64,000 nucleotides of DNA from Acinetobacter sp. ASP199. Lineage in GTDB: Bacteria; Pseudomonadota; Gammaproteobacteria; Pseudomonadales; Moraxellaceae. This document shows positions 1-64,000 of this stretch, one piece after another; positions within the stretch are counted from its first letter, which is position 1, and each line of letters starts with the position of its first letter. Where the stretch lies: assembly GCF_022700675.1 (NCBI RefSeq), contig NZ_CP062182.1, forward strand, positions 1,178,001 to 1,242,000, read 5' to 3'. The notes beneath the pieces are model-generated. The model was not told where the DNA came from. It searched no databases and was given only the letters and a program-made list of their open reading frames with translations. The position numbers and the translations under genes were made by a program.

Positions 1-453
1 TTCCAAGGTCCGGATGGCGCCGACATCGAGCGCAACCTCAATTTCAGTGCCTTCATATTCAATCACACGCAAGGTACGGGCAATATCTGTTTCAAACTGT
101 AGCTTGAGCTGGTTGACCTGATCACCCAGTGCGTGATTTAAAATCTTCTGTGCTTCTGGTGCAGCGGCATAAATATCCAGATCCAGTTCAGGTGTCCGTT
201 CCAGTTCACCTAAGTCATGATTATGTTCAAAACGTTCAATATGGCTTTTACCTGCGGCTTTTAGGGTTTGTACCCAGCGTGTGCCTTCCAGGCGCTGACG
301 CAGGGCTACGCCATTTCTCGAGAGCAGACGGTCTTCGGTATCATAGTATTTGGCTTGCAGTTGAATCTGTTCGGATTTCTTTGGATCAAGTGCCTTTAAC
401 AGCGCATTGCGACGCGCTGCAGGAATCTGAAATTTAAGTTCAACTTCAACCAT
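1..453 (-). CDS. CYTH domain inorganic triphosphatase, N-terminal part
   Basis: The reading frame is open from the ATG at 453 down to the left edge, so only about 151 N-terminal residues are present. The protein begins MVEVELKFQIP, the ExExK signature of the CYTH superfamily that binds triphosphate and metal inside a beta tunnel. It continues with YYDTEDRLL and LRQR, also typical of the family. Bacterial members such as YgiF hydrolyse inorganic triphosphate and often carry a C-terminal CHAD domain, which would lie outside the window. The gene is divergent from the Mpo1-like gene on its right. The family assignment is firm. Whether a CHAD domain follows cannot be told. Confidence 0.85.
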   Translation of the reverse strand, partial: MVEVELKFQIPAARRNALLKALDPKKSEQIQLQAKYYDTEDRLLSRNGVALRQRLEGTRWVQTLKAAGKSHIERFEHNHDLGELERTPELDLDIYAAAPEAQKILNHALGDQVNQLKLQFETDIARTLRVIEYEGTEIEVALDVGAIRTLE

Positions 454-787
454 GATAAATGTCCTGTTTGTGCTGTCCATAAAGGTGATAGACAGAGCTG
501 ATGATGCTTTGCATATGTTGTGAAATTGAGCGCATGCACGCAGCAATCATGTTTTTAATTTTTAAGTCGAAGATTGTAACCAAAATCATTTTTTTAGTAA
601 GACTTGACCGGGCTAGAAAAATCATGAACCTGTTTAAATTGATAGAATTTATTCATACCTAAGCAGTTGAAAGCATGCTAGATTCAAGGAAAATTAAACA
701 TAGCTGAGAAATCTCGCTGCATGAAATCGCACTTTTAAATGTTTAAATAATGCGCTAATGTGAAATTAAAAATATCAGGATGATGCC
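454..787. other. Intergenic gap between divergent genes
   Basis: This stretch holds the promoter regions of the CYTH gene (leftward) and the Mpo1-like gene (rightward). It is AT-rich. I see no convincing ORF, RNA gene or strong hairpin. A Shine-Dalgarno-like AGGA lies just before the ATG at 788. Confidence 0.5.
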
Positions 788-1171
788 ATGAATGCACAAG
801 TAGAACCTAAAGCGAATTTGACGCTAGCAGTTAGCCAGCCAATGCCGATCCGTGATTATCATGAATTTTATCGTTTTTATCTGACTGAACACCGCAATAT
901 GATGAGTCGTCGTCTGCATGTGGCAGGGAGTAGCATCGGGCTGTGTTTCTTTGGTAAGGCGATCATACAGCGTAAACCTAAATATTTTCTCTATGGACTG
1001 GCCTCCGGTTATGCCTGTGCTTGGATCGGACATTTTATTTTTGAGAAAAACAAGCCTGCCAGCTTTAAGCAGCCGTTATATAGTTTTATCTCGGATTGGC
1101 GTATGTTTGCTGATGTTCTGCGTGGCAATATCAGCCTGATTAGCCGTGATAAGGACAAGATTCCCAGTTAA
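788..1171 (+). CDS. Mpo1-like / DUF962 membrane protein
   Basis: This 127-residue protein carries the DUF962 (Mpo1/YGL010w-like) pattern: FYRFYLTEHRN and RRLHVAGSS near the N-terminus, two hydrophobic stretches around residues 50-80, and the GHFIFEKNKPASF element around residues 80-93. The conserved His residues in EHRN, RRLH and GHF match the metal-binding His residues of yeast Mpo1, a dioxygenase in 2-hydroxy fatty acid alpha-oxidation. Bacterial members are uncharacterised, so the reaction is inferred. The ATG at 788 follows an AGGA ribosome binding site. An intrinsic terminator lies 150 bp downstream. Confidence 0.85.
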   Translation: MNAQVEPKANLTLAVSQPMPIRDYHEFYRFYLTEHRNMMSRRLHVAGSSIGLCFFGKAIIQRKPKYFLYGLASGYACAWIGHFIFEKNKPASFKQPLYSFISDWRMFADVLRGNISLISRDKDKIPS

Positions 1172-1325
1172 AACAGGTTAAAAAATAAAAAAATTTATCG
1201 ACGGGTCATCAAAATTACATGAAAACGCTTGCAAGCTTAGAGCTAATGTTCTAATAATTAATGCGTTGTTTGATGGTAATCTTTTACCAAAGGATATAAC
1301 AGCCAGAATTACACAGTTTTCCATG

Positions 1326-1355
1326 CCTGGAGTGACCTTCTCCGGGCTTTTTTTA
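1326..1355 (+). terminator. Intrinsic terminator
   Basis: The hairpin GCCTGGAG / CTCCGGGC (one internal mismatch) is followed by a run of seven T. It lies 150 bp past the stop of the Mpo1-like gene, so it may end that transcript or an independent small RNA. Confidence 0.75.
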
Positions 1356-1640
1356 TGTCTGAAATTCGATAATATGAAATGAAGAATTAGCTGACATTCT
1401 GCAATTTTCCTAAAAGTTGGGTGTATAAAATCAGGATGTCAAATGAGAGATTCACCACTGATGATTATTTTTATTTGATTTATTGAAGTTCAAATATCTG
1501 ATATGAGTTATCCCTGAAATTATTAATTTTACCCATTAAATGAACTGGTTATTTTCATACTGCATTCTTTGTATTTGATTACTAGATCTCTTTCATAAAT
1601 CAAAAAATGATCGGTATATCCATATTTAAATGGATATTGA

Positions 1641-1756
1641 AAGTTCCTTCTCCCTCTGGGATGAGAAGTGTTACTTCGCAAGAGGATGAGGGGATTTCTT
1701 AGAAAAAACCTCTCCCTGAGGAGCATGCTCCGCAAGTCTCCTACAAGGAGAGGGAA
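1641..1756. repeat. Composite palindromic repeat (copy 1)
   Basis: The right half has outer arms CCTCTCC (1709-1715) and GGAGAGG (1747-1753) enclosing the perfect 12-bp palindrome GGAGCATGCTCC (1720-1731). The left half (1648-1695) is a related CTCCCTC / GAGGATGAGGGG-type inverted element. The same architecture recurs at 3951-3996. Such CCTCTCC/GGAGAGG elements are, from memory, dispersed in Acinetobacter genomes. They resemble REP-like intergenic repeats. Confidence 0.65.
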
Positions 1757-1888
1757 TTTCCTTTGCAGTGATTTAAAAATGATTTATGAAAGAACCCTAC
1801 TGAAATATAGCCTTAGATAGGCATGTATGGTGTTATCAAGCTCCTGATTATGCCTATAATAGCTTATGTATTTTGAATGGCGGCAGTC

Positions 1889-2509
1889 ATGCGCGGTTTG
1901 TATTTAATTACCAATGATGATCCAATTGAACTTCTTCTCGCGAAACTTGAAGGTGCGATGGCAACTTATGAAGTTGCAGTACTTCAGTATCGTCGTAAAA
2001 AAGTGGCGAAAGAAAATCAGGCTTATGAAATCGAATATATGAAACAAATGTGCGAACAATATAAAGTTCCATTTGTGATTAATGATGATTTAGAAACTGC
2101 GGTGAAATATGGCGTAGGTGTACATTTGGGTCAGGGTGATGGCTCAATTCAGGAAGCTGTTGAACGTTTGCCTAAAAACGTGTTGATTGGTCGTAGTTGT
2201 AACAACTCGCTTGAGCTTGCCGAACAAGCCATTGCTGATGGTGCAAATTATGTGGCGTTTGGTGCGATCTATGCGACTGACACCAAGCCAGAAGCAGGCA
2301 ATATTGGTTTAGACACTTTAAAACAAGCCAAAGCACAATTGAACGTACCCATCTGTGCAATTGGTGGCTTAACTGTTGAAAACTCGAAAGAGGTGATTGA
2401 GGCAGGTGCGGATCTTTGTGCGGTTATTAGCGATGTTTTAGGTCGTTCAATGTCTACTGTTGGTCAACGTGTGTATGACTGGTCAGAACTATTTGCTGAA
2501 CAAGTTTAA
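1889..2509 (+). CDS. thiE: Thiamine phosphate synthase
   Basis: ThiE joins hydroxymethylpyrimidine diphosphate and the thiazole phosphate to make thiamine phosphate in the cytosol. The 206-residue TIM barrel shows the family motifs: LQYRRK (about 32-37), FVINDD (62-67), GVHLGQ (77-82), IGRSCN, GAIYATDTKP and AIGGLT. The length fits. I chose the ATG at 1889 (MRGLYLITND) because the family starts there. An in-frame ATG at 1877 would add only four residues. hemL follows after about 45 bp in the same direction, so the two may be co-transcribed. The role is certain; the start is slightly uncertain. Confidence 0.93.
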   Translation: MRGLYLITNDDPIELLLAKLEGAMATYEVAVLQYRRKKVAKENQAYEIEYMKQMCEQYKVPFVINDDLETAVKYGVGVHLGQGDGSIQEAVERLPKNVLIGRSCNNSLELAEQAIADGANYVAFGAIYATDTKPEAGNIGLDTLKQAKAQLNVPICAIGGLTVENSKEVIEAGADLCAVISDVLGRSMSTVGQRVYDWSELFAEQV

Positions 2510-2554
2510 TTTTTTTTATTTCTTATCTTATTTTTTTTGAGTTGAGTGATTCTC

Positions 2555-3856
2555 ATGAGTTTATCTCCAAAGCAAGAACAACTATTTAAACAAGCCAATA
2601 AACATATTCCAGGTGGCGTAAACTCACCTGTACGTGCTTTTAACGGTGTAGGCGGTACGCCAGTCTTTATCGAAAAGGCACAAGGTGCTTATCTATACGA
2701 TGTTGATGGTAAACGTTATGTGGACTATGTTGGTTCATGGGGCCCAATGATTTTGGGTCATGCGCATCCAGCGATTATTAAAGCTGTTCAGGATGCTGCG
2801 GTAGATGGCTTAAGCTTTGGTGCACCGACGGTTCATGAAACGACTTTGGCGGATATCATTTGCGATATCATGCCATCAATTGAACTGGTTCGTATGACCA
2901 ACTCAGGTACTGAAGCAACGATGACTGCGATCCGTCTGGCACGTGGTTATACTGGCCGTGATAAGATAGTGAAGTTTGAAGGTTGTTACCACGGTCACTC
3001 GGATTCACTTCTTGTAAAAGCAGGTTCAGGGCTTTTGACCAAAGGCGAGGGCGAAGCGACTTCTGCGGGCGTACCAGCGGACTTTGCCAAACATACCTTA
3101 ACACTTCCATATAATGACATCGCTACCTTAAAAGAATGCTTTGCCAAGTTCGGTTCTGAAATTGCGGGTGTGATTGTTGAGCCTGTGGCAGGTAACATGA
3201 ACCTGGTGAAACCGATTGACGGGTTTCTTCAAGCCATTCGTGATGTATGTGATGAGCATGGTTCAGTTTTCATTATTGATGAAGTGATGACAGGTTTCCG
3301 TGTCGGTCTTGGCGGTGCTCAGGCACATTACGGCGTAACTCCTGATTTGACCACTTTAGGTAAAATCATCGGTGCAGGTCTGCCAGTGGGTGCATTCGGA
3401 GGCAAACGTGAAGTAATGGAATGCATCGCACCGCTTGGCAAGGTGTATCAAGCAGGTACTTTATCAGGTAACCCACTGGCAATGCGTGCTGGCATTGAGA
3501 TGTTTAAACATCTGCGTCAAGAAGGTTTCTATGAGAAATTAACTGCGCAACTTGAGAAACTGCTGGTTGGTTTACAAGCGGCTGCGGATGAAGCAGGCAT
3601 TCCATTCAAGACGCAACAAGTCGGTGGTATGTTTGGCCTGTACTTTACGAATCAGGAGGATATCACCAGCTTCGATTCAATGCTGAAGTGTGATGTAGAA
3701 GCCTTCAAAAAATTCTTCCATGGCATGTTAAGTCGTGGTGTTAACCTGGCTCCATCGGCATTTGAAGCAGGATTTATTTCAGCTGCACATAGTGATGAAG
3801 ATATCGAATTCACGATTCAAGCGGCTAAAGAAACTTTTGCTGAGATGAAGGCTTAA
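2555..3856 (+). CDS. hemL: Glutamate-1-semialdehyde 2,1-aminomutase
   Basis: HemL is a PLP enzyme that converts glutamate-1-semialdehyde to 5-aminolevulinate, the tetrapyrrole precursor. The 433-residue protein has the class III aminotransferase fold. Visible motifs are [12 protein letters not shown] near the N-terminus, the substrate-gating region [15 protein letters not shown], the PLP-contacting DEVMTGFR, and the Schiff-base lysine in [17 protein letters not shown] at about residue 270. An upstream in-frame GTG at 2546 is possible, but the ATG at 2555 (MSLSPKQEQ) matches the family start. It lies downstream of thiE in the same direction. Confidence 0.95.
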
Positions 3857-3950
3857 TTCATCATTTTTTAAATCCTCTCTTGTACGACTTAAAATGGATT
3901 TTTCTAATTCTAGTGCAAGAGAGAATTTCTAACATATTTGAAATAGTTTT

Positions 3951-3996
3951 CCCTCTCCCTTGCGTAGCAGTGCTACTCATCTCCTAAAGGAGAGGG
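3951..3996. repeat. Composite palindromic repeat (copy 2)
   Basis: The outer arms CCCTCTCC (3951-3958) and GGAGAGGG (3989-3996) are perfectly complementary. They enclose a second hairpin, GTAGCA-G-TGCTAC (3964-3976). The layout matches the element at 1709-1754, but with a different inner palindrome. Confidence 0.65.
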
Positions 3997-4106
3997 CTTT
4001 CATCTATCGAATAGAAATGAAAATTTAAAGACTTCTTACTGTATTCTTGCGCCCTATATGGCTCAGGGTTAGGGGAAATTTAAATTTAAAATAGAGAAAA
4101 TTAAAG

Positions 4107-4532
4107 ATGCAAACCAAACACTATTTGACTTTAAGCGATGCTGAATTTCTATTAAATGAAGCACACCAATATGCGATTCAGAATAACTTTAATGTCAGCA
4201 TTGCGGTCGTAGATGAAACTGGTAATTTGCTTGCAATGAAGCGTATGGATGGTGCTTCGCCTATGACGGCTAACTTATGTCTGGAAAAAGCAAAATGTTC
4301 TGCGATTAGCCGCCGTCCATCTAAACTGTTTGAAGATATTATTAAAGGCGGTCAGATGGGTTTTCTGACCATGGATACATTTTCAGGCATGTTAGAAGGC
4401 GGTGAACCGATTATGTATGAAGGGCAATTGGTCGGTGCAATGGGTGTTTCCGGTGTGAGATCACTCCAAGATGCTGAGGTTGCGCAAAAGGCGATTGAGA
4501 CGTTTTTGGCACAGGTGAATGGATCAGTATAA
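4107..4532 (+). CDS. GlcG/HbpS-like (DUF336) protein
   Basis: This 141-residue protein matches the GlcG/PduO C-terminal/HbpS family throughout: FNVSIAVVDETGNLLAMKRMDGA (split by the usual AVVD-GNLLA pattern), followed by A..K..CSAI, and the C-terminal GGEPIMYEGQLVGAMGVSG. Some members bind haem or cobalamin or sit in glycolate or propanediol loci. No such partner is present here, so the substrate is unknown. It appears to be a single-gene unit ended by the terminator at 4593-4619. No signal peptide is seen, so it is probably cytosolic. Confidence 0.85.
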   Translation: MQTKHYLTLSDAEFLLNEAHQYAIQNNFNVSIAVVDETGNLLAMKRMDGASPMTANLCLEKAKCSAISRRPSKLFEDIIKGGQMGFLTMDTFSGMLEGGEPIMYEGQLVGAMGVSGVRSLQDAEVAQKAIETFLAQVNGSV

Positions 4533-4592
4533 GTCTTACTCATACATCACTTTTAAAGTCTAAATGGACGACATCAATGTTCCGCTTCAAAG

Positions 4593-4619
4593 CCCGAATC
4601 ACATGATTTGGGTTTTTTT
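4593..4619 (+). terminator. Intrinsic terminator after the GlcG-like gene
   Basis: The stem CCCGAATCA / TGATTTGGG (4593-4601 and 4604-4612, one G-T pair) has a very short loop and is followed by seven T. Confidence 0.8.
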
Positions 4620-4672
4620 ATATTAGGTATGAATAAATTTTGACTCAAAAAGATCATTTCGGATAAGGTGTT

Positions 4673-4762
4673 ATGTCCATTTTCGGTCAATTAAAGCGTA
4701 GAAATGTACTTAAATCTCAACAACAAAAAATTTGTAAATGCGAAAAATACATCAAATGGTGA
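4673..4762 (+). other. Overlapping mini-ORF (29 codons)
   Basis: An ATG at 4673, preceded by AAGGTG, opens a 29-residue frame beginning MSIFGQLKRRNVLK and ending at TGA 4760-4762. It overlaps the start of the 4704 gene in another frame. It could be a leader, a translationally coupled upstream frame, or the remnant of another gene. The evidence is only the ribosome binding site and ORF. Confidence 0.2.
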
Positions 4763-5045
4763 AGTGACTGGTGAGACGGTTTTTAACTATTCTCAAGTGG
4801 GAGAGCGTATAGAGGCGACTTACTCAGGTGGTAGCATTCAGTATGGGCACTTGCTCGGTTTTATGACATCCAAGAACACCTTTAGGATGGCATATCATCA
4901 TATTAATGAGATGAATGAGTTGCGTATAGGTGAATGCCAGACTGAGATTGGAAGGCAAGCCAATGGGAAAATTCAGTTAATCGAAAAGTGGCAATGGCGT
5001 AATGGTGATTGTTCTACAGGTGAATCAATTCTGATTGAAATTTAA
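4704..5045 (+). CDS. Small conserved protein, function unknown
   Basis: This 113-residue soluble protein has the pattern NNKKFVNAKNTSNGEV, TVFNYSQ, IEATYSGG, GHLLGF, ..YHHIN.., GKIQLIEKWQWRNGDCSTGES. I recognise it as a widespread small family that databases often label 'n-acetylglutamate synthase'. That name looks unsupported, since no GNAT or kinase-like motif is visible. The start has only a weak ribosome binding site. A 29-codon overlapping ORF with a better one begins at 4673 (listed separately). The fold is predicted to be mostly beta. No partner gene suggests a role. Confidence 0.75.
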   Translation: MYLNLNNKKFVNAKNTSNGEVTGETVFNYSQVGERIEATYSGGSIQYGHLLGFMTSKNTFRMAYHHINEMNELRIGECQTEIGRQANGKIQLIEKWQWRNGDCSTGESILIEI

Positions 5046-5194
5046 GTATTGCAATACGATGCTTTGATTCGATATGAGCTCGGTTTCAAATAAACATTTT
5101 CACTCGGGAAAAGTGGTAGGTGTATTCCTGTAATGCGAAAGTGCAGAGGCTAACACTTATCATTTTTCTACATCTAAGTTAGCATAAGGGTAAT

Positions 5195-5935
5195 TTGTAC
5201 ACATTATTTGATGAATATTCTCCCATGCTTTACCCCATGCCCAAAAAAATCCAGTTTGCTCCTTCCCAAGCCAAATGGCAGCTGTCCTCAACCCAATCTG
5301 TTTTGGTACTGGTAGGCCTGCAAAACCTAAGGATGATGGCAGGCATACAAGACAGCGACCTCATGACCCATCTGATTCAGATCAGCAATAAGGCTAAGGC
5401 ACTGGATATTCCCATTGTTGACCTGTATGGAGATGACCTGATTCAAGGCATGCAACAACTTGGTGAATATGCCTCAACACATCCGCAACTGATTTTTGCC
5501 GGACAGATCACACCGATGCTGAAACAGATTTTGCCACACTTGCAGAGTGTGACTGAGCAAATTTGCGTGATTGATGATGCGATACTGTTGTCAAATCAGG
5601 AACAGCATATTCAGTGGATTGATAATATTTCAGCACAAGGTTTGCATCATATGAATAGCTATAGCCTGACCCGATTATGGAATCTGAGTGCGCCAACAGA
5701 ATATGTATTGTCGACTAAGGGCATTATGTTAGCAGTAGCAGAACAGCTGGATATGGATGCACTAGAAATTGATCCACATGTAGATTTAAGACAATACGGA
5801 TTAGATTCAGTCGCTGTGGTGAGTCTGGTTGGTGTATGGCGTGCTAACGGTGCCAATGTGCGTTATGAAGATGTTTATGAACATCCTTCATTAGAGGAGC
5901 TGGTTAGCTTTGTTCTGCAATCAGCACACAGATAA
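5195..5935 (+). CDS. Degenerate isochorismatase fused to a carrier protein domain
   Basis: The 246-residue protein has the architecture of EntB/BasF-type siderophore proteins. An isochorismatase-like domain covers about residues 1-165 and a C-terminal phosphopantetheine carrier domain covers about 175-240. The carrier site is intact (YGLDSVAVVSLVG; the Ser of DSV would take the 4'-phosphopantetheine arm). The isochorismatase part looks inactive. Where active enzymes have LLIHDMQ, this one has LVLVGLQN, so the catalytic Asp is Gly, and the expected active-site Lys and Cys motifs are not recognisable. TTG 5195 is favoured by AAGGG just upstream and by alignment with the EntB N-terminus; ATG 5225 is an alternative. 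No siderophore synthetase gene is adjacent, so it is an orphan. Confidence 0.75.
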   Translation: MYTLFDEYSPMLYPMPKKIQFAPSQAKWQLSSTQSVLVLVGLQNLRMMAGIQDSDLMTHLIQISNKAKALDIPIVDLYGDDLIQGMQQLGEYASTHPQLIFAGQITPMLKQILPHLQSVTEQICVIDDAILLSNQEQHIQWIDNISAQGLHHMNSYSLTRLWNLSAPTEYVLSTKGIMLAVAEQLDMDALEIDPHVDLRQYGLDSVAVVSLVGVWRANGANVRYEDVYEHPSLEELVSFVLQSAHR

Positions 5936-6065
5936 TCATTAATTGGGCAATTTTCTCAATATAATTGGAAATTTCATCGGCAATTACAGAAAACGACATT
6001 GTAATTCTGTGCCAAGCTTTTTATCATTGCCGCCTTGTTTTTCGCGATCAGCCAGGGATTGAACC

Positions 6066-6710
6066 TTGAGTAATTTTCTAACCGAACATCTGATACATCG
6101 TGATGACGATTTTATGGTCATTCATAAACCAGCAGGTTTACTCACGGTTCCCGGTAAAACAGAAGATTTGCAAGATTGCCTCATTCACAGATTAGTAGAA
6201 TTAGAACCTAAAACACTGCTCATTCATCGTCTCGATCGGGACACTTCTGGCATTCTGGTATTTGGCCTGAGCCGTGAAGGACAAAAATCTATTTCGCGCC
6301 AGTTTCAGGAACGCCAAACCGATAAAACCTATCAAGCCATTGTGGCCGGCACATTAGAAGGAGAGGGTACTGTCGATGTGCCAGTGATCTATGATCCAAG
6401 CCATCCGCCACTACATATTGCTGAACCAAACCATAATAAGCCAGCATTGACCCATTGGCAGGCTATCGAGCATTTTGAAATTCAGGGACAGCCGGTTACT
6501 CGTGTCAAACTCACACCAATAACCGGCCGTTCACACCAGCTCCGTGTACATATGCAGTATCTCGGTCATCCAATTATTGGTGATACCTTATATGCTACAG
6601 CGCAACAGCAACAGCTGATGCCGCGCCTGTGCCTGCATGCAGAGCAGCTCAGTTTTGTGCATCCTAAAAATGCAGAGAAAGTCGAGTTTCATTGCCCGGC
6701 GCCATTCTAG
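6066..6710 (+). CDS. rluA: RluA-family pseudouridine synthase
   Basis: This enzyme isomerises uridine to pseudouridine in RNA; RluA acts on 23S rRNA and some tRNAs. The 214-residue length and the lack of an S4 domain fit RluA rather than RluC or RluD. Motifs seen are VIHKPAGLLTVPG (about 18-30), the catalytic LLIHRLDRDTSGILVFG (Asp in HRLDRDTSG), DKTYQAIVAG, and TGRSHQLRVHMQYLGHPIIGD near the C-terminus. TTG 6066 is the likely start, with AGGGA seven bases upstream. The exact RNA target is inferred from family likeness. Confidence 0.88.
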   Translation: MSNFLTEHLIHRDDDFMVIHKPAGLLTVPGKTEDLQDCLIHRLVELEPKTLLIHRLDRDTSGILVFGLSREGQKSISRQFQERQTDKTYQAIVAGTLEGEGTVDVPVIYDPSHPPLHIAEPNHNKPALTHWQAIEHFEIQGQPVTRVKLTPITGRSHQLRVHMQYLGHPIIGDTLYATAQQQQLMPRLCLHAEQLSFVHPKNAEKVEFHCPAPF

Positions 6711-6739
6711 AAAATACTTGTTTAATCGTCGTTATTCAT

Positions 6740-6759
6740 GCCCACTTTTGGTGGGCTTT
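6740..6759 (+). terminator. Probable intrinsic terminator after rluA
   Basis: The stem GCCCAC / GTGGGC (6740-6745 and 6751-6756) has loop TTTTG and is followed by only three T. It is a strong stem with a weak tract. Confidence 0.55.
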
Positions 6760-6793
6760 ATGTCAAAATATATTGCTTAAAGGTGTGAAATTT

Positions 6794-6821
6794 TGCTCAA
6801 ATGATAAGTTATTTTTGAGCA
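6794..6821. promoter_or_regulatory. Inverted repeat upstream of rapA
   Basis: The perfect 8-bp arms TGCTCAAA (6794-6801) and TTTGAGCA (6814-6821) are separated by 12 bp and lie about 40 bp before the rapA start. The right arm overlaps a CATAAT hexamer that could be a -10. It may be an operator or only a promoter-proximal hairpin. No regulator is known to me for this site. Confidence 0.35.
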
Positions 6822-6861
6822 TAATCTTTGCAGTCTTGTACTTAAGATAAAGGTGGAAAAA

Positions 6862-9690
6862 TTGCAGCAGTTTGCTATTGGTCAACGTTGGTTATCAGAT
6901 ACTGAAACAGAACTCGGTCTGGGGGTTCTCATTGATGTTGATGAGCGATCGGTCAGCATTTTATTCCCGAAAAGTGATGAAACCCGTGTCTATGCACGTA
7001 GCAATGCCCCTTTGTCTCGCATCATTTTTAATATAAATGATGAACTGCAAGACCAGGAAGGCAATACCTGGACGGTTGAATCTTTTGAAGATCGCAACGG
7101 CGTGGTGCGTTATCAGGTGGTACGTACTTTAAGTGATGGTACAGAAGAGCGTAAAGCCCTGAATGAAACCCGTGTCGGTGCAACCATTCAGTTGTCTAAG
7201 CCATTAGACCGTTTGCTGGCTAGCCAGATTGATTATAAAGAATGGTATGACTTGCGTATTGAAGCTATGCTCATGCAAGCCAATATGCAAAGCAGCCCGC
7301 TACGTGGTCTGGTCGGTTCACGTGTTGGTCTGATTCCGCATCAGTTGTATATCGCACACGAAGTCGGTAAACGTTTTGCACCGCGTGTATTGCTTGCCGA
7401 TGAAGTGGGTTTGGGTAAAACCATTGAAGCTGGCTTGATTATTCACCAACAGCTGAAAACTGGCCGTTCTGAACGTATTCTGATTCTGGTGCCAGATTCA
7501 CTACAATATCAGTGGATGATTGAAATGCGCCGTCGTTTCAATCTGGAATTTTCACTGTTTGATCTGACCCGTACTGCATCAATCAAAGAACACGATCCTG
7601 ATCTGAACCCATTCCTGACTGAACAACGCATTATTGCTTCGGTTGACCTGATGATTGACCACGAAGACCTGCGTGAGCAGGCACTTGAAGCTGGTTTCGA
7701 TCTGCTGGTTGTCGATGAAGCGCATCATCTGATGTGGAGTGAAGAAGAGGGTGGTAACGACCGTTACGATCTGGTTGAAGAACTATCTGAAAAAACACCG
7801 GGCGTATTACTGTTAACTGCAACACCTGAACAGCTGGGTGTGGAATCGCACTTTGCGCGTTTACGTTTACTGGATCCACAACGTTTCAGTTCATTAGACC
7901 GTTTCCTGGATGAAGAAGCACAATATCAGCAGACTGCAAAAATTGCAGAAGTGCTGATGTCGGATATGCCACTTGAAGAAGGGCATCTGGCAGCACTTGA
8001 AGGCCTGCTGGGTCATCGTATTGAAGATACTCCTGAGCAGCGTTTCCGTGCGATTCATGAATTGTTAGACCGTCATGGTACTGGCCGTATTCTGTTCCGT
8101 AATACCCGTGAAGCCATTCAGGGCTTCCCGGGACGTGACTGCCAGCCAGCACCATTGCCAGCACCTGAAAACTGGTCAATGGATGGTAAATTGCGTGAGC
8201 AAATGTGGCCAGAAGAAATGCAGCTTGATGGCTCGTGGATGGAAACTGATCCACGTGTGATGTGGCTGATGGAAAAACTGCGTACTGAGTTAAAACACAA
8301 AAAAGTGTTATTGATTGCGCGTAGTGGTCCAGTGGTTGAAGCGCTTGAAAATGCACTGCGTCTACATGCAGGCATTCGTACTGCGATGTTCCATGAAGGC
8401 ATGAGCTTACTTGAACGTGACCAAGCAGCTGCATATTTTGCTGAAGATTCGTATGGCGCGCAGATTTTGTTGTGTTCTGAAATTGGTTCTGAAGGTCGTA
8501 ACTTCCAGTTTGCATCAGACCTCGTGTTATTCGACTTGCCGGCAAACCCAGATGTACTCGAGCAACGTATTGGTCGTTTAGACCGTATTGGTCAAGAAAA
8601 CCGCATTCAAATTCATGTGCCTTACCTTGTCGGGACTGCACAAGAGCGCATGTTCCGTTGGTATAACGAAGCATTAAATATTTTCAGCAATATTTCACCA
8701 ACGGCGCAAACCTTACAAGAAAACTTCATTGTTGATCTTAAAGACTGTTTATTAGCAGACAAAGGTCAGGCTTTTGAAGAATTGCTGGAAGCTGTGAGCG
8801 TACAACGTGAAGCCTTAGAAGCTGAGCTACAAGCGGGTCGTGACCGTTTGCTTGAGTACAACTCTTGCCGTCCAATTGTGGCACAAGAAATTGTGACTGC
8901 ACTTGAAGACTATGATGACAACACCACGTTGCCAATGTTTATGAAGCGCTTTATGGCGTCAACCAACATTGATTTTGATGAGCAAAGTAACGGTACAGTG
9001 ATCATTAAGCCAACCGATCAAATGCAAGTGCAAGGTTTGACGCTTGATGAAGAAGGTATGACGGCAACGTTCTATCGTGATCAAGCCCAAATCCGTGAAG
9101 ATGCACAGTATTTAACCCTTGAGCATCCATTTACAGAATCTGTAATGGAAATGATCAATACCCAAGGTTTTGGTAGTACCAACGTTGCCGTTTTAAAATC
9201 TGCTGCTTTACCACAAGGTTCAGTATTGCTAGAAGTGTGGTTTAAGGTCGATGTGGTTGCACCAAAAGCATTGAACTTGCCTGCAAGCTTGCCGCAACAA
9301 TTGGTTCGTGTGTTACTGAGTGAAAAAGGTCAGGATCTATCGCAAAAAATTGCACGTGATATTTTAAAACCGTATTTACATCATCTAGATGGCAACAGCT
9401 GCCGCCAAGTGGTGAAAGCACGCCGTGATGTGATTGAAGCACGTTATAAGCAAGCGCTAGAACTGGCGCGTGCTGCTTTGCCGCAATTCAAGGAACAAGC
9501 GAAGGAAGTGTATGGTAGCAAATGGCAATATGAAATTGACCGTCTGACTTACCTGAAACAGTTCAACCCAAGCATCCGTGAAGATGAAATCACGCGTCTG
9601 CAAAAACTGCAGAAAGAAGGTTTAAGCTTATTGGAAGGTCTGTCTGTGACACCAGAAGCGATTCAGGTGATGGTAGTGGTTAAGCCATAA
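6862..9690 (+). CDS. rapA: RNA polymerase-associated ATPase RapA
   Basis: RapA is a Swi2/Snf2 ATPase that binds RNA polymerase and helps recycle it after transcription. The protein of about 942 residues aligns in motif order with E. coli RapA. It has the N-terminal Tudor-like IGQRWLSDTETELGLG, helicase motif I LLADEVGLGKT at about 180-190, the DEAH box in VVDEAHHL at about 286, TATPEQL, and in the C-terminal helicase lobe CSEIGSEGRNFQF and QRIGRLDRIGQ. TTG 6862 is preferred because AGGTGG ends five bases upstream; an in-frame GTG at 6853 lies inside that site. It stands alone, ended by the terminator at 9707. Confidence 0.95.
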   Translation: MQQFAIGQRWLSDTETELGLGVLIDVDERSVSILFPKSDETRVYARSNAPLSRIIFNINDELQDQEGNTWTVESFEDRNGVVRYQVVRTLSDGTEERKALNETRVGATIQLSKPLDRLLASQIDYKEWYDLRIEAMLMQANMQSSPLRGLVGSRVGLIPHQLYIAHEVGKRFAPRVLLADEVGLGKTIEAGLIIHQQLKTGRSERILILVPDSLQYQWMIEMRRRFNLEFSLFDLTRTASIKEHDPDLNPFLTEQRIIASVDLMIDHEDLREQALEAGFDLLVVDEAHHLMWSEEEGGNDRYDLVEELSEKTPGVLLLTATPEQLGVESHFARLRLLDPQRFSSLDRFLDEEAQYQQTAKIAEVLMSDMPLEEGHLAALEGLLGHRIEDTPEQRFRAIHELLDRHGTGRILFRNTREAIQGFPGRDCQPAPLPAPENWSMDGKLREQMWPEEMQLDGSWMETDPRVMWLMEKLRTELKHKKVLLIARSGPVVEALENALRLHAGIRTAMFHEGMSLLERDQAAAYFAEDSYGAQILLCSEIGSEGRNFQFASDLVLFDLPANPDVLEQRIGRLDRIGQENRIQIHVPYLVGTAQERMFRWYNEALNIFSNISPTAQTLQENFIVDLKDCLLADKGQAFEELLEAVSVQREALEAELQAGRDRLLEYNSCRPIVAQEIVTALEDYDDNTTLPMFMKRFMASTNIDFDEQSNGTVIIKPTDQMQVQGLTLDEEGMTATFYRDQAQIREDAQYLTLEHPFTESVMEMINTQGFGSTNVAVLKSAALPQGSVLLEVWFKVDVVAPKALNLPASLPQQLVRVLLSEKGQDLSQKIARDILKPYLHHLDGNSCRQVVKARRDVIEARYKQALELARAALPQFKEQAKEVYGSKWQYEIDRLTYLKQFNPSIREDEITRLQKLQKEGLSLLEGLSVTPEAIQVMVVVKP

Positions 9691-9706
9691 CAATCATCTA
9701 GGGAAA

Positions 9707-9731
9707 GGCAGTCTTCGGGCTGCTTTTTTTA
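9707..9731 (+). terminator. Intrinsic terminator of rapA
   Basis: The stem GCAGTC / GGCTGC closes a TTCG tetraloop (9708-9723) and is followed by seven T. It sits 17 bp after the rapA stop. Confidence 0.88.
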
Positions 9732-9901
9732 TGGTTATTTTTCTATAAGAAATTTGGACAGCTATCATCAGTCACTACCTGATTAAAACTATTTCATAAG
9801 CTAAGGATAGATACTTGAAGATATGAGCTATCAGTAAATGGTTGTGGTTAAAAATCATCTTCGGTTAAAATGGTAAAAAACCATAACAAGAAATTAAAAT
9901 A

Positions 9902-10168
9902 ATGTCTCAAGCGTTTATTACTTTAGGCTCGCAAACTTCACATGGGGGTGTGGTTGTCGAAGCGGAAAAATCTGTATTAATTCATGGCATCGCTGTGCAT
10001 TTACAAGGCATGAAGCATTACTGTCCCAAGTGCAATAGCATGGTGACCGCCATTGCCAAAGATCAATCCATCACTGTTTTAGGACGGGCTGTAATTGTCG
10101 CAGGTGATAAAGCCAGCTGTGGTGCCCAGTTTCTGGCAAATCAGCATCTGACAGTTTCACAAAAATAA
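9902..10168 (+). CDS. PAAR domain protein (type VI secretion spike tip)
   Basis: This 88-residue protein is a single PAAR domain. It has the usual glycine-rich strands, KHYCPKCN (about 39-46), and AGDKASCGA (about 68-76), which supply Cys and His ligands for the zinc at the apex. PAAR proteins cap the VgrG spike of type VI secretion systems and can carry effectors. No vgrG, effector or immunity gene is next to it, so it is an orphan tip that would rely on a T6SS encoded elsewhere. The ATG at 9902 is the only reasonable start. Confidence 0.85.
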   Translation: MSQAFITLGSQTSHGGVVVEAEKSVLIHGIAVHLQGMKHYCPKCNSMVTAIAKDQSITVLGRAVIVAGDKASCGAQFLANQHLTVSQK

Positions 10169-10292
10169 TCCAGCTGCTCTTTATCCTTCATTCAGTGACT
10201 TCAAGGTCATGCTTAGGAAGAATATGTGCTCATTTTTATTCATCTTTAAGGTTAAGCTTGCAGACATTATGGATTGAAAACTATATCACCGC

Positions 10293-11096
10293 ATGAAGCC
10301 AGCCTTACATTTTACCCATGCCAATGGCATTCCATCAGCGACCTATCGCAAGTTCCTAAACTGTTTTCAGGATGAATATACGGTTAAAAGTATTCCTTTG
10401 ATTGGCATGAATCCAGATTATCCAATTACTAGAGACTGGCGTTATTTGGTGGATGAGGTGATTGCCGATATAGAACAGCAATTTTCAGGACAGTCAGTGA
10501 TCGGGCTTGGACACTCTTTTGGTGGTTTGGTCACGATGATGGCGGCTTATAAAAAGCCAGCTTTATTTTCTAAGCTGATCATTATGGATCCACCTTTTGT
10601 GATTGGGAAAAACAGTGCGTTATTTGAACTGGTGAAAAAGCTCAATTTAAAAAGTATTGATCGCTTTACTCCGGCAGGTATTACTTTAAAGCGTAAAGAC
10701 CACTGGGCATCTCAGCTGGACGCTGTTGAAGCGTTGAGATCGAATCGTCTGTTTAAGCATTTTGATGAACAGTGTTTTCAGGACTATATCGACAGTGGGA
10801 TTGTTGAAGATCAACAGCGCGGTGGTGTAACTTTAAAAATTCCAAAACAGCTTGAAGCAGAAATCTTCCGGACAGTTCCGGCCTGGTGGTGGCGTACCCC
10901 GCGTAAAGCACCGCAAGTTCCCATTCATCTCATCACTGCAGAACAGAGCCAGTTCTATCAACAAGGGCTGCCGCAAGGCTTAAAGAAAATTTATCACATT
11001 GATTATTCAGTCTTAGCAGGTGGTCATATGTTTCCACTGGAACAGCCGGAAATAGTGGCTGAATTCATTAAAGCCAAGCTGCAAACACTAGGATAA
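10293..11096 (+). CDS. Alpha/beta hydrolase
   Basis: This 267-residue protein has the alpha/beta hydrolase fold: LHFTHANGIPSATY near the N-terminus (the HxNG oxyanion region), the nucleophile elbow GHSFGG at about 72-77 (Ser 74), and the catalytic His in GGHMFPLE at about residue 250. Such proteins are esterases, lactonases or dehalogenase relatives; the substrate cannot be read from the sequence. No signal peptide is visible. It shares a terminator with the convergent TetR gene. It does not obviously belong to the desaturase operon beyond that gene. Confidence 0.85.
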   Translation: MKPALHFTHANGIPSATYRKFLNCFQDEYTVKSIPLIGMNPDYPITRDWRYLVDEVIADIEQQFSGQSVIGLGHSFGGLVTMMAAYKKPALFSKLIIMDPPFVIGKNSALFELVKKLNLKSIDRFTPAGITLKRKDHWASQLDAVEALRSNRLFKHFDEQCFQDYIDSGIVEDQQRGGVTLKIPKQLEAEIFRTVPAWWWRTPRKAPQVPIHLITAEQSQFYQQGLPQGLKKIYHIDYSVLAGGHMFPLEQPEIVAEFIKAKLQTLG

Positions 11097-11104
11097 CATC
11101 CAAT

Positions 11105-11133
11105 AAAAAAGAGATGACCAGCATCTCTTTTTT
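11105..11133. terminator. Bidirectional terminator
   Basis: The stem GAGATG / CATCTC (11111-11116 and 11122-11127) is flanked by A6 and T6, so it can serve both the hydrolase gene (+) and the TetR gene (-). Confidence 0.85.
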
Positions 11134-11155
11134 ATTTAGCTTGAAATCATCAAGA

Positions 11156-11836
11156 TTAGCGGATCTGTGACTGATCCAGATGTCGAGCACCTTCCAAAAT
11201 CATGCGGATCATGATCATAGTCTGTTCAGCAATTTCCTGACGTTCATCAACTGGCATATCAATCACTTTGGCACCCATGTTAAATACCAGCTGGGTAATC
11301 GCTTTGGCAGCAATATCCGGATAGAGCAGGCGGCTTTTATTTAGTCTTTCCAGGCGCTCCAGATCTTCTTGCAGCTCCTGCTGGAAATACTGAAGTTGGC
11401 GTTCTACGGCCTGTTTATATGATTGTGAACCGGTATAGCCTTCGCGTAGTAGCAAACTCAGATTGCCCTCATCGGCATCGAGCTGTGCGATAAATACTTC
11501 TACCGAACTACGGATAATACTATTCTGTTTAGATGCCTTTAAACGTGATTCATTCAGAATCTTACGCAATACCAGACCGGCGCGGTCGATCAGTTCAATT
11601 GCGAGTTCATCAATATCCTTAAAGTGACGATAAAAGCTATTGGGTGCAATACCGGCTTCGCGTGCTACTTCACGCAAACTTAATGATGCAATACTTTTTT
11701 GCGGACCAATCAGATTCAGTGCTGCCTGAAACAGTTCTTCTTTGGTAATCGTCGCCTTCCGACCCACACTGCGTACAATGATCGGTTCATCAATGCTGTT
11801 TGACTCGAGTAGGGAAGCGTCACTGCTTATTTTCAT
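11156..11836 (-). CDS. TetR-family regulator, FabR/DesT type
   Basis: This is a 226-residue TetR repressor. The HTH at about residues 50-72 (SLSLREVAREAGIAPNSFYR) is nearly the same as in FabR of E. coli and closely like DesT of Pseudomonas aeruginosa, both of which sense acyl-CoA saturation and control unsaturated fatty acid synthesis. The position supports DesT: it is divergent from a ferredoxin-reductase/desaturase pair, as in the P. aeruginosa desT-desCB locus. It has an N-terminal extension of about 25 residues relative to FabR. It probably binds the palindrome at 11924-11945. The ligand is inferred. Confidence 0.87.
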   Translation of the reverse strand: MKISSDASLLESNSIDEPIIVRSVGRKATITKEELFQAALNLIGPQKSIASLSLREVAREAGIAPNSFYRHFKDIDELAIELIDRAGLVLRKILNESRLKASKQNSIIRSSVEVFIAQLDADEGNLSLLLREGYTGSQSYKQAVERQLQYFQQELQEDLERLERLNKSRLLYPDIAAKAITQLVFNMGAKVIDMPVDERQEIAEQTMIMIRMILEGARHLDQSQIR

Positions 11837-11923
11837 TGAAAACTCGTCATGTATTGGATATGAGGCATTCCACTATTATAGCGAAGCACAGCAAACTTGT
11901 GAAATGAATAGAAACAATACAGG

Positions 11924-11955
11924 TGTATATACAAATATATATACATGTGTATAAT
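11924..11955. promoter_or_regulatory. Candidate operator and promoter between regulator and desaturase operon
   Basis: A perfect inverted repeat TGTATATA-N6-TATATACA occupies 11924-11945. A TATAAT hexamer at 11950-11955 could be the -10 of the rightward operon, which would place the palindrome over its -35 and spacer, a classic repressor position. Binding by the adjacent TetR protein is an inference from location and symmetry. The sequence is AT-rich, so chance symmetry is somewhat likelier than usual. Confidence 0.55.
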
Positions 11956-11978
11956 AATTCAAAACCCAACATGATTAT

Positions 11979-13052
11979 ATGAAGATGCAGGCACTCGCAA
12001 AACGTAAATCACCGATTGATTTCTTTAAAGAAAGCGTTATTGATCAGCATGCGATTAATTTCTGGATGCAGAAGCTTAACCCACTCTGGTCTCTTAACCA
12101 GCCATTGGGCAAAATTGTGCATAAAGAAAATGCTGCCCAGGATATGGTTAGCCTGAAAATTCAGGTCAATCGCCTGTTTAAATTTGGCGAAGCGGGTCAG
12201 CATCACCCAGTTTATGTTGTGGTAAATGGTATTCGTTACGAGCGTAGCTATAGTCTGACTCAGCTGGATCAGCAACATGTGTTACTGACCATCAAGAAAG
12301 TTGAGGGTGGCAAGGTAAGTAATTGGGCTGCAAATACCGCTCAAGTTGGCGACATTATCGAATTTGGTTTGCCATTTGGTGACATGACTTTAGCTGTTGA
12401 AGCAACATCAATGCTGTTGTTGGCAGCGGGTAGTGGTATCACACCTATGCTGAGTTTGCTCGAAGCATTGAGCGAGACTGGCAAGTTGAGTCAACAGCCT
12501 GTACAGCTTCTGTACTGGGTCAAGCATTATCAAGATGTGGCATTCAAATCACGTTTTGAAGAATTTGCTGCGCAGCATCCAAAATTTAGTTTTAAAGTCT
12601 TCGCAACTCAGGAACAGCCTGCAGCAGAACGTTTAAATCAAAGTCATCTGGCTGATATTCAAAATATCGAACAGGCGACGGTCTATGCTTGTGGTCCATC
12701 AGGCTTTGTAGCTCAGGCCGAAACACTGTTTGCTGATGCCAAAGTATTTAAATCTGAAGCTTTTAGTATGAGCCTCGGTGATCATACTGAAACAGGCTTT
12801 GTGAATGTAACGCTGACGCAATCTAATAAAGTAGTCAGTATTCCAAAAGGCCAGTCAATTCTGGCAAGTCTTGAACAACAAAATATTAAACCGAACCACG
12901 GCTGTCGAATGGGTATTTGTAATAAATGTGCCTGCAATAAAGTTGAAGGTTCTACCAAAAATTTAGTCAATGGCGCACAAAATAAAGAACCAGGAAATCT
13001 CCTGAAAATTTGTGTGAATTCAGCGCAGACTGACCTTGTCATCGACCTATAA
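11979..13052 (+). CDS. Ferredoxin reductase partner of the desaturase (DesC-like)
   Basis: This 357-residue oxidoreductase should pass electrons from NAD(P)H to the desaturase encoded next. It has a ferredoxin-reductase FAD domain with RSYSLTQ (about 87-93), an NAD(P) domain with LLLAAGSGITPMLSLLEAL and YACGPSGFV, and a C-terminal plant-type 2Fe-2S domain with Cys ligands in HGCRMGICNKCAC (about 308-320) and KICVNSA near the end. This FAD-NAD-2Fe2S order is that of DesC/VanB-type reductases. The desaturase gene begins about 15 bp after its stop, so the pair is an operon, probably repressed by the divergent TetR protein. Confidence 0.9.
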   Translation: MKMQALAKRKSPIDFFKESVIDQHAINFWMQKLNPLWSLNQPLGKIVHKENAAQDMVSLKIQVNRLFKFGEAGQHHPVYVVVNGIRYERSYSLTQLDQQHVLLTIKKVEGGKVSNWAANTAQVGDIIEFGLPFGDMTLAVEATSMLLLAAGSGITPMLSLLEALSETGKLSQQPVQLLYWVKHYQDVAFKSRFEEFAAQHPKFSFKVFATQEQPAAERLNQSHLADIQNIEQATVYACGPSGFVAQAETLFADAKVFKSEAFSMSLGDHTETGFVNVTLTQSNKVVSIPKGQSILASLEQQNIKPNHGCRMGICNKCACNKVEGSTKNLVNGAQNKEPGNLLKICVNSAQTDLVIDL

Positions 13053-13066
13053 GCGAGTTGATTCCT

Positions 13067-14161
13067 ATGAATATGCCAGTAAAATTTCAGTATTTTAAAA
13101 ATCCCAAAAACCGTGAACTGACACAGACTGAATTGGACGAACTTGCGCGCGAACTCGATGCGATCAAGCAGGAAGTGCTAGATGACTTGGGCGAGAAAGA
13201 TGCGAAATATATCCGTCGTGTCTATTCTGCGATTCGTTATTCTTCTATTGCAGGCCGTGCGTTATTGTTCGCAGGCTGGTTCCCACCAGCATGGATTCTA
13301 GGTACAGGTCTGTTGGGTTTTGCCAAGATCATGGAAAATATGGAGCTGGGTCATAATGTTATGCACGGTCAGTATGACTGGATGAATGACCCTAAAATGA
13401 ATGGTCAGACCTACGAATGGGATATTGTCGGTACTTCTGATAACTGGCGTCAAACCCATAACTTTAAACATCATACTTATACCAATATTAAAGGCATGGA
13501 TGATGATATCGGTTATGGTCTGGTTCGTCTGTTCCCGGAGCAACGCTGGAAGCCAGGTTATTTATTGCAACCGATTTACAGTATTCCATTCTGCCTATTG
13601 TTCCAATGGGGTGTTGCGATTCAAAACCTTGAAATTGGTAAATACTTCAAGGGTCGTAAAAGCGCAGAGCAGACCAAAAAAGAATGGAAACCAATGCAGC
13701 GCAAAATTACCAAGCAGCTGTTTAAAGACTACGTCTTCTTCCCATTGATTGCAGGTCCAGCTGCATTGCCAGTGTTCGCTGGCAACATGGTGGCGAATGG
13801 TATTCGTAACATTTGGACTTTCAGTATCATTTTCTGTGGTCACTTCACTAAAGATGTTGAAGTATTTCCGAAATCAGTGCTAGAAAATGAAAGCCGCGGC
13901 CACTGGTATATGCGCCAGATCCGTGGTTCATCAAATCTTACCGGTTCTGAAGCATTTCATATTCTGACTGGGCACTTGAGTCATCAAATTGAACACCATT
14001 TATATCCTGATGTACCAGCACGTCGCTATCGCCAGATGGGGCCAAAAGTACAGGCAGTCTGTGAAAAATATGGTCTGAATTATAACAATGCCAGTCTAGT
14101 GAAACAGTATGGCAGTGTGATCAAACGTATTGTGAAGTATGCTTTCCCGTTTAAAAAATAA
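13067..14161 (+). CDS. Acyl-CoA/acyl-lipid fatty acid desaturase (DesB-like)
   Basis: This is a membrane di-iron desaturase of about 364 residues that introduces a double bond into acyl chains, which adjusts membrane fluidity. All three histidine boxes are present: HNVMHGQ (about 96-102), HNFKHHTY (about 130-138) and HLSHQIEHHLYP (about 302-313). Hydrophobic stretches at about 65-95 and 170-245 fit the usual membrane segments. I chose ATG 13067; TTG 13058 and ATG 13073 are in-frame alternatives. It is the second gene of the reductase-desaturase operon and ends at a strong terminator. Confidence 0.92.
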   Translation: MNMPVKFQYFKNPKNRELTQTELDELARELDAIKQEVLDDLGEKDAKYIRRVYSAIRYSSIAGRALLFAGWFPPAWILGTGLLGFAKIMENMELGHNVMHGQYDWMNDPKMNGQTYEWDIVGTSDNWRQTHNFKHHTYTNIKGMDDDIGYGLVRLFPEQRWKPGYLLQPIYSIPFCLLFQWGVAIQNLEIGKYFKGRKSAEQTKKEWKPMQRKITKQLFKDYVFFPLIAGPAALPVFAGNMVANGIRNIWTFSIIFCGHFTKDVEVFPKSVLENESRGHWYMRQIRGSSNLTGSEAFHILTGHLSHQIEHHLYPDVPARRYRQMGPKVQAVCEKYGLNYNNASLVKQYGSVIKRIVKYAFPFKK

Positions 14162-14177
14162 GTTTATATAAGCTAAT

Positions 14178-14208
14178 AAAAAACCACTTCAATTGAAGTG
14201 GTTTTTTA
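14178..14208. terminator. Bidirectional terminator after the desaturase
   Basis: The perfect palindrome CCACTTCAATTGAAGTGG (14184-14201) is flanked by A-rich and T6 tracts. It also lies just past the stop of the convergent small gene. Confidence 0.88.
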
Positions 14209-14223
14209 TTCCGTCAGAAATTT

Positions 14224-14433
14224 TCAATCTTGAGTATGAATATGACTACGTAAAATCCGAATGAGATTGATATAGTTTCCTTGCTTTGCAGCAGAAATGA
14301 CACGATCGATTTCTTCTTTTTTCCATTTATGCCTACGGGCAGCACAAATAAATTTTGAAAGTAAAATAAAGGGATTTTCACCGTATTTGATATATAGATT
14401 TCTTATGTATTTGGGCGGATTAAACTGATTCAT
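14224..14433 (-). CDS. Small conserved hypothetical protein
   Basis: This 69-residue basic protein begins MNQFNPPKYIRNLYIKYGENP. It has a central helix with W-KKEEIDRVISAA and a C-terminal QGNYINLIRILRSHI. The pattern 'W..EEI..VI..A..G(D/N)Y..L...L' resembles small uncharacterised proteins seen in other Proteobacteria. It has a proper terminator and a normal length. No function can be given. It could be over-called, because nothing else in the neighbourhood supports it. Confidence 0.6.
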   Translation of the reverse strand: MNQFNPPKYIRNLYIKYGENPFILLSKFICAARRHKWKKEEIDRVISAAKQGNYINLIRILRSHIHTQD

Positions 14434-14769
14434 AGTTATATTGCCTTAATGAAATAAAATCACCGCATTGGTTTTTATGTGAAATGTATCATAATAATTA
14501 ATTTTTTAAGGTATTTATAGACTAAAGTTATAATAATAAGATTTAATTTATATAAATATGAAAAATAATTATATAGCCCTATTTATTTAAAAAACTACTT
14601 AATCTTGGCTCACTAATTTAATTATAATTAAGAGTTTATGAGATTAGGAGAGGTATGGTTTTGATAATTTGGGTAAAAATATTAATATTGATTTAATCGG
14701 TACAAATATTTAATTATAATTTCAGCTTAAAAATAAATTTCTTATTTAAAAATATTAATTTTAGAATTT
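14434..14769. other. AT-rich gap
   Basis: About 335 bp of very AT-rich DNA between two leftward genes. I see no ORF, RNA gene or strong hairpin in it. Confidence 0.5.
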
Positions 14770-15414
14770 TTAAGATATTTTTATTTTATCTAACATGGGT
14801 AATTCCTTATCCTGAACTGCCATATACGTCTGCTGTGCTAAACTCAACATTTCCTCATCTTCCTCACTATTGCCATAAGCATAAATCATCTCGTAATCTG
14901 CAAGATTGATCGCTTCCAAAACCCGTAACTTTTTTTGCAGACAGCTACAGTCGGGTGTTAAATATTTCCCTGTCAATTTTCCGCTTTTGATTTCTACTTG
15001 AGAACAGATCAATTCAACATTTAAAGCCTTGGCAATAATTTCCAGATATAGATCAATCGTTGCCGAAACCAATATGACTTTATGTCCTAACTGTTGATGT
15101 ATTTTTAGCTGCTCAAACAGGGTAGGGTCAAGATTCTCTAAAACCTTATTCGCATATTGCAATGCCAAAGGCTGAATTATCTCTATATCAACATCTTTAA
15201 ACATAGCTGAGTAAAGCTTCGGGCGCATACGATGTGCAGGATAGAGTTTGAGATAATAAGCTGTAATCCACGGCAGAATTTTCAGACCACGCCAAATAAT
15301 ATGTCGTTTTTTCAGGACATAAAAAATAAACCCTGTAAAGCTGTCATGCGGATACAGGGTTCCATCAAAATCAAAGAGGGCTAGAGCTTGAGATTTTTGA
15401 TTTTGCGCATACAT
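14770..15414 (-). CDS. HAD-superfamily phosphatase (subfamily IB)
   Basis: This 214-residue HAD hydrolase has motif I FDFDGTLYPHDS (about 14-25, nucleophile Asp), motif II ILVSATIDLYL (about 113-123), and motif III/IV YAYGNSEEDEEML (about 178-190). The C1 cap and SerB-like spacing place it in the HAD-IB group, which includes phosphoserine phosphatases and phosphatidylglycerophosphate or other phosphomonoester phosphatases. The substrate is not evident. Its start overlaps the end of the upstream DUF1615 gene by 34 bases, which suggests translational coupling. Confidence 0.83.
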   Translation of the reverse strand: MYAQNQKSQALALFDFDGTLYPHDSFTGFIFYVLKKRHIIWRGLKILPWITAYYLKLYPAHRMRPKLYSAMFKDVDIEIIQPLALQYANKVLENLDPTLFEQLKIHQQLGHKVILVSATIDLYLEIIAKALNVELICSQVEIKSGKLTGKYLTPDCSCLQKKLRVLEAINLADYEMIYAYGNSEEDEEMLSLAQQTYMAVQDKELPMLDKIKIS

Positions 15415-16586
15415 GTTTGATAACGACCATCTACACGGCTAGCAAACCAGTTGGTATTGTAGTCACGACTCAATTTCGGTCCAGAAATCACCACTTCAGG
15501 CATAATGGCATAGAAAGGTTCTTTACCCGTTTGTTCCTGATATAGTTTCGCTACACCACGATAGGTCATGGTGTCTTCAAAATCTTTATCCTTTTCCTTC
15601 TTCAGATCGGAACGGATCTGGCGTTCAGTAATAATGAAATTATGCTTGGCAAATACATTAATGAGTTCACGTTCAGACTGACTTTTCTGAGAGCGGATAC
15701 CGCCGTCCTTGCTATATAGCAAGAGATCGCCATCCAGATCCAGTTCGGCTGCAGTCAGATCATTGAGCATGCTTTGGAACGCAGCATTACGGCTGGAATA
15801 CATGCCTGAATTATAGTCGGCAAAGCGGTAGATCGGTTTATCATAATCTGCCGGATACATCATCAGACGATGAATACCATAATACAGACCACCATACTGG
15901 CTATACAGATCGGTACGCAGTTCAGCGATATTGCCACCTTGACGTTTATGCTCCTTGGCATAGCTGATATGCACCTGCATTGAACCTAAAGTCGTAATCG
16001 GGTTAAGCTTTTCACCGATGTTTTGACCAAAGAGTTTGGCTGCACCTGTCAGGGCACTCACGTGATAATGTTTGGCCATATAGTCAAATATTTCACGATA
16101 AAGCTCATCTAATTCACGTTCAGTTTTAACCTTACGCATCTGGCTAAGATAGTTGCTATCCGGAGTAGGATGGTTCTTCAGCACATCCTGGAAATATCCT
16201 GCAACTGTTCCACCGATACTTTCACCAAGTTTCTCGGTAAATTTTTCTTCCAGACGGTCTTGAACTTCTTTTACTGCCTTTTCGCCCAGGCCAGCGACAG
16301 TCGGATCTGCATGGAAATTAGACTCCTGATCGACCACTGCGACAATGGTGCAGATATTCTGTTTAGTCTGAGGAATACCCAGTTGTTCCGTAATATCATA
16401 GATATCTTTAGCCCATGAATCACGATTGCTGACACGTGATGGAATCGCTTTACGAATCTGGTCAGCTTCCATCGTTGGCTCATCAGAAGACCACCAGGAA
16501 CCATTGCCACAGCCGGCAAGACTTAGGGATAAAGCAAGGACAGACCACGATTTAACAGTAAAAATTCGGTGAAGTGTATTGTTCAT
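15381..16586 (-). CDS. DUF1615 lipoprotein
   Basis: This protein of about 401 residues has a lipoprotein signal (SVLALSLSLAGC, Cys at about residue 26), so it is probably anchored in the envelope. The body matches DUF1615: VAVVDQESNFHADPTVAGLG (about 82-101), LFGQNIGEKLNPITTLGSMQV, and YRFADYNSGMYSSRNAAFQ. The Glu in the VDQESNF segment and the later 'GSMQV' are reminiscent of lysozyme-like folds, so a peptidoglycan role is possible but unproven. ATG 16586 is chosen because it gives a proper signal peptide; the frame opens at 16622. The HAD phosphatase gene overlaps its end. Confidence 0.83.
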   Translation of the reverse strand: MNNTLHRIFTVKSWSVLALSLSLAGCGNGSWWSSDEPTMEADQIRKAIPSRVSNRDSWAKDIYDITEQLGIPQTKQNICTIVAVVDQESNFHADPTVAGLGEKAVKEVQDRLEEKFTEKLGESIGGTVAGYFQDVLKNHPTPDSNYLSQMRKVKTERELDELYREIFDYMAKHYHVSALTGAAKLFGQNIGEKLNPITTLGSMQVHISYAKEHKRQGGNIAELRTDLYSQYGGLYYGIHRLMMYPADYDKPIYRFADYNSGMYSSRNAAFQSMLNDLTAAELDLDGDLLLYSKDGGIRSQKSQSERELINVFAKHNFIITERQIRSDLKKEKDKDFEDTMTYRGVAKLYQEQTGKEPFYAIMPEVVISGPKLSRDYNTNWFASRVDGRYQTCMRKIKNLKL

Positions 16587-16667
16587 GTTGTCTAAATCAG
16601 ATTCCAGCAGATGAGTGATCAAGGCAGATGCAGTATACTATGCTCATCAACAAAGTGATGAATTTAT

Positions 16668-17693
16668 ATGTATATTGGTCCGTATCAACTATCAAACAAT
16701 TTGATCGTTGCTCCTATGGCAGGCGTGACAGACCGCCCGTTTCGTACACTATGCAAATATTTTGGTGCAGGTCATGCTGTCAGTGAAATGATGACTTCAG
16801 ACAAGACTTTGCGCATGAGCAAGAAAAGTTTATACCGTGCTAATTTCGATGGCGAACTGGCGCCAATTTCGGCACAAATTGCCGGTTCAGACCCGCGTGA
16901 TCTGGCAGAGGCAGCACGGTATCAGGTCGCGAACGGCGCACAAATTGTTGATATTAATATGGGTTGTCCAGCCAAAAAAGTTTGTAACAAGCTGGCTGGT
17001 TCGGCATTACTGCAAGATGAAGATCTGGTTGCACGTATTCTGGATGCCGTTGTTGCAGCAGTGGATGTTCCCGTGACATTAAAAACCCGTCTGGGCTATT
17101 TAAATGGTCAGGAAAATATCATGCGTGTGGCCAAGCGGGCAGAAGAAGCCGGTATTGCTGCACTGGCATTGCATGGTCGTACTCGCGAAGACATGTACTT
17201 AAACACAGCGCGCTATTCGCTGATTAAAGATGTGAAAGGGATGTTGAATATTCCCGTGATTGCGAACGGAGATATCGACAGTCCGGAAAAGGCCAAATAT
17301 GTACTGGATTATACCGGTGCCGATGCGGTCATGATTGGACGTGCAGCACAGGGACGTCCATGGATTTTTCGTGAAATCGCACATTATTTAAAGACTGGAG
17401 AACAGCTGGCTGCACCAAGTATTACTGAAGTTAAACAGGTATTGCTGGGTCATTTGACTGAACTGTATGAATTTTACGGTGAATATTCTGGTTGCCGAAT
17501 TTCCCGTAAGCATATTGCCTGGTATACCAAAGGCCTGCGTTCCAGCAATGAGTTCCGTCAGAATATGTATAAGGTGGAAAGTACCGCAGATCAATATAAA
17601 GTAGTAGAAGACTACTTCAATAATCTGCTCGAGTATGGTCAGATCATGAGTGATGTGCAGGTCGAGCAGGTTAATCTTCTGGAAACCACCTGA
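16668..17693 (+). CDS. dusB: tRNA-dihydrouridine synthase B
   Basis: DusB is an FMN enzyme that reduces specific uridines in the tRNA D-loop. The 341-residue TIM barrel shows NLIVAPMAGVTDRPFR at the N-terminus, VDINMGCPAKKVCNK with the catalytic Cys at about 101, the LALHGRTRED segment, PVIANGDI and GADAVMIGRAAQGRPW (FMN phosphate site). The C-terminal helical tRNA-binding region is complete. Motifs and length fit DusB rather than DusA or DusC. The gene is divergent from the DUF1615 gene and stands alone; no fis gene follows, unlike in enterobacteria. Confidence 0.93.
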   Translation: MYIGPYQLSNNLIVAPMAGVTDRPFRTLCKYFGAGHAVSEMMTSDKTLRMSKKSLYRANFDGELAPISAQIAGSDPRDLAEAARYQVANGAQIVDINMGCPAKKVCNKLAGSALLQDEDLVARILDAVVAAVDVPVTLKTRLGYLNGQENIMRVAKRAEEAGIAALALHGRTREDMYLNTARYSLIKDVKGMLNIPVIANGDIDSPEKAKYVLDYTGADAVMIGRAAQGRPWIFREIAHYLKTGEQLAAPSITEVKQVLLGHLTELYEFYGEYSGCRISRKHIAWYTKGLRSSNEFRQNMYKVESTADQYKVVEDYFNNLLEYGQIMSDVQVEQVNLLETT

Positions 17694-17722
17694 TCTTATA
17701 CATGACCTGAAATAAATTTCTC

Positions 17723-17752
17723 AAGGTACTGTTTATAAACAGTACCTTTTTT
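17723..17752 (+). terminator. Intrinsic terminator of dusB
   Basis: The perfect inverted repeat AAGGTACTGTTTA / TAAACAGTACCTT (17723-17748) is followed by a T run. Confidence 0.88.
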
Positions 17753-17827
17753 ATATCTGTGTAATGCAATACAGCAATGTGTTTACATGATGGAAAGAGC
17801 TGTACAGAGTTAAGTATTAACTTCACG

Positions 17828-17875
17828 GAAACCGGACAGGACTTGGACAGTATTAACCTGAACTTTCTCTAGAAT
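17828..17875 (+). promoter_or_regulatory. Conserved upstream element, copy 1
   Basis: A 43-bp block (17828-17870) is repeated at 18941-18983 with 41 of 43 bases identical. Both copies sit 65-70 bp before the start of a glycine-zipper paralogue. It contains GGACAGGACTTGGACAG and ends next to TAGAAT (17870-17875), which could be a -10 element. The distance from TTGGAC to TAGAAT is long for sigma70, so the block may bind an activator. Confidence 0.55.
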
Positions 17876-17934
17876 AAATAATCTATGCAAGATGAATTTC
17901 AATGTTGTCTACATAAAATTAAGGGAGAATCAGA

Positions 17935-18591
17935 ATGACAAATACCAATCGTCCAGTTTCAGAAATTAATCCAACTACTCAAAACGATCTGGTTGAGGAC
18001 AATAATGCAATCAAACATGAAGAAGTTGTGAAAATGGATCCTTCAATCGCCCAAGGTGCTGATCCTAATTTACATACAGACGAGACTACTAAGCCTCTTA
18101 ATCCGGATGAGAAAGAGGCTGAAGCTGGAGATCAGGCATTGGCAACCGGTGCCGGGAGTATTGGTGGAGCGGCCATTGGCGCAACACTCGGTATGGTGGG
18201 CGGACCCGGAGGCTCCTTAATTGGCGGGGTCGTCGGCGGAGTACTTGGTGGAATTGCAGGCAAGGATATTTCAACACCAGATCATCCAGACCATGGTATT
18301 GAAAATTCGAGCCTATTCGGAGACCATGACAAGTACTGGCGTGAACAGCATCAGAGCAGACCTTATTATGGTGAAAGCCGCAATGTACATGGTGAGTTGG
18401 ATTATGATCGTGATTATCGCGGTGCTTACCAACTAGGTTATGAAAACCGTGAACACTACAGCGGTAAAGAATTTAATGAAGCTGAACCTGACTTGCGAAG
18501 TAAATGGGAGCAATTCAAAGGTGAATCCCGTTTGACCTGGGAGCAGGCTAAATATGCAGTTAAGGATGCATGGGATCGCACAACTCGTTAA
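17935..18591 (+). CDS. Glycine-zipper stress-type protein, paralogue 1
   Basis: This 218-residue protein has a hydrophilic, probably disordered N-terminus (1-60), a glycine-zipper segment rich in GG/GA at about 66-105, and a charged C-terminal domain: YWREQHQSRPYYGES, LDYDRDYRGAYQLGYENR, EFNEAEPDLRSKWEQFKG, WEQAKYAVKDAWDR. The C-terminal pattern occurs in proteobacterial proteins linked, by annotation, to general stress. Hydrophilic proteins of this sort have been tied to desiccation tolerance in Acinetobacter, but identity with those is not shown. No signal peptide is seen. It has its own terminator and a closely related copy 460 bp downstream. Confidence 0.8.
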   Translation: MTNTNRPVSEINPTTQNDLVEDNNAIKHEEVVKMDPSIAQGADPNLHTDETTKPLNPDEKEAEAGDQALATGAGSIGGAAIGATLGMVGGPGGSLIGGVVGGVLGGIAGKDISTPDHPDHGIENSSLFGDHDKYWREQHQSRPYYGESRNVHGELDYDRDYRGAYQLGYENREHYSGKEFNEAEPDLRSKWEQFKGESRLTWEQAKYAVKDAWDRTTR

Positions 18592-18606
18592 ATCAGACCT
18601 TTAAAT

Positions 18607-18636
18607 AAAGCCTCTCTATTTTGGAGAGGCTTTATT
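18607..18636 (+). terminator. Intrinsic terminator of paralogue 1
   Basis: The stem AAAGCCTCTC / GAGAGGCTTT (18607-18616 and 18624-18633) is followed by a T-rich tract. Confidence 0.85.
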
Positions 18637-18775
18637 TATTTTTCAGTAAAAAAAATCTAACCGATATTTGCTTTACAGCACTCGTCCTAGTTTTCAGATT
18701 GAGATGGAATATATTTTTAATCTTTCTTATATCCAAACCATCTGATAGTCATTATTGAAAATGAGGAGGTGAATA

Positions 18776-18826
18776 ATGTATTTAAAACAACGATTCATTA
18801 ATAAATCAAAAAATGAGGATTTTTAA
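18776..18826 (+). other. Mini-ORF with near-perfect Shine-Dalgarno
   Basis: AGGAGGTG at 18763-18770 is followed by ATG at 18776 and a 16-codon frame (MYLKQRFINKSKNEDF) ending at TAA 18824-18826. The ribosome binding site is the best in the area, but the peptide has no recognisable feature. It could be a real small protein, a leader, or the remnant start of a lost gene. Confidence 0.25.
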
Positions 18827-18940
18827 AAAAGTATAATTACGTGGTTATAAAAACTGTACTTATTTGATGTTTATTCATGCAATTTAGACATGGCTGTTAC
18901 ATCCGTAGTCTATCGGTACATAGCGTAGTATATAATCACT

Positions 18941-18988
18941 GAAACGGGACAGGACTTGGACAGTATTAACCTGAATTTTCTCTATCAT
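18941..18988 (+). promoter_or_regulatory. Conserved upstream element, copy 2
   Basis: This is the second copy of the block described at 17828. The core 18941-18983 differs at two positions only, and the flanks beyond it are unrelated, so the block has been kept by selection or copied recently. Confidence 0.55.
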
Positions 18989-19049
18989 AAAAAATCAAAG
19001 ACAAGATGAAATTTCCATCTTGGCTATAAAAGATCAAGGGAGATTTAGA

Positions 19050-19721
19050 ATGACAAATACCAATCGACCAGTTTCAGATATTAACCCAGCATCACATCGT
19101 GATTTGTCCCAGGAACGGACTGATGTATTAAGAGATGATGAAGCATTAAAAACTAGCCCGACAACTTCAGACAGTGCTCGTCCCGATTTAAATTTACCAG
19201 ATACTGAAAGCCATCGTGTACCCGACATGAATGAAGCGGGTGATCATCCTGTGGCAACCAGTGCCGGAGTTTTGGGTGGTGCAGCAGCAGGTGCGGCGAT
19301 TGGAGCAGCTGGTGGTCCTGCCGGTGCAGTCGTCGGTGGCCTTGTTGGGGGAGTAGTAGGTGGTCTTGCCGGAAATGAAATGGCAGAATCAGCACGACCT
19401 ACGGTAGATACACCAGAAGGTATTGCACTTTCAGGTTCAGAGAATTTACAGGATGATGATCACTACTGGCGTGAACAGCATCATCAGACCCCTTATTATA
19501 GCGAAAGCCGTAATGTCTATGGTGATCTGGACTATGATCGGGATTATCGTGGTGCATACCGTCTCGGTTATGAAAATCGTGCGCATTATGAGGGTAAAGA
19601 ATTTAATGAAGCTGAGCCTGATTTGCGTACCAAATGGGAACAGGTGAAAGGTGACTCCCGTCTCAACTGGGAAGAGGCCAAGTTTGCAGTGAAAGATGCA
19701 TGGCATCGAGCGACTCGCTAA
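19050..19721 (+). CDS. Glycine-zipper stress-type protein, paralogue 2
   Basis: This 223-residue paralogue of the preceding gene shares the start MTNTNRPVS-INP, the YWREQH and YY-ESRN segments, LDYDRDYRGAY-LGYENR, and the C-terminus EFNEAEPDLR-KWEQ-KG-SRL-WE-AK-AVKDAW. The glycine zipper (about 75-115) is richer in Ala/Gly than in copy 1, and the N-terminal 70 residues have diverged. ATG 19050 is chosen because GGGAG precedes it and it aligns with copy 1; the frame opens at TTG 19020. Tandem duplication with separate promoters and terminators suggests independent expression. Confidence 0.8.
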   Translation: MTNTNRPVSDINPASHRDLSQERTDVLRDDEALKTSPTTSDSARPDLNLPDTESHRVPDMNEAGDHPVATSAGVLGGAAAGAAIGAAGGPAGAVVGGLVGGVVGGLAGNEMAESARPTVDTPEGIALSGSENLQDDDHYWREQHHQTPYYSESRNVYGDLDYDRDYRGAYRLGYENRAHYEGKEFNEAEPDLRTKWEQVKGDSRLNWEEAKFAVKDAWHRATR

Positions 19722-19735
19722 CTTGTATCACGCAT

Positions 19736-19768
19736 AAAAAACCTCTCGATATCGAGAGGTTTTTTATT
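19736..19768. terminator. Bidirectional terminator
   Basis: The 30-bp perfect palindrome A6-CCTCTCGAT-ATCGAGAGG-T6 (19736-19765) lies between paralogue 2 (+) and the nitronate monooxygenase gene (-). Confidence 0.9.
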
Positions 19769-19787
19769 TTGATGAGAGAAAAACTGC

Positions 19788-20834
19788 TTATTTTCGATGT
19801 TTAATTTCCAGAATCAGCTGGTTAACCAGGTCCGAAGCTTCCATTTCACGTGTTTGTGCGGCGTTTGAGCCAGCCCAGAAAGCGCCATAGCCATGATCAC
19901 CATGTTGAACGGCTGCTGCATGTAATTGCTTGGCCAGATCATAAGTATATGGATAGGCTGGTACATCCAGGCGATCCGGGGTGTCGATATCGGTATGCCA
20001 GTGATTGATAATGCCACGCGCAGGACGGCCAGAAATGCTTGCAGTCACTTGGGTCAATGGTTTAGACAACAGCGCCTTACGATAGGCTTCATTGGCATTG
20101 GAAGTTTTGCATTGCACGAATGCAGTTCCCAGCTGAACAGCTTCAGCACCAAACTCCAGCATCTGTCGTGCCTGATAGCCATCCATAATACCTCCAGCGG
20201 CTACAATCGGCAGGGAACAATACTGTTTAATCAGCTTGATTAAATTCGATGTTTTGACTGAGGCATCAAATTTGGTGCTGAAAATCCCACGGTGACCACC
20301 CGCTTCAATACCTTGGGCAATCACCACATCAATGCCGGCAGCCTCAATCGCACGTGCTTCAGCCAGATTGGTCGCAGACACCATGGTGATAATTCCAGCC
20401 TCTTTGAGTGCCTGAACCTGATGTGGATGTGGGATACCGAAGTGGAAACTCACTGCCTTCGGACGTGTTTCCAGCACCAGATTCAGGAAATCATCATTAT
20501 CCCTAAAGCTTGGATAAATACATTTCAAGGTTTTGGGCGGTTCTATACCCAACTGGGCAAATTTATCTTTGAATTGATCAATCCAGGCTTGTGCCACAGC
20601 GTCATCTAAATCTTCAGTTTTATGACAAAAGAAATTAACCTGAAAAGGCTGATCGGTCAGCTCTTGAGTTTTGAGAATCTGCTCACGCGCAGATTGCACG
20701 CTACTGGCACCTAATCCTAATGAACCCAAAGCACATTGATTGGAGACTTCAGCGGCCAGCTCGGGTGTAGAGACACCGGCCATGGGTGCTAACAGAATTG
20801 GGTGTTTAATGCCTAATTTTTCCAATAAAGACAT
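19788..20834 (-). CDS. Nitronate monooxygenase family protein
   Basis: This 348-residue FMN-dependent TIM-barrel enzyme is of the class I nitronate monooxygenase (2-nitropropane dioxygenase) type, which oxidises toxic propionate-3-nitronate and alkyl nitronates. Motifs seen are PILLAPMAGVSTPELAAEV at the N-terminus, FQVNFFCH, VSFHFGIP (with the likely catalytic His), VIAQGIEAGGHRG, PIVAAGGIMDGYQ and AEAVQLGTAFV (FMN phosphate). The length fits. The gene stands alone and is convergent with the stress paralogues. The precise substrate is inferred. Confidence 0.88.
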   Translation of the reverse strand: MSLLEKLGIKHPILLAPMAGVSTPELAAEVSNQCALGSLGLGASSVQSAREQILKTQELTDQPFQVNFFCHKTEDLDDAVAQAWIDQFKDKFAQLGIEPPKTLKCIYPSFRDNDDFLNLVLETRPKAVSFHFGIPHPHQVQALKEAGIITMVSATNLAEARAIEAAGIDVVIAQGIEAGGHRGIFSTKFDASVKTSNLIKLIKQYCSLPIVAAGGIMDGYQARQMLEFGAEAVQLGTAFVQCKTSNANEAYRKALLSKPLTQVTASISGRPARGIINHWHTDIDTPDRLDVPAYPYTYDLAKQLHAAAVQHGDHGYGAFWAGSNAAQTREMEASDLVNQLILEIKHRK

Positions 20835-21039
20835 GGCTTTGCTCCTTGTTATCTCTTTACTTTGCCTTTGCCTTGAAAATTAAGCAAATCATATTGGTTA
20901 TTTTATTTTGAAATATTCGACTATGGTTACATTGGAATTACATTTACTACGACATTCATTGTCGCTGTACTGATCGATTGCATAGTAGGTGAAATTCCAC
21001 AGTTTTATAATGCTGTTTTAGTTAAATTTTCCTGAACTC

Positions 21040-22299
21040 ATGTCTGATCGTATACGTGAAAAACTCCAGATTCTCGCTGATGCTGCCAAATATGATGTGT
21101 CCTGTTCATCTAGCGGCAGCAATCGAAAGAATAAAGATAAAGGTCTAGGCAATACCGGCAACGGGATCTGTCATAGCTATACCGAAGACGGTCGTTGTGT
21201 TTCCTTGCTAAAAATCCTGTTTTCCAATGTCTGTATTTATGACTGCTCGTATTGTGTGTCGCGCCGTTCCAATGATGTAAAACGAGCTGCTTTTACCGTG
21301 CAGGAAGTGGTCGATCTGACCATGAACTTCTATCGTCGGAATTATATTGAAGGGCTGTTCTTGAGTTCAGGCATCTTCAAGTCTGCCGATTACACCATGG
21401 AGCGCATGCTGCAGGTGGTGAAGAAACTGCGGCTGGAGGAAAACTTTAATGGTTATATCCACCTTAAGACGATTCCGGGAGCTTCGCAGGAAATTATTAC
21501 TGAAGCAGGCCTATATGTGGACCGGATGAGTATCAATCTGGAAATGCCGACAGAAGATGGATTACGAAAATTTGCGCCAGAGAAAACTCATGCTGAAGTA
21601 CAGAAAGATTTAGGTATCGTGCGTGATCGTCTGATTCAGATTAAAGACGAAAGTAAAATCATCAAAGCGGTACCGAAATTCGTGCCAGCAGGCCAGACGA
21701 CGCAAATGGTGGTTGGGGCGCATAGTGAAACGGATCGTGATGTCATTTTGATGGCGGATCGACATTACAAGGAATTTAAACTGAAGCGTGTGTATTTTTC
21801 CGGTTATATCCCAATTAATGCTGAAGAAAAAGCACTGCCTGCCGTGGGTTCAGCACCACCATTACTACGTGAAAACCGGTTGTATCAGTCTGACTGGTTA
21901 ATGCGTTTTTATGGTTTTGATGCTGAAGAAATTGTCGATGATCGGCATCCGAATCTGGAACTGGATATTGACCCTAAACTCAGCTGGGCCTTGCGTCATC
22001 CGGAAGCCTTTCCAGTCGATATCAATCGAGCTGAATATAAAATGATTTTGCGAGTACCGGGAATCGGAGTACGTTCAGCCAAAAAAATTGTTCAGGCACG
22101 CCGTTTTGGTCAGATTCATATTGATCAGCTGAAACGTATGGGGGTGGCTTATAACCGTGCCCAGCATTTTATCTACTGTGCCGATACACCAAAATTTAAA
22201 AAAGAACAGCAATCACAACAGATTCGGCAGCAGATCTTACAATCGGGTTATTCCAAATATCAGCAGCAACTTTCACCTCAACTGGGGTTGGGCTTCTGA
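21040..22299 (+). CDS. Radical SAM protein of the DNA modification/repair-linked family
   Basis: This is a 419-residue radical SAM enzyme. The 4Fe-4S/SAM motif is CIYDCSYC (Cys at about 65, 69, 72), preceded by a GNGICHSY segment. Near the C-terminus a helix-hairpin-helix (LRVPGIGVRSAKKIVQARR, about 338-356) suggests nucleic acid binding. The overall pattern is that of TIGR03916, 'putative DNA modification/repair radical SAM protein', usually encoded beside a TIGR03915 protein and sometimes a uracil-DNA glycosylase-like domain. Its stop codon overlaps the next start (TGATG), so the two are translationally coupled. No reaction has been established to my knowledge. Confidence 0.87.
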   Translation: MSDRIREKLQILADAAKYDVSCSSSGSNRKNKDKGLGNTGNGICHSYTEDGRCVSLLKILFSNVCIYDCSYCVSRRSNDVKRAAFTVQEVVDLTMNFYRRNYIEGLFLSSGIFKSADYTMERMLQVVKKLRLEENFNGYIHLKTIPGASQEIITEAGLYVDRMSINLEMPTEDGLRKFAPEKTHAEVQKDLGIVRDRLIQIKDESKIIKAVPKFVPAGQTTQMVVGAHSETDRDVILMADRHYKEFKLKRVYFSGYIPINAEEKALPAVGSAPPLLRENRLYQSDWLMRFYGFDAEEIVDDRHPNLELDIDPKLSWALRHPEAFPVDINRAEYKMILRVPGIGVRSAKKIVQARRFGQIHIDQLKRMGVAYNRAQHFIYCADTPKFKKEQQSQQIRQQILQSGYSKYQQQLSPQLGLGF

Positions 22300-23078
22300 T
22301 GGCCTGTTACTGTTTTGATGGCACCATGACAGGACTATTGAGCTGTGTATTTCGTGCTTTTGAATTTCGTGAATTTGAGGTCAGAATTACAGCCAATCCA
22401 CATGCACAAAATGGTCTGTTTGATGACTTTATTCATGTGGCGTCAAATGATGCGCAGGGTCAACGTGTCTGGCAGGGCTTAAAGCAGAAAGTCGGTTCAG
22501 GCAGTTTGAGGGCTTTTTACTATGCCTTTCTGTCCGAGCAGGAACAGGCCTTTCAGGTTTTGTTTGATTTCGCAATATATGTCTTTCAGAGCCAGCGTCC
22601 GGTAGATCAGGATTATGGTCATGCTGCGGTATTGGGCATGTCGCAATGGGCAAAACAGGTTGGGCGCGAAAAGCATCGGATGGAAGCGTTTGTACGTTTT
22701 AAAAAATGTCAGGATGGTTTGTTCTTAAGTCTGATCAAGCCAGATTTTAATGTGCTGCCGATTATTACCAAACACTTCAAGGAACGTTATCAAGATCAGT
22801 GCTGGTTGATCTATGATGAACAGCGCAACTATGGCATCTACTATGATTTACAGGACGTGCATCAGGTGGAAATGAATGCTGCACAGATGGATCCTCAAGC
22901 CCGGCTTGGGCACAGTCAGTCTTTCAGCATCGAGCTGGATGATGAAGAATTACTCTATGACCAGCTCTGGAAAGACTATTTTCATAGTGTGAATATTCAG
23001 GCACGTAAGAATATGAAGCTGCATATTCAATATGTACCTAAACGCTATTGGCGCTATATGAATGAAAAAGCACTTTGA
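22299..23078 (+). CDS. TIGR03915-type partner of the radical SAM protein
   Basis: This 259-residue protein is coupled by a one-base overlap to the radical SAM gene. It begins ACYCFDGTMTGLLSCVFRAFE, the typical start of the TIGR03915 'DNA metabolism' family, and has RKNMKLHIQYVPKRYWRYMNEK at its end, also typical. In many genomes this protein is fused to a C-terminal uracil-DNA glycosylase-like domain; at this length that domain is absent. I infer a two-protein nucleic-acid-modifying or repairing unit. The family is clear but its biochemical role is unknown. Confidence 0.85.
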   Translation: MACYCFDGTMTGLLSCVFRAFEFREFEVRITANPHAQNGLFDDFIHVASNDAQGQRVWQGLKQKVGSGSLRAFYYAFLSEQEQAFQVLFDFAIYVFQSQRPVDQDYGHAAVLGMSQWAKQVGREKHRMEAFVRFKKCQDGLFLSLIKPDFNVLPIITKHFKERYQDQCWLIYDEQRNYGIYYDLQDVHQVEMNAAQMDPQARLGHSQSFSIELDDEELLYDQLWKDYFHSVNIQARKNMKLHIQYVPKRYWRYMNEKAL

Positions 23079-23143
23079 AACACATGCTTTAGAATTTTCA
23101 GGCATAATCAGGGCGCTATTATTTTTGATTGAGTGATGTGTTT

Positions 23144-23653
23144 ATGAAGGTATGGCTGAGTACATTGGCGCTAGGCTTGACGTTGACTGCATGTTCGCAA
23201 GAACCCGAAAAGGTTGAGGCGGATCCCACTCAGTATCAGGTTAAAAATGCTCAGGAATTACAGCAACGCTTTGATACGCTCAATCAAAAACTGGCAACTG
23301 ACTTTAGCCAGTTTAAGAAAGTCGAAAGTATTGCCTTTGCGCATCAGTTCCCGCTGGATGTAAATGACCTAAGAACCTTGAATCAGCATTTGCTCGCAAG
23401 CACAGCACTTAAGTCCAGTAAGGTCGCCTATTGCGATATGATGAATGACTATTTTGCCGAGATGTATCGACTTGGGCATTACAATCTTAATTTGGTGAAT
23501 GATATTCAACTGCCAAAGGCTGAAAAAGAAGATTTAAAAGTTAATTTCAATAATCCAGAGCAGTTTTATGCTTTTATCATGGATCGTTATACGACCTACC
23601 GTCAGGTGCAACAAACCATGGGTTATGGCTGTAATTTAAAAGCTGCACTCTAA
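23144..23653 (+). CDS. Hypothetical lipoprotein
   Basis: This is a predicted lipoprotein of about 169 residues with the signal MKVWLSTLALGLTLTAC (lipobox LTAC, Cys 17). The mature part is helical and hydrophilic with three further Cys or Cys-like positions (VAYCDMM, GYGCNLK), so a disulphide is possible. I do not recognise a family. ATG 23144 is chosen because it gives a clean signal peptide; the frame opens at 23129. It lies just after the radical SAM pair, but the 65-bp gap argues against tight coupling. Confidence 0.75.
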   Translation: MKVWLSTLALGLTLTACSQEPEKVEADPTQYQVKNAQELQQRFDTLNQKLATDFSQFKKVESIAFAHQFPLDVNDLRTLNQHLLASTALKSSKVAYCDMMNDYFAEMYRLGHYNLNLVNDIQLPKAEKEDLKVNFNNPEQFYAFIMDRYTTYRQVQQTMGYGCNLKAAL

Positions 23654-23664
23654 CTTCTATACAT

Positions 23665-23696
23665 AAAAAAGCCCATCAAGTGATGGGCTTTTTTTG
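23665..23696. terminator. Bidirectional terminator
   Basis: The stem GCCCATCA / TGATGGGC (23671-23678 and 23681-23688) is flanked by A6 and T7, shared by the lipoprotein gene (+) and the transporter gene (-). The loop is only two bases, so the closing pairs probably open. Confidence 0.88.
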
Positions 23697-23697
23697 A

Positions 23698-24909
23698 TTA
23701 ACAACCTGTAACTTTTTCAGGTTGAGGTTTTTCGTCAGGGAAGAAGAATGGACGAAGTTTTACGCCAAGAATGTTACCAATGAACGCAAAGATCAACCAT
23801 AACCAACCGTGTAAACTGCCTGACGCAATACCACTGAAGTAAGCACCGATGTTACAGCCATACGATAAACGTGCACCGTAGCCCAACATAATCCCACCGA
23901 TAATTGCGGCAAGGAGTGAACGACGTGGGATATTGAAATTCGGTGCAAATTTACCTGCAAGGCTTGCAGCCAATAGCGCACCCAATATGATCCCGAAGTT
24001 CATCATTGAGGTGATGTCATACCATAATGAGTTTGCCAATGCTTTTGCATTGCTGGCTTTTTCCCAGTATTCCCATGATGCAACATCGAAACCGACTAAA
24101 GCTGCGCCTTTAGCACCCCAGAGTGCAAGTGCAGATGTCACGCCCCACGGACGACCTGCCAATGCAAGCGTTGCAAAGTTTAGAAGCGTTAAAATAATAC
24201 CGCCCCACACCAGCGGCCATGGTCCTTGGAGAAAACGTTTCCAACCTTGATGTTGAGATGCGGGTTCAGTTTCCAGACTACCGTGACGTTTTTTTTCAAA
24301 GAAAACGGTAATTGCTGCAATAGTACCAAATAATACAAAGTTCATGAGCAGTGCTGGCATCACACCAAAGTTTTCAACCACAGAGAAGGGTTGGAAATGT
24401 GGCAGGGCAAACCACCATTCGACGTGTGAAGTTGCAATCACTGAGCCGATACAGAAGAAGAATAAGGTCACGAGCATACGTGAGCTACCACCACCAACGG
24501 TATACAGCGTACCTGAAGCACAACCACCGCCTAACTGCATGCCAATACCAAAGATAAAAGCACCAATCGCAACAGACATAGAAATTGGATTCACGTTACC
24601 ACGGACATCATTGCCAAATAATTCGCCAGCACCTAAAGCAGGGAAGAATAGCAATACAGCCAGTGCCAACATGATCATTTGTGCACGTAAGCCACGGCCA
24701 CGACGTTGTTTAATAAAGACGCGCCAGCTTGAGGTGAAACCAAAAGAGGCATGGTACAGGGTCATGCCTAAAGCACCGCCGACCAGGAATAAAAGCGCCT
24801 GATTCAGCCCTACGATTTGATAGGCACCGACCGTACCTAAAGCAAGTAAAATAAATGATACCCAAACCGATATATTAGATCGGTTTGAGGACGCAGCAAT
24901 CACTGACAT
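23698..24909 (-). CDS. TsuA/YeeE-YedE family sulfur-compound transporter
   Basis: This 403-residue membrane protein has about nine or ten hydrophobic segments and two pseudo-symmetric halves. Each half carries the conserved Cys motif of the family: MQLGGGCASGTLY (about 125-137) and LSYGCNIGAYFSG (about 352-364). In TsuA these cysteines relay thiosulfate across the membrane, so uptake of thiosulfate or a similar sulfur compound is the likely role. No TsuB or sulfurtransferase partner is adjacent. The gene has a full-length, intact frame. Confidence 0.87.
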   Translation of the reverse strand: MSVIAASSNRSNISVWVSFILLALGTVGAYQIVGLNQALLFLVGGALGMTLYHASFGFTSSWRVFIKQRRGRGLRAQMIMLALAVLLFFPALGAGELFGNDVRGNVNPISMSVAIGAFIFGIGMQLGGGCASGTLYTVGGGSSRMLVTLFFFCIGSVIATSHVEWWFALPHFQPFSVVENFGVMPALLMNFVLFGTIAAITVFFEKKRHGSLETEPASQHQGWKRFLQGPWPLVWGGIILTLLNFATLALAGRPWGVTSALALWGAKGAALVGFDVASWEYWEKASNAKALANSLWYDITSMMNFGIILGALLAASLAGKFAPNFNIPRRSLLAAIIGGIMLGYGARLSYGCNIGAYFSGIASGSLHGWLWLIFAFIGNILGVKLRPFFFPDEKPQPEKVTGC

Positions 24910-25169
24910 AGGAGAGATATAATATCAAAAAATAAAGTGTGTCATTCTACAGTCCTGCTGTTTCAATGCGAGTCTAAAACCTGGAATTTGCATTCTAATA
25001 TTTGATTCTTTATATCAGTTTAATTCATATGATATTAAATCAGATCGACATGAAAGAGCGAGATAATCCAGTAAGAGAACAACATGGCAGCGATATCCAA
25101 AAAGGGAAGATGTTAACTGGCTCTTAGCTTTATCCCTTCAGTGCAAAATCAATAAGTATTTGGACACCC
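24910..25169. other. Gap with possible coding remnant
   Basis: Upstream region of the transporter gene. On the minus strand between about 25040 and 25106 there is a short open stretch reading LPFLDIAAMLFSYWIISLF..., ending in a stop, which looks like a membrane-segment tail. It may be a remnant of a gene disrupted by the inverted-repeat-flanked cassette to its right. The evidence is weak. Confidence 0.25.
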
Positions 25170-25191
25170 ATTCTTCTTTAACTTGGACACT
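25170..25191 (+). repeat. Left inverted repeat of the lipoprotein cassette
   Basis: The sequence starts ATTCTTCTTT and ends TTGGACACT. It matches the reverse complement of 25775-25796 at 20 of 22 positions. Confidence 0.7.
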
Positions 25192-25207
25192 TTAATAAAC
25201 GTATTCG

Positions 25208-25711
25208 TTAATTTTTGCAATGTTCCTCAGTTGGTAATGTGAAGGTCATGCCACTCACCAATGAGCTAATACGATTACTTTCAGCCATACGCTGCTTAGT
25301 ATTCACCGACAGAGCATAGATAATCATTGTGTCCTGATACATTTTTTCAGGCTCAACTTCATAGTCAATTTTCGAAGCACAAACCATTTGCCTACTAACT
25401 TTGTGTGACGCTCTACGATAGACTTCACGATCATCACTAGCCAAGGTTAGCTTTCTTCGTAATTCTTTTGCATACTGCATATATACGCTAACAAATTCGG
25501 GGTTGTTTCCATATTTGAGATTTATGTACCCCTCAATCACACCATTACTGTTTGCATCAATCCCACCGATGGTTTTTGTTTTATCTTCATTTTTTAGGAA
25601 CTTCGATGTTCTCACTTCTTTTAGTGAATTCTGAATACTTGGATTAAGAAGCGAGGAACAGCCCGTCAAAAATATACTTAAGCAACTCAGTGCAATAAAT
25701 GCTTTTTTCAT
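25208..25711 (-). CDS. Hypothetical lipoprotein inside inverted repeats
   Basis: This is a predicted lipoprotein of about 167 residues: MKKAFIALSCLSIFLTGCSS gives a clear signal with lipobox LTGC (Cys 18). The mature part is polar, with VYMQYAKELRRKLTLASDDREVYRRASHK split over a likely long helix, a single internal Cys in RQMVCASK and a C-terminal EEHCKN. I recognise no family. ATG 25711 is chosen for the signal peptide; the frame is open to 25783, but that extension runs into the right inverted repeat. Being bounded by 22-bp inverted repeats suggests it arrived by transfer. Confidence 0.72.
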   Translation of the reverse strand: MKKAFIALSCLSIFLTGCSSLLNPSIQNSLKEVRTSKFLKNEDKTKTIGGIDANSNGVIEGYINLKYGNNPEFVSVYMQYAKELRRKLTLASDDREVYRRASHKVSRQMVCASKIDYEVEPEKMYQDTMIIYALSVNTKQRMAESNRISSLVSGMTFTLPTEEHCKN

Positions 25712-25774
25712 AGGAATCAATTTAATTTTTTCATTTAAATTTCTTTTTAGATACAAAGAGTGTCTGAAAATCAG

Positions 25775-25796
25775 AGTGTCCAATTAAAAGAAGAAT
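25775..25796 (-). repeat. Right inverted repeat of the lipoprotein cassette
   Basis: The sequence starts AGTGTCCAATT and ends AGAAGAAT. It is the inverted partner of 25170-25191. Confidence 0.7.
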
Positions 25797-26095
25797 CTAT
25801 GTTCAGTACGATACCCTATTAAATGTCCAATTAGACAAGAATATGCACCTCAGCAAGATAACTGGTAATTACACCTAAAATTGCCATTGAAAACATATCT
25901 ACAGTCATTGCAGCAGTTGAGCTTAATTGCTTCAAGACTGAGCAAGATTGAAAACATCGGAAATAATGCTTTTATAGAAAAGGTAAGATGATCTGGTAGC
26001 CTTTGAACTGGCTCCATAAATCAGGCTGGTGACGTTGAATAAAAGATGCAGATGAATCTTCTAGATATTAAGCGTAAAAATATAAGCTCGAAGAT
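25797..26095. other. Gap with short hydrophobic ORFs on the minus strand
   Basis: Two short minus-strand frames look protein-like: one around 25975-26060 reading ...FIQRHQPDLWSQFKGYQI... to a stop, and one at about 25834-25911 encoding a 25-residue peptide MTVDMFSMAILGVITSYLAEV... with a membrane-like segment. They may be fragments of one decayed gene or, for the second, a small membrane peptide. No promoter or ribosome binding site is convincing. Confidence 0.25.
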
Positions 26096-26124
26096 AAAAA
26101 AGCCTGCAAAATGCAGGCTTTTCA
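26096..26124. terminator. Terminator downstream of the alanine-rich lipoprotein
   Basis: The stem AAAAGCCTGC / GCAGGCTTTT (about 26098-26122, loop AAAAT). On the minus strand it ends in a T-run, so it serves the lipoprotein gene. Confidence 0.8.
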
Positions 26125-26163
26125 AGGCACTTGATTCCTGAAAAAGAATCCACTGAACCAGAA

Positions 26164-26508
26164 TTAATTTTCAGCTTCCTGACGGACTTTTGCAGCGCCT
26201 TCTTCAACTGAACCTGCAACAGAGGCTGTCGCATCTTTGGCTGCTTCTTTAGCACGTTGTGCAGCAGCTTCAGCACTTACAGCTGCTCTATCTGTTGCTT
26301 CCGCCGTATTTGCGGCTGCATTATCCAGAGCTTGGTCAGTTTCAGCTGCAGCCTCACGGCTTGCATCTTCCATATCATGACCTGCCTGCTCTGCAGCATT
26401 CTCCAGATGCTCACCTGTAGTTGCGCCAGTTTCTGGCTGTTTCTCTTTGCTACAGCCTACAAGTGCCACAGTGGTTGCCAAACCTAAAGCAATAAGAAGT
26501 TTATTCAT
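26164..26508 (-). CDS. Alanine-rich helical lipoprotein
   Basis: This is a 114-residue lipoprotein. The signal is MNKLLIALGLATTVALVGCSK, with lipobox LVGC (Cys 19). The mature part is almost entirely Ala, Glu, Asp, Lys and Thr in heptad-like runs (EAAAETDQALDNAAANTAEA, AAQRAKEAAKDATASVAGS), so it should be a long amphipathic helix or coiled coil. It resembles small envelope-stress or Lpp-like lipoproteins by composition, but I cannot name a family. It is a single-gene unit with its own terminator. Confidence 0.8.
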   Translation of the reverse strand: MNKLLIALGLATTVALVGCSKEKQPETGATTGEHLENAAEQAGHDMEDASREAAAETDQALDNAAANTAEATDRAAVSAEAAAQRAKEAAKDATASVAGSVEEGAAKVRQEAEN

Positions 26509-26635
26509 TGTGTTATTTCCTTTTGTTGTTGTAGATCATTGATATAAAAATATTATCGGAATCACGTGCTTCAGAATGCTACAAAATGTGGCGTTCGTGT
26601 AAATGTTGTCAACCATTTTATAAAATACTGAAAAC

Positions 26636-26664
26636 AAAAAAGCCTGCTCGAAGGCAGGCTTTTC
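26636..26664. terminator. Intrinsic terminator of metK
   Basis: The stem GCCTGC / GCAGGC (26642-26647 and 26654-26659) is flanked by A6 and T4. Read on the minus strand the A6 becomes a T-run, just after the metK stop. Confidence 0.82.
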
Positions 26665-26676
26665 AGCATGAAAAAA

Positions 26677-27843
26677 TTACAGACCGGCAGAAGCGCGTAA
26701 TGCTTCAACCTTATCCGTTTTTTCCCAGGTAAATGCAGTATCAGAGCCTTCACGGCCGAAGTGACCATAAGCCGCTGTTTGCTTATACATTGGCTGGATC
26801 AGGTTCAGCATACGGGTAATACCATATGGACGCAGATCGAAGTGCTCACGAACCAATTGAACGATTAATTCGTCAGATACTTTAGCTGTATTAAAGGTAT
26901 TGATTGAAATAGAAGTTGGCTCAGCAACACCAATTGCATAAGACACCTGGATTTCACATTTATCAGCAAGGCCAGCAGCAACGATGTTTTTCGCTACATA
27001 ACGACCTGCATAAGCAGCAGAACGGTCAACTTTTGATGGATCTTTACCAGAGAATGCACCACCACCATGACGCGCCATACCACCGTAAGTATCTACAATG
27101 ATTTTACGACCAGTCAAACCACAGTCACCTACAGGACCACCGATCACAAACATACCGGTCGGGTTGATGTGGAATTTGGTGTCTGCATGGAACATTTCAG
27201 CTGGAATGATTTTCTTCACGATTTCTTCAATCACAGCTTCTTTCAGGTTCGCCTGTGAAATTTCAGGATCATGCTGAGTCGAAAGCACCACTGCATCTAA
27301 TCGTACAGGCATGCCATTTTCATAAGCGAAAGTTACCTGGCTTTTCGCATCTGGGCGTAACCATGGTAATGAGCCATTACGACGTAATTGAGCTTGCTTT
27401 TCCATTAAGCGGTGCGCATAAGAAATTGGCGCAGGCATCAAAACATCAGTTTCACGACTCGCATAACCAAACATCAGACCTTGGTCACCAGCACCTTGAT
27501 CTTCTGGTTTTTGACGGTCTACACCCTGAGCAATTTCAGGAGACTGTTTACCGATCATGTTGATCACGGCACAAGTTGAACCGTCAAAACCAAGATCTGA
27601 ATGGTGGTAACCAATGCCATTTACGGTTTGACGTACGATCGCTTCGAAGTCGACGTTTGCAGTTGTTGTGATTTCACCGGCAAGTACAACCGCACCCGTT
27701 TTTACAAGCGTTTCACAAGCAACCCGCGCATATGGGTCTTCTTTTAAGATTGCATCCAAAATGGCATCACTGATTTGGTCAGCCATTTTATCTGGATGGC
27801 CTTCGCTTACAGATTCCGAGGTAAATACAGCGTACTCGCGCAT
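26677..27843 (-). CDS. metK: S-adenosylmethionine synthetase
   Basis: MetK makes S-adenosylmethionine from methionine and ATP. The 388-residue protein has all signatures: [14 protein letters not shown] at the N-terminus (ATP and metal site), [12 protein letters not shown] at about 118-129, and [19 protein letters not shown] at about 255-273. The length matches the family. ATG 27843 ([10 protein letters not shown]) is the family start; an in-frame GTG at 27855 adds four residues. An 850-bp gap separates it from the divergent tkt gene. Confidence 0.96.
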
Positions 27844-27855
27844 AAGTCCTATCAC

Positions 27856-28709
27856 AGTTAAATTTAAAGACCCGATATGTTACATCGTGTTGCGTCGAAG
27901 GACTAGGTTTGAACGGTAAAATTGGCTGAAATTGTTTCAATTTAATTGGTTTTTATTTGAATATCAGTATTTGAAAAACTGATATACCGCTTTTATCAGG
28001 GGCTTTTGCTCATGTTTTACTCAAGAAAAATCTGGCAACTTTTTTTGGTCATTTTTTGTAGCAGCAGGGCTAATCTTCTTATGTCTTAAATTAATTCTTC
28101 AAAAGAAGCGGCATTCTTATGCTTAGAAAATACATTTTACTATCGCAAACCACTCCATAAATCGTGATGATTTAAGCTAAGGTTAATGAGTTAAAAACTC
28201 TATTCATCTGATCGGCGTATAGAATCTATAGAAAGATTATCAAGGCTCTTAGCTAAAATTTATAAAATTTCATTGGATGTATATATACAGGCCAGGAGTT
28301 AATTTAGCAAAAATGTAAAAGCATAATCAGTGAGGACACAAGGTAAAAATAGTAGGGTGTTTGAGTCTATTTTTGGCCCTGCTGATGAGAGAAATAATTG
28401 GAATCAATAAAAGTCATGGATATATATTTGCATGGCTGATCTTGTCAAGAGAATAATAAAAATTTGAGAGGGGAAATTCGCTTCTAAGGCCTAAGAAAAT
28501 TAGGGTTTTTCTTTTAATGAAAATTGAGTGTTGACTTGTGTTCGGGCTTAAAAGTGTAGATTAAATGTACGTTGACCCATCTAAACAACAATAAAGTGAT
28601 AAATATTGTAGGCTGGTCTTTACCCCTCGCTGTTTTTTTAAGACAATATGCAACAGTTTTGAAAGTCTTTTCATCATTTTCTATTTCTGAATTATTTGGA
28701 CACTGATTT
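27856..28709. other. 850-bp intergenic region between metK and tkt
   Basis: An AT-rich region without a convincing gene. It holds a perfect inverted repeat ATATCAGT-N9-ACTGATAT (27961-27985), a short frame at about 28011-28090 encoding a hydrophobic peptide (MFYSRKIWQLFLVIF...), and a TTGACT hexamer at 28531 that could be part of the tkt promoter, although the nearest -10-like TAGATT is 20 bp away. A long leader before tkt or a small RNA is possible. Confidence 0.4.
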
Positions 28710-30698
28710 ATGACAACCCCGCTTAATGAACGTCGTGTTGCAAACGCAATTCGTGTATTGGCAATGGATGCTGTGCAAAAAGCAAACTCAGGACATCCAG
28801 GTGCTCCAATGGGGATGGCAGATATCGCTGATGTGGTTTGGCGTGAATTTTTAAGCCATAACCCGACGAACCCGAATTGGGCAAACCGCGACCGTTTTGT
28901 ATTGTCTAACGGTCACGGCTCAATGTTGCAATATGCACTTCTTCATTTAACGGGCTATGATCTTTCAATCGAAGATTTGAAATCATTCCGTCAATTGCAT
29001 TCTAAAACTCCAGGCCACCCGGAATTGGGTTATGCACCTGGTATTGAAACCACAACTGGCCCATTAGGTCAGGGTATTGCCAATGCCGTAGGTTTTGCAC
29101 TGGCTGAAAAAACGCTTGCTGCACAATTCAATAAAGACGACATTAAAGTTGTAGATCACTACACGTATTGCTTCCTAGGCGATGGCTGCTTGATGGAAGG
29201 TGTTTCTCACGAAGCATGTTCATTAGCGGGTACTTTGGGTCTAGGCAAGCTGATCGCTTACTATGATGATAACGGTATCTCCATCGACGGTGAAGTTGAA
29301 GGCTGGTTCTCTGACGATACAGAGCAACGTTTCCAGTCTTACGGCTGGCAAGTCATCAAAGTTGATGGTCATGATGCTGATGCAATCCGTCAAGCAACTG
29401 TTGACGCTAAAGCTGAAGCAAATAAACCAACCATCATTATGTGTAAAACTGTGATTGGTTTAGGTTCACCAAACAAACAGGGTAAAGAAGACTGTCACGG
29501 TGCGCCTTTAGGTAATGATGAAATCGTATTGACTCGTGAAGCTTTAGGCTGGTCAGACGAAGCATTCGTTATTCCTGCTGATGTGTATGCAGCTTGGGAT
29601 GCCAAAGAAAAAGGTTCACAAGCGGAAGCAGCCTGGAATGAAACTTTCGCCGCTTATGCAGCAAAATATCCAACTGAAGCAGCTGAATTAAAACGCCGTC
29701 TTTCTGGTGATCTTCCTGCTGATTTCGTAGCAAAAGCGGATGCTTACATCGCTGAAGTAAATGCTAAGGCAGAAACGATTGCTACACGTAAAGCAAGCCA
29801 AAATGCTTTACAGGCACTTGTGCCTTCTTTACCAGAAGTGCTTGGCGGTTCTGCTGACCTTGCCGGTTCTAACCTGACTTTATGGAAAGGTGCGCAAGGC
29901 GTACAGGATAATCCGGCAGGTAACTACGTACACTATGGCGTACGTGAATTTGGTATGACTGCGATTGCCAACGGTGTAGCACTACACGGTGGTTTCATTC
30001 CTTATGTAGCAACATTCCTGATGTTTATGGAATACGCACGTAATGCAGTACGTATGTCTGCGTTGATGAAACAACGTGTAATTCATGTTTATACGCATGA
30101 CTCAATTGGTCTGGGTGAAGATGGTCCAACACACCAACCAGTTGAACAAATCGCATCTTTACGTGGTACACCAAACCTGAATACATGGCGCCCATGTGAC
30201 ACCGTTGAAGCTGCAATTTCCTGGAAATCTGCTTTAATGCGTTCAGAAGGCCCAACAGCGTTGATCTTCTCTCGTCAAAACTTGCCATTCCAGACCCGTA
30301 CTCAAGCACAAATTGAGAACGCTGCGAAAGGTGGTTATGTACTGGCTGAAGAAAAAGGCGAATTGAAAGCGATCATCATTGCGACTGGTTCAGAAGTTGC
30401 ATTGGCAATGGAAGCATATGCACAACTTGAAGGTGTGCGTGTTGTGTCTATGCCATGTGCTGAAGAATTTATGAAGCAAGATGCTGCTTACCGTGAAGCG
30501 GTTCTTCCTGCAGCGATTCGTGCACGTGTAGCAGTTGAAGCTGCACATGTAGATTACTGGTGGAAATTTGTAGGTCTTGATGGTCGTGTGATCGGCATGA
30601 CCACTTATGGCGAATCTGCACCTGCGAAAGACCTGTTCCAGTTCTTCGGTATTACGACTGAAGCGGTTGTTGCTGCAGTCAAAGAAATCACTGCTTAA
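28710..30698 (+). CDS. tkt: Transketolase
   Basis: Transketolase is the thiamine diphosphate enzyme of the non-oxidative pentose phosphate pathway. The 662-residue protein is full-length. Motifs seen are [10 protein letters not shown] (about 27-36), [12 protein letters not shown] (about 115-126), the ThDP/metal motif [15 protein letters not shown] (about 153-167), [10 protein letters not shown], and in the second half [17 protein letters not shown] with the ThDP-activating Glu nearby, and [16 protein letters not shown]. It stands alone. A terminator lies 20 bp after the stop. Confidence 0.95.
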
Positions 30699-30718
30699 TC
30701 TTTTAGATTAAACAGCTT

Positions 30719-30753
30719 AAAAGACGTCCCAGTGATGGGGCGTCTTTTATTTT
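30719..30753 (+). terminator. Intrinsic terminator of tkt
   Basis: The stem AAAAGACGTCCC / GGGGCGTCTTTT (30719-30730 and 30737-30748, one T-G pair) is followed by a T-rich tract. Confidence 0.87.
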
Positions 30754-30805
30754 TGTTTCAGTTTTAGCTGAGACATTTCTCCCCACATAAATGCATAGAA
30801 GTGAG

Positions 30806-31027
30806 ATGAAGATGAGCTTGTATGAACAAATCAGTGATGAAATTACTTTAATGGATGCAGGCGAGCAAAAGTGGATTGGTGAAGACTTACCACTTGAAGC
30901 CATGGTCGCTGTTGAACTACTGCTCCAAGATATGGATGAAGATAAAATCATTAAAGTACGTCGTAAGAACCGTGAAAAAACTTCAGGTTTGAAGCAAATT
31001 GACCGTATTCTGGTGGAAAAGCTTTAA
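30806..31027 (+). CDS. Small conserved hypothetical protein
   Basis: This acidic-then-basic protein is about 73 residues (71 if ATG 30812 is used). It has a well-formed amphipathic helix with PLEAMVAVELLLQDMDEDKIIKV (split across two helices) and a Lys/Arg-rich end RRKNREKTSGLKQIDRIL. The start is unclear: ATG 30791, 30806 and 30812 are all in frame; 30812 has GAAG close upstream and 30806 has GAAGTGAG. I do not recognise a function. The terminator at 31044 follows directly, which supports a real gene. The IS30 element is inserted just past that terminator. Confidence 0.65.
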   Translation: MKMSLYEQISDEITLMDAGEQKWIGEDLPLEAMVAVELLLQDMDEDKIIKVRRKNREKTSGLKQIDRILVEKL

Positions 31028-31043
31028 AGTTAAAGACTTAAAT

Positions 31044-31066
31044 AGCCCCAAATGGGGCTTTTTTTG
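31044..31066 (+). terminator. Intrinsic terminator of the small gene
   Basis: The stem AGCCCC / GGGGCT (31044-31049 and 31054-31059, loop AAAT) is followed by T6. The IS30 element starts about 5 bp beyond. Confidence 0.88.
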
Positions 31067-31070
31067 TACG

Positions 31071-31095
31071 GCGGATTCAAGCAGCAAGTGCAACA
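31071..31095 (+). repeat. IS30 left inverted repeat
   Basis: GCGGATTCAAGC... to ...AAGTGCAACA, matching the right end at 20 of 25 positions. Confidence 0.75.
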
Positions 31096-32039
31096 GTATA
31101 AAAACCAGCCATAACTTCACTAGGCGTATACCAGCCTAGTGTTTTTCTAGGGCGATGATTGAGAGCAAATTCTATCTGCTCTATTTGTTCATTTGACAGT
31201 TCATCAAACGAAGATGATTTTGGCAGATATTGCCTGATCAGACCATTGGTATTTTCATTTCTGGCTCGTTGAATCGACTTGTATGGATCTGCAAAGTACG
31301 TCTCTATCCCTGCTTCCGTTATCCGCCGGTGCTCGGAGAACTCCTTACCATTATCAAAGGTTACACTGTAGGCATGACTGCTGCGCAAACATGCTAAAGC
31401 ACACGAGATCGTTTTAGTTGTGGTTCTAGTTTGTCCCAAATGAACGATATGTACATACAAGCTTTTGCGCTCAACCAGAGTTAATAATGCCCCCTTGTGA
31501 TTCTTGCCTATCACGGTATCACCTTCAAAATCACCTAGGCGTTGACGTTTCTCGACGACCTCATCGCGACAGTGAATACTTGTTCTATCAACGAGTTGGC
31601 CTCTACGGTCTGTATTTTTATAGCCTCGTTTACGATATTTCTTTTGATGTCTTAAATGAAGGTGGAGCTTACCGCCTTTAGATTTATCTAGATAAACGTA
31701 CTGATAAATCCATTCATGTGAAGGCACATCAAGCCAACCTCGTTGTGTTAAAGCACCTGAAATTTGCTCAGGAGACCAATCTAAGCCAATCAGATAACGA
31801 ATATAAACGAGAGCAAAATCCGTCATTTGTGAAGAGGATCGATATCGTCTTAGACTTGAAAATTTCTCTGCCTGTTGAGCTCGATATCCACGTTTTCCAG
31901 TATTTCTTTTGATCTCACGATAAAGGGTTGATCGAGAACGTCCAAGCTCTCTGACAAGGGTAGAGATTGAAGATTTGCTTTTCAAAGCAGCATAAATTTC
32001 GTATCTTTCATCTTGAGAAAGTTGGGTGTATTGCTTCAT
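31077..32039 (-). CDS. IS30-family transposase
   Basis: This is a DDE transposase of about 320 residues. The N-terminal HTH region reads MKQYTQLSQDERYEIYAAL and STLVRELGRSRSTLYREIKRN. The catalytic core shows the first Asp in GDFEGDTVIGK, the second in VTFDNGKEFSEH and the Glu in NENTNGLIRQYLP, ending with NHRPRKTLGWYTPSEV, all hallmark IS30 motifs. The frame is intact, so the element may be active. ATG 32039 is chosen because it aligns with the family start; the frame runs up to 32102. The stop is only a few bases from the left inverted repeat. Confidence 0.93.
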   Translation of the reverse strand: MKQYTQLSQDERYEIYAALKSKSSISTLVRELGRSRSTLYREIKRNTGKRGYRAQQAEKFSSLRRYRSSSQMTDFALVYIRYLIGLDWSPEQISGALTQRGWLDVPSHEWIYQYVYLDKSKGGKLHLHLRHQKKYRKRGYKNTDRRGQLVDRTSIHCRDEVVEKRQRLGDFEGDTVIGKNHKGALLTLVERKSLYVHIVHLGQTRTTTKTISCALACLRSSHAYSVTFDNGKEFSEHRRITEAGIETYFADPYKSIQRARNENTNGLIRQYLPKSSSFDELSNEQIEQIEFALNHRPRKTLGWYTPSEVMAGFYTVALAA

Positions 32040-32115
32040 TGGGTGCTTTCCAATTGCGAGTTGAAAAAAGTCTAATGATTTTAATACACCTAACTTTTTC
32101 AACTAACTACAAATA

Positions 32116-32140
32116 TGTCGCACTTGGTATTTGAATCTGC
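32116..32140 (-). repeat. IS30 right inverted repeat
   Basis: Inverted partner of 31071-31095. The plus strand reads TGTCGCACTTGG... to ...GAATCTGC. Confidence 0.75.
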
Positions 32141-32278
32141 GTACAAGAATAATTATCTATATAAGCCATAGATATGTTTCAATAAATTTATGGGGCTAAG
32201 AATAAAAAATATCTTATCTTCGTCAATAAAATAGCCTAAGCTAATTCAATCCCTTTAAAATAGAAGAACCGTATAAAA

Positions 32279-32734
32279 ATGCTGATACAAGACCAGATTC
32301 AAATTAAGCCTTTAGAAAACATTAAGCAGCAGGAATGGCTACCATTGTGGCGAGATTACCAGACTTTTTATCAGACTCAGCTCAGTGAAGAAGTAAATCA
32401 GCATACCTGGCAAAGGCTTACTGATCCTGCAATTGGCAATATGTATGGATTCGCAGCTATTCTCAATCAGCAGGTCATCGGCATTGTGCATGTAATTGAG
32501 CATGACAGTTGCTGGACTTTAACACCATATGCCTATTTGCAAGATCTTTATACGCATACGGATTTTCGAGGGCGGGGTGTGGCAAGGGCTTTAATTGAGA
32601 AAGTATATGTAGATGCCAAACAGCGTGGATGTGATCGAGTGTACTGGTTAACCCATGAGAGCAATCAACAGGCACAGCAGCTCTATGATCAGGTGGCTAA
32701 GAAGACCGGCTTTATTCAATACAAAATGGCCTGA
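32279..32734 (+). CDS. GNAT-family N-acetyltransferase
   Basis: This 151-residue GNAT fold protein has the acetyl-CoA pyrophosphate-binding motif A in LYTHTDFRGRGVARALIEKV (R-G-x-G-x-A at about 96-102), preceded by IGIVHVIEHD (beta-4) and followed by VYWLTHESNQQAQQLYDQVAKKTGF, where the N-x-x-A-x-x-L-Y pattern is typical. Substrates of this subgroup vary (amines, peptides, antibiotics), so none is assigned. The gene lies next to the IS element, but its frame is intact and it has its own upstream region. Confidence 0.85.
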   Translation: MLIQDQIQIKPLENIKQQEWLPLWRDYQTFYQTQLSEEVNQHTWQRLTDPAIGNMYGFAAILNQQVIGIVHVIEHDSCWTLTPYAYLQDLYTHTDFRGRGVARALIEKVYVDAKQRGCDRVYWLTHESNQQAQQLYDQVAKKTGFIQYKMA

Positions 32735-32860
32735 TATCAGTTCAAGCTTAATACTTACAATTTTACCGTTTCATGCATGCAACAAATCGTTCTATCTTTA
32801 GCGGTGCAAATAATTCTAATTAAGCTAGATTAGAACCTATTCAAAACAGAGAGTTATGAC

Positions 32861-33448
32861 ATGAAATTGAAAACTTTGGCGCTAGGCCTGACTTTGGCAA
32901 CTGTAGCAACATTCTCTATGGCAAAACCAGTAGCGTATACCATTGATCCAGGTCATACTGCGACCGTATTTAACTGGAGTCACTTTGGTTTCTCGACACC
33001 ATCTGCGAATTTTAGTGATATTCAGGGCACGATTACGGTTGATAATGAAAAGCCTGCGAACTCATCAGTGCATGTAACTATTCCGGTATCAAGCATTAAT
33101 ACCAATGTTAAGGCCTTGGATGAGCATATTCAAACAGCGGAATTCTTTGATGTAGAGAAACATCCAAACATCACGTTTAAAAGTACCAAGGTTCAGGCTT
33201 TAGGTAAAAACAAATATAAAATCACCGGTAATTTGACGATCAAAGGCGTAACCAAGCCAGTTGTACTGGATGCAGTGTTAAATAAACAGGCTGTTCATCC
33301 AATGACGAAACTGCAAACAATTGGTTTCAACGCGACTACCTCATTTAATCGTTCAGCTTTCAATGTTGGCGCTTATGTACCAAATGTCGGTGATAAAATT
33401 ACTGTAAACATTACCACTGAAGCATCTGTACCCGCTGCAAAAAAATAA
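32861..33448 (+). CDS. YceI-family periplasmic lipid-binding protein
   Basis: This 195-residue protein begins with a signal peptide (MKLKTLALGLTLATVATFSMA, cleaved about residue 21). The mature part is a YceI lipocalin-like barrel: YTIDPGHTATVFNWSHFGFS, the repeated VTIPVSSINTN and the HPNITFKSTKV, NLTIKGVTKPVVLDA and TTSFNRSAFNVGAYVPNVGD segments. YceI proteins bind polyprenoid lipids in the periplasm and are often induced by stress or high pH. It is a single-gene unit with its own terminator. Confidence 0.9.
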   Translation: MKLKTLALGLTLATVATFSMAKPVAYTIDPGHTATVFNWSHFGFSTPSANFSDIQGTITVDNEKPANSSVHVTIPVSSINTNVKALDEHIQTAEFFDVEKHPNITFKSTKVQALGKNKYKITGNLTIKGVTKPVVLDAVLNKQAVHPMTKLQTIGFNATTSFNRSAFNVGAYVPNVGDKITVNITTEASVPAAKK

Positions 33449-33462
33449 GAAAGAACAAATTA

Positions 33463-33489
33463 AAAAAGCACCCAATTGGGTGCTTTTTT
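33463..33489. terminator. Bidirectional terminator after yceI-like gene
   Basis: The stem AAAAAGCACCC / GGGTGCTTTTT (33464-33474, 33478-33488; AATT at the centre) lies between a rightward and a leftward gene. Confidence 0.87.
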
Positions 33490-33580
33490 ATGGATGAAAA
33501 TTAAGCCTTGTTAAAAATTGGTAGGCAACCAGTCTGAAAGAATGGCCTTTTATCATCCAATAAATTTTAAGAATAAAAAT

Positions 33581-34297
33581 TTAGCTGGTTTGGATATGCT
33601 TAAGAAATTGTTGAAGGATGGATACTGAGGCAGCTTCTAAAGCTGCAGCATATTGCTGATTATCAGCACGTAAGGCGGTAATATCGATATTCGCTTGACG
33701 CAGCTCACAGGTATGGCCAATCAGCCATTTCTCCAAACGCTCAGCTTCCACTTCAGCATGGAATTGCAATGCCAGAATATTGCTGCCAATCCGGAAAGCC
33801 TGATTTGGATAGACTGCAGAACTTGCCAGGAGTTCAGCCTGTGAGGGCAGGTCGAAAGTATCTCCATGCCAGTGCAGCACTTCAATATTTTCCAGATTTT
33901 GTAATGGATTATTCTCTATAGCTGTCAGGCTAAGCTTGGACCAACCAATCTCTTTGCTAGGGCCTGCATAGACTTTTGCTCCTAACGCATGTGCGATGAG
34001 CTGGGCGCCTAGGCAGATTCCTAAAGTTGGTAAATTCTGCTGCAAACGAACTTTTAGTAAGTCTATTTCCTGTTGTAAGAAAGGATAGTCTTCATTTTCA
34101 TAGACGCCGATTGGGCCGCCTAGAATTACCGTCAGACCTTTATGCTCGAATGCCTGGGTTAGGTCATCGATACCTGCTTCAAAATAACGTACGCGCAGGC
34201 CAAGCTGATAGAAAGTATCTTCCCACGCGCCGAGGTCTTCAAAGGCAAGATGTTGGATAGCATAGACTGTGTCTGGAAATTCATCAAAATTAAGCAT
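33581..34297 (-). CDS. Class I glutamine amidotransferase-like protein
   Basis: This 238-residue class I GATase has the nucleophile elbow LGICLGAQLIAHALG (Cys at about 95) and the catalytic His-Glu pair in LQFHAEVEAE (about 177-186). The lone-domain form resembles GuaA-type glutamine hydrolases or gamma-glutamyl hydrolases that act on small metabolites. No synthetase partner is adjacent, so the acceptor is unknown. The frame is intact. Confidence 0.83.
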   Translation of the reverse strand: MLNFDEFPDTVYAIQHLAFEDLGAWEDTFYQLGLRVRYFEAGIDDLTQAFEHKGLTVILGGPIGVYENEDYPFLQQEIDLLKVRLQQNLPTLGICLGAQLIAHALGAKVYAGPSKEIGWSKLSLTAIENNPLQNLENIEVLHWHGDTFDLPSQAELLASSAVYPNQAFRIGSNILALQFHAEVEAERLEKWLIGHTCELRQANIDITALRADNQQYAAALEAASVSILQQFLKHIQTS

Positions 34298-34530
34298 GGT
34301 GGTGACTGATCGAAGAGATGATTTAATTTAACGTGAATCTTATGGCTTGGAAAGCTGAATACAGCTTAGTGAGCTCCTCCATTTAGTTGTTGCCTGGTTG
34401 CAATTGCTTAAACTCTGTAAAGATACTCCGCTATTGTTCACTTCAGTTTGGGTATAACTTAGAACTTTATGACCGTATGCAATCCCATAGTTTTATATAC
34501 TGATAACAACTCCATTAGGGGAGCCATGCT

Positions 34531-35196
34531 ATGCAAAGTCTAAGCCTTTATATTGATCGTAAAAGATTAAGTCCCTATGCCATGTCGGTTTTTGTGGCCC
34601 TTAGAGAAAAACAGGTCGAGTTCAAACAGATTAAAATCGATCTGGACAAGGATGAAAATAAATCAGATACCTATCTAAGAATTTGTAAAACTGGAAAAAT
34701 TCCCTGCTTATCTTTGGATGGCTGGTCAATTTTTGAATCTATGGCAATTACTGAGTTTCTGGACGAGCTTTTTCCAGCGCCTGACTATCCGGCGCTGTAT
34801 CCGGCAGATATTCATGCGCGTGCTAAATGTCGGGCGGTTCAGGCATTGGTTAAATCTGATTTTGATCTGATCCGTAAAAATATGCCTTCAACGGGTATCT
34901 TTCAGCCATTACCAGAACCCTATATTCCAGACCGGCATACTCAAGTGGAAATTGATCGATTGAGCCGTGTAAGTGAAGCTTTGATTGGTGATCAATGGTT
35001 AAGCTTACAATGGAGCATTGCAGATTTTGATTTAGCCTTCATGCTACGTCGATTATTGAGTTATAAAGTCCCCATTTCTGAAAGACTCTATAGTTATGTT
35101 ATGCGGAATTTTCAGCGCGAATCGGTGCATGTCTGGTTTAAGTTAAGAGAACTGGAACGAGGTACATGGGATCCATCACCATTTGATGTACCGTAA
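34531..35196 (+). CDS. Glutathione S-transferase (YfcF-like)
   Basis: This 221-residue GST has an N-terminal thioredoxin-like domain: LYIDRKRLSPYAMSVFVALREK with Ser in the catalytic position, FKQIKIDLD, GKIPCLSLDGWSIFESMAITEFLDE, where the ES motif binds the gamma-glutamyl group. The C-terminal domain is all-helical with WSIADFDLAFMLRRL. Order and motifs match E. coli YfcF, a GST with peroxidase activity reported. ATG 34531 is preceded by GGGGAG. It is a stand-alone gene. Confidence 0.85.
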   Translation: MQSLSLYIDRKRLSPYAMSVFVALREKQVEFKQIKIDLDKDENKSDTYLRICKTGKIPCLSLDGWSIFESMAITEFLDELFPAPDYPALYPADIHARAKCRAVQALVKSDFDLIRKNMPSTGIFQPLPEPYIPDRHTQVEIDRLSRVSEALIGDQWLSLQWSIADFDLAFMLRRLLSYKVPISERLYSYVMRNFQRESVHVWFKLRELERGTWDPSPFDVP

Positions 35197-35250
35197 ATTG
35201 GCAAAAGCTTTCAAGGTTGATGAATTTGAGTCATGATTAATTGTTTAAAT

Positions 35251-35284
35251 AACTCCTGAATTGAACAGAAATCAGGAGTTATTT
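35251..35284. terminator. Weak bidirectional terminator
   Basis: The stem AACTCCTGA / TCAGGAGTT (35251-35259 and 35272-35280) lies between the GST gene (+) and the PfpI gene (-). The T-tract is poor on both sides. Confidence 0.5.
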
Positions 35285-35306
35285 ATGAATGAGTATCTGC
35301 AGGATA

Positions 35307-35984
35307 TTATTTTAATAGACCTAACAGGGCATCCGCCGTTGCTGCTGAGGATGCAGGATTCTGCCCGGTAATCAGTAATCCATCCTGCTGCACATGGACT
35401 TGCCAATCCTCCGCTTTGGAATAGTTTCCGCCATTTTCCTTCAGCACATCTTCGACCAGGAATGGAACAATATCCGTTAGGCCGACACCATCTTCTTCGG
35501 TATTACTAAAACCAGTCACGGATTTGCCTGAAACGATGGAATGGCCTTCACTGTCTTTTACCTTTTTCAATACGCCCGGTGCATGACAGACCAGTGCGAC
35601 AGGCTTATTGGATTGCAAGGTTTGTTCAATTAAATGGATTGAAGTGTAGTCATTGGCTAAATCCCATAATGGACCGTGACCACCCGGATAGAATACGGCA
35701 TCAAAATCCTCTGGATTTACTTCAGTTAATTTATGGGTATTGGCTAAAGCACGCATGGCAGTTTCATCTGCTTCAAAACGTCTGGTTGCTTCAGTTTGGG
35801 CATCTTCAGCACTGCTTTTAGGATCAAGCAGCGGGTGACCACCTTGGGGGGAGGCCAAAGTGATTTCGGCTCCCGCATCAATGAATCGATAATAGGGTGC
35901 AGCCAGTTCCTCTAGCCAGAAACCGGTCTTTTCGCCCGTGTCACCAAGTTGATCATGTGAAGTCAAAACAATCAAAATTTTCAT
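35307..35984 (-). CDS. DJ-1/PfpI-family protein (Hsp31/glyoxalase III type)
   Basis: This 225-residue protein starts MKILIVLTSHDQLGDTGEKTGFWLEELAAPY, which is typical of the Hsp31/YLR-type group. The nucleophile Cys is in VALVCHAPGVLKKV (about 131-144), with the His next to it. The Glu of GFWLEE and the Gly-rich YPGGHGPLWDL support the same fold. Members act as glutathione-independent glyoxalases (methylglyoxal to lactate) or holding chaperones under stress. ATG 35984 is a good family start. It is a single-gene unit. Confidence 0.88.
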   Translation of the reverse strand: MKILIVLTSHDQLGDTGEKTGFWLEELAAPYYRFIDAGAEITLASPQGGHPLLDPKSSAEDAQTEATRRFEADETAMRALANTHKLTEVNPEDFDAVFYPGGHGPLWDLANDYTSIHLIEQTLQSNKPVALVCHAPGVLKKVKDSEGHSIVSGKSVTGFSNTEEDGVGLTDIVPFLVEDVLKENGGNYSKAEDWQVHVQQDGLLITGQNPASSAATADALLGLLK

Positions 35985-36186
35985 ATGGATACCTAAAATT
36001 ATGTTGGGTTTAAAATTTAATAAGTAAAAAATTTGAATGAGATAGAAATTGGAAGGGAAATGATCGCCATCGTTTAGCTAGAAAATAAATATTGAACGGC
36101 GCAGCACTGTCTGAGTAATTTATACTGATCTTTAAAACAGCCATTTTAAAATACTTCAATTTATGAAGTATGTTAGAAAATAATCA

Positions 36187-36363
36187 TTAAGATTGATTAG
36201 AACTTTTCTTTTTCTTTCCGCCACCATCCTGCTTATTTACGGTAGACCAGGCAATACGTTCAGCCTCTTCCTCAGAACGACCTTGTGCTTTTTCGCTATC
36301 TTCAATGTGTTTAGCTTGCCGTTTTTGTTTTTCCGTATAGGCAGATTTATCACCTCTAGGCAT
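36187..36363 (-). CDS. Small conserved stress-type protein (58 residues)
   Basis: A 58-residue, highly charged protein: MPRGDKSAYTEKQKRQAKHI, then EEEAERIAWSTVNKQDGGGK and a Lys/Ser-rich tail. The pattern PRGDKSAYT.KQ..QA.HIE..Y, AERRAWATVNK..GGGKK is common in proteobacteria and is sometimes labelled 'plasmid stabilisation protein', a name without functional support here. The ATG at 36363 has GAGGA seven bases upstream. It would be missed by length cut-offs. Its neighbours (a DJ-1/PfpI protein and an SDR) are also stress-associated types. Confidence 0.8.
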   Translation of the reverse strand: MPRGDKSAYTEKQKRQAKHIEDSEKAQGRSEEEAERIAWSTVNKQDGGGKKKKSSNQS

Positions 36364-36547
36364 AGTCTGATCCTCAAATGTGCTTTGATGTGGAAATGAC
36401 TATAACAAGGACTTGATTTCTGCAAAGTAAGCTTCTGTCAGGATTTGTTTAAATTGTTTTATAGCTAATTAGATAACTGGAAAATTTATATCTAGCTTAT
36501 TTTTAGGACGAAAGATGAAATCTAATTTTAATATCTTAGTGTTGAAT

Positions 36548-36578
36548 AAGATAACGACCCTTTCAAAGTCGTTATCTT
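36548..36578. terminator. Probable terminator of the SDR gene
   Basis: The stem AAGATAACGAC / GTCGTTATCTT (36548-36558 and 36568-36578) sits 12 bp after the SDR stop on the minus strand. The T-tract is weak. Confidence 0.55.
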
Positions 36579-36589
36579 AAGGTATTTAC

Positions 36590-37459
36590 TTAGCCATTAA
36601 TAATACTGCCACCATTTACATGGATTACTTGGCCTGAGATATAGCTGGCTTCCTCGCTGGCTAGAAATAAATAGGCTGGAGCAACTTCACTTGGTTGTCC
36701 CATGCGGCCCATCGGGGCCTGTTTACCAAAATCTTTTAAAGTTTCTTCATCAAAACTGCTTGGAATGAGAGGAGTCCAGATTGGACCAGGTGCAACACCA
36801 TTAACACGAATACCAGTCTTGTTTTTCAGTAAATTGCTGGAGAGACTGCGGGTAAAGGTTGTAATTGCACCTTTTGTGCTGGAGTAGTCAATTAATTCAT
36901 CATGACCATGATAGCTGGTAATACTGGTGGTATTAATGATGCTGTCGCCTGCCTGCATATGTGGCAGAACGGCCTGAGTTAAATGAAACATACTCAGAAT
37001 ATTGGTATTAAAAGTTTTATTGAGCTGCTCAGGAGAGATGTCGGTAATACTTTTTTGTGGATATTGTACCGCTGCATTATTGATCAGAATATTAATGGTT
37101 TGGAATTCCTGAATAGTCTGTTTCACCAGATCCTGAATTTCATCAAGCTGTTGCAGATCACATTTAATGATCAAACAGCGTCGTCCTTCTGCTTCAACCA
37201 GTTTCTTGGTAACTCTTGCATCCTGATCTTCGTCCAGATAACAAAGCGCGATATCGGCACCTTCACGAGCAAACAGGACCGATACCGAACGGCCAATCCC
37301 ACTATCACCTCCGGTAATAAGGGCAACTTTACCTTTTAATTTTTCGCTACTTTTATAGTTGGGTTTAATGATCTCTGGCTCGGGATTCATTTCGGTTTGA
37401 ACACCGGGTTGATGTTCTTGCGTTTCGGTCGAATTCGGGGTTTCAGGATAATTATTCAT
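36590..37459 (-). CDS. Short-chain dehydrogenase/reductase (YghA-like)
   Basis: This 289-residue classical SDR has the NAD(P)-binding LITGGDSGIGRSV (about 48-60), ILINNAA (about 125-131), and the catalytic Ser..Tyr-x-x-x-Lys in ...YSSTKGAI (about 192-199), ending VIHVNGGSIING. The 40-residue hydrophilic N-terminal extension and the GD-SGIG form match the YghA/YtfG-type general-stress SDRs common in desiccation-tolerant bacteria. The substrate is unknown. It stands alone and is divergent from the adhesin. Confidence 0.88.
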   Translation of the reverse strand: MNNYPETPNSTETQEHQPGVQTEMNPEPEIIKPNYKSSEKLKGKVALITGGDSGIGRSVSVLFAREGADIALCYLDEDQDARVTKKLVEAEGRRCLIIKCDLQQLDEIQDLVKQTIQEFQTINILINNAAVQYPQKSITDISPEQLNKTFNTNILSMFHLTQAVLPHMQAGDSIINTTSITSYHGHDELIDYSSTKGAITTFTRSLSSNLLKNKTGIRVNGVAPGPIWTPLIPSSFDEETLKDFGKQAPMGRMGQPSEVAPAYLFLASEEASYISGQVIHVNGGSIING

Positions 37460-37942
37460 ATTTATTCAGTTCCATTCATTATGGCTAGGCGAAAAAATAT
37501 ATTAGAAGGAATATTGTTGAATGGTCGTGAGTTATACATTAAATAACAGAAGTCATCTAAGAAGCAGTATTCATATACTGGCTTAATATTAGACAAGAGA
37601 AAGTTATTACAGTGACTTTATTATGTGCTGAAAAACTTTTGATTTGATTAAAAAATGATCAAAGATAGCTTTCTTAAGAATAAGGCTAATATCTCATAGA
37701 CTAAAGTATAGTCGGTCTTCAAATGAATAAACTTCTTATAGTAGATTTTAAAATTTAATATTATTCAATTATATATAAATTATATATTCATAATTTATTA
37801 TTATTTCAATATGTATACACGTCTAATAAACTGTGATTCGCTTCTCAAATTTCAATTACTAAAGTGACTAATTACTTGAATAATATTGTGTAATATCGTT
37901 TAATTAATCCCGATAATTTTAGTTGGTTTTTTGAGGGGTCCC
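37460..37942. other. AT-rich 480-bp upstream region of the adhesin
   Basis: Very AT-rich, without a convincing ORF or hairpin. It separates the SDR gene from the adhesin and must hold both promoters. GAGGGG just before ATG 37943 is a strong ribosome binding site for the adhesin. Confidence 0.5.
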
Positions 37943-40900
37943 ATGCAGGTTCAAGTCATTTCAAAGTCAAATGGTGCTAATAATTTAATAAAAGAGTATT
38001 CACAGGAAATAGGATTAAATGAAAGCTCTGTTGTTTTGGTAGATGTAAAGGTAGAAGATGTTGAAAAGATTGAACATCTAAATAATCAAATAGAAATTAC
38101 TTTAAAAAATGGCGAAAAAATAGTAATAAATAACTTTAATATAGAAGAAAGTTCATTAGTTTTTAGAAATGAACAATCTGAAATGTCCTTATTTGATTTT
38201 GAGACAATTTCATATAATCCAATAAATGATATTGAGCTTTTACTGAATGAAGGTGTAAAGGGTTTATTCACAGAGCTTTGGCCTTGGGTAGCGGGAGCTG
38301 CAGTAATCGGTGGTTTAGCAATAGCTGCTGATGGTTCAAGTGGTTCAAATAGCAACTACGGAAATAATAATTTATCTGAACAAGAAATTGCAAAAGCGTT
38401 ACTAGAACAAGCAATTGAAAATGCTAAAGATGCATTGGCGACTCTTACGGGTGAAGAAAAGTCAGCAGTAGAAAAAGCGCTGGCAAAAGCTGAAGCTGAA
38501 TTGGTCAAAGAAGGTGCTACAGCAGATGACTTTACAAAAGCAGCAACAGATTTAAATGAAGTGGTATCTGGTGCACAAATTTTGGAAAATCAAGAAGATG
38601 CAGCGGATAAACTTGCGGATGCTAAAGCAGATCTTTCTGATGCCATTGAAAATGCGAAAGATAGCCTGAACGAACTGACTGGTGAAGAAAAGTCACAAGT
38701 TGAAGCAGAGATTGCTGAGGCAGAAGCAGTATTGGCAAAAGAAGACGCTAATGTTGATGATTACAAGGCCGCTGAGGATGCACTAGAAAAAGTTGTTGAA
38801 GATGCTAAAGCATCAGAAGCCACAGAAGGTTCAGCGGATCAACTTGCGGATGCTAAAGCAGATCTTTCTAATGCTATTGAAAATGCGAAAGATAGCCTGA
38901 ACGAACTGACTGGTAAAGAAAAGTCACAAGTTGAAGCGGCGATTGACGAGGCAGAAGCAGTATGGGCAAAAGAAGACGCTAATATTGCTGATTACAAGGC
39001 TGCTGAGGATGCATTAGAAAAAGTTGTTGCGAAAGCAGAAGCTGCACAATCTCTCAAGGATGCAGCCGATTTGGCTGCAGAAGTAGCAGAAGCGGAAGCA
39101 CAGGCTTATGCTGATGCAAAACAATCACTTGTTGATTCAATTGCAGCTGCCAAAGAAGCTGTCAAAGTACTGACAGGATCAGAGAAGTCATTAGTAGAAG
39201 AAGCACTGGCAACAGCTGAAGCTGAATTGGTCAAAGAAGGTGCTACCGCAGATGACTTTAATGCAGCAGCATCAGACTTAGATGCAGTGGTAGAAGTTGC
39301 ACAAATCTTGGAAAATAAAGAAGGTGCAGCGGATAAGCTTGCGGATGCTAAAGCAGATCTTTCTGATGCCATTGAAAATGCGAAAGATAGCCTGAACGAA
39401 CTGACTGGTGAAGAAAAGTCACAAGTTGAAGCAGAGATTGCTGAGGCAGAAGCAGTATTGGCAAAAGAAGACGCTAATGTTGATGATTACAAGGCCGCTG
39501 AGGATGCACTAGAAGAAGTGGTTGAAGATGCTAAAGCATCAGAAGCCACAGAAGGTTCAGCGGATCAACTTGCGGATGCTAAAGCAGATCTTTCTGATGC
39601 TATTGAAAATGCGAAAGATAGCCTGAACGAACTGACTGGTAAAGAAAAGTCACAAGTTAAAGCGGCGATTGACGAGGCAGAAGCAGTATGGGCAAAAGAA
39701 GACGCTAATATTGCTGATTACAAGGCTGCTGAGGATGCATTAGAAAAAGTTGTTGCGAAAGCAGAAGCTGCACAATCTCTCAAGGATGCAGCCGATTTGG
39801 CTGCAGAAGTAGCAGAAGCGGAAGCACAGGCTTATGCTGATGCAAAACAATCACTTGTTGATTCAATTGCAGCTGCCAAAGAAGCTGTCAAAGTACTGAC
39901 AGGATCAGAGAAGTCATTAGTAGAAGAAGCACTGGCAACAGCTGAAGCTGAATTGGTCAAAGAAGGTGCTACCGCAGATGACTTTAATGCAGCAGCATCA
40001 GAATTAGATGCAGTGGTAGAAGTTGCACAAATCTTTGAAAATAAAGAAGGTGCAGCGGATAAACTTGCGGATGCTAAAGCAGACCTTTCTGATGCCATTG
40101 AAAATGCGAAAGAAAGCCTGAACGAACTGACTGGTGAAGAAAAGTCACAAGTTGAAGCAGAGATTGCTGAGGCAGAAGCAGTATTGGCAAAAGAAGACGC
40201 TAATGTTGATGATTACAAGGCCGCTGAGGATGCACTAGAAGAAGTGGTTGAAGATGCTAAAGCATCAGAAGCCACAGAAGGTTCAGCGGATCAACTTGCG
40301 GATGCTAAAGCAGATCTTTCTGATGCTATTGAAAATGCGAAAGATAGCCTGAACGAACTGACTGGTAAAGAAAAGTCACAAGTTGAAGCAGAGATTGCTG
40401 AGGCAGAAGCAGTATGGGCAAAAGAAGACGCTAATATTGCTGATTACAAGGCTGCTGAGGATGCATTAGAAAAAGTTGTTGCGAAAGCAGAAGCTGCACA
40501 ATCTCTCAAGGATGCAGCCGATTTGGCTGCAGAAGTAGCAGAAGCGGAAGCACAGGCTTATGCTGATGCAAAACAATCACTTGTTGATTCAATTGCAGCT
40601 GCCAAAGAAGCTGTCAAAGTACTGACAGGATCAGAGAAGTCATTAGTAGAAGAAGCACTGGCAACAGCTGAAGCTGAATTGGTCAAAGAAGGTGCTACCG
40701 CAGATGACTTTAATGCAGCAGCATCAGAATTAGATGCAGTGGTAGAAGTTGCACAAATCTTTGAAAATAAAGAAGGTGCAGCGGATAAACTTGCGGATGC
40801 TAAAGCAGACCTTTCTGATGCCATTGAAAATGCGAAAGAAAGCCTGAACGAACTGACTGGTGAAGAAAAGTCACAAGTTGAAGCGGCGATTGCTGAGGCA

Positions 40901-43489
40901 GAAGCAGCATTGGCAAATGAAGACGCTAGTCTTGCTGATTACAAGGCTGCTGAGGATGCACTAGAAGAAGTTGTTGAAGATGCTAAAGCATCAGAAGCCA
41001 CAGAAAGTTCAGATGAAAAGACAGTGGAAGCAGCAAAAGACCGTTTGAAAGCTTTAATTATAGAAAAAACCCCTATTTTAGATCGTTTAGATGGTGTCGA
41101 GCTTGCTGAAGCAAAAGTATTGCTTGCAGATGGTAAAACATTAGTTTTTGAGTCTAATGATTTAACTGAAATTACAGATTTTATTACGACTTTAACTAAT
41201 GGGTTTGACGCAGCTGTTGCACAAGAAGCTTTAGAGGATGCTGCTGAAATACAATTAGATGCAGTTATCTTTAAGGCTGAAAATCTATCAGCAGATAATC
41301 CTAAAGATCAAGAACTACTTCAAGATGCTATTCAAAAAGCTAAGGCTTTAAAATTAAAATCTTATACCTCGGAAGCTCAGTTTGTTGAAGAAGCACAAGA
41401 GCTGCAAAAAGTTTTGGATACGATTTCAATTTCATCTCAAACAAAAATAGGCGATGTTAATACATATGCCACACTTGAGGTAAATCCAAAAACAACAGAT
41501 TTTTATGATAAGGATGGAAATGTCGTTTCAAAACTTACAGCTAGTGGAGTTAGTCTAGTTGATTTAGGTTTGGGTGGGGTCTTAGATGCATCAGTTGTAG
41601 AAAAATATAACGGAATAAGTTTTACAGTTAAGCCAAACCAAACATTATCATTTACATATGAAGCAAAATTAAACGGTTTGGCTTCTGGTACCAAGCTAGA
41701 TATTGTTTTATTAAAACAAGAATTGGTGAATGGTCAGTATGTTTGGACTTCTGAAACAATTGGTTCTGGGTCAATAGGGTCAGCATTATTTATTCCAATT
41801 AGTAGTATCAATGTTAATGTCATGGATTTGACAGAAGGAAGCTATAAACTTATTGCTAGCCCATCATCTGAAGCAAGTTTAAGCTTGCTTGGTGGTTTGA
41901 CCTCCACAATGGCGGATTTGGTTGTAAAAGATTATTCTGATTATGATGATTTAGGATTGAAAGGTTATAGCCAACAAGGGAATATTTTTGATCAAGCTAA
42001 TGTAATTACAACATCGGAATTGAGCTCAATCACATTAAATGATTCGAAAACGTACCAATTGTATTACGACAAATTTGTTGTAGATACGCAATATGGTGTG
42101 CTAACTGTCTACAAAGACACAGGTGATTATATATTTGAACCATCAACAAAAGATATTTCATTTATTGGTAAGAAAGAAACAATTAAGTTTGTTTATTCTG
42201 AAAATGGACAAGAAAAATATATCAATTTAAATGTTGGTATTGAGAGTCCTGATGTTGAAACAGATTTTGATGAACCGAAGCCAATTAAAAACTTTGAAGC
42301 TATTGATGATCAAGCCATTGTTAATCTTAACTTAAGTCAAACTAATGAAGTTTTAGATAAAAGTGGATTTAAAGGAGAGGTTACGAAAAAAGATGGTACT
42401 TCAATTGATCTAGAAAAAATTTCTAATCCAAAAACAGAGAGTTTTAAATTTTATTCTATCACAGATAAAGTAACGTTTAGTTTTAGTTTGACTGGTAAAG
42501 GTAAAGTCTTTAGTTTTTATGCGAAAGAAAACTCTACAGTTAACCAAGATTGGGTACTTAAAAAAGATGGTATTGAGATTCAACGTGGAACATTAGGCCA
42601 GAACGATCAGTTGATTTTGGATGGATTATACGAAGGTGGATATACGCTTGAATTAACTAATACTGGTTCTTCGGCTGGACTTGAAAATATTGCTATAATA
42701 TCTACTGATTTATTTAACTATGAAACAGAAGAAAATCAAAATAATCAGATTTTAGGAAATATCCTTAAAAATGATAATTTTGATAATGTGTTATACAAAT
42801 TATTTATAAATGCTGAAGATAGTCTAGTTCAAATTAAAGGTGTATATGGTCAAGATACTGGTCAAACATTTAAGGGTACATATGGAACTTTAACGATCTG
42901 GATGAATGGACAATATCAATATGATTTAAATCCTGATGTAACGGCCCAGGAGTTTGGTGAAGTAGAGCATTTTGAATATCAAATAAAAGCAGCGAATGGT
43001 GATGTAACTACAGCAAGCTTAGATATAAATTTATCGTCATACCAACTCATTAATAATGAAGATAGTGAAACGCTTTCATTGTTAAAAGGTAGCACTGGAA
43101 ATGACATACTAATGGGTAATGAATATTCAAATACTATTGTTGGTAATGGTGGTCATGATACACTGATTTATAAAGTTCTTGAGGGTGCAGAAAACTCAGG
43201 TACAGGTGGTAATGGTCACGATACATGGACGGATTTCGGCGTAAAAGTTGATAATCTCGATGGTATTAATATTTCAGAATTACTTGTTGGATTTGAGAAA
43301 GGTGTTAGTGATATTAAACAGTTTATCTCTGTGAACTATGATGAGTCTAAGGGCGAAGCAGTACTTTCAATCGATCGTGATGGTACATCTGGTGGGCTTT
43401 ATCAGAGTACGAAGTTACTGACTTTAACAAATCAAACTAAACCAGTAACATTGGATGAATTGTTAGAAAATAACCAAATCATTTTCTAA
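37943..43489 (+). CDS. Large type I-secreted repeat adhesin (BapA-prefix type)
   Basis: This protein of about 1848 residues is probably a surface adhesin. Residues 1-110 match the BapA prefix-like domain (GEKIVINNF; SLVF) and are followed by a Gly/Ala-rich hydrophobic stretch (LWPWVAGAAVIGGLAIAAD) as in retained T1SS adhesins. Residues about 145-1025 are eleven helical modules of 73-88 residues (for example DAIENAKDSLNELTG.EKSQVE and DYKAAEDALE.VVE), like FIVAR domains, rather than the Ig-like repeats of Bap. Two degenerate modules follow. The last 650 residues resemble the Bap C-terminus, with an RTX-like GSTGNDILMGN and a type I secretion signal region. ATG 37943 fits the ribosome binding site. 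The T1SS operon at 49008-53874 is the likely exporter. There is no clear LapG-type AAG cleavage motif. Confidence 0.87.
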   Translation: MQVQVISKSNGANNLIKEYSQEIGLNESSVVLVDVKVEDVEKIEHLNNQIEITLKNGEKIVINNFNIEESSLVFRNEQSEMSLFDFETISYNPINDIELLLNEGVKGLFTELWPWVAGAAVIGGLAIAADGSSGSNSNYGNNNLSEQEIAKALLEQAIENAKDALATLTGEEKSAVEKALAKAEAELVKEGATADDFTKAATDLNEVVSGAQILENQEDAADKLADAKADLSDAIENAKDSLNELTGEEKSQVEAEIAEAEAVLAKEDANVDDYKAAEDALEKVVEDAKASEATEGSADQLADAKADLSNAIENAKDSLNELTGKEKSQVEAAIDEAEAVWAKEDANIADYKAAEDALEKVVAKAEAAQSLKDAADLAAEVAEAEAQAYADAKQSLVDSIAAAKEAVKVLTGSEKSLVEEALATAEAELVKEGATADDFNAAASDLDAVVEVAQILENKEGAADKLADAKADLSDAIENAKDSLNELTGEEKSQVEAEIAEAEAVLAKEDANVDDYKAAEDALEEVVEDAKASEATEGSADQLADAKADLSDAIENAKDSLNELTGKEKSQVKAAIDEAEAVWAKEDANIADYKAAEDALEKVVAKAEAAQSLKDAADLAAEVAEAEAQAYADAKQSLVDSIAAAKEAVKVLTGSEKSLVEEALATAEAELVKEGATADDFNAAASELDAVVEVAQIFENKEGAADKLADAKADLSDAIENAKESLNELTGEEKSQVEAEIAEAEAVLAKEDANVDDYKAAEDALEEVVEDAKASEATEGSADQLADAKADLSDAIENAKDSLNELTGKEKSQVEAEIAEAEAVWAKEDANIADYKAAEDALEKVVAKAEAAQSLKDAADLAAEVAEAEAQAYADAKQSLVDSIAAAKEAVKVLTGSEKSLVEEALATAEAELVKEGATADDFNAAASELDAVVEVAQIFENKEGAADKLADAKADLSDAIENAKESLNELTGEEKSQVEAAIAEAEAALANEDASLADYKAAEDALEEVVEDAKASEATESSDEKTVEAAKDRLKALIIEKTPILDRLDGVELAEAKVLLADGKTLVFESNDLTEITDFITTLTNGFDAAVAQEALEDAAEIQLDAVIFKAENLSADNPKDQELLQDAIQKAKALKLKSYTSEAQFVEEAQELQKVLDTISISSQTKIGDVNTYATLEVNPKTTDFYDKDGNVVSKLTASGVSLVDLGLGGVLDASVVEKYNGISFTVKPNQTLSFTYEAKLNGLASGTKLDIVLLKQELVNGQYVWTSETIGSGSIGSALFIPISSINVNVMDLTEGSYKLIASPSSEASLSLLGGLTSTMADLVVKDYSDYDDLGLKGYSQQGNIFDQANVITTSELSSITLNDSKTYQLYYDKFVVDTQYGVLTVYKDTGDYIFEPSTKDISFIGKKETIKFVYSENGQEKYINLNVGIESPDVETDFDEPKPIKNFEAIDDQAIVNLNLSQTNEVLDKSGFKGEVTKKDGTSIDLEKISNPKTESFKFYSITDKVTFSFSLTGKGKVFSFYAKENSTVNQDWVLKKDGIEIQRGTLGQNDQLILDGLYEGGYTLELTNTGSSAGLENIAIISTDLFNYETEENQNNQILGNILKNDNFDNVLYKLFINAEDSLVQIKGVYGQDTGQTFKGTYGTLTIWMNGQYQYDLNPDVTAQEFGEVEHFEYQIKAANGDVTTASLDINLSSYQLINNEDSETLSLLKGSTGNDILMGNEYSNTIVGNGGHDTLIYKVLEGAENSGTGGNGHDTWTDFGVKVDNLDGINISELLVGFEKGVSDIKQFISVNYDESKGEAVLSIDRDGTSGGLYQSTKLLTLTNQTKPVTLDELLENNQIIF
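38380..41010 (+). repeat. 726-bp tandem super-repeats in the adhesin gene
   Basis: The helical modules repeat in a three-module period of 726 bp (242 residues). Copies begin near 38383 (diverged first module), 39109, 39835 and 40561 (partial). The last three are nearly identical; the differences are mostly single codons, such as a Trp codon in the third module. This near-identity implies recent duplication or gene conversion, and the region is easy to mis-assemble from short reads. Confidence 0.9.
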
Positions 43490-43512
43490 TCTAAAATTAG
43501 TTCAATGAAATA

Positions 43513-43545
43513 AAAAATCCCTGACATCGGTTGGGGATTTTTTTA
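43513..43545 (+). terminator. Intrinsic terminator of the adhesin
   Basis: The stem AAATCCC / GGGGATTT (about 43515-43521, 43533-43540) with an A-run and T7 lies 25 bp after the stop. Confidence 0.83.
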
Positions 43546-43638
43546 TGCATTCACTTTAAAAGAGTGACTAAAAACTTTATGAAAAATAGTGCTTAGGTTA
43601 AGATGAGCCATCATTTGTAAAAGCATTCTAGAAGACCT

Positions 43639-45060
43639 ATGCAACCATTTGTTCTATATAACTCAGAGCAACGTAAAAAAGTAGAATTTGTTCCTCGTAA
43701 AGAAGGTCAGATTGATCTGTATGTTTGTGGTATGACGGTCTATGACTATTGTCATATTGGACATGCACGTACAGTGGTTGCATTCGACTATATTATCCGT
43801 TTCTTGCGTAGCCAGGGCTGGCAGGTGAAATACGTACGTAATATCACCGACATTGACGACAAAATTATTAAACGTGCCAATGAAAATGGTGAAAGCATTT
43901 CATCACTCACCAGCCGTTTTATTGATGCGATGAATGAAGACTTTGCCAAATTAGGCTGTCTTGCGCCGGATGCTGCACCAAAAGCCACTGACTATATTGA
44001 TCAAATGCAAAATATGATTGGTACCCTTGTGGATAACGGTACAGCATATCCAGCCAATAATGGCGACGTGTATTTTGAAGTTGAAAAGTTTGCGAAATAC
44101 GGTCGTTTATCTGGTCGTAAACTGGAAGACATGCAAGCGGGTGCATCAGACCGTGTAGATGTAGAAGTTGAGAAAAAACATCCATTTGACTTTGTACTGT
44201 GGAAACATGCTAAAGAAAATGAACCATCTTGGACATCTCCTTGGGGCAATGGTCGCCCAGGCTGGCATATTGAATGTTCAGCCATGTCGACTTGCTGCCT
44301 GGGTAATCATTTTGATATTCATGGCGGTGGTGCTGATTTAAGCTTCCCGCATCATGAAAATGAGATTGCACAATCTGAAGCAGCGACAGGTGAACAGTAT
44401 GTGAACTACTGGATGCATGCTGGCTTCATCAACGTCGATGGCGAAAAAATGTCGAAGTCTTTGGGCAACTTCTTCACCATTCGTGATGTGATTGAAAAAT
44501 TCCATCCTGAAGTGGTGCGTTACTTTATCGTGTCTTCACACTATCGCAGCCCAGTGAACTATTCTGATGTAGCATTAAAAGAAGCGAAAAATACGCTGAT
44601 GCGTTTCTATCATTCCTTTAAAGCTTATCAAGCGGTATATGGCGAGCTAGTTGTTGAAACTCTAGATCAAAGCTTTGTTGAACGTTTCAATACGGCAATG
44701 CGTGATGACTTCAATACCCCAGAAGCCATTGCAGTATTGTTTGAACTGAATAAAGAGCTCAACCGTGCGGTAAAAGACCAGAATCAGGAACAGGCTGCTG
44801 TTTATTATTCTACTTTGCGTCATCTCACCAATATTCTAGGTCTGGTGCAGCACAATGTTGATGAATTCTTGAAGTCTGATATAGGTCAGGAAGCTTTAGG
44901 CTTATCTCAAGCACAGATTGAAGACCTGATCCAGCAACGTAAAGATGCCAAGAAAGAGAAAAACTTTGCTCGTGCCGATGAAATCCGCCAGTCTTTATTA
45001 GACCAAGGCGTGGTTTTGGAAGATACCCGTCAAGGTACGGTATGGCGTCGTGCTGATTAA
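43639..45060 (+). CDS. cysS: Cysteinyl-tRNA synthetase
   Basis: CysS charges tRNA-Cys. The 473-residue class I synthetase shows the HIGH-type motif in [16 protein letters not shown] (about 36-51), the zinc-binding [23 protein letters not shown] and [14 protein letters not shown], and the [11 protein letters not shown] motif at about 271-281. The length is normal. It lies between the adhesin and tRNA-Gly, with which it has no known functional link. Confidence 0.95.
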
Positions 45061-45084
45061 TTCAGCAGTTGAATCGATAGAGAG

Positions 45085-45112
45085 TTGACAGTTACAGGAA
45101 ACTCTCTATAAT
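45085..45112 (+). promoter_or_regulatory. Sigma70 promoter of tRNA-Gly
   Basis: Consensus TTGACA (45085-45090) and TATAAT (45107-45112) are 16 bp apart. The tRNA begins 14 bp after the -10, as expected for a stable RNA gene. Confidence 0.85.
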
Positions 45113-45125
45113 TCACTCCCATATT

Positions 45126-45201
<76 letters not shown>

Positions 45202-45207
45202 AAATTT

Positions 45208-45240
45208 AAAAAACCCTGATCGAAAGATTGGGGTTTTTTA
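45208..45240 (+). terminator. Intrinsic terminator of tRNA-Gly
   Basis: The stem CCCTGATC / GATTGGGG-type closes a GAAA tetraloop (45214-45233). It is flanked by A6 and T6. Confidence 0.85.
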
Positions 45241-45461
45241 TTGCCTACACAAAATAAAAAAAGGAAAATCAGAACTGATTTATATGATTACACTCTGAAT
45301 AATGATGGGCCTGTTCTAAGAGAAATTTCAAAAGATTCTGTGTAAGTTTTATGAAAAGCCATACATTTTGAAACCTGCAATTTGAATAGATATGATAAAA
45401 TTACGAAAATTATTTTTTGCTAGACTGAGTCAACTCTGTATAGAGTTAAGGTAAACCTACT

Positions 45462-46454
45462 TTGAACCCACCAAATATGCCAAATCAAATAGACTTCCAG
45501 AAAGTTGCACTTGAAACACTGCGTATCGAAGAACAAGCATTACAGATTTTAGCCACGCAAATTGATGAGCGTTTTAGTCAGGCATGTGAAATTATCCTGC
45601 AGTGCAAAGGTCGTCTGGTGATTACCGGGATGGGGAAATCCGGGCATATTGGCCGTAAAATGGCGGCAACTTTTGCCTCTACAGGTACGCCTTCATTCTT
45701 TATGCATCCAGGCGAAGCAGGGCATGGTGATCTCGGTATGCTGGTGCCGGGAGATGTGCTGATTGCCATTTCCAACTCGGGCAAGAGTGATGAAATCATG
45801 ATGCTGATGCCTTTGATCAAGCGTCTGGAAATTCCTCTAATTACCATCAGCGGCGATGCCAAAGGTCCAATGCCACAAAATGCTGATGTGGCTTTAACCT
45901 TAGGCAATCTTCAGGAAGCTTGTCCGCTCGGTCTGGCTCCGACTTCTAGTACAACCGCAACTTTAGCGCTAGGTGATGCTCTGGCTGTAGCGCTGCTAGA
46001 TGCGCGTGGCTTTACCGCTGATGATTTTGCCTTGTCACATCCAGCTGGAGCATTGGGTAAGCGTTTACTACTACACGTAAAACACTTAATGCACACTGCT
46101 TCAGAGCTGCCAAAAGTTTCACCAGATACACCGATGAATCAAGTTTTATACGAAATTTCAAATAAACGCCTAGGTTTAACCACAATTGTGGACCAAAATG
46201 ATGTTCTGCTGGGTATTTTTACTGATGGTGACTTGCGCCGCTTGATCGACAAGCAGCAAGGTTTTGATGTCAATCTGCCGGTTCAGGAAGTGATGACCAA
46301 GAATCCTTTGACGATTTCTCAGGAAGCACGTGCTGTAGTGGCGCTAGAACGCATGAACGAACGTAAAATTAATCAATTTGTAGTAGTTGATGATGCCAAT
46401 AAAGTTATTGGCGTAATTAGTATGCATGACCTGATTCAGGCTGGGGTAAATTAA
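45462..46454 (+). CDS. kdsD: D-arabinose 5-phosphate isomerase
   Basis: KdsD converts ribulose-5-phosphate to arabinose-5-phosphate, the first step towards Kdo. The 330-residue protein has an N-terminal SIS domain (VITGMGKSGHIGRKMAATFASTGTPSFF; HPGEAGHGDLGM; ISNSGKSDEI) and two C-terminal CBS domains. Active-site residues in GKSGHIG and EAGHGD are intact. TTG 45462 has AAGG ten bases upstream; ATG 45477 (MPNQIDFQKV) is an alternative. It is the first gene of kdsD-kdsC-lptC-lptA-lptB, the conserved Kdo/LPS-export operon. Confidence 0.93.
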   Translation: MNPPNMPNQIDFQKVALETLRIEEQALQILATQIDERFSQACEIILQCKGRLVITGMGKSGHIGRKMAATFASTGTPSFFMHPGEAGHGDLGMLVPGDVLIAISNSGKSDEIMMLMPLIKRLEIPLITISGDAKGPMPQNADVALTLGNLQEACPLGLAPTSSTTATLALGDALAVALLDARGFTADDFALSHPAGALGKRLLLHVKHLMHTASELPKVSPDTPMNQVLYEISNKRLGLTTIVDQNDVLLGIFTDGDLRRLIDKQQGFDVNLPVQEVMTKNPLTISQEARAVVALERMNERKINQFVVVDDANKVIGVISMHDLIQAGVN

Positions 46455-46457
46455 TAA

Positions 46458-46997
46458 ATGGCATCTTATGTATTGTTAGAGCAGGCACGTGATATTGCTG
46501 CACTGGTGCTTGATGTAGATGGTATTTTAAGTGACGGTTTTGTCACGCTGACCAATACCGGCGATGAGATCAAATCTTTTGATATTCGTGACGGTCTGGG
46601 CATGAAACTGGTTCAGCAAGCTGGAATTAAGGTGATTATTATTACTGGACGCCAAAGTAATATTGTACAGAAACGCATGTCTGATTTAGGTGTAGATTTG
46701 GTCTATCAGGGGCGTGAAGACAAAGGTGTTGCTCTGAAAGAAGCTTGTGCCCAGTTGAATATTGATCCTGAAGATTGCCTGTATATGGGTGATGATTGGC
46801 CTGACCTGTCAGCCTTTGCGATTGCAGGCATGAAAGTGACGGTTCCAAATGGTCATGTCGAAGTACGTCGTCGTGCCGATCTGGTAACTCAGGCGATGGG
46901 CGGCCGTGGTGCAGTGCGCGAGATTTGTGACATGCTTTTAATGTCTAAAGGTGTTTACCAAGAATTACTTGAAAAGTTTACTCGTGCGCCATATTAA
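46458..46997 (+). CDS. kdsC: Kdo-8-phosphate phosphatase
   Basis: KdsC removes the phosphate from Kdo-8-phosphate. The 179-residue HAD phosphatase without a cap has LVLDVDGILSDG (motif I, about 17-28), VIIITGRQSNIV (motif II), EDKGVALKEA with Lys, and YMGDDWPDLSAF (motif III/IV). GRGAVREICDMLL at the C-terminus is characteristic. It begins four bases after kdsD. Confidence 0.94.
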   Translation: MASYVLLEQARDIAALVLDVDGILSDGFVTLTNTGDEIKSFDIRDGLGMKLVQQAGIKVIIITGRQSNIVQKRMSDLGVDLVYQGREDKGVALKEACAQLNIDPEDCLYMGDDWPDLSAFAIAGMKVTVPNGHVEVRRRADLVTQAMGGRGAVREICDMLLMSKGVYQELLEKFTRAPY

Positions 46998-47030
46998 TCA
47001 ATTATACGTTCTGGATTAAGTACACCGCTT

Positions 47031-47579
47031 ATGGATACTAAAGTTTTATACGTAATTGCGATTATTATCGCAGCGATAAGTGGTGGTTATTATTATTTCA
47101 GTGGAAGTGGAAATAAGCTTCAGGTAGATGCTGCACGCAGTATGAAATCCACGGCTGAAAATATTAACTTGACTCAGACCGATGAAACAGGCGAGCTAGC
47201 TGTTCGTGCTCAGGTCGATCGAGTCGAGCAGGATATGCAGAAAAAAACTTCGAAGCTGGAAAATATGAATGCTTCGATGTACAAGGATGGCAAAGTAGAT
47301 TCTACTTTTTATGCCAAACTTGTGAACGGCTATGAAGATAATACTAAAGTGATCCTTTCACAGCAGGTGGTCGCCACCAAGATTCTGCAGGATGGTCAGC
47401 TTCAATTCAAGACAGAAGAGTTAACAGGTTTCCCGAAAACACGGGAAATTGAAACGGATAAGGCTGTAGAAGTAACGAGTCCACAGGCTGAGTTTATCAG
47501 TCAGGGATTGAAAGCGAATCTAAATGACGGTCAATACGAATTTTTTAATATTCGAGGAAAGTATGAACCAAATTCTTAA
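47031..47579 (+). CDS. lptC: LPS export protein LptC
   Basis: LptC is the bitopic inner-membrane component of the LPS transport bridge. The 182-residue protein has one N-terminal membrane segment (LYVIAIIIAAISGGYYYFSG) and a periplasmic beta-jellyroll with the family's alternating pattern. The low motif identity is normal for LptC. Position between kdsC and lptA and the length support the call. The lptA start lies 17 bases before its stop. Confidence 0.88.
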   Translation: MDTKVLYVIAIIIAAISGGYYYFSGSGNKLQVDAARSMKSTAENINLTQTDETGELAVRAQVDRVEQDMQKKTSKLENMNASMYKDGKVDSTFYAKLVNGYEDNTKVILSQQVVATKILQDGQLQFKTEELTGFPKTREIETDKAVEVTSPQAEFISQGLKANLNDGQYEFFNIRGKYEPNS

Positions 47580-48129
47580 ACCTAAAATGAAGACTACTTT
47601 CCTGAAGCATACTGCGCTTGCTGCTGTGCTCGGCTTTAGCTCGTTTGCTGCATGGGCAATTCCCTCAGACCGCCAGCAGCCTATTTCACTGGTAGCTGAC
47701 CGTGCCACCTTCAATGAGCGTACCGGTATCACGACTTATACCGGTAATGTCATTATTGAGCAGGGGACTATGAAGCTTCAGGCAAACTCGATTGTGGCGA
47801 ACCTGAACAGCAAGAAGCAAATCAGTACGATTACAGCAAATGGTAGTCCTGCACGTTTCCAGCAAAAGATTGATGCTGCAAAAGGGATTGCTAAAGGTCA
47901 GGCACAGAAGATTGTCTACAACGCCGATACCGGTATTATTACCCTGACAGGTAATGCCTTCCTGGAACAGGACGGTGCCAGTATCCGTGGTAATACACTT
48001 CGCTATAGCATGAATAAAGGTGATATTGAAGCTGTTGGTACGCCGAATAAAACCGGTTCCTCTGCAGGTCGTGTCCAGATTGTGATTCCACCATCCAGTT
48101 CTAAATCCTTCCCAGGAGCACGTGACTAA
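47563..48129 (+). CDS. lptA: LPS export periplasmic protein LptA
   Basis: LptA links LptC to LptD in the periplasmic LPS bridge. The protein of about 188 residues begins with a signal peptide ending FAAWA before IPSDRQQPI. The mature OstA-like domain shows [26 protein letters not shown] and [30 protein letters not shown], the LptA beta-jellyroll repeats. ATG 47563 is preceded by GAGGAAAG; an upstream ATG at 47524 would lengthen the pre-signal region. Its stop overlaps the lptB start by one base. Confidence 0.92.
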
Positions 48130-48869
48130 TGGCTGAATCACAGGTTCAAACCTTAACCATTAAACATCTGGCGAAAAACTATAGTAAACGTTGGGTGGTG
48201 AAGGATGTATCCTTCAGCATGGAAAGTGGTCAAATCGTCGGTTTGCTTGGTCCAAATGGTGCCGGTAAAACCACCAGTTTCTATATGGTCGTTGGTCTGG
48301 TACGAATGGATAAAGGTGAAATTTATCTGGATGATCTGGATCTGTCAGATCTGGCCATGCATGAACGTGCCCGTAAAGGGATTGGTTATCTGCCGCAGGA
48401 AGCCTCCATTTTCCGGAAACTGACCATTGCTGAAAATATTATGGCGATTCTTGAAACCCGTAAGGAATTGAGCAAAGCCCAGCGTCAACAGCGTCTGGCA
48501 GCATTACTGGCAGACTTTAAGATTACCCATATCAAAGATTCTCTGGGCATGAGTGTTTCTGGTGGTGAGCGTCGTCGTGCGGAAATTGCCCGTGCGCTGG
48601 CAGCTGATCCAAAATTCATGTTACTCGATGAACCTTTTGCCGGGGTCGATCCGATTTCTGTCGGAGACATTAAAGACATTATTACAACCTTGAAAGATCG
48701 TGGTATTGGCGTATTAATTACCGATCATAATGTACGTGAAACCTTGGCAATCTGTGAGCATGCTTATATTGTCAGTGAAGGGGCAGTGATTGCAGAAGGT
48801 ACACCGCAAGAAATCCTGAATAATGAAACTGTTAGAAAAGTGTATCTGGGTGATGACTTTACAGTGTAA
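48129..48869 (+). CDS. lptB: LPS export ABC ATPase LptB
   Basis: LptB powers extraction of LPS from the inner membrane with LptF and LptG, which are not in the window. The 246-residue ABC ATPase shows Walker [16 protein letters not shown] (about 34-48), the Q-loop [12 protein letters not shown], the signature [16 protein letters not shown], Walker [14 protein letters not shown] and the switch His in [11 protein letters not shown]. It is the last gene of the operon, ended by the terminator at 48895. Confidence 0.96.
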
Positions 48870-48894
48870 TTCGGCTTTATTGCTTTAAGTAAGC

Positions 48895-48934
48895 CCCACA
48901 CATGCAACTTTGCGTTATTGTGTGGGATTTTTTC
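48895..48934 (+). terminator. Intrinsic terminator of the kds-lpt operon
   Basis: The stem CCCACACA / TGTGTGGG (48895-48902 and 48919-48926) has a 16-nt loop, then A and six T. Confidence 0.83.
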
Positions 48935-49007
48935 GTCAAAAATATTTTAGTATCATCATTTTTTAAATATTTTTGGTATATAGTTAGTTTAAAAACGACA
49001 CCAAATC

Positions 49008-50555
49008 ATGCTATTGCAAGCAAAAAAAATTAATGAACTTCGGGGTAATTTACAGGGGAAAAAAGGGCTATTTATCGTCCTATTATTGCCTTTGCAAATG
49101 TCTCAAGTTTATGCGGCGGATACAGAAAGCGGATATTTTCAGGGATTTAAACAAGGAGTCAGTAAACTGTTTTCCCCTGAACCTGTGAAATCTTCACATA
49201 CGGTTGATCTGCGAGATCTGAGTAATTATCAGCTGGATACCTCACGTGTTCAGGAATTGCCCCCAGTAGGCAGCTTTCAGAGTGGGATTCGCACACAAAA
49301 TAATATGCCAGCCACGGGCATTCCCAGACGCATCAATCTGAAGGATGCTGTACTGACAGCAGTTCAGCGTCGTCCTGAAATTTCACAGAGTATCTCTGCG
49401 TTGTCTTCACAGGTTGCCAATATTGATGTCGCGAAAGCACAATACTATCCGCAGATTTCGGGTGGATTGGGTACAGCCGATTTGACCAAAGGCGAACGCG
49501 GTCGTCAGGTGGTTTCCCTGAATGCGACTCAAATGCTGTATGATTTTGGCAAGGTGAAATCCAGTGTGACCACTGAAGAAGCCAAGCTTGCCCAAGAACA
49601 GGCACGGGTTTTAGTCAGTCTGGATCAGATTGCACTTGAAGTGGCAGATGCCATTGTCAATATCAAGCGCTATCAGGAAATTACCAAGATTGCCGAGCAA
49701 CAGAAACAAGGGATTGCACGAATAGCGGAAATTGCCAATTTACGTGCCAGAGCCGGGATTAGCAGTCAGGCCGATCCTATTCAAGCTCAATCTAATCTGG
49801 AAGCGGCAGAGAATAACCTGATTGTGCAACAAACCCAGTTACGTCAATATCAACAAAAATTGCGCACTTTATTAGGCTTTGATGTTTCCAATGTGGACTG
49901 GGAAATTCCGGATAGTCTGATTCAACAGGCCGGACTTTATCAGGAGCCTGAGTTTACCGGTATTCCGACCTTGATGTTGGCGCATGCCGGGGTGGAAGTC
50001 GCACGTTCGCAAAAGGAACAGGCCAAGCTTAATGCTTACCCTACCATTAATATCAAAGGGAGTATGAGTCAGGCCATTAATGGTCGCAATCCGAATAATA
50101 ATGAAGATGATGGCTTTTATAACTCTGTGATGATTGAAGCCACCAGTAATTTCTATCAAGGTGGGGCGACCAGATCACAGACCCGTGCAGCCAGTTTTGC
50201 TGAAGAAGCAGCACGTGCTCAGGTCAATACTGCCTATCTGGATGTAGTCGATCAGGTCCGTTTGATTCGCGAACAGATTGAAAATAAACAGCGACAAATG
50301 GACATTCTGGCACAGCGCCGTGCAACCACTGTGCGCACCAGAGAGCTGTATCAGGAACAATATAAACTCGGTACTCGAACCGTAGTCGATCTGCTTAATG
50401 CAGAGCAGGCAATTCACAGCGCAGCCCAAGAAATTGAAACCGCGCGCTACGATATTTATACCGCTATTGTTCAGTACATTCAGGTCACCGGTCGCACACG
50501 CGATCTTTATGACCTTAACCGTATTTCTATTCAGGGGTTTGAAGTACAGCCATGA
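49008..50555 (+). CDS. TolC-family outer membrane efflux protein of the T1SS
   Basis: A 515-residue TolC/LapE-type outer membrane channel. A hydrophobic N-terminal segment (FIVLLLPLQMSQVYAADT) acts as a signal peptide. The body shows the tandem OEP repeats: LKDAVLTAVQRRPEISQSISALS, LYDFGKVKSS, and in the second half FYQGGATRSQTRAASF, YKLGTRTVVDLLNAEQAI. It is the first gene of a three-gene operon with the ABC exporter and HlyD-type adaptor (ATGA overlaps), which together form a complete type I secretion system. The probable substrate is the adhesin at 37943. Confidence 0.92.
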   Translation: MLLQAKKINELRGNLQGKKGLFIVLLLPLQMSQVYAADTESGYFQGFKQGVSKLFSPEPVKSSHTVDLRDLSNYQLDTSRVQELPPVGSFQSGIRTQNNMPATGIPRRINLKDAVLTAVQRRPEISQSISALSSQVANIDVAKAQYYPQISGGLGTADLTKGERGRQVVSLNATQMLYDFGKVKSSVTTEEAKLAQEQARVLVSLDQIALEVADAIVNIKRYQEITKIAEQQKQGIARIAEIANLRARAGISSQADPIQAQSNLEAAENNLIVQQTQLRQYQQKLRTLLGFDVSNVDWEIPDSLIQQAGLYQEPEFTGIPTLMLAHAGVEVARSQKEQAKLNAYPTINIKGSMSQAINGRNPNNNEDDGFYNSVMIEATSNFYQGGATRSQTRAASFAEEAARAQVNTAYLDVVDQVRLIREQIENKQRQMDILAQRRATTVRTRELYQEQYKLGTRTVVDLLNAEQAIHSAAQEIETARYDIYTAIVQYIQVTGRTRDLYDLNRISIQGFEVQP

Positions 50556-52690
50556 GTAATACAATAAATTATCAGCCGTGGCTTCAGGCGATACTTAATA
50601 TCGCCAAGCATTATCGCATCGAGCCATCTGAGGAAAGAATCCGACTACAACTTGACTGGAACCAGCATCATGATATTGATGAACTGCTCAAAGTTGTCAC
50701 GCGTCAGATCGGTTTAAATGTACGTAAAAACAAATTTGATGCCAGTCTGCTCAGTCCATGGAAACTGCCAATATTGGTAGAATTTGAAAATGGCGAAGTG
50801 GGTGTGATTGAGCGCATTGATAGTGAAGGCAATGCCAGCGTGCAGCTCAGTGGGGATCAGGGATTGTCTCAGGTCTTTGACCTGGAACATCTGAAGCAGG
50901 GCGCTAAAAGCCTTTATATCCTGCGTCCTGAGTCTTCAGTACCCGATGCCCGGGTCGATGAATATATCAAGCCTTTCGAAAAGAACTGGTTCTGGTCAAT
51001 TGTCCTGAATGACTGGAAACGTTATATCGATGTGATGTTTGCTTCTTTAATCGCGAACATCCTCGCACTGGCTACCATTGTCTTTTCCATGAACGTGTAT
51101 GACCGGGTCATTCCTTCACAGTCTATCCCGACCTTATGGGTACTGGCAGGCGGTGTATTGATTGCGGCAATCTTCGAATTTACCTTACGCGTCTCCCGGA
51201 TCTATCTGTCTGATATTATCGGCAAGCGCGCTGATTTACGTATTTCTGACCGGGTCTTTGGTCATGCCTTACGCATTAAAAATAAAGAACGTTCAAAATC
51301 TACCGGTACTTTTATTTCACAGATTCGTGAACTGGAAGGTGTCCGTGAACTGGTGACTTCTACTACAGTTACTGCGATTGCTGACCTGCCATTTTTCTTC
51401 CTGTTCCTTGGAATCTTCTGGCTGATTGGCGGAAACCTGTTCTGGGTGATGCTGCTGGTAGTTCCTCTGATGATCTTGCCTGGCATTCTGGCGCAGAAAA
51501 AACTGGCTGAGCTGGCACAAATGGGCATGCGTGAATCTTCGATCCGGAACGCTTTGTTAGTCGAAGCAGTACAAGGAATTGAAGATATCAAGCTACTGCG
51601 TGCTGAATCGCGTTTCCAGAACCAGTGGAACCATATGAATGAGGTTTCTGCCGATGTCAGCATGCAGCAACGTAAAATCGTTGGTTTGATGACCGCCTGG
51701 ACTCAAAAAATTCAAGGTCTGACATTTGCTATTGTTGTTTTAGTAGGCTGTTTTGCTGTTATGGAAGGTGAAATGACCACAGGTGCACTGGTTGCCTGTT
51801 CAATTCTGTCTTCACGTATGCTGGCACCGATTTCCCAAATTACCGGTGTCCTCGGTCGTTTACAGCAGGCGAAAGTCGCGAAAAATGGTTTAGACGAACT
51901 GATGAAAAAGCCGGTGGATCAGCCGGACTATGCTCATCTGATTCATCGTCCATTACTGGAAGGTCAGTACGAGCTCAGTGGTGCGGTATTTAAATATGGT
52001 GAAGATGATCCAAAACCTACCTTGGTCATTCCCAAACTGGAAATCAAACCTGGTGAGAAGATTGCGATCTTGGGTCGTAACGGTGCAGGTAAATCAACCT
52101 TGTTGCAATTGTTATCCGGTATGCAAACGCCGTTACAGGGCAAGGTCAAACTTGATGGAATTGACCTGGAACTGATTGATCCGGCAGATGTGCGTCGTGA
52201 TATCGGCTTACTGAATCAAAATTCACAACTATTTTACGGCAGCATTCGCGAAAACCTGACGCTGGGTGCACCACTGGCAACTGACCAGCAAATCCTTGAA
52301 GCTTTGCAACTCACAGGTGCATTAGGCTTCGTTCAGGAAAAGAAAGAAGGTCTGGACCATATCATTCTGGAAGGTGGTATGGGCTTTTCCGGTGGTCAGC
52401 GTCAAGCCTTGTTACTTGCTCGTTTACTGATTCGCCAACCACAAATCTTATTGCTGGATGAGCCAACTGCTGCCATTGATGATGTTTCTGAGAAACAGCT
52501 GATTGATAATTTAAAAACTTATCTGATTGGCCGAACTATGGTGGTAGCGACACATCGTCGCGCGGTACTTGAACTGGTAGACCGCATCATTGTTGTGAAT
52601 GACGGCAAGATTGTGATGGATGGTCCTCGCGACCAGATCCTGAATCAATCACAAGGTGGAGCGAAGCGTGTTACGGGAGCAAGCGCATGA
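50552..52690 (+). CDS. Type I secretion ABC exporter (LapB-like)
   Basis: A 712-residue ABC exporter. The N-terminal 130 residues form a C39-peptidase-like domain without a catalytic Cys, as in LapB/HlyB. Membrane segments lie at about 165-420. The nucleotide-binding domain has Walker A GRNGAGKST (about 508-516), the signature FSGGQRQALLLARLL (about 612-626) and Walker B ILLLDEPTAAID. The start overlaps the TolC gene (ATGA) and its end overlaps the HlyD gene, so the three are translated together. The HlyB-like domain is known to bind substrates rather than cleave them. Confidence 0.93.
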   Translation: MSNTINYQPWLQAILNIAKHYRIEPSEERIRLQLDWNQHHDIDELLKVVTRQIGLNVRKNKFDASLLSPWKLPILVEFENGEVGVIERIDSEGNASVQLSGDQGLSQVFDLEHLKQGAKSLYILRPESSVPDARVDEYIKPFEKNWFWSIVLNDWKRYIDVMFASLIANILALATIVFSMNVYDRVIPSQSIPTLWVLAGGVLIAAIFEFTLRVSRIYLSDIIGKRADLRISDRVFGHALRIKNKERSKSTGTFISQIRELEGVRELVTSTTVTAIADLPFFFLFLGIFWLIGGNLFWVMLLVVPLMILPGILAQKKLAELAQMGMRESSIRNALLVEAVQGIEDIKLLRAESRFQNQWNHMNEVSADVSMQQRKIVGLMTAWTQKIQGLTFAIVVLVGCFAVMEGEMTTGALVACSILSSRMLAPISQITGVLGRLQQAKVAKNGLDELMKKPVDQPDYAHLIHRPLLEGQYELSGAVFKYGEDDPKPTLVIPKLEIKPGEKIAILGRNGAGKSTLLQLLSGMQTPLQGKVKLDGIDLELIDPADVRRDIGLLNQNSQLFYGSIRENLTLGAPLATDQQILEALQLTGALGFVQEKKEGLDHIILEGGMGFSGGQRQALLLARLLIRQPQILLLDEPTAAIDDVSEKQLIDNLKTYLIGRTMVVATHRRAVLELVDRIIVVNDGKIVMDGPRDQILNQSQGGAKRVTGASA

Positions 52691-53874
52691 GTGCACAACA
52701 AGATATCAAGCGTTCAACTAAAGTCAGCTTTCAGGAACCACCTTTGCCAAAATCAAGTGTGATCATCTGGATCATCGGTATAGGCTTACTGATTCTGCTG
52801 ACGTGGGCATGGCTGTTTAAGCTGGAAGAAGTTTCGACAGGTACCGGTAAAGTTATTCCGTCTTCCAAGGAGCAGGTTATTCAGTCTCTGGAAGGAGGTA
52901 TTCTCACCAAACTGAATGTCAAAGAAGGTGAAATTGTCGAGCAGGGTCAGGTATTGGCTCAGCTTGATCCCACCCGTTTTGAGTCCAATGTAGGTGAATC
53001 GGCTTCTCTGTTAATTTCTTCGCGTGCAACCGCAGCACGCTTACGTGCTGAAGTCAGCGGTGCGCCGTTGTCTTTCCCACCTGAAGTGCTCAAAGAGCCA
53101 AAACTGGTGACAGAAGAAACTGCATTGTATAAATCGCGCCGTGCCAATCTGGAAGAATCTCTGGCAGGTTTAAAACAGGCATTGGTGCTGGTGCAGCAAG
53201 AACTGGCAATGACCGAACCATTGGTTGCAAAAGGTGCAGCAAGTGAAGTGGAAGTTCTACGTTTAAAGCGTGAAGCCAATGATTTGCAAAATCAGATGAA
53301 TGATGTGCGGAACCAGTATTTTGTGAAGGCACGTGAGGAACTGGCTAAAGCCAATACCGATGTGGAAACCCAGCAACAGGTGGTACGTGGTAAATCTGAT
53401 ACGCTGAACCGGACTATTTTCAAATCGCCAGTACGTGGCGTAGTGAAAGAAATTGATGTCATGACTTTAGGTGGTGTCATTCCACAAAATGGCAAGCTGA
53501 TGACTATTGTACCACTTGATGAAAAACTGCTAGTTGAAGCCCGTATTTCACCACGTGATATTGCTTTTATCCGTCCAGATCAGGAAGCGCTGGTCAAAAT
53601 CACCGCTTATGATTATTCGATTTATGGTGGTTTAAAAGGTAAAGTCACCGTGATTTCTCCGGATACCTTGCGTGATGAAGTCAAGCAGGACCAGTTTTAC
53701 TACCGCGTTTATATCCGTACCGAAAATGACAAGCTGACCAATAAAGCCGGACAGGAATTTAATATCACCCCGGGTATGGTGGCGACCGTGGATATCCGTA
53801 CGGGTGAAAAAACGGTACTGGACTACTTGGTCAAACCGTTTAACAAAGCCAAAGAAGCATTACGAGAACGCTAA
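52687..53874 (+). CDS. HlyD-family membrane fusion protein of the T1SS (LapC-like)
   Basis: A 395-residue periplasmic adaptor. One membrane segment lies at about residues 24-42 (VIIWIIGIGLLILLTWAW). It is followed by a lipoyl-like half (GGILTKLNVKEGEIVEQGQVLAQLD), a long coiled-coil hairpin at about 100-250, the second lipoyl half (IFKSPVRGVVKEI) and a C-terminal beta domain ending in the usual ITPGMVATVDIRTGEKTVLDYLV. It bridges the ABC exporter and the TolC-type channel. It is the last gene of the operon, ended by a terminator. Confidence 0.93.
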   Translation: MSAQQDIKRSTKVSFQEPPLPKSSVIIWIIGIGLLILLTWAWLFKLEEVSTGTGKVIPSSKEQVIQSLEGGILTKLNVKEGEIVEQGQVLAQLDPTRFESNVGESASLLISSRATAARLRAEVSGAPLSFPPEVLKEPKLVTEETALYKSRRANLEESLAGLKQALVLVQQELAMTEPLVAKGAASEVEVLRLKREANDLQNQMNDVRNQYFVKAREELAKANTDVETQQQVVRGKSDTLNRTIFKSPVRGVVKEIDVMTLGGVIPQNGKLMTIVPLDEKLLVEARISPRDIAFIRPDQEALVKITAYDYSIYGGLKGKVTVISPDTLRDEVKQDQFYYRVYIRTENDKLTNKAGQEFNITPGMVATVDIRTGEKTVLDYLVKPFNKAKEALRER

Positions 53875-53900
53875 TTCTGCATTGTAGTTGTGCAAAATCA

Positions 53901-53931
53901 AGCCTCTATGTATAGGGGCTTTTTTTGTTTG
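53901..53931 (+). terminator. Intrinsic terminator of the T1SS operon
   Basis: The stem AAGCCTCTA / TAGGGGCTT (about 53901-53922; loop TGTA, one T-G pair) is followed by a T7 run. Confidence 0.85.
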
Positions 53932-53982
53932 TGCCAGCAAACACGTTATACTGCAGCACAGTGATGTTATTGTTTGAATCCA

Positions 53983-54582
53983 ATGCCTTTTACCATTGCC
54001 AGCCTTGTCAGTTTTGAAGAAGAGATCAAGAAAAGCCGTTTTCAGGCCTTTGCTACACCGGTGGAATCCGAACAGGATGTAAAGGATTTTCTGGAAGCTT
54101 ATCGTGATGCCACAACGACGCATCAGTGCTGGGCATGGAAGATCGGACATAATGTGCGTTTTAATGATGATGGTGAACCTTCCGGAACTGCAGGTCGACC
54201 GATTTTAGCAACCATTGAAGGCAATGAACTGACCAATGTATTGGTGCTGGTGAATCGCTGGTATGGTGGAATCAAGCTGGGTACGGGTGGTCTGGTTCGT
54301 GCTTATGGAGGCTGTGCGGGTCAATGCTTAGTCTTGGCTGAAAAGATTGAACTGATTGAAAAGAAAAAAGTATCCTTTCGTTGTAATTTTAGTGAATGGG
54401 CTATTTTTCAGTATGAGCTAAATCAGCAACAGATTGATTATCAGGAAAATTATACCGCAGCAGGCGTCGAGGTTATTGCGCAAATGCAAAAACATCAGAT
54501 TGAGCCATTTGCCTTGAAAATTCAGGATATCAGCCGCGGACGTGAAGCCTTAAAGATTATAGATGAGCCCGAAGATGACTGA
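53983..54582 (+). CDS. yigZ: YigZ/IMPACT-family protein
   Basis: This 199-residue protein matches YigZ: the N-terminal IMPACT domain (FEEEIKKSRFQAFATPVE; HNVRFNDDGEPSGTAGRPI; VNRWYGGIKLGTGGLVRAYGG) and the C-terminal DUF1949 ferredoxin-like domain. IMPACT relatives regulate GCN2 in eukaryotes, but the bacterial role is unknown. The two fixed Asp/Glu and the Gly-rich loops are intact. ATG 53983 is chosen over TTG 53974. It overlaps the acetyltransferase gene by a few bases. Confidence 0.9.
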   Translation: MPFTIASLVSFEEEIKKSRFQAFATPVESEQDVKDFLEAYRDATTTHQCWAWKIGHNVRFNDDGEPSGTAGRPILATIEGNELTNVLVLVNRWYGGIKLGTGGLVRAYGGCAGQCLVLAEKIELIEKKKVSFRCNFSEWAIFQYELNQQQIDYQENYTAAGVEVIAQMQKHQIEPFALKIQDISRGREALKIIDEPEDD

Positions 54583-55192
54583 GCAGGATCCTTTACTGAA
54601 ATACCGCGAGCAGCATAAGCATCGTCTTAATTATATGCCGTGGCTATACTGGTCACTCAAGCCAAAAAATCGGGCTTGGGCAGAGCAGTGGCAGCGCGAA
54701 TATCAGGATTATCTGCGTGACATGGAAACAGTCGAGATTGGGGAGAACTGCTTTATTTCACCACTGGCACATATTTTCGCTGAACCGGGCCGAAAAATCG
54801 TGATTGGTGATCATAGCTTTATCGCAGCTGACTGTACCTTGCATGGACCATTAGAAATTGGCAATGAAGTCGCGATTAATCATCATTGTATTTTAGATGG
54901 TGGACGGGTTGGCATTAAGCTGCATGATCAGGTTCGTATGGCAGCCTATTGTCACCTGTATGCTTTTGACCATGGGATGGAGCTGGAGCAGCCTATTTAT
55001 AAACAGCCGGTACGTTCAAGGGGTATTGAGATTGGCCGTGATGTCTGGCTCGGTGCTCATGTTGGCATTAAAGACGGGGTGAAAATCGCAGATCAGGCCA
55101 TTGTCGGGATGAACAGTATGGTGACCACAGATGTGGGTGAACGCATGATTGTTGCAGGTAATCCAGCCAAACTGATTCGCTACCGGGATTAA
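54575..55192 (+). CDS. Hexapeptide-repeat acyltransferase
   Basis: A 205-residue left-handed beta-helix acyltransferase of the maltose/galactoside O-acetyltransferase type. Isoleucine-patch repeats are visible in IVIGDHSFIAADCTLHGPLEIGNEVAINHHCILDGG and in IGRDVWLGAHVGIKDGVKIADQAIVGMNSMVTTDV, with the catalytic His in the region HLYAFDHG. The substrate is not clear. I chose ATG 54575 (MTEQDPLLKY) on the ATGACTGA overlap with yigZ; ATG 54563 is the alternative. Confidence 0.85.
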   Translation: MTEQDPLLKYREQHKHRLNYMPWLYWSLKPKNRAWAEQWQREYQDYLRDMETVEIGENCFISPLAHIFAEPGRKIVIGDHSFIAADCTLHGPLEIGNEVAINHHCILDGGRVGIKLHDQVRMAAYCHLYAFDHGMELEQPIYKQPVRSRGIEIGRDVWLGAHVGIKDGVKIADQAIVGMNSMVTTDVGERMIVAGNPAKLIRYRD

Positions 55193-55379
55193 TAGATTTT
55201 TAGCGTTGCAGGTAATACGAGGATAGCTTTGACGGGTCAAAAACGTATAAGCCACTAGCACATCACATAAAAAATAACATAATTCAAATCCTGTGCTACA
55301 GAATTCGCTGCACATTTGCTAAAGGCTATGCTAACTTAAAAATATCTAAGAACTTTTATTATAACGAGAGAGGCTAAAC

Positions 55380-56222
55380 ATGAAACGTGTCATTGCCTGC
55401 ATTGATTCTTCTCCATGCATTAATGCCCTCGCAGAAGCGGCTGCATGGATTGCCAAGCAGACCCATCGTGAGCTGGTGTTATTACAAGTTTTGGATTATT
55501 ACCCTGCAAGTTACCATTTGGGGGAAATCAGCGGCGTGATCGGTTTTGAAAGTAATGCCATGCTGCTGAAAGAACTGGCCGAACTTGAACAGAAACAAAG
55601 TGAATTGGCTTTAGACTATAGCAATAATCTGCTGCGACACATTTCTGACCAGATCAAAGAAAAACACAATATCAACACCATCCATATTCAGGAAAAAGGG
55701 GATTTCCTGGAACAAAGCTTTCAGTTACTCAGACCCGATGATATTGTCGTCATTGGACGTTTGGGTGAACGCTCGGCTGAGAAAAACAAGCCGATGGGCA
55801 CCAATGTGGAAAACTTTATCCGTGGTGCCAATTGTGCGGTAATGACGGTGGGTGAAAACTTTAAGCCGCCGACACGTTTTATCTTTGCCTATGAATATTC
55901 ACCAACCTGTATCCAGATGATGAAACGTATTGCGGAAAGTGATTTGCTGAAACAGCTGCAGTGTCACTTGCTCTATGTCGGAGATCATGCAGAAATCCTG
56001 AATGAACCACTGAATTATCTGAAAGAAGCTGGTCTGGATGTTATTTTCGAATACCGCTATGGCGACGTGGCAGAGAATATCCTGTCTTATCAGCAGGAGC
56101 AGGGAATTCAGTTGATTGTGCTCGGTGCCTTCAGTCACAGTAAGATTCATCAGTTCTTCCTGGGCAGTATTGCGACCACGATCTTCCGCAATTCTAAAGT
56201 CCCACTTCTGGTGGCCAAATAA
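55380..56222 (+). CDS. Tandem universal stress protein
   Basis: This 280-residue protein has two UspA domains. The first starts RVIACIDSSPCINALAEAAAW and contains DIVVIGRLGE; the second contains TRFIFAYEYSPTCIQMMKRIAE and LIVLGAFSHSKIHQFFLGSIATTIFRNSKVPLLVAK. The G-x-x-G-x(9)-G-S/T nucleotide-binding motif is recognisable in the second domain. Usp proteins help survival under starvation and oxidative stress. It is a single-gene unit; no terminator is obvious, but a palindrome at 56322 lies downstream. Confidence 0.88.
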   Translation: MKRVIACIDSSPCINALAEAAAWIAKQTHRELVLLQVLDYYPASYHLGEISGVIGFESNAMLLKELAELEQKQSELALDYSNNLLRHISDQIKEKHNINTIHIQEKGDFLEQSFQLLRPDDIVVIGRLGERSAEKNKPMGTNVENFIRGANCAVMTVGENFKPPTRFIFAYEYSPTCIQMMKRIAESDLLKQLQCHLLYVGDHAEILNEPLNYLKEAGLDVIFEYRYGDVAENILSYQQEQGIQLIVLGAFSHSKIHQFFLGSIATTIFRNSKVPLLVAK

Positions 56223-56321
56223 GGAAAAATGCTAGAAAAAGCGTAATAAAGTTAAAATAACAATTCCACCAAAGTCAAAAGCGTGATGTTGGAAATTGTT
56301 ACGGTTTGATTTAAAAATAAT

Positions 56322-56354
56322 CAGAGTTATCCTCAAATATTGTGGATAACTCTG
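56322..56354. promoter_or_regulatory. Palindrome containing DnaA-box-like sequences
   Basis: Perfect 11-bp arms CAGAGTTATCC (56322-56332) and GGATAACTCTG (56344-56354) enclose 11 bases. The right arm contains TGTGGATAA (56341-56349), the exact reverse complement of the DnaA box TTATCCACA, and the left arm contains TTATCCTCA (one mismatch), so the two boxes face each other. It may be a DnaA titration site, a terminator-like hairpin of the Usp gene, or chance. Confidence 0.5.
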
Positions 56355-56423
56355 TGGTTACATTGTATAAGTTATTGTTATATATTTAAAATACTTTATT
56401 GGGTGTTTTTTGCGCGCAGAGTG

Positions 56424-57089
56424 TTATTTGACAATAGCCAGTGCAAAACCATCATGACCTTTGCTGCCCACGGTCTGTAGAGCAGTACTGGAAAGTAGAC
56501 GCGGGTGATTTTGCATCGCTTCAAACATGCTGCGAATACCTTCAATACTTGGCTTATTATTGTCCGCATCAATAATTGCCCCAGCACGAATAACATTATC
56601 TAAAAAGATCACTGTACCTGAGCGAGACAGTTTTAGACTGAGTTCCAGATATTCAGGATAGCTCTGTTTATCCGCATCAATAAATATAAAATCAAAGGGT
56701 TCAGTATCTTCTGGCAGGGCTTTGAGAATATCTGCGGCACGGCCACATTTAAGTTCGACTGTCTGCTTAAGGTTGGCACGGTCGATATTTTCCTGACCCA
56801 TCGCGGCATGCGTATCACGTCCTTCAATGGTCAGGATATAGCCATCTTCAGGCAGGGCACGAGCCAGCCACATGGTGCTATATGCAGCAAAAGTTCCCAG
56901 TTCAAGTACACGCTTGCAGCTATTCATCTGAATCAGCATCTGTAACAGCATGCCCTGATTGGCGGCTACCGCCAGATGATCAGGGAATCCATGCGCAGCT
57001 GTATTTTCAAGAGTTTGTTTCAGAATCGGATCATCTGGGATTAAATGTGACTCAATATAATTATCGAGATCTGTCCACATTTGTTGCAT
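56424..57089 (-). CDS. O-methyltransferase (caffeoyl-CoA/catechol type)
   Basis: This SAM-dependent methyltransferase of about 221 residues has the Rossmann motifs VLELGTFAAYSTMWLARALPE (motif I, about 60-80), FDFIFIDADKQSYPEYLEL (about 132-150) and VIFLDNVIRAGAI. These fit class I cation-dependent O-methyltransferases related to caffeoyl-CoA OMT and YrrM. The substrate is not known. ATG 57089 (MQQMWTDLDNY) is the likely start; the frame is open to 57146. Confidence 0.87.
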   Translation of the reverse strand: MQQMWTDLDNYIESHLIPDDPILKQTLENTAAHGFPDHLAVAANQGMLLQMLIQMNSCKRVLELGTFAAYSTMWLARALPEDGYILTIEGRDTHAAMGQENIDRANLKQTVELKCGRAADILKALPEDTEPFDFIFIDADKQSYPEYLELSLKLSRSGTVIFLDNVIRAGAIIDADNNKPSIEGIRSMFEAMQNHPRLLSSTALQTVGSKGHDGFALAIVK

Positions 57090-57221
57090 AACTTGAGCAC
57101 CTTTGTTGCGATGCAGGCATTTTAAACCTTTCACAGTCGAGCGCAATTTATTGTTCTATATTTGCATTAAAAATGAACAATACAGAATTATTCACACATT
57201 CTGTATTGTGGTTGGAATGAC

Positions 57222-57935
57222 TTAGTAATTACACATTGAAGATCTACGGCTCAAATCCGGTCCCCAAGTGCGGTAACCTTGGGTATCAATATGGATCTGA
57301 CCTGAAGCATATAGACCTAAGCCCATATTCAGGCTTTGACCGTGCTGTATCCAGAACTGGCAGAGTTTGAACTTGGTATTTTCAATATAGGCATAATCTT
57401 CTGGTTGCGGGAATTCCGGTCCAATACGGAAATCAATGGCAGAGTTATACAGGTGACGTGAAGAGTTGGCACCACCGGCACATTTATTGAGTGGCAGATC
57501 ACGGTAAACTGAGGTCACTTCAAAATCATTGAGGATATTCGCTGCAACCAGATATTTAAATACACGTAAGGTTGGTAACTGATTGTTCCATAGCTCACGG
57601 CTTGGCACCATATATTGTGATCCACCACAACGTGACCAATCACGTGCAGTACGCATCAATTCAAAACTTGGAATAATATTGCCTACCGCGTTGCGTTCTA
57701 AAAATACCTCATACTCACGTACACGAGAGAGGTTATTTGCTACGGCTGCCCAGTTGGTATAGGCAAAAGGAATACTTTTAGGCAGCACCTTACGGTCAAC
57801 CTTAACCCGTTCCTGAGGAATGTAAATCCGTTTTCCATCTGGTGAGGTCATTGGTTTTTTTGTCGCAGTGGTACAGCCCACCATGACAAAAGGGATCATG
57901 CTGAGACCCAATAATCCCTTGTAAAAATGCTTCAT
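57222..57935 (-). CDS. M15-type peptidase-like lipoprotein
   Basis: This 237-residue lipoprotein begins MKHFYKGLLGLSMIPFVMVGC (lipobox VMVGC, Cys 21). The C-terminal half resembles peptidase family M15 (VanY-like/Pep_M15_3). A His in NSSRHLYNSAIDFRIG and the later HIDTQGYRTWG supply the SxxHxxGxAxD-like and second-His zinc ligands, although the first element reads SRHLYNSAID with Asn in place of Gly. It could trim peptidoglycan peptides, but I would not assume activity. It is single-gene, next to fdxA. Confidence 0.8.
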   Translation of the reverse strand: MKHFYKGLLGLSMIPFVMVGCTTATKKPMTSPDGKRIYIPQERVKVDRKVLPKSIPFAYTNWAAVANNLSRVREYEVFLERNAVGNIIPSFELMRTARDWSRCGGSQYMVPSRELWNNQLPTLRVFKYLVAANILNDFEVTSVYRDLPLNKCAGGANSSRHLYNSAIDFRIGPEFPQPEDYAYIENTKFKLCQFWIQHGQSLNMGLGLYASGQIHIDTQGYRTWGPDLSRRSSMCNY

Positions 57936-58030
57936 TATTAGAAATCAGGTATTTATAAAATAGCGCTATTTTAGTCCACTTTTGCGAAGAAATTCAGGAT
58001 AAATTGCAATGAAATGTGTGCATCAGGTAT

Positions 58031-58062
58031 AAAAAAAGACCAGACTATGCTGATCTTTTTTG
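58031..58062. terminator. Intrinsic terminator of fdxA
   Basis: The stem AAAAAGACCAG / CTGATCTTTTT (one C-A mismatch, 58033-58060) follows the fdxA stop on the minus strand. Confidence 0.75.
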
Positions 58063-58074
58063 GAGGTTTGAAAA

Positions 58075-58398
58075 TTACTTTTCAAGATATTGCAGTTTAT
58101 CTGCCTTACCGTTCCATTCTTCACGGTCAGCTGGCTGATCACCAATTTGAGTGATATTCGGCCATTTTTGAGACAGCTCAGCATTCAATTCGATGAATAC
58201 TTCCTGGCCCTCAGGTAACTCATCTTCAGAGAAAATTGCATTTGCAGGACATTCTGGTTCACATAACGCGCAGTCGATACATTCGTCCGGGTTAATTACA
58301 AGGAAGTTCGGACCTTCATAGAAACAATCTACAGGGCAAACTTCAACACAGTCTTGATATTTACATTTAATACAATTTTCAGTGACAACGAAGGTCAT
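58075..58398 (-). CDS. fdxA: 7Fe-8S ferredoxin
   Basis: A 107-residue bacterial ferredoxin of the Azotobacter FdI type. The Cys pattern is [17 protein letters not shown] (first cluster, with the 3Fe-4S arrangement) and [12 protein letters not shown] (4Fe-4S cluster). A C-terminal extension of about 40 residues is normal for FdxA. It lies about 200 bp downstream of mutS, in the same direction; this mutS-fdxA order is common in Pseudomonas and Acinetobacter. Confidence 0.94.
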
Positions 58399-58559
58399 GG
58401 CGACAGCTACCTAAAAAATATGGTTCTAATAACTAATGTGTATTTTAGGCAAAAACTGCAGCAACTAACAATTCCTTTTATTGATATTTGTTATATATAG
58501 GGCTGTTATTTTTACAAAAAACCTATGCAGCTATCAAATTCAGAGATTATGACCGCCTT

Positions 58560-58595
58560 ATATAAAACCGCCTCATATTAAATGAGGCGGTTAAG
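58560..58595. terminator. Intrinsic terminator of mutS
   Basis: The stem AACCGCCTCAT / ATGAGGCGGTT (58566-58576 and 58582-58592), read on the minus strand, is followed by TTTTATA. Confidence 0.72.
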
Positions 58596-58599
58596 GGTT

Positions 58600-61233
58600 T
58601 TAACCTGGCAGTTTCAGCAGGTCTTTCAATGCATAAAGCTGCTGTAAGGCTTCACGTGGACTGAGGCTGTCGACATCAATATCTTCCAGCAATTCAAGCG
58701 CAGCTGATGGTTTTTCCACCTCTACAATCCGTTCAATGACTGTTTCTACCTGTTCAATCGCAAACAGATCAGGTTGTGGACTTTGAGGCTTGGTATGATG
58801 CTGCTTTTCCAGAATACGCAGTCGGTTTTGTGCTTCCCGGATCACGCTTGCTGGAATACCGGCAAGTTTAGCGACCTGTAGACCATGACTCTGGCTGGCT
58901 GGACCTTGTTGCACTTTGTGTAGCAGGATCAGATTGCCATTCACTTCACGGGCAGTCACATGGTAGTTATCAATACCTGATTCGCTAGCTAGTTCAGTCA
59001 ACTCAAAATAATGCGTAGCAAACAGACATAAACATTGAATACGACGGGTGAGATCCAGTACGCATGCCCAAGCCAAAGACAGACCATCATAGGTACTGGT
59101 TCCACGGCCGACTTCATCCATCAGCACGAGTGATTGACTTGTCGCATGATGCAGAATCTGCGAAGTTTCGGTCATTTCTACCATGAAGGTGGATTTACCT
59201 GTAGACAGGTCATCTGCTGAACCAATCCGGGTAAAGATGCGGTCAATTGGACCTAAAGTTACAGCCTGCGCTGGAACATAGCTACCGCAATAGGCCAAGA
59301 GGGCAATCAGTGCAGTCTGACGCATAAAGGTAGATTTACCACCCATGTTTGGACCGGTGATAATTGCCATCCGGTGCTGATAATCCAGTTGTGTATCATT
59401 CGGGGTAAAGGCAGTTTTGCTTAATGCTTCCACCACGGGATGACGACCTGCCTGGATTTTTAAGCCAATTTCCGGACTATATTTTGGACGTGACCAGTTA
59501 CGTAAGCGTGCCTGATGCGCAAAGTTACACAGCAGATCAATCTGTGCGATGGCACTGCTCATCATTTGCAGGTTGCCAATGTCCTCACGCAATTCATCCA
59601 GCAGCATTTCAAATAACAATTTTTCACGCGCCAGTGCACGCGATTCGCTGGAGAGGACTTTATCTTCAAAAGCTTTCAGCTCTGGCGTGATGTAACGTTC
59701 AGCATTTTTTAATGTCTGGCGACGAATATAATGTTCCGGTGCCTGTTCAGCCTGTGCACGGGTCAGTTCAATATAGTAGCCACTGACACGATTGTAGCCA
59801 ATTTTCAGGGTTGGAATGCCGCTTTGCTCACGCTCCTTTATTTCCAGATCAATCAGGAACTGCCCAGCATGATCACGGATTTTGCGTAATTCATCCAGTT
59901 CTGCATCAAAGCCCTCGGCAATAACATTGCCATCACGTAACAGAACAGGTGGATTTTCCACAATGGCTGATATCAAGCGTTGATGTAGGCCATGGAAATC
60001 ACCAAGTTCTTCATTCAGTTGGACGAGTAATTTGGACTGCTGCTGGTTGACCATCGGTTGTAGTGCATGACGCAGGAATGGGATCTGGGCACAGGCCTGA
60101 CGCAGCTGAACCAGATCACGTGGACGTGCACTGCCGAGTGCAATACGGCTCAATACACGTTCAATATCACTGATTTCTTTTAAGACCAGACGTACTGGTG
60201 ATTCATGGAAGCCGTCTAATAATACCTGAGTCGCATCCAGGCGCTCATCCAAAATGGCAGTATCGCGTAAGGGCTGCATCAGGGTACGACTCAGCAGGCG
60301 GCCACCCATCGCTGTCTGGCAATCATTGATCAACTGAAACAGCGAAGTACCATGTTCAAATAAGGGTTCAATCAGCTCTAAGTTGCGTCGAGTCACTGGA
60401 TCTAGCGCAATAAAGTCAAAACTTTGTTCTAGCTGAATAGTACGAATATGCGGCAGCGCAGTTTTCTGGGTTTCTTTGGCATAGTGAATCAATGCAGCCG
60501 CTGCAGCTTTGGCGAGTGGCAGATGATCAATCCCAAAACCTGCCAGTGTACTTACAGCAAACTGGTCACATAGAGTTTTCTGGGCATTGTTCAGGTTAAA
60601 GTCGACATTTGGACGTTTGCTGACCGGTACATCCAGTTGGCGTTTTAAATGTTCAATCAGATCCTGCTCTTGCAGATTCTCATCAACGACAATTTCGCTA
60701 GGCATCAGGCGTGCCAGCTCAATCGCCAGCTGGTTCAGGTCATAATCAATTTGCTGTACCTTGAAAATACCGGCGCTCAGATCTAGCAGGGCAATTCCAA
60801 TTTTATTTTGCTGAATACATAGCGCAACCAGATTAGAGGTTTGATGTGCACCCAGCAGGGCATCATCGGTTAATGTTCCAGGGGTAATAATCCGTACCAC
60901 GCCACGTTCAACCGGGCCTTTACCTGTGACCTCTCCAATCTGTTCGCAGATCACCACGGTTTCGCCTTTTTTCACCAGACGGGCCAGATAGCCTTCTGCC
61001 GCATGAAAAGGCACACCTGCCATTGGAATCGGCTGGCCATTGGCCTTACCGCGATGGGTCAGAGTAATGCCAAGAATTTTGGCTGCTTTATGGGCATCTT
61101 CAAAGAACAGTTCGTAGAAATCACCCATGCGATAGAACATCAATGAATGCGGATGCTGCATCTTTACAGACATATATTGCTGCATCATAGGTGTTAAGGT
61201 AGAAAGATCAGTCATGAGTTCTGAACTGGTCAT
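58600..61233 (-). CDS. mutS: DNA mismatch repair protein MutS
   Basis: MutS recognises base mismatches and starts mismatch repair with MutL. The protein of about 877 residues has the mismatch-binding Phe-x-Glu in [17 protein letters not shown] (about 31-47), the clamp and lever regions, and the C-terminal ATPase: Walker [17 protein letters not shown] (about 635-650), Walker [17 protein letters not shown] and [15 protein letters not shown] 61233 ([11 protein letters not shown]) is chosen by likeness to Acinetobacter MutS; the frame is open to 61317. Confidence 0.95.
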
Positions 61234-61317
61234 TAAGAAGAAATCCTTTAAAAATAATAGGCAGGCTGTTTTTTGATGATGGTCTGACAGCAATATAGTA
61301 ATATAGTCGCTATTCAT

Positions 61318-61780
61318 TTGCTCAAGCAGAAACCATCAAAACAGCCATGCAAAATGTGTCTTGAGCTAAGTCTAGCAAAATTAATTTTTAGAAAGAAATG
61401 GATTCGATGACTTCTGTCGAGTCGGCTGAAAGATTGCTGGTTTTAAATACGAAAAAATACGGATATGAATCGGCCTTCAATCATATATACATTGTTTTTA
61501 GAGTGACGCGGAGCGATCTTATTTTATAAGCTACCATTGCTAAGCAAATACAGTCGCCTGACTGCTAATATTTAAAGTTGTATTCAACCTTTAAGCTATT
61601 GATAGCACGGATAAAATATCCTGCTAAAGAAATACCCTGTAATGTGCGTAAAATTTATATTTCATATAAATCACAAGAAATTAATTTAACTGTAGGACTA
61701 TCTTTATCATCTCCTATGAACACTCATTAGCTGAAATTAAATAAATCTGGATTGCTAATTATTCAGGAAGATAGAAAAAT
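61318..61780. other. Intergenic region upstream of mutS
   Basis: About 460 bp, AT-rich, between mutS and the terminator of the lipase-like gene. I see no convincing ORF, RNA gene or repeat beyond likely mutS promoter sequence. Confidence 0.5.
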
Positions 61781-61811
61781 AAAAAACCGAAGTTTTAACT
61801 TCGGTTTTTTT
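61781..61811. terminator. Intrinsic terminator of the lipase-like gene
   Basis: The perfect inverted repeat AAAAAACCGAAGT / ACTTCGGTTTTTT (61781-61810) lies just after the stop on the minus strand. Confidence 0.9.
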
Positions 61812-61815
61812 ACGC

Positions 61816-63834
61816 TTATTTCAGTACTTTTTGTGGTTTATATAAACCTAGTTCAGTCAGGTGCAAGCGTAAGATACGACGTAATTCGAGTACAGCTTCA
61901 GGGGTTTCCTGAATCGAATGACCGCCTTTGATAATTTCCTCAGAGATTGCACCTTTTAGCTCGGCACTTTGATAGGGAACCACATCATCTGTCATCACTG
62001 ATTTATCGTTACTATCCGTCATATTGCCCATGATGTTATGGAATTTAAAGCCTTTATATGGCACGACATCACGGGTCAGGGCATTGAATTTCGAATTTTT
62101 GGATAAATCGCTTGGACCGTTCTGAATCAGGTCATGACCAATTTCCTTGATGAAATCATCCAGCCCAATATCACCTTGTAGAGTATCTGCAAATGCGCCC
62201 AGAAATGCACCGGGTAAGCGGATAATTTTACGGGCTGCCAGGGTAAACCAGCGATCTGCATAATCAGTCCCGCGATGTGGGGTAGCCAGAAAAATACCTC
62301 GGCTAAAGTTTGGAATCGGTTTAAGCTGTAGACGCGCTTTAAATAATGAATTATTGCGGAAACGTTCGATACGGCGGTTATTAATCAGTTCTTCCGTACG
62401 TGGAATCAGATTGGCATCACTCACCAAGAGGCGGGCGATCACGCCACCCATACTATGACCAACCAGTACGGCATCTTTTTTGGCAGGATCCTGTGCATTG
62501 ATGCGTTGGAAACCTTGCTGAATCAGGGCATTGATCTGATAACGGCTCTCCAGAATTGGCATATTGGTTGAATAGAATACTTGCCAGACCTGGAAATTTT
62601 CACGCAGTACCGGATCACCCATGATGTCATTGGTTAGACGGATCCAGGCTTCAGGACTGCTGGCTAGGCCATGGATCAGGACAATCACTTTTTTCTTCGG
62701 ATTGTAGGGTTCGAGCATATAAAGATGCGGCATGATCAGGTTGTCATCCCGGTCAATCAGCACCAGATAGGCAGCACGTCCCAGGTTATTTTCAGCCAGC
62801 CATAGACCATAGGGTGCCGAGAAATTTGCAGCCAGTGCATATTGTTTACCTGCAACGGTTACTTTTTCATGTTTGTAGGGGTCATGCAGTTTGAGCTGAA
62901 ATTCCGGACCATTAATAATCTGATCAACACTGGTCGCAGATTTAGGGACGGCGGTAATGGTGGTGGCCAGATAACGTGCTGAATGAATATTCGGATTGCT
63001 GCCTTCTGCATATTTGAAATTCAAAGGATCGACAATATATTTGTTATTTGGAGTAATGCGTTTCTCTTCGGGAAGGACCACTACAAATTCCGAACCAAAA
63101 CCGTCTCGACGGGTAATTGAACGTAGACCAGAGAAATTCATGTTATAGGTCGACATGAGCTTCTCAAAAGGCTGGTTCTTAATTTCAGGATAGTTTTCGA
63201 AATCTACTGTATAAATGCTGTTGCCGACCTGAATCTTGCGGCTGCCTTCTTTGGCCTGATGACGCTCGGAATAAACATGGATCAAATGCGAGATCGCCAG
63301 GTTATAAAAGTCACGAATCTGTACCTGACGGTTGTCAAAGATACGATCTTGTGGCGCACGCTGGGTTTTGAACAGATAGGCATAGCTATAACGAATACTC
63401 TGGTCCAGCATCACCAGCTGCTGATCCTGGCATTTCTGGATGTTCTGCTTTTGTAGCTGCTTTTTTTCTTCAGATTGGGTCTTGGTCAGAACGCTGCTTT
63501 TGCATTCTGAACCTTTACCCAATTGCAGCGATTTGGCCAGATACAATTCACTGGCAGTAGATAAGAGCTGTTCATCCAGAATCTGTGGAATTTCCTTGAG
63601 CGCCTCTACACATTCCTGCGGTTGTTCAGTACAAACGCGTGCTTCACGCCCGGTCATGGACAGAACATTCAGGCTGGCTTCACTTAGTTTATCCCGGGTC
63701 AAAATGCTGTCACGTTCATTAATGATGGTGACATTGAAGGCTTGTTCTTTCACACTGACCACCTGACAGCCAGTCAAAGCCAAGGTAAGCAGTAGTGAAC
63801 AGAGGACGAATGCGTTATTCATTTTATAGTGCAT
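61816..63834 (-). CDS. Large alpha/beta hydrolase lipoprotein
   Basis: This 672-residue protein has a lipoprotein signal (NNAFVLCSLLLTLALTGC, lipobox LTGC). The first 300 residues have no recognised domain. The C-terminal half is an alpha/beta hydrolase: VIVLIHGLASSPEAWIRL (about 380-397, HG oxyanion), the nucleophile elbow LVGHSMGGVIARLL (about 455-468, Ser), LATPHRGTDYADR, and a GGHSIQETPEAV segment near the end that gives the catalytic His. Lipase/esterase or acyltransferase activity at the outer membrane or periplasm is likely. ATG 63822 is an alternative start. Confidence 0.85.
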   Translation of the reverse strand: MHYKMNNAFVLCSLLLTLALTGCQVVSVKEQAFNVTIINERDSILTRDKLSEASLNVLSMTGREARVCTEQPQECVEALKEIPQILDEQLLSTASELYLAKSLQLGKGSECKSSVLTKTQSEEKKQLQKQNIQKCQDQQLVMLDQSIRYSYAYLFKTQRAPQDRIFDNRQVQIRDFYNLAISHLIHVYSERHQAKEGSRKIQVGNSIYTVDFENYPEIKNQPFEKLMSTYNMNFSGLRSITRRDGFGSEFVVVLPEEKRITPNNKYIVDPLNFKYAEGSNPNIHSARYLATTITAVPKSATSVDQIINGPEFQLKLHDPYKHEKVTVAGKQYALAANFSAPYGLWLAENNLGRAAYLVLIDRDDNLIMPHLYMLEPYNPKKKVIVLIHGLASSPEAWIRLTNDIMGDPVLRENFQVWQVFYSTNMPILESRYQINALIQQGFQRINAQDPAKKDAVLVGHSMGGVIARLLVSDANLIPRTEELINNRRIERFRNNSLFKARLQLKPIPNFSRGIFLATPHRGTDYADRWFTLAARKIIRLPGAFLGAFADTLQGDIGLDDFIKEIGHDLIQNGPSDLSKNSKFNALTRDVVPYKGFKFHNIMGNMTDSNDKSVMTDDVVPYQSAELKGAISEEIIKGGHSIQETPEAVLELRRILRLHLTELGLYKPQKVLK

Positions 63835-63898
63835 ATGAAATCTAGAGCTCTGTTAAATATTGAAATAATATTCTGTATTCTACTCATTTTTATCAAAA

Positions 63899-63924
63899 AA
63901 AAGACTGCCGAAGCAGTCTATTTT
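63899..63924. terminator. Intrinsic terminator of the right-edge gene
   Basis: The stem AGACTGC / GCAGTCT closes CGAA (63902-63919) with an upstream A-run. Read on the minus strand it ends in T-rich sequence, after the partial gene at the edge. Confidence 0.75.
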
Positions 63925-63951
63925 GTAACTCGAATCACGAGTATTTTCACC

Positions 63952-64000
63952 TTAATTTTTTGGTGTCAGCACTTGCCATACATTCCAGCGACCTTGCTTC
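63952..64000 (-). CDS. C-terminal end of an unidentified protein
   Basis: An open minus-strand frame enters from the right edge and ends at TAA (63952-63954). Only about 16 residues are visible (KQGRWNVWQVLTPKN before the stop). The terminator 30 bp downstream supports a real gene end. Too little is visible to name a family. Confidence 0.5.
   Translation of the reverse strand, partial: KQGRWNVWQVLTPKN

What the first reader, a model, noticed from the sequence alone, without database searches (positions are those of the whole stretch)
37943..43489. Type I-secreted adhesin built from helical FIVAR-like modules instead of Ig-like repeats
The protein has the BapA-prefix N-terminus and a Bap-like C-terminus, but its extension is made of eleven Ala/Glu/Lys-rich helical modules of 73-88 residues that look like three-helix FIVAR domains. 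Bap, BLP and LapA family proteins known to me use beta-sandwich repeats. A helical stalk would change stiffness and binding. Seen directly: module pattern and termini. Inference: surface adhesion role.
Basis: partly seen in the sequence, partly recalled or inferred. Interest (0 to 1): 0.7.

Follow-up and report, generated by a model that had tools for sequence, protein, structure and literature searches.

The report
Acinetobacter adhesin with helical FIVAR-like stalk
This gene encodes a very long bacterial surface protein, probably used for sticking, whose reach is built from bundles of helices resembling those of a giant staphylococcal adhesin instead of the usual beta-sandwich repeats, and close relatives carry quite different stalks at the same place in the chromosome.

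Summary
Window 37943-43489 encodes an intact 1848-residue protein: BapA prefix, eleven Ala/Glu/Asp/Lys-rich modules (spacing 77/77/88, no proline in 880 residues), a weak 12th-13th module, a Bap/LapF-like C-terminal region and a type I secretion signal. A complete type I secretion system lies 5.5 kb downstream in the window. AlphaFold2 models modules 9-11 as three-helix bundles joined by shared long helices (19 of 23 ten-residue blocks at 90 or more). The first Foldseek match is staphylococcal EbhA (E 0.009), though the whole string does not superpose. The window's modules miss Pfam's FIVAR cut-off, but two relatives with the same prefix and homologous modules pass it (G012 41.0, G151 31.3 bits; cut-off 29.2), and the relatives' profile finds Embp's repeat best in the PDB (E 9e-5). 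FIVAR-like modules were found in 5 of 173 Acinetobacter genomes. Helical stalks as such are not unique (GA_3 over cut-off in 12 of 147). More interesting: 15 proteins with this N-terminus carry FIVAR-like, GA-like, Ig-like, collagen-like or Ser-Asp stalks; stalk type does not follow the N-terminal tree, and three types sit at one conserved locus. New variant of a known kind. Adhesion itself is inferred.

The parts
37943..43489 (+). adhesin gene, 1848 aa, ATG start after GAGGGG
   Evidence: upstream sequence printed
37943..38287 (+). BapA_N prefix domain (residues 1-115)
   Evidence: PF22783 6.4e-18; NF033677
38288..38377 (+). Gly/Ala-rich hydrophobic linker (residues 116-145)
   Evidence: read directly
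38378..38608 (+). module 1 (A type)
38609..38839 (+). module 2 (B type)
38840..39103 (+). module 3 (C type, 88 aa with longer last helix)
39104..39334 (+). module 4 (A)
39335..39565 (+). module 5 (B)
39566..39829 (+). module 6 (C)
39830..40060 (+). module 7 (A)
40061..40291 (+). module 8 (B)
40292..40555 (+). module 9 (C)
   Evidence: modelled
40556..40786 (+). module 10 (A)
   Evidence: modelled
40787..41017 (+). module 11 (B)
   Evidence: modelled
41018..41452 (+). probable degenerate modules 12 and 13 (residues 1026-1170), weak
   Evidence: 11.6 bits vs maximum 6.3 in 200 shuffles; helical but low-confidence in the model
41621..43033 (+). Bap/LapF-type C-terminal adhesin region (residues 1227-1697)
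   Evidence: NF045619 2.6e-46, below its cut-off; Big_9 0.0021, below cut-off
43088..43165 (+). single RTX-like nonapeptide stretch (residues 1716-1741)
   Evidence: PF00353 22.7 bits, cut-off 23
43220..43483 (+). type I secretion C-terminal target domain (residues 1760-1847)
   Evidence: TIGR03661 4.3e-09, over cut-off
49008..50555 (+). TolC-family outer membrane protein of the type I secretion system
   Evidence: TIGR01844 228.3 bits, cut-off 225.15
50552..52690 (+). LssB-type type I secretion ABC transporter
   Evidence: TIGR03375 864.6 bits, over cut-off
52687..53874 (+). HlyD-family adaptor of the type I secretion system
   Evidence: TIGR01843 330.3 bits, over cut-off
36590..37459 (-). 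upstream flanking gene (SDR oxidoreductase), synteny marker
   Evidence: NF005214; beside the adhesin in G134, G074, G174
43639..45060 (+). downstream flanking gene, synteny marker; the name cysS is from recall
   Evidence: beside the adhesin in G134, G074, G002, G174 at 88-99% identity

Best explanation
It is a type I-secreted, cell-surface fibrillar adhesin of the BapA-prefix/Bap kind whose stalk is a string of eleven (plus perhaps two degenerate) three-helix bundles of the FIVAR/EbhA kind. Shown by computation: domain order, helical modules with shared long helices, a complete type I system nearby, modules homologous to those of FIVAR-bearing relatives. Inferred: the C-terminal signal leads export through TolC-LssB-HlyD; the C-terminal region folds outside and contacts a surface or partner; the BapA prefix end holds the protein at the cell; the helical string spans the gap and may bind by itself, with many weak contacts at once, as Embp does on fibronectin. 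No LapG-type protease was found, so LapG-style release is unlikely. The stalk is an exchangeable part: relatives with the same N-terminus have FIVAR-like, GA-like, Ig-like, collagen-like or Ser-Asp stalks.
For: BapA_N, NF045619 (under cut-off), TIGR03661; type I system in the window; no PF06035 match in the own genome. AF2 of residues 784-1195: helices 2-20, 25-43, 49-110, 113-131, 137-185, 190-208; of the first 23 ten-residue blocks 19 have pLDDT 90 or more. Foldseek rank 1 is EbhA 2dgj, probability 0.96, E 8.9e-3; 2ozn (a further entry of 2jnk's sequence; FIVAR-dockerin by recall) has rmsd 1.5 over 68 columns, 31% identity, though E 2.0. Relatives with BapA_N pass FIVAR (cut-off 29.2): G012 41.0 bits, four stretches; G151 31.3 bits. 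The window-only profile A1 finds G012 (3.1e-11) and G068 (2.7e-11) modules and G151 (145.9 bits). Profile A7, without window rows, has 6gv8 (Embp F-repeat) as best PDB hit, 8.7e-5, and scores the window 517 bits and 0 of 40 shuffles. Proline 0 of 880; hydrophobic moment at 100 degrees 0.92 against 0.65 +- 0.03 in 20 shuffles. Stalk exchange.
Against: Window modules alone: FIVAR listed for 2 of 5 modules scanned, E 0.1 and 0.22, partial, no better than chance families. FIVAR as a single match over cut-off: 0 of 147 Acinetobacter genomes and 0 of 369 class genomes. With window rows in the profile, Hsp70 lids outrank Embp in the PDB (6e-4 against 0.018; A1 alone also gives Hsp70 first). In the fold search no match reaches E 0.001; EbhA does not superpose over its whole length (rmsd 22.2 over 301 columns, TM 0.13/0.22), while Hsp70 lids fit a single bundle as well (rmsd 1.7-3.5, probability 1.00). 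Part of the similarity may thus be generic to Ala-rich three-helix bundles. The C-terminal model is useless (pLDDT 36). No ligand, expression or localisation data.
Confidence: 0.8

Rival explanations
1. The helical array is a passive spacer only. All binding is done by the C-terminal Bap-type region; module number just sets the reach.
For: Stalk type varies among relatives with the same N-terminus, as expected of a spacer; the super-repeats are near-identical (98.5-99.0%), as expected of length change by recombination.
Against: The last 140 residues also diverge strongly (36-65% to the window in the four others at the shared locus); Embp repeats of this kind bind fibronectin themselves (PMC7587433, abstract and passages).
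Confidence: 0.4
2. The modules are a helical family that converged on the three-helix bundle and are not FIVAR homologues.
For: Window modules miss the FIVAR cut-off; A1 and A2 rank Hsp70 lids above Embp; Hsp70 lids superpose on the model as well as FIVAR does.
Against: G012 and G151 pass the FIVAR cut-off, best stretches covering 1-70 and 1-69 of 71 positions; the window-free profile A7 ranks Embp first and finds the window at 517 bits; EbhA is the first fold match by E-value.
Confidence: 0.25
3. It is a secreted rather than cell-held protein (matrix or soluble factor).
For: No experimental proof of anchoring; the retention role of the BapA prefix is recalled, not tested.
Against: BLP1 and BLP2, which share an N-terminal motif with BAP, affect biofilm and adherence when knocked out (PMC4647330 abstract; that the motif is the BapA prefix is recalled); no LapG-type protease for release.
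Confidence: 0.1

Closest known systems
BapA/Bap/LapF-type large adhesins (Acinetobacter BAP, BLP1, BLP2)
   Same: BapA prefix domain, repetitive middle, Bap-like C-terminus, type I secretion signal; BAP stalks are already known to vary between Ig-like and Ser-Asp repeats (PMC4647330: abstract, passages, sections 8 and 14)
   Different: the repeats are three-helix FIVAR-like modules, a stalk type not named in the parts of that paper I read; the paper says BAP, BLP1 and BLP2 are missing in A. lwoffii and A. johnsonii, while relatives that share this N-terminus include A. schindleri and A. pseudolwoffii
Embp/Ebh of staphylococci (FIVAR and FG repeats)
   Same: tandem three-helix bundles with shared long helices; sequence profile of the relatives' modules and first fold match
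   Different: Embp has 50 repeats and GA parts (PMC7587433, passages); here type I secreted, 11-13 modules, no GA module found in the window protein; the whole string does not superpose on EbhA
GA_3 (PF22775) helical modules of Acinetobacter BapA_N proteins
   Same: helical modules in BapA_N proteins; over cut-off in 12 of 147 genomes
   Different: own genome has no GA_3 match; spacing and motif differ
FIVAR domain PF07554
   Same: length, predicted three-helix fold, homology through G012 and G151 modules
   Different: window modules are below the curated cut-off

Membership tests
BapA-prefix / Bap-type adhesin | BapA_N prefix domain | tested here: met
   PF22783 65 bits, cut-off 27; NF033677 40.9, cut-off 35
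BapA-prefix / Bap-type adhesin | BapA/Bap/LapF C-terminal region NF045619 at curated cut-off | tested here: inconclusive
   2.6e-46, profile positions 1-457 of 458, but 158.8 bits against cut-off 180
BapA-prefix / Bap-type adhesin | type I secretion C-terminal signal | tested here: met
   TIGR03661 37.4 bits, cut-off 17.6
BapA-prefix / Bap-type adhesin | type I secretion system in the genome | tested here: met
   TIGR01844, TIGR03375, TIGR01843 all over cut-off in the window
BapA-prefix / Bap-type adhesin | surface location and role in biofilm or adherence | not testable with these tools
   needs experiment
FIVAR domain (PF07554) | match over Pfam's gathering score by the window's protein | tested here: not met
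   not listed for the whole protein at E up to 1; listed for 2 of 5 modules scanned, 13.7 and 12.6 bits, cut-off 29.2
FIVAR domain (PF07554) | homology to a protein that passes the score | tested here: met
   G012 41.0 bits, G151 31.3 bits; window profile A1 finds their modules
FIVAR domain (PF07554) | three-helix bundle fold | tested here: met
   AF2 model, 2ozn rmsd 1.5 over 68 columns; a prediction, and Hsp70 lids fit as well
LapA-type adhesin with LapG release | LapG (Peptidase_C93) in the genome | tested here: not met
   0 matches in own genome; found in the control Caulobacter vibrioides
GA_3 modules (PF22775) | match over cut-off | tested here: not met
   own genome none; 12 of 147 genus genomes yes

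The most novel reading that the evidence does not exclude
The locus between the SDR gene and cysS is a stalk-exchange site: the ends of a type I adhesin stay, while whole stalk cassettes of unrelated folds (FIVAR-like helix string, GA-like, Ig-like; collagen-like and Ser-Asp in relatives at other places) are swapped by recombination, and the FIVAR-like version is a Gram-negative counterpart of Embp that binds its target through the stalk itself, Velcro-like. Type I secretion would then have to export modules that can fold without calcium.
Probability: 0.25. Interest if true: 0.7.

Novelty: new variant of a known kind. Interest (0 to 1): 0.52.

Why it matters
Acinetobacter adhesins of this class are described with Ig-like or Ser-Asp stalks (PMC4647330). 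A FIVAR-like helix string on the same chassis would change stiffness, calcium dependence and possibly the ligand, and suggests that the stalk fold is exchangeable independently of the end that holds the protein to the cell. It makes two questions testable: whether stalks bind or only reach, and how type I systems export fast-folding helical bundles.

Tried and rejected
Direct FIVAR match of the window protein: rejected at Pfam's cut-off, kept as homology through relatives. GA module: not found in the window protein. LapA/LapG-type release: no LapG found. Plasmid relatives: none by tblastn for the window array at E 0.01 nor for G012 modules at E 1; the low-complexity filter may hide such sequences. 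Class-wide A7 hits outside the own genome were four single partial matches in 368 genomes, three in frames of 645-671 aa, perhaps Hsp70 lids (a guess, not checked). Structure of the C-terminal part: pLDDT 36, discarded. Promoter and terminator scan upstream: one promoter-like site, on the minus strand, fewer than in shuffles. A profile-profile comparison with a FIVAR seed was not possible: no seed or Gram-positive FIVAR loci were had. Rows dropped: 75 of 173 genomes match the N-terminal profile at 1e-12; only the 15 at 116 bits or more were classified, a cut chosen after seeing the gap to the next score of 96. Of these 15, G147, G041, G089, G001 and G068 stop at or near a contig edge, so their class rests on the part present; G068 shows a single module.

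Full report
What is there. The ORF at 37943-43489 is open and encodes 1848 residues from an ATG preceded by GAGGGG. Residues 1-115 are a BapA prefix domain. Residues 146-1025 hold eleven modules with the motif LTGxEKS, spaced 77/77/88, in A-B-C order: the DNA super-repeat of 726 bp is present in three full copies 98.5-99.0% identical. No proline occurs in these 880 residues, net charge is -154, and the hydrophobic moment peaks at the helical angle (0.92 against 0.65 +- 0.03 in 20 shuffles), unlike residues 1190-1700. Residues 1026-1170 look like a degenerate 12th and 13th module; this is weak (11.6 bits against at most 6.3 in 200 shuffles, but neither stretch significant on its own with A7; moment not above shuffles). 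Then come a Bap/LapF-type region (158.8 bits, under its cut-off of 180), one RTX-like stretch just under cut-off, and a type I secretion target domain over cut-off.

Fold. AlphaFold2 on residues 784-1195, with only four window rows, gives mean pLDDT 75.6, pTM 0.40; of the first 23 ten-residue blocks (modules 9, 10 and most of 11) 19 have 90 or more, the rest of the model is low. The helices form three-helix modules in which the last helix of one runs on as the first of the next (49-110, 137-185). Foldseek against the PDB ranks S. aureus EbhA first (probability 0.96, E 8.9e-3); no match is under 0.001, and EbhA does not superpose as a whole (rmsd 22.2 over 301 columns, TM 0.13/0.22). Single bundles fit better: 2ozn rmsd 1.5 over 68 columns at 31% identity (E 2.0), but Hsp70 lids fit too (rmsd 1.7-3.5, probability 1.00). 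The fold class is therefore supported, the string geometry only as a model. The C-terminal model has pLDDT 36 and is not used.

Is it FIVAR? Not by the window's own letters: FIVAR is listed for 2 of 5 modules scanned, 13.7 and 12.6 bits, cut-off 29.2, and 0 of 147 Acinetobacter genomes hold a single match over cut-off, though 7 have one at E 0.01 or better, not the own one. But the window-only profile A1 finds modules in G012 (3.1e-11) and G068 (2.7e-11), 3 of 148 genomes with the own one, and in G151 (145.9 bits). Two of these relatives, themselves BapA_N, pass FIVAR: G012 with 41.0 bits and four stretches, G151 with 31.3 bits. Profile A7, made of G012, G068 and G151 modules without window rows, has Embp's F-repeat 6gv8 as best PDB hit (8.7e-5), aligned to chain 96-160, which lies inside the second three-helix bundle if chain residue 1 is residue 2569 of PMC7587433 (passages). 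A7 scores the window 517 bits, G134's two pieces 81.6 and 132.5 bits, and none of 40 shuffles. Against: with window rows in the profile (A1, A2) Hsp70 lids outrank Embp. I call the modules FIVAR-like and probably homologous.

How common. FIVAR-like modules by A7: 5 of 173 Acinetobacter genomes (own, G012, G068, G134, G151); three of these supplied A7's rows, and G068 shows only one module. With A2 it was 4 of 175. In the class, 368 other genomes gave four single partial hits and no array. FIVAR over cut-off as a single match: 0 of 369 class genomes. Helical stalks in general: GA_3 over cut-off in 12 of 147 Acinetobacter genomes, in one protein with BapA_N in the three I scanned with that result: G134's second gene, G041 and G164.

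Secretion and surroundings. A TolC (228.3 bits, cut-off 225.15), an LssB-type ABC transporter and an HlyD adaptor, each over its cut-off, lie at 49008-53874, separated from the adhesin by cysS and lipopolysaccharide-related genes (cysS, kdsD, kdsC named from recall; lptC). The ABC gene is the only one in the genome over the TIGR03375 cut-off. In G172, G001 and G089 the adhesin with a related N-terminus stands right beside the HlyD gene of the related system. The own genome has a second short BapA_N protein (372-residue open frame, L029) and no LapG match.

Stalk exchange. Searching the genus with the N-terminal domain (A3) found 75 of 173 genomes at 1e-12; 15 reach 116 bits or more. Their stalks: FIVAR-like in G000, G134, G012, G068, G151, in G151 followed by Ig-like domains. 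GA_3 in G164 (164.7 bits); GA_3-like in G002, where one search gives two matches over cut-off (31.4 and 27.5 bits) although the whole-protein scan did not list the family; both continue with Ig-like domains. Ig-like in G174, G074 and G089 (Big_13, Big_12, Big_5). Ser-Asp in G172 and, with Ig-like parts, G001 (86% and 61% of the 550 residues examined). Collagen-like in G059 (247.6 bits), and weakly, as short Gly-X-X stretches between other repeats, in G147 (30.3) and G041 (27.9; cut-off 27.2). Named relatives are A. schindleri CIP 107287, A. pseudolwoffii ANC 5044, Acinetobacter sp. ANC 4169, sp. SFB and sp. B51(2017). On a tree of 118 N-terminal residues the stalk classes need 9 changes, shuffled mean 9.3, as low in 120 of 200 shuffles; one clade of FIVAR-like stalks is rejected (p-AU 4.7e-10). 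The tree is small: of 12 inner branches 3 are well supported and 6 are open; the classes used in it were set, which did not change them. Five members share the chromosomal place (SDR gene to cysS): G000, G134, G074, G174 on both sides, G002 on the cysS side. The four others' cysS proteins are 88-99% identical to the window's, N-termini 63-71%, last 140 residues 36-65%, and the five stalks are of three kinds. A housekeeping enzyme is expected to change more slowly; cassette replacement is my inference.

How it likely works. Inferred from the families: the C-terminal signal is exported first through the type I system, the C-terminal region folds outside and meets the target, and the BapA prefix end keeps the protein on the cell (retention recalled, not tested). 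The stalk would span roughly 40 nm, taking 70 A per two bundles from Embp (PMC7587433, passages). Embp binds surface-bound fibronectin through such repeats, many weak contacts at once (PMC9302970, abstract and passages), so the stalk may bind by itself; nothing here shows it.

Literature. PMC4647330: abstract, passages, sections 8 and 14: Acinetobacter BAPs are alpha (Ig-like) or beta (Ser-Asp); FIVAR occurs twice, for Embp and in the list of abbreviations. PMC8286594: passages only, no FIVAR. Searches for FIVAR with Acinetobacter, FIVAR with type I secretion and adhesin, GA-like domain with adhesin, collagen-like BapA adhesins, and three-helix bundle with type I secretion listed no title on a FIVAR-stalked type I adhesin in that open library; the second paper and the single papers were seen only in listings.

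Verdict. Observation confirmed, interpretation supported with the qualifications given. New variant of a known kind: a Bap-type type I adhesin with a FIVAR-like helical stalk, in a family whose stalks appear to be exchanged. Interest 0.52.

Noticed in passing
G134:C1:2973476-2980341 (L022) and G012:C1:906794-919055 (L023): The FIVAR-stalked relatives are split over several open frames in these two genomes. Decay, on-off switching by slippage in repeats, or assembly error cannot be told apart here.
   Followed up: partly
L024 (G059), L026 (G147), L111 (G041): Adhesins with a related N-terminus carry collagen-like Gly-X-X stretches: a 519-residue run in G059; in G147 and G041 short runs alternate with about 30-residue repeats that differ between the two.
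   Followed up: partly
L027:1411-9375 (G002, A. pseudolwoffii ANC 5044): Repeats hold EF-hand-like DANEDGIISQSEL loops inside GA_3-like modules (EF-hand matches below cut-off), suggesting a calcium-binding helical stalk.
   Followed up: no
L029:1980-3095 (own genome, C1:1295979-1297094): A short (372-residue open frame) second BapA_N protein with a Pro/Glu-rich middle; Pfam listed no stalk or secretion domain at E up to 0.1.
   Followed up: no
window 38378-41017: The array has G+C 0.436 against 0.376 for the whole gene, and its 726-bp units are 98.5-99.0% identical, so copy number may vary between strains.
   Followed up: no
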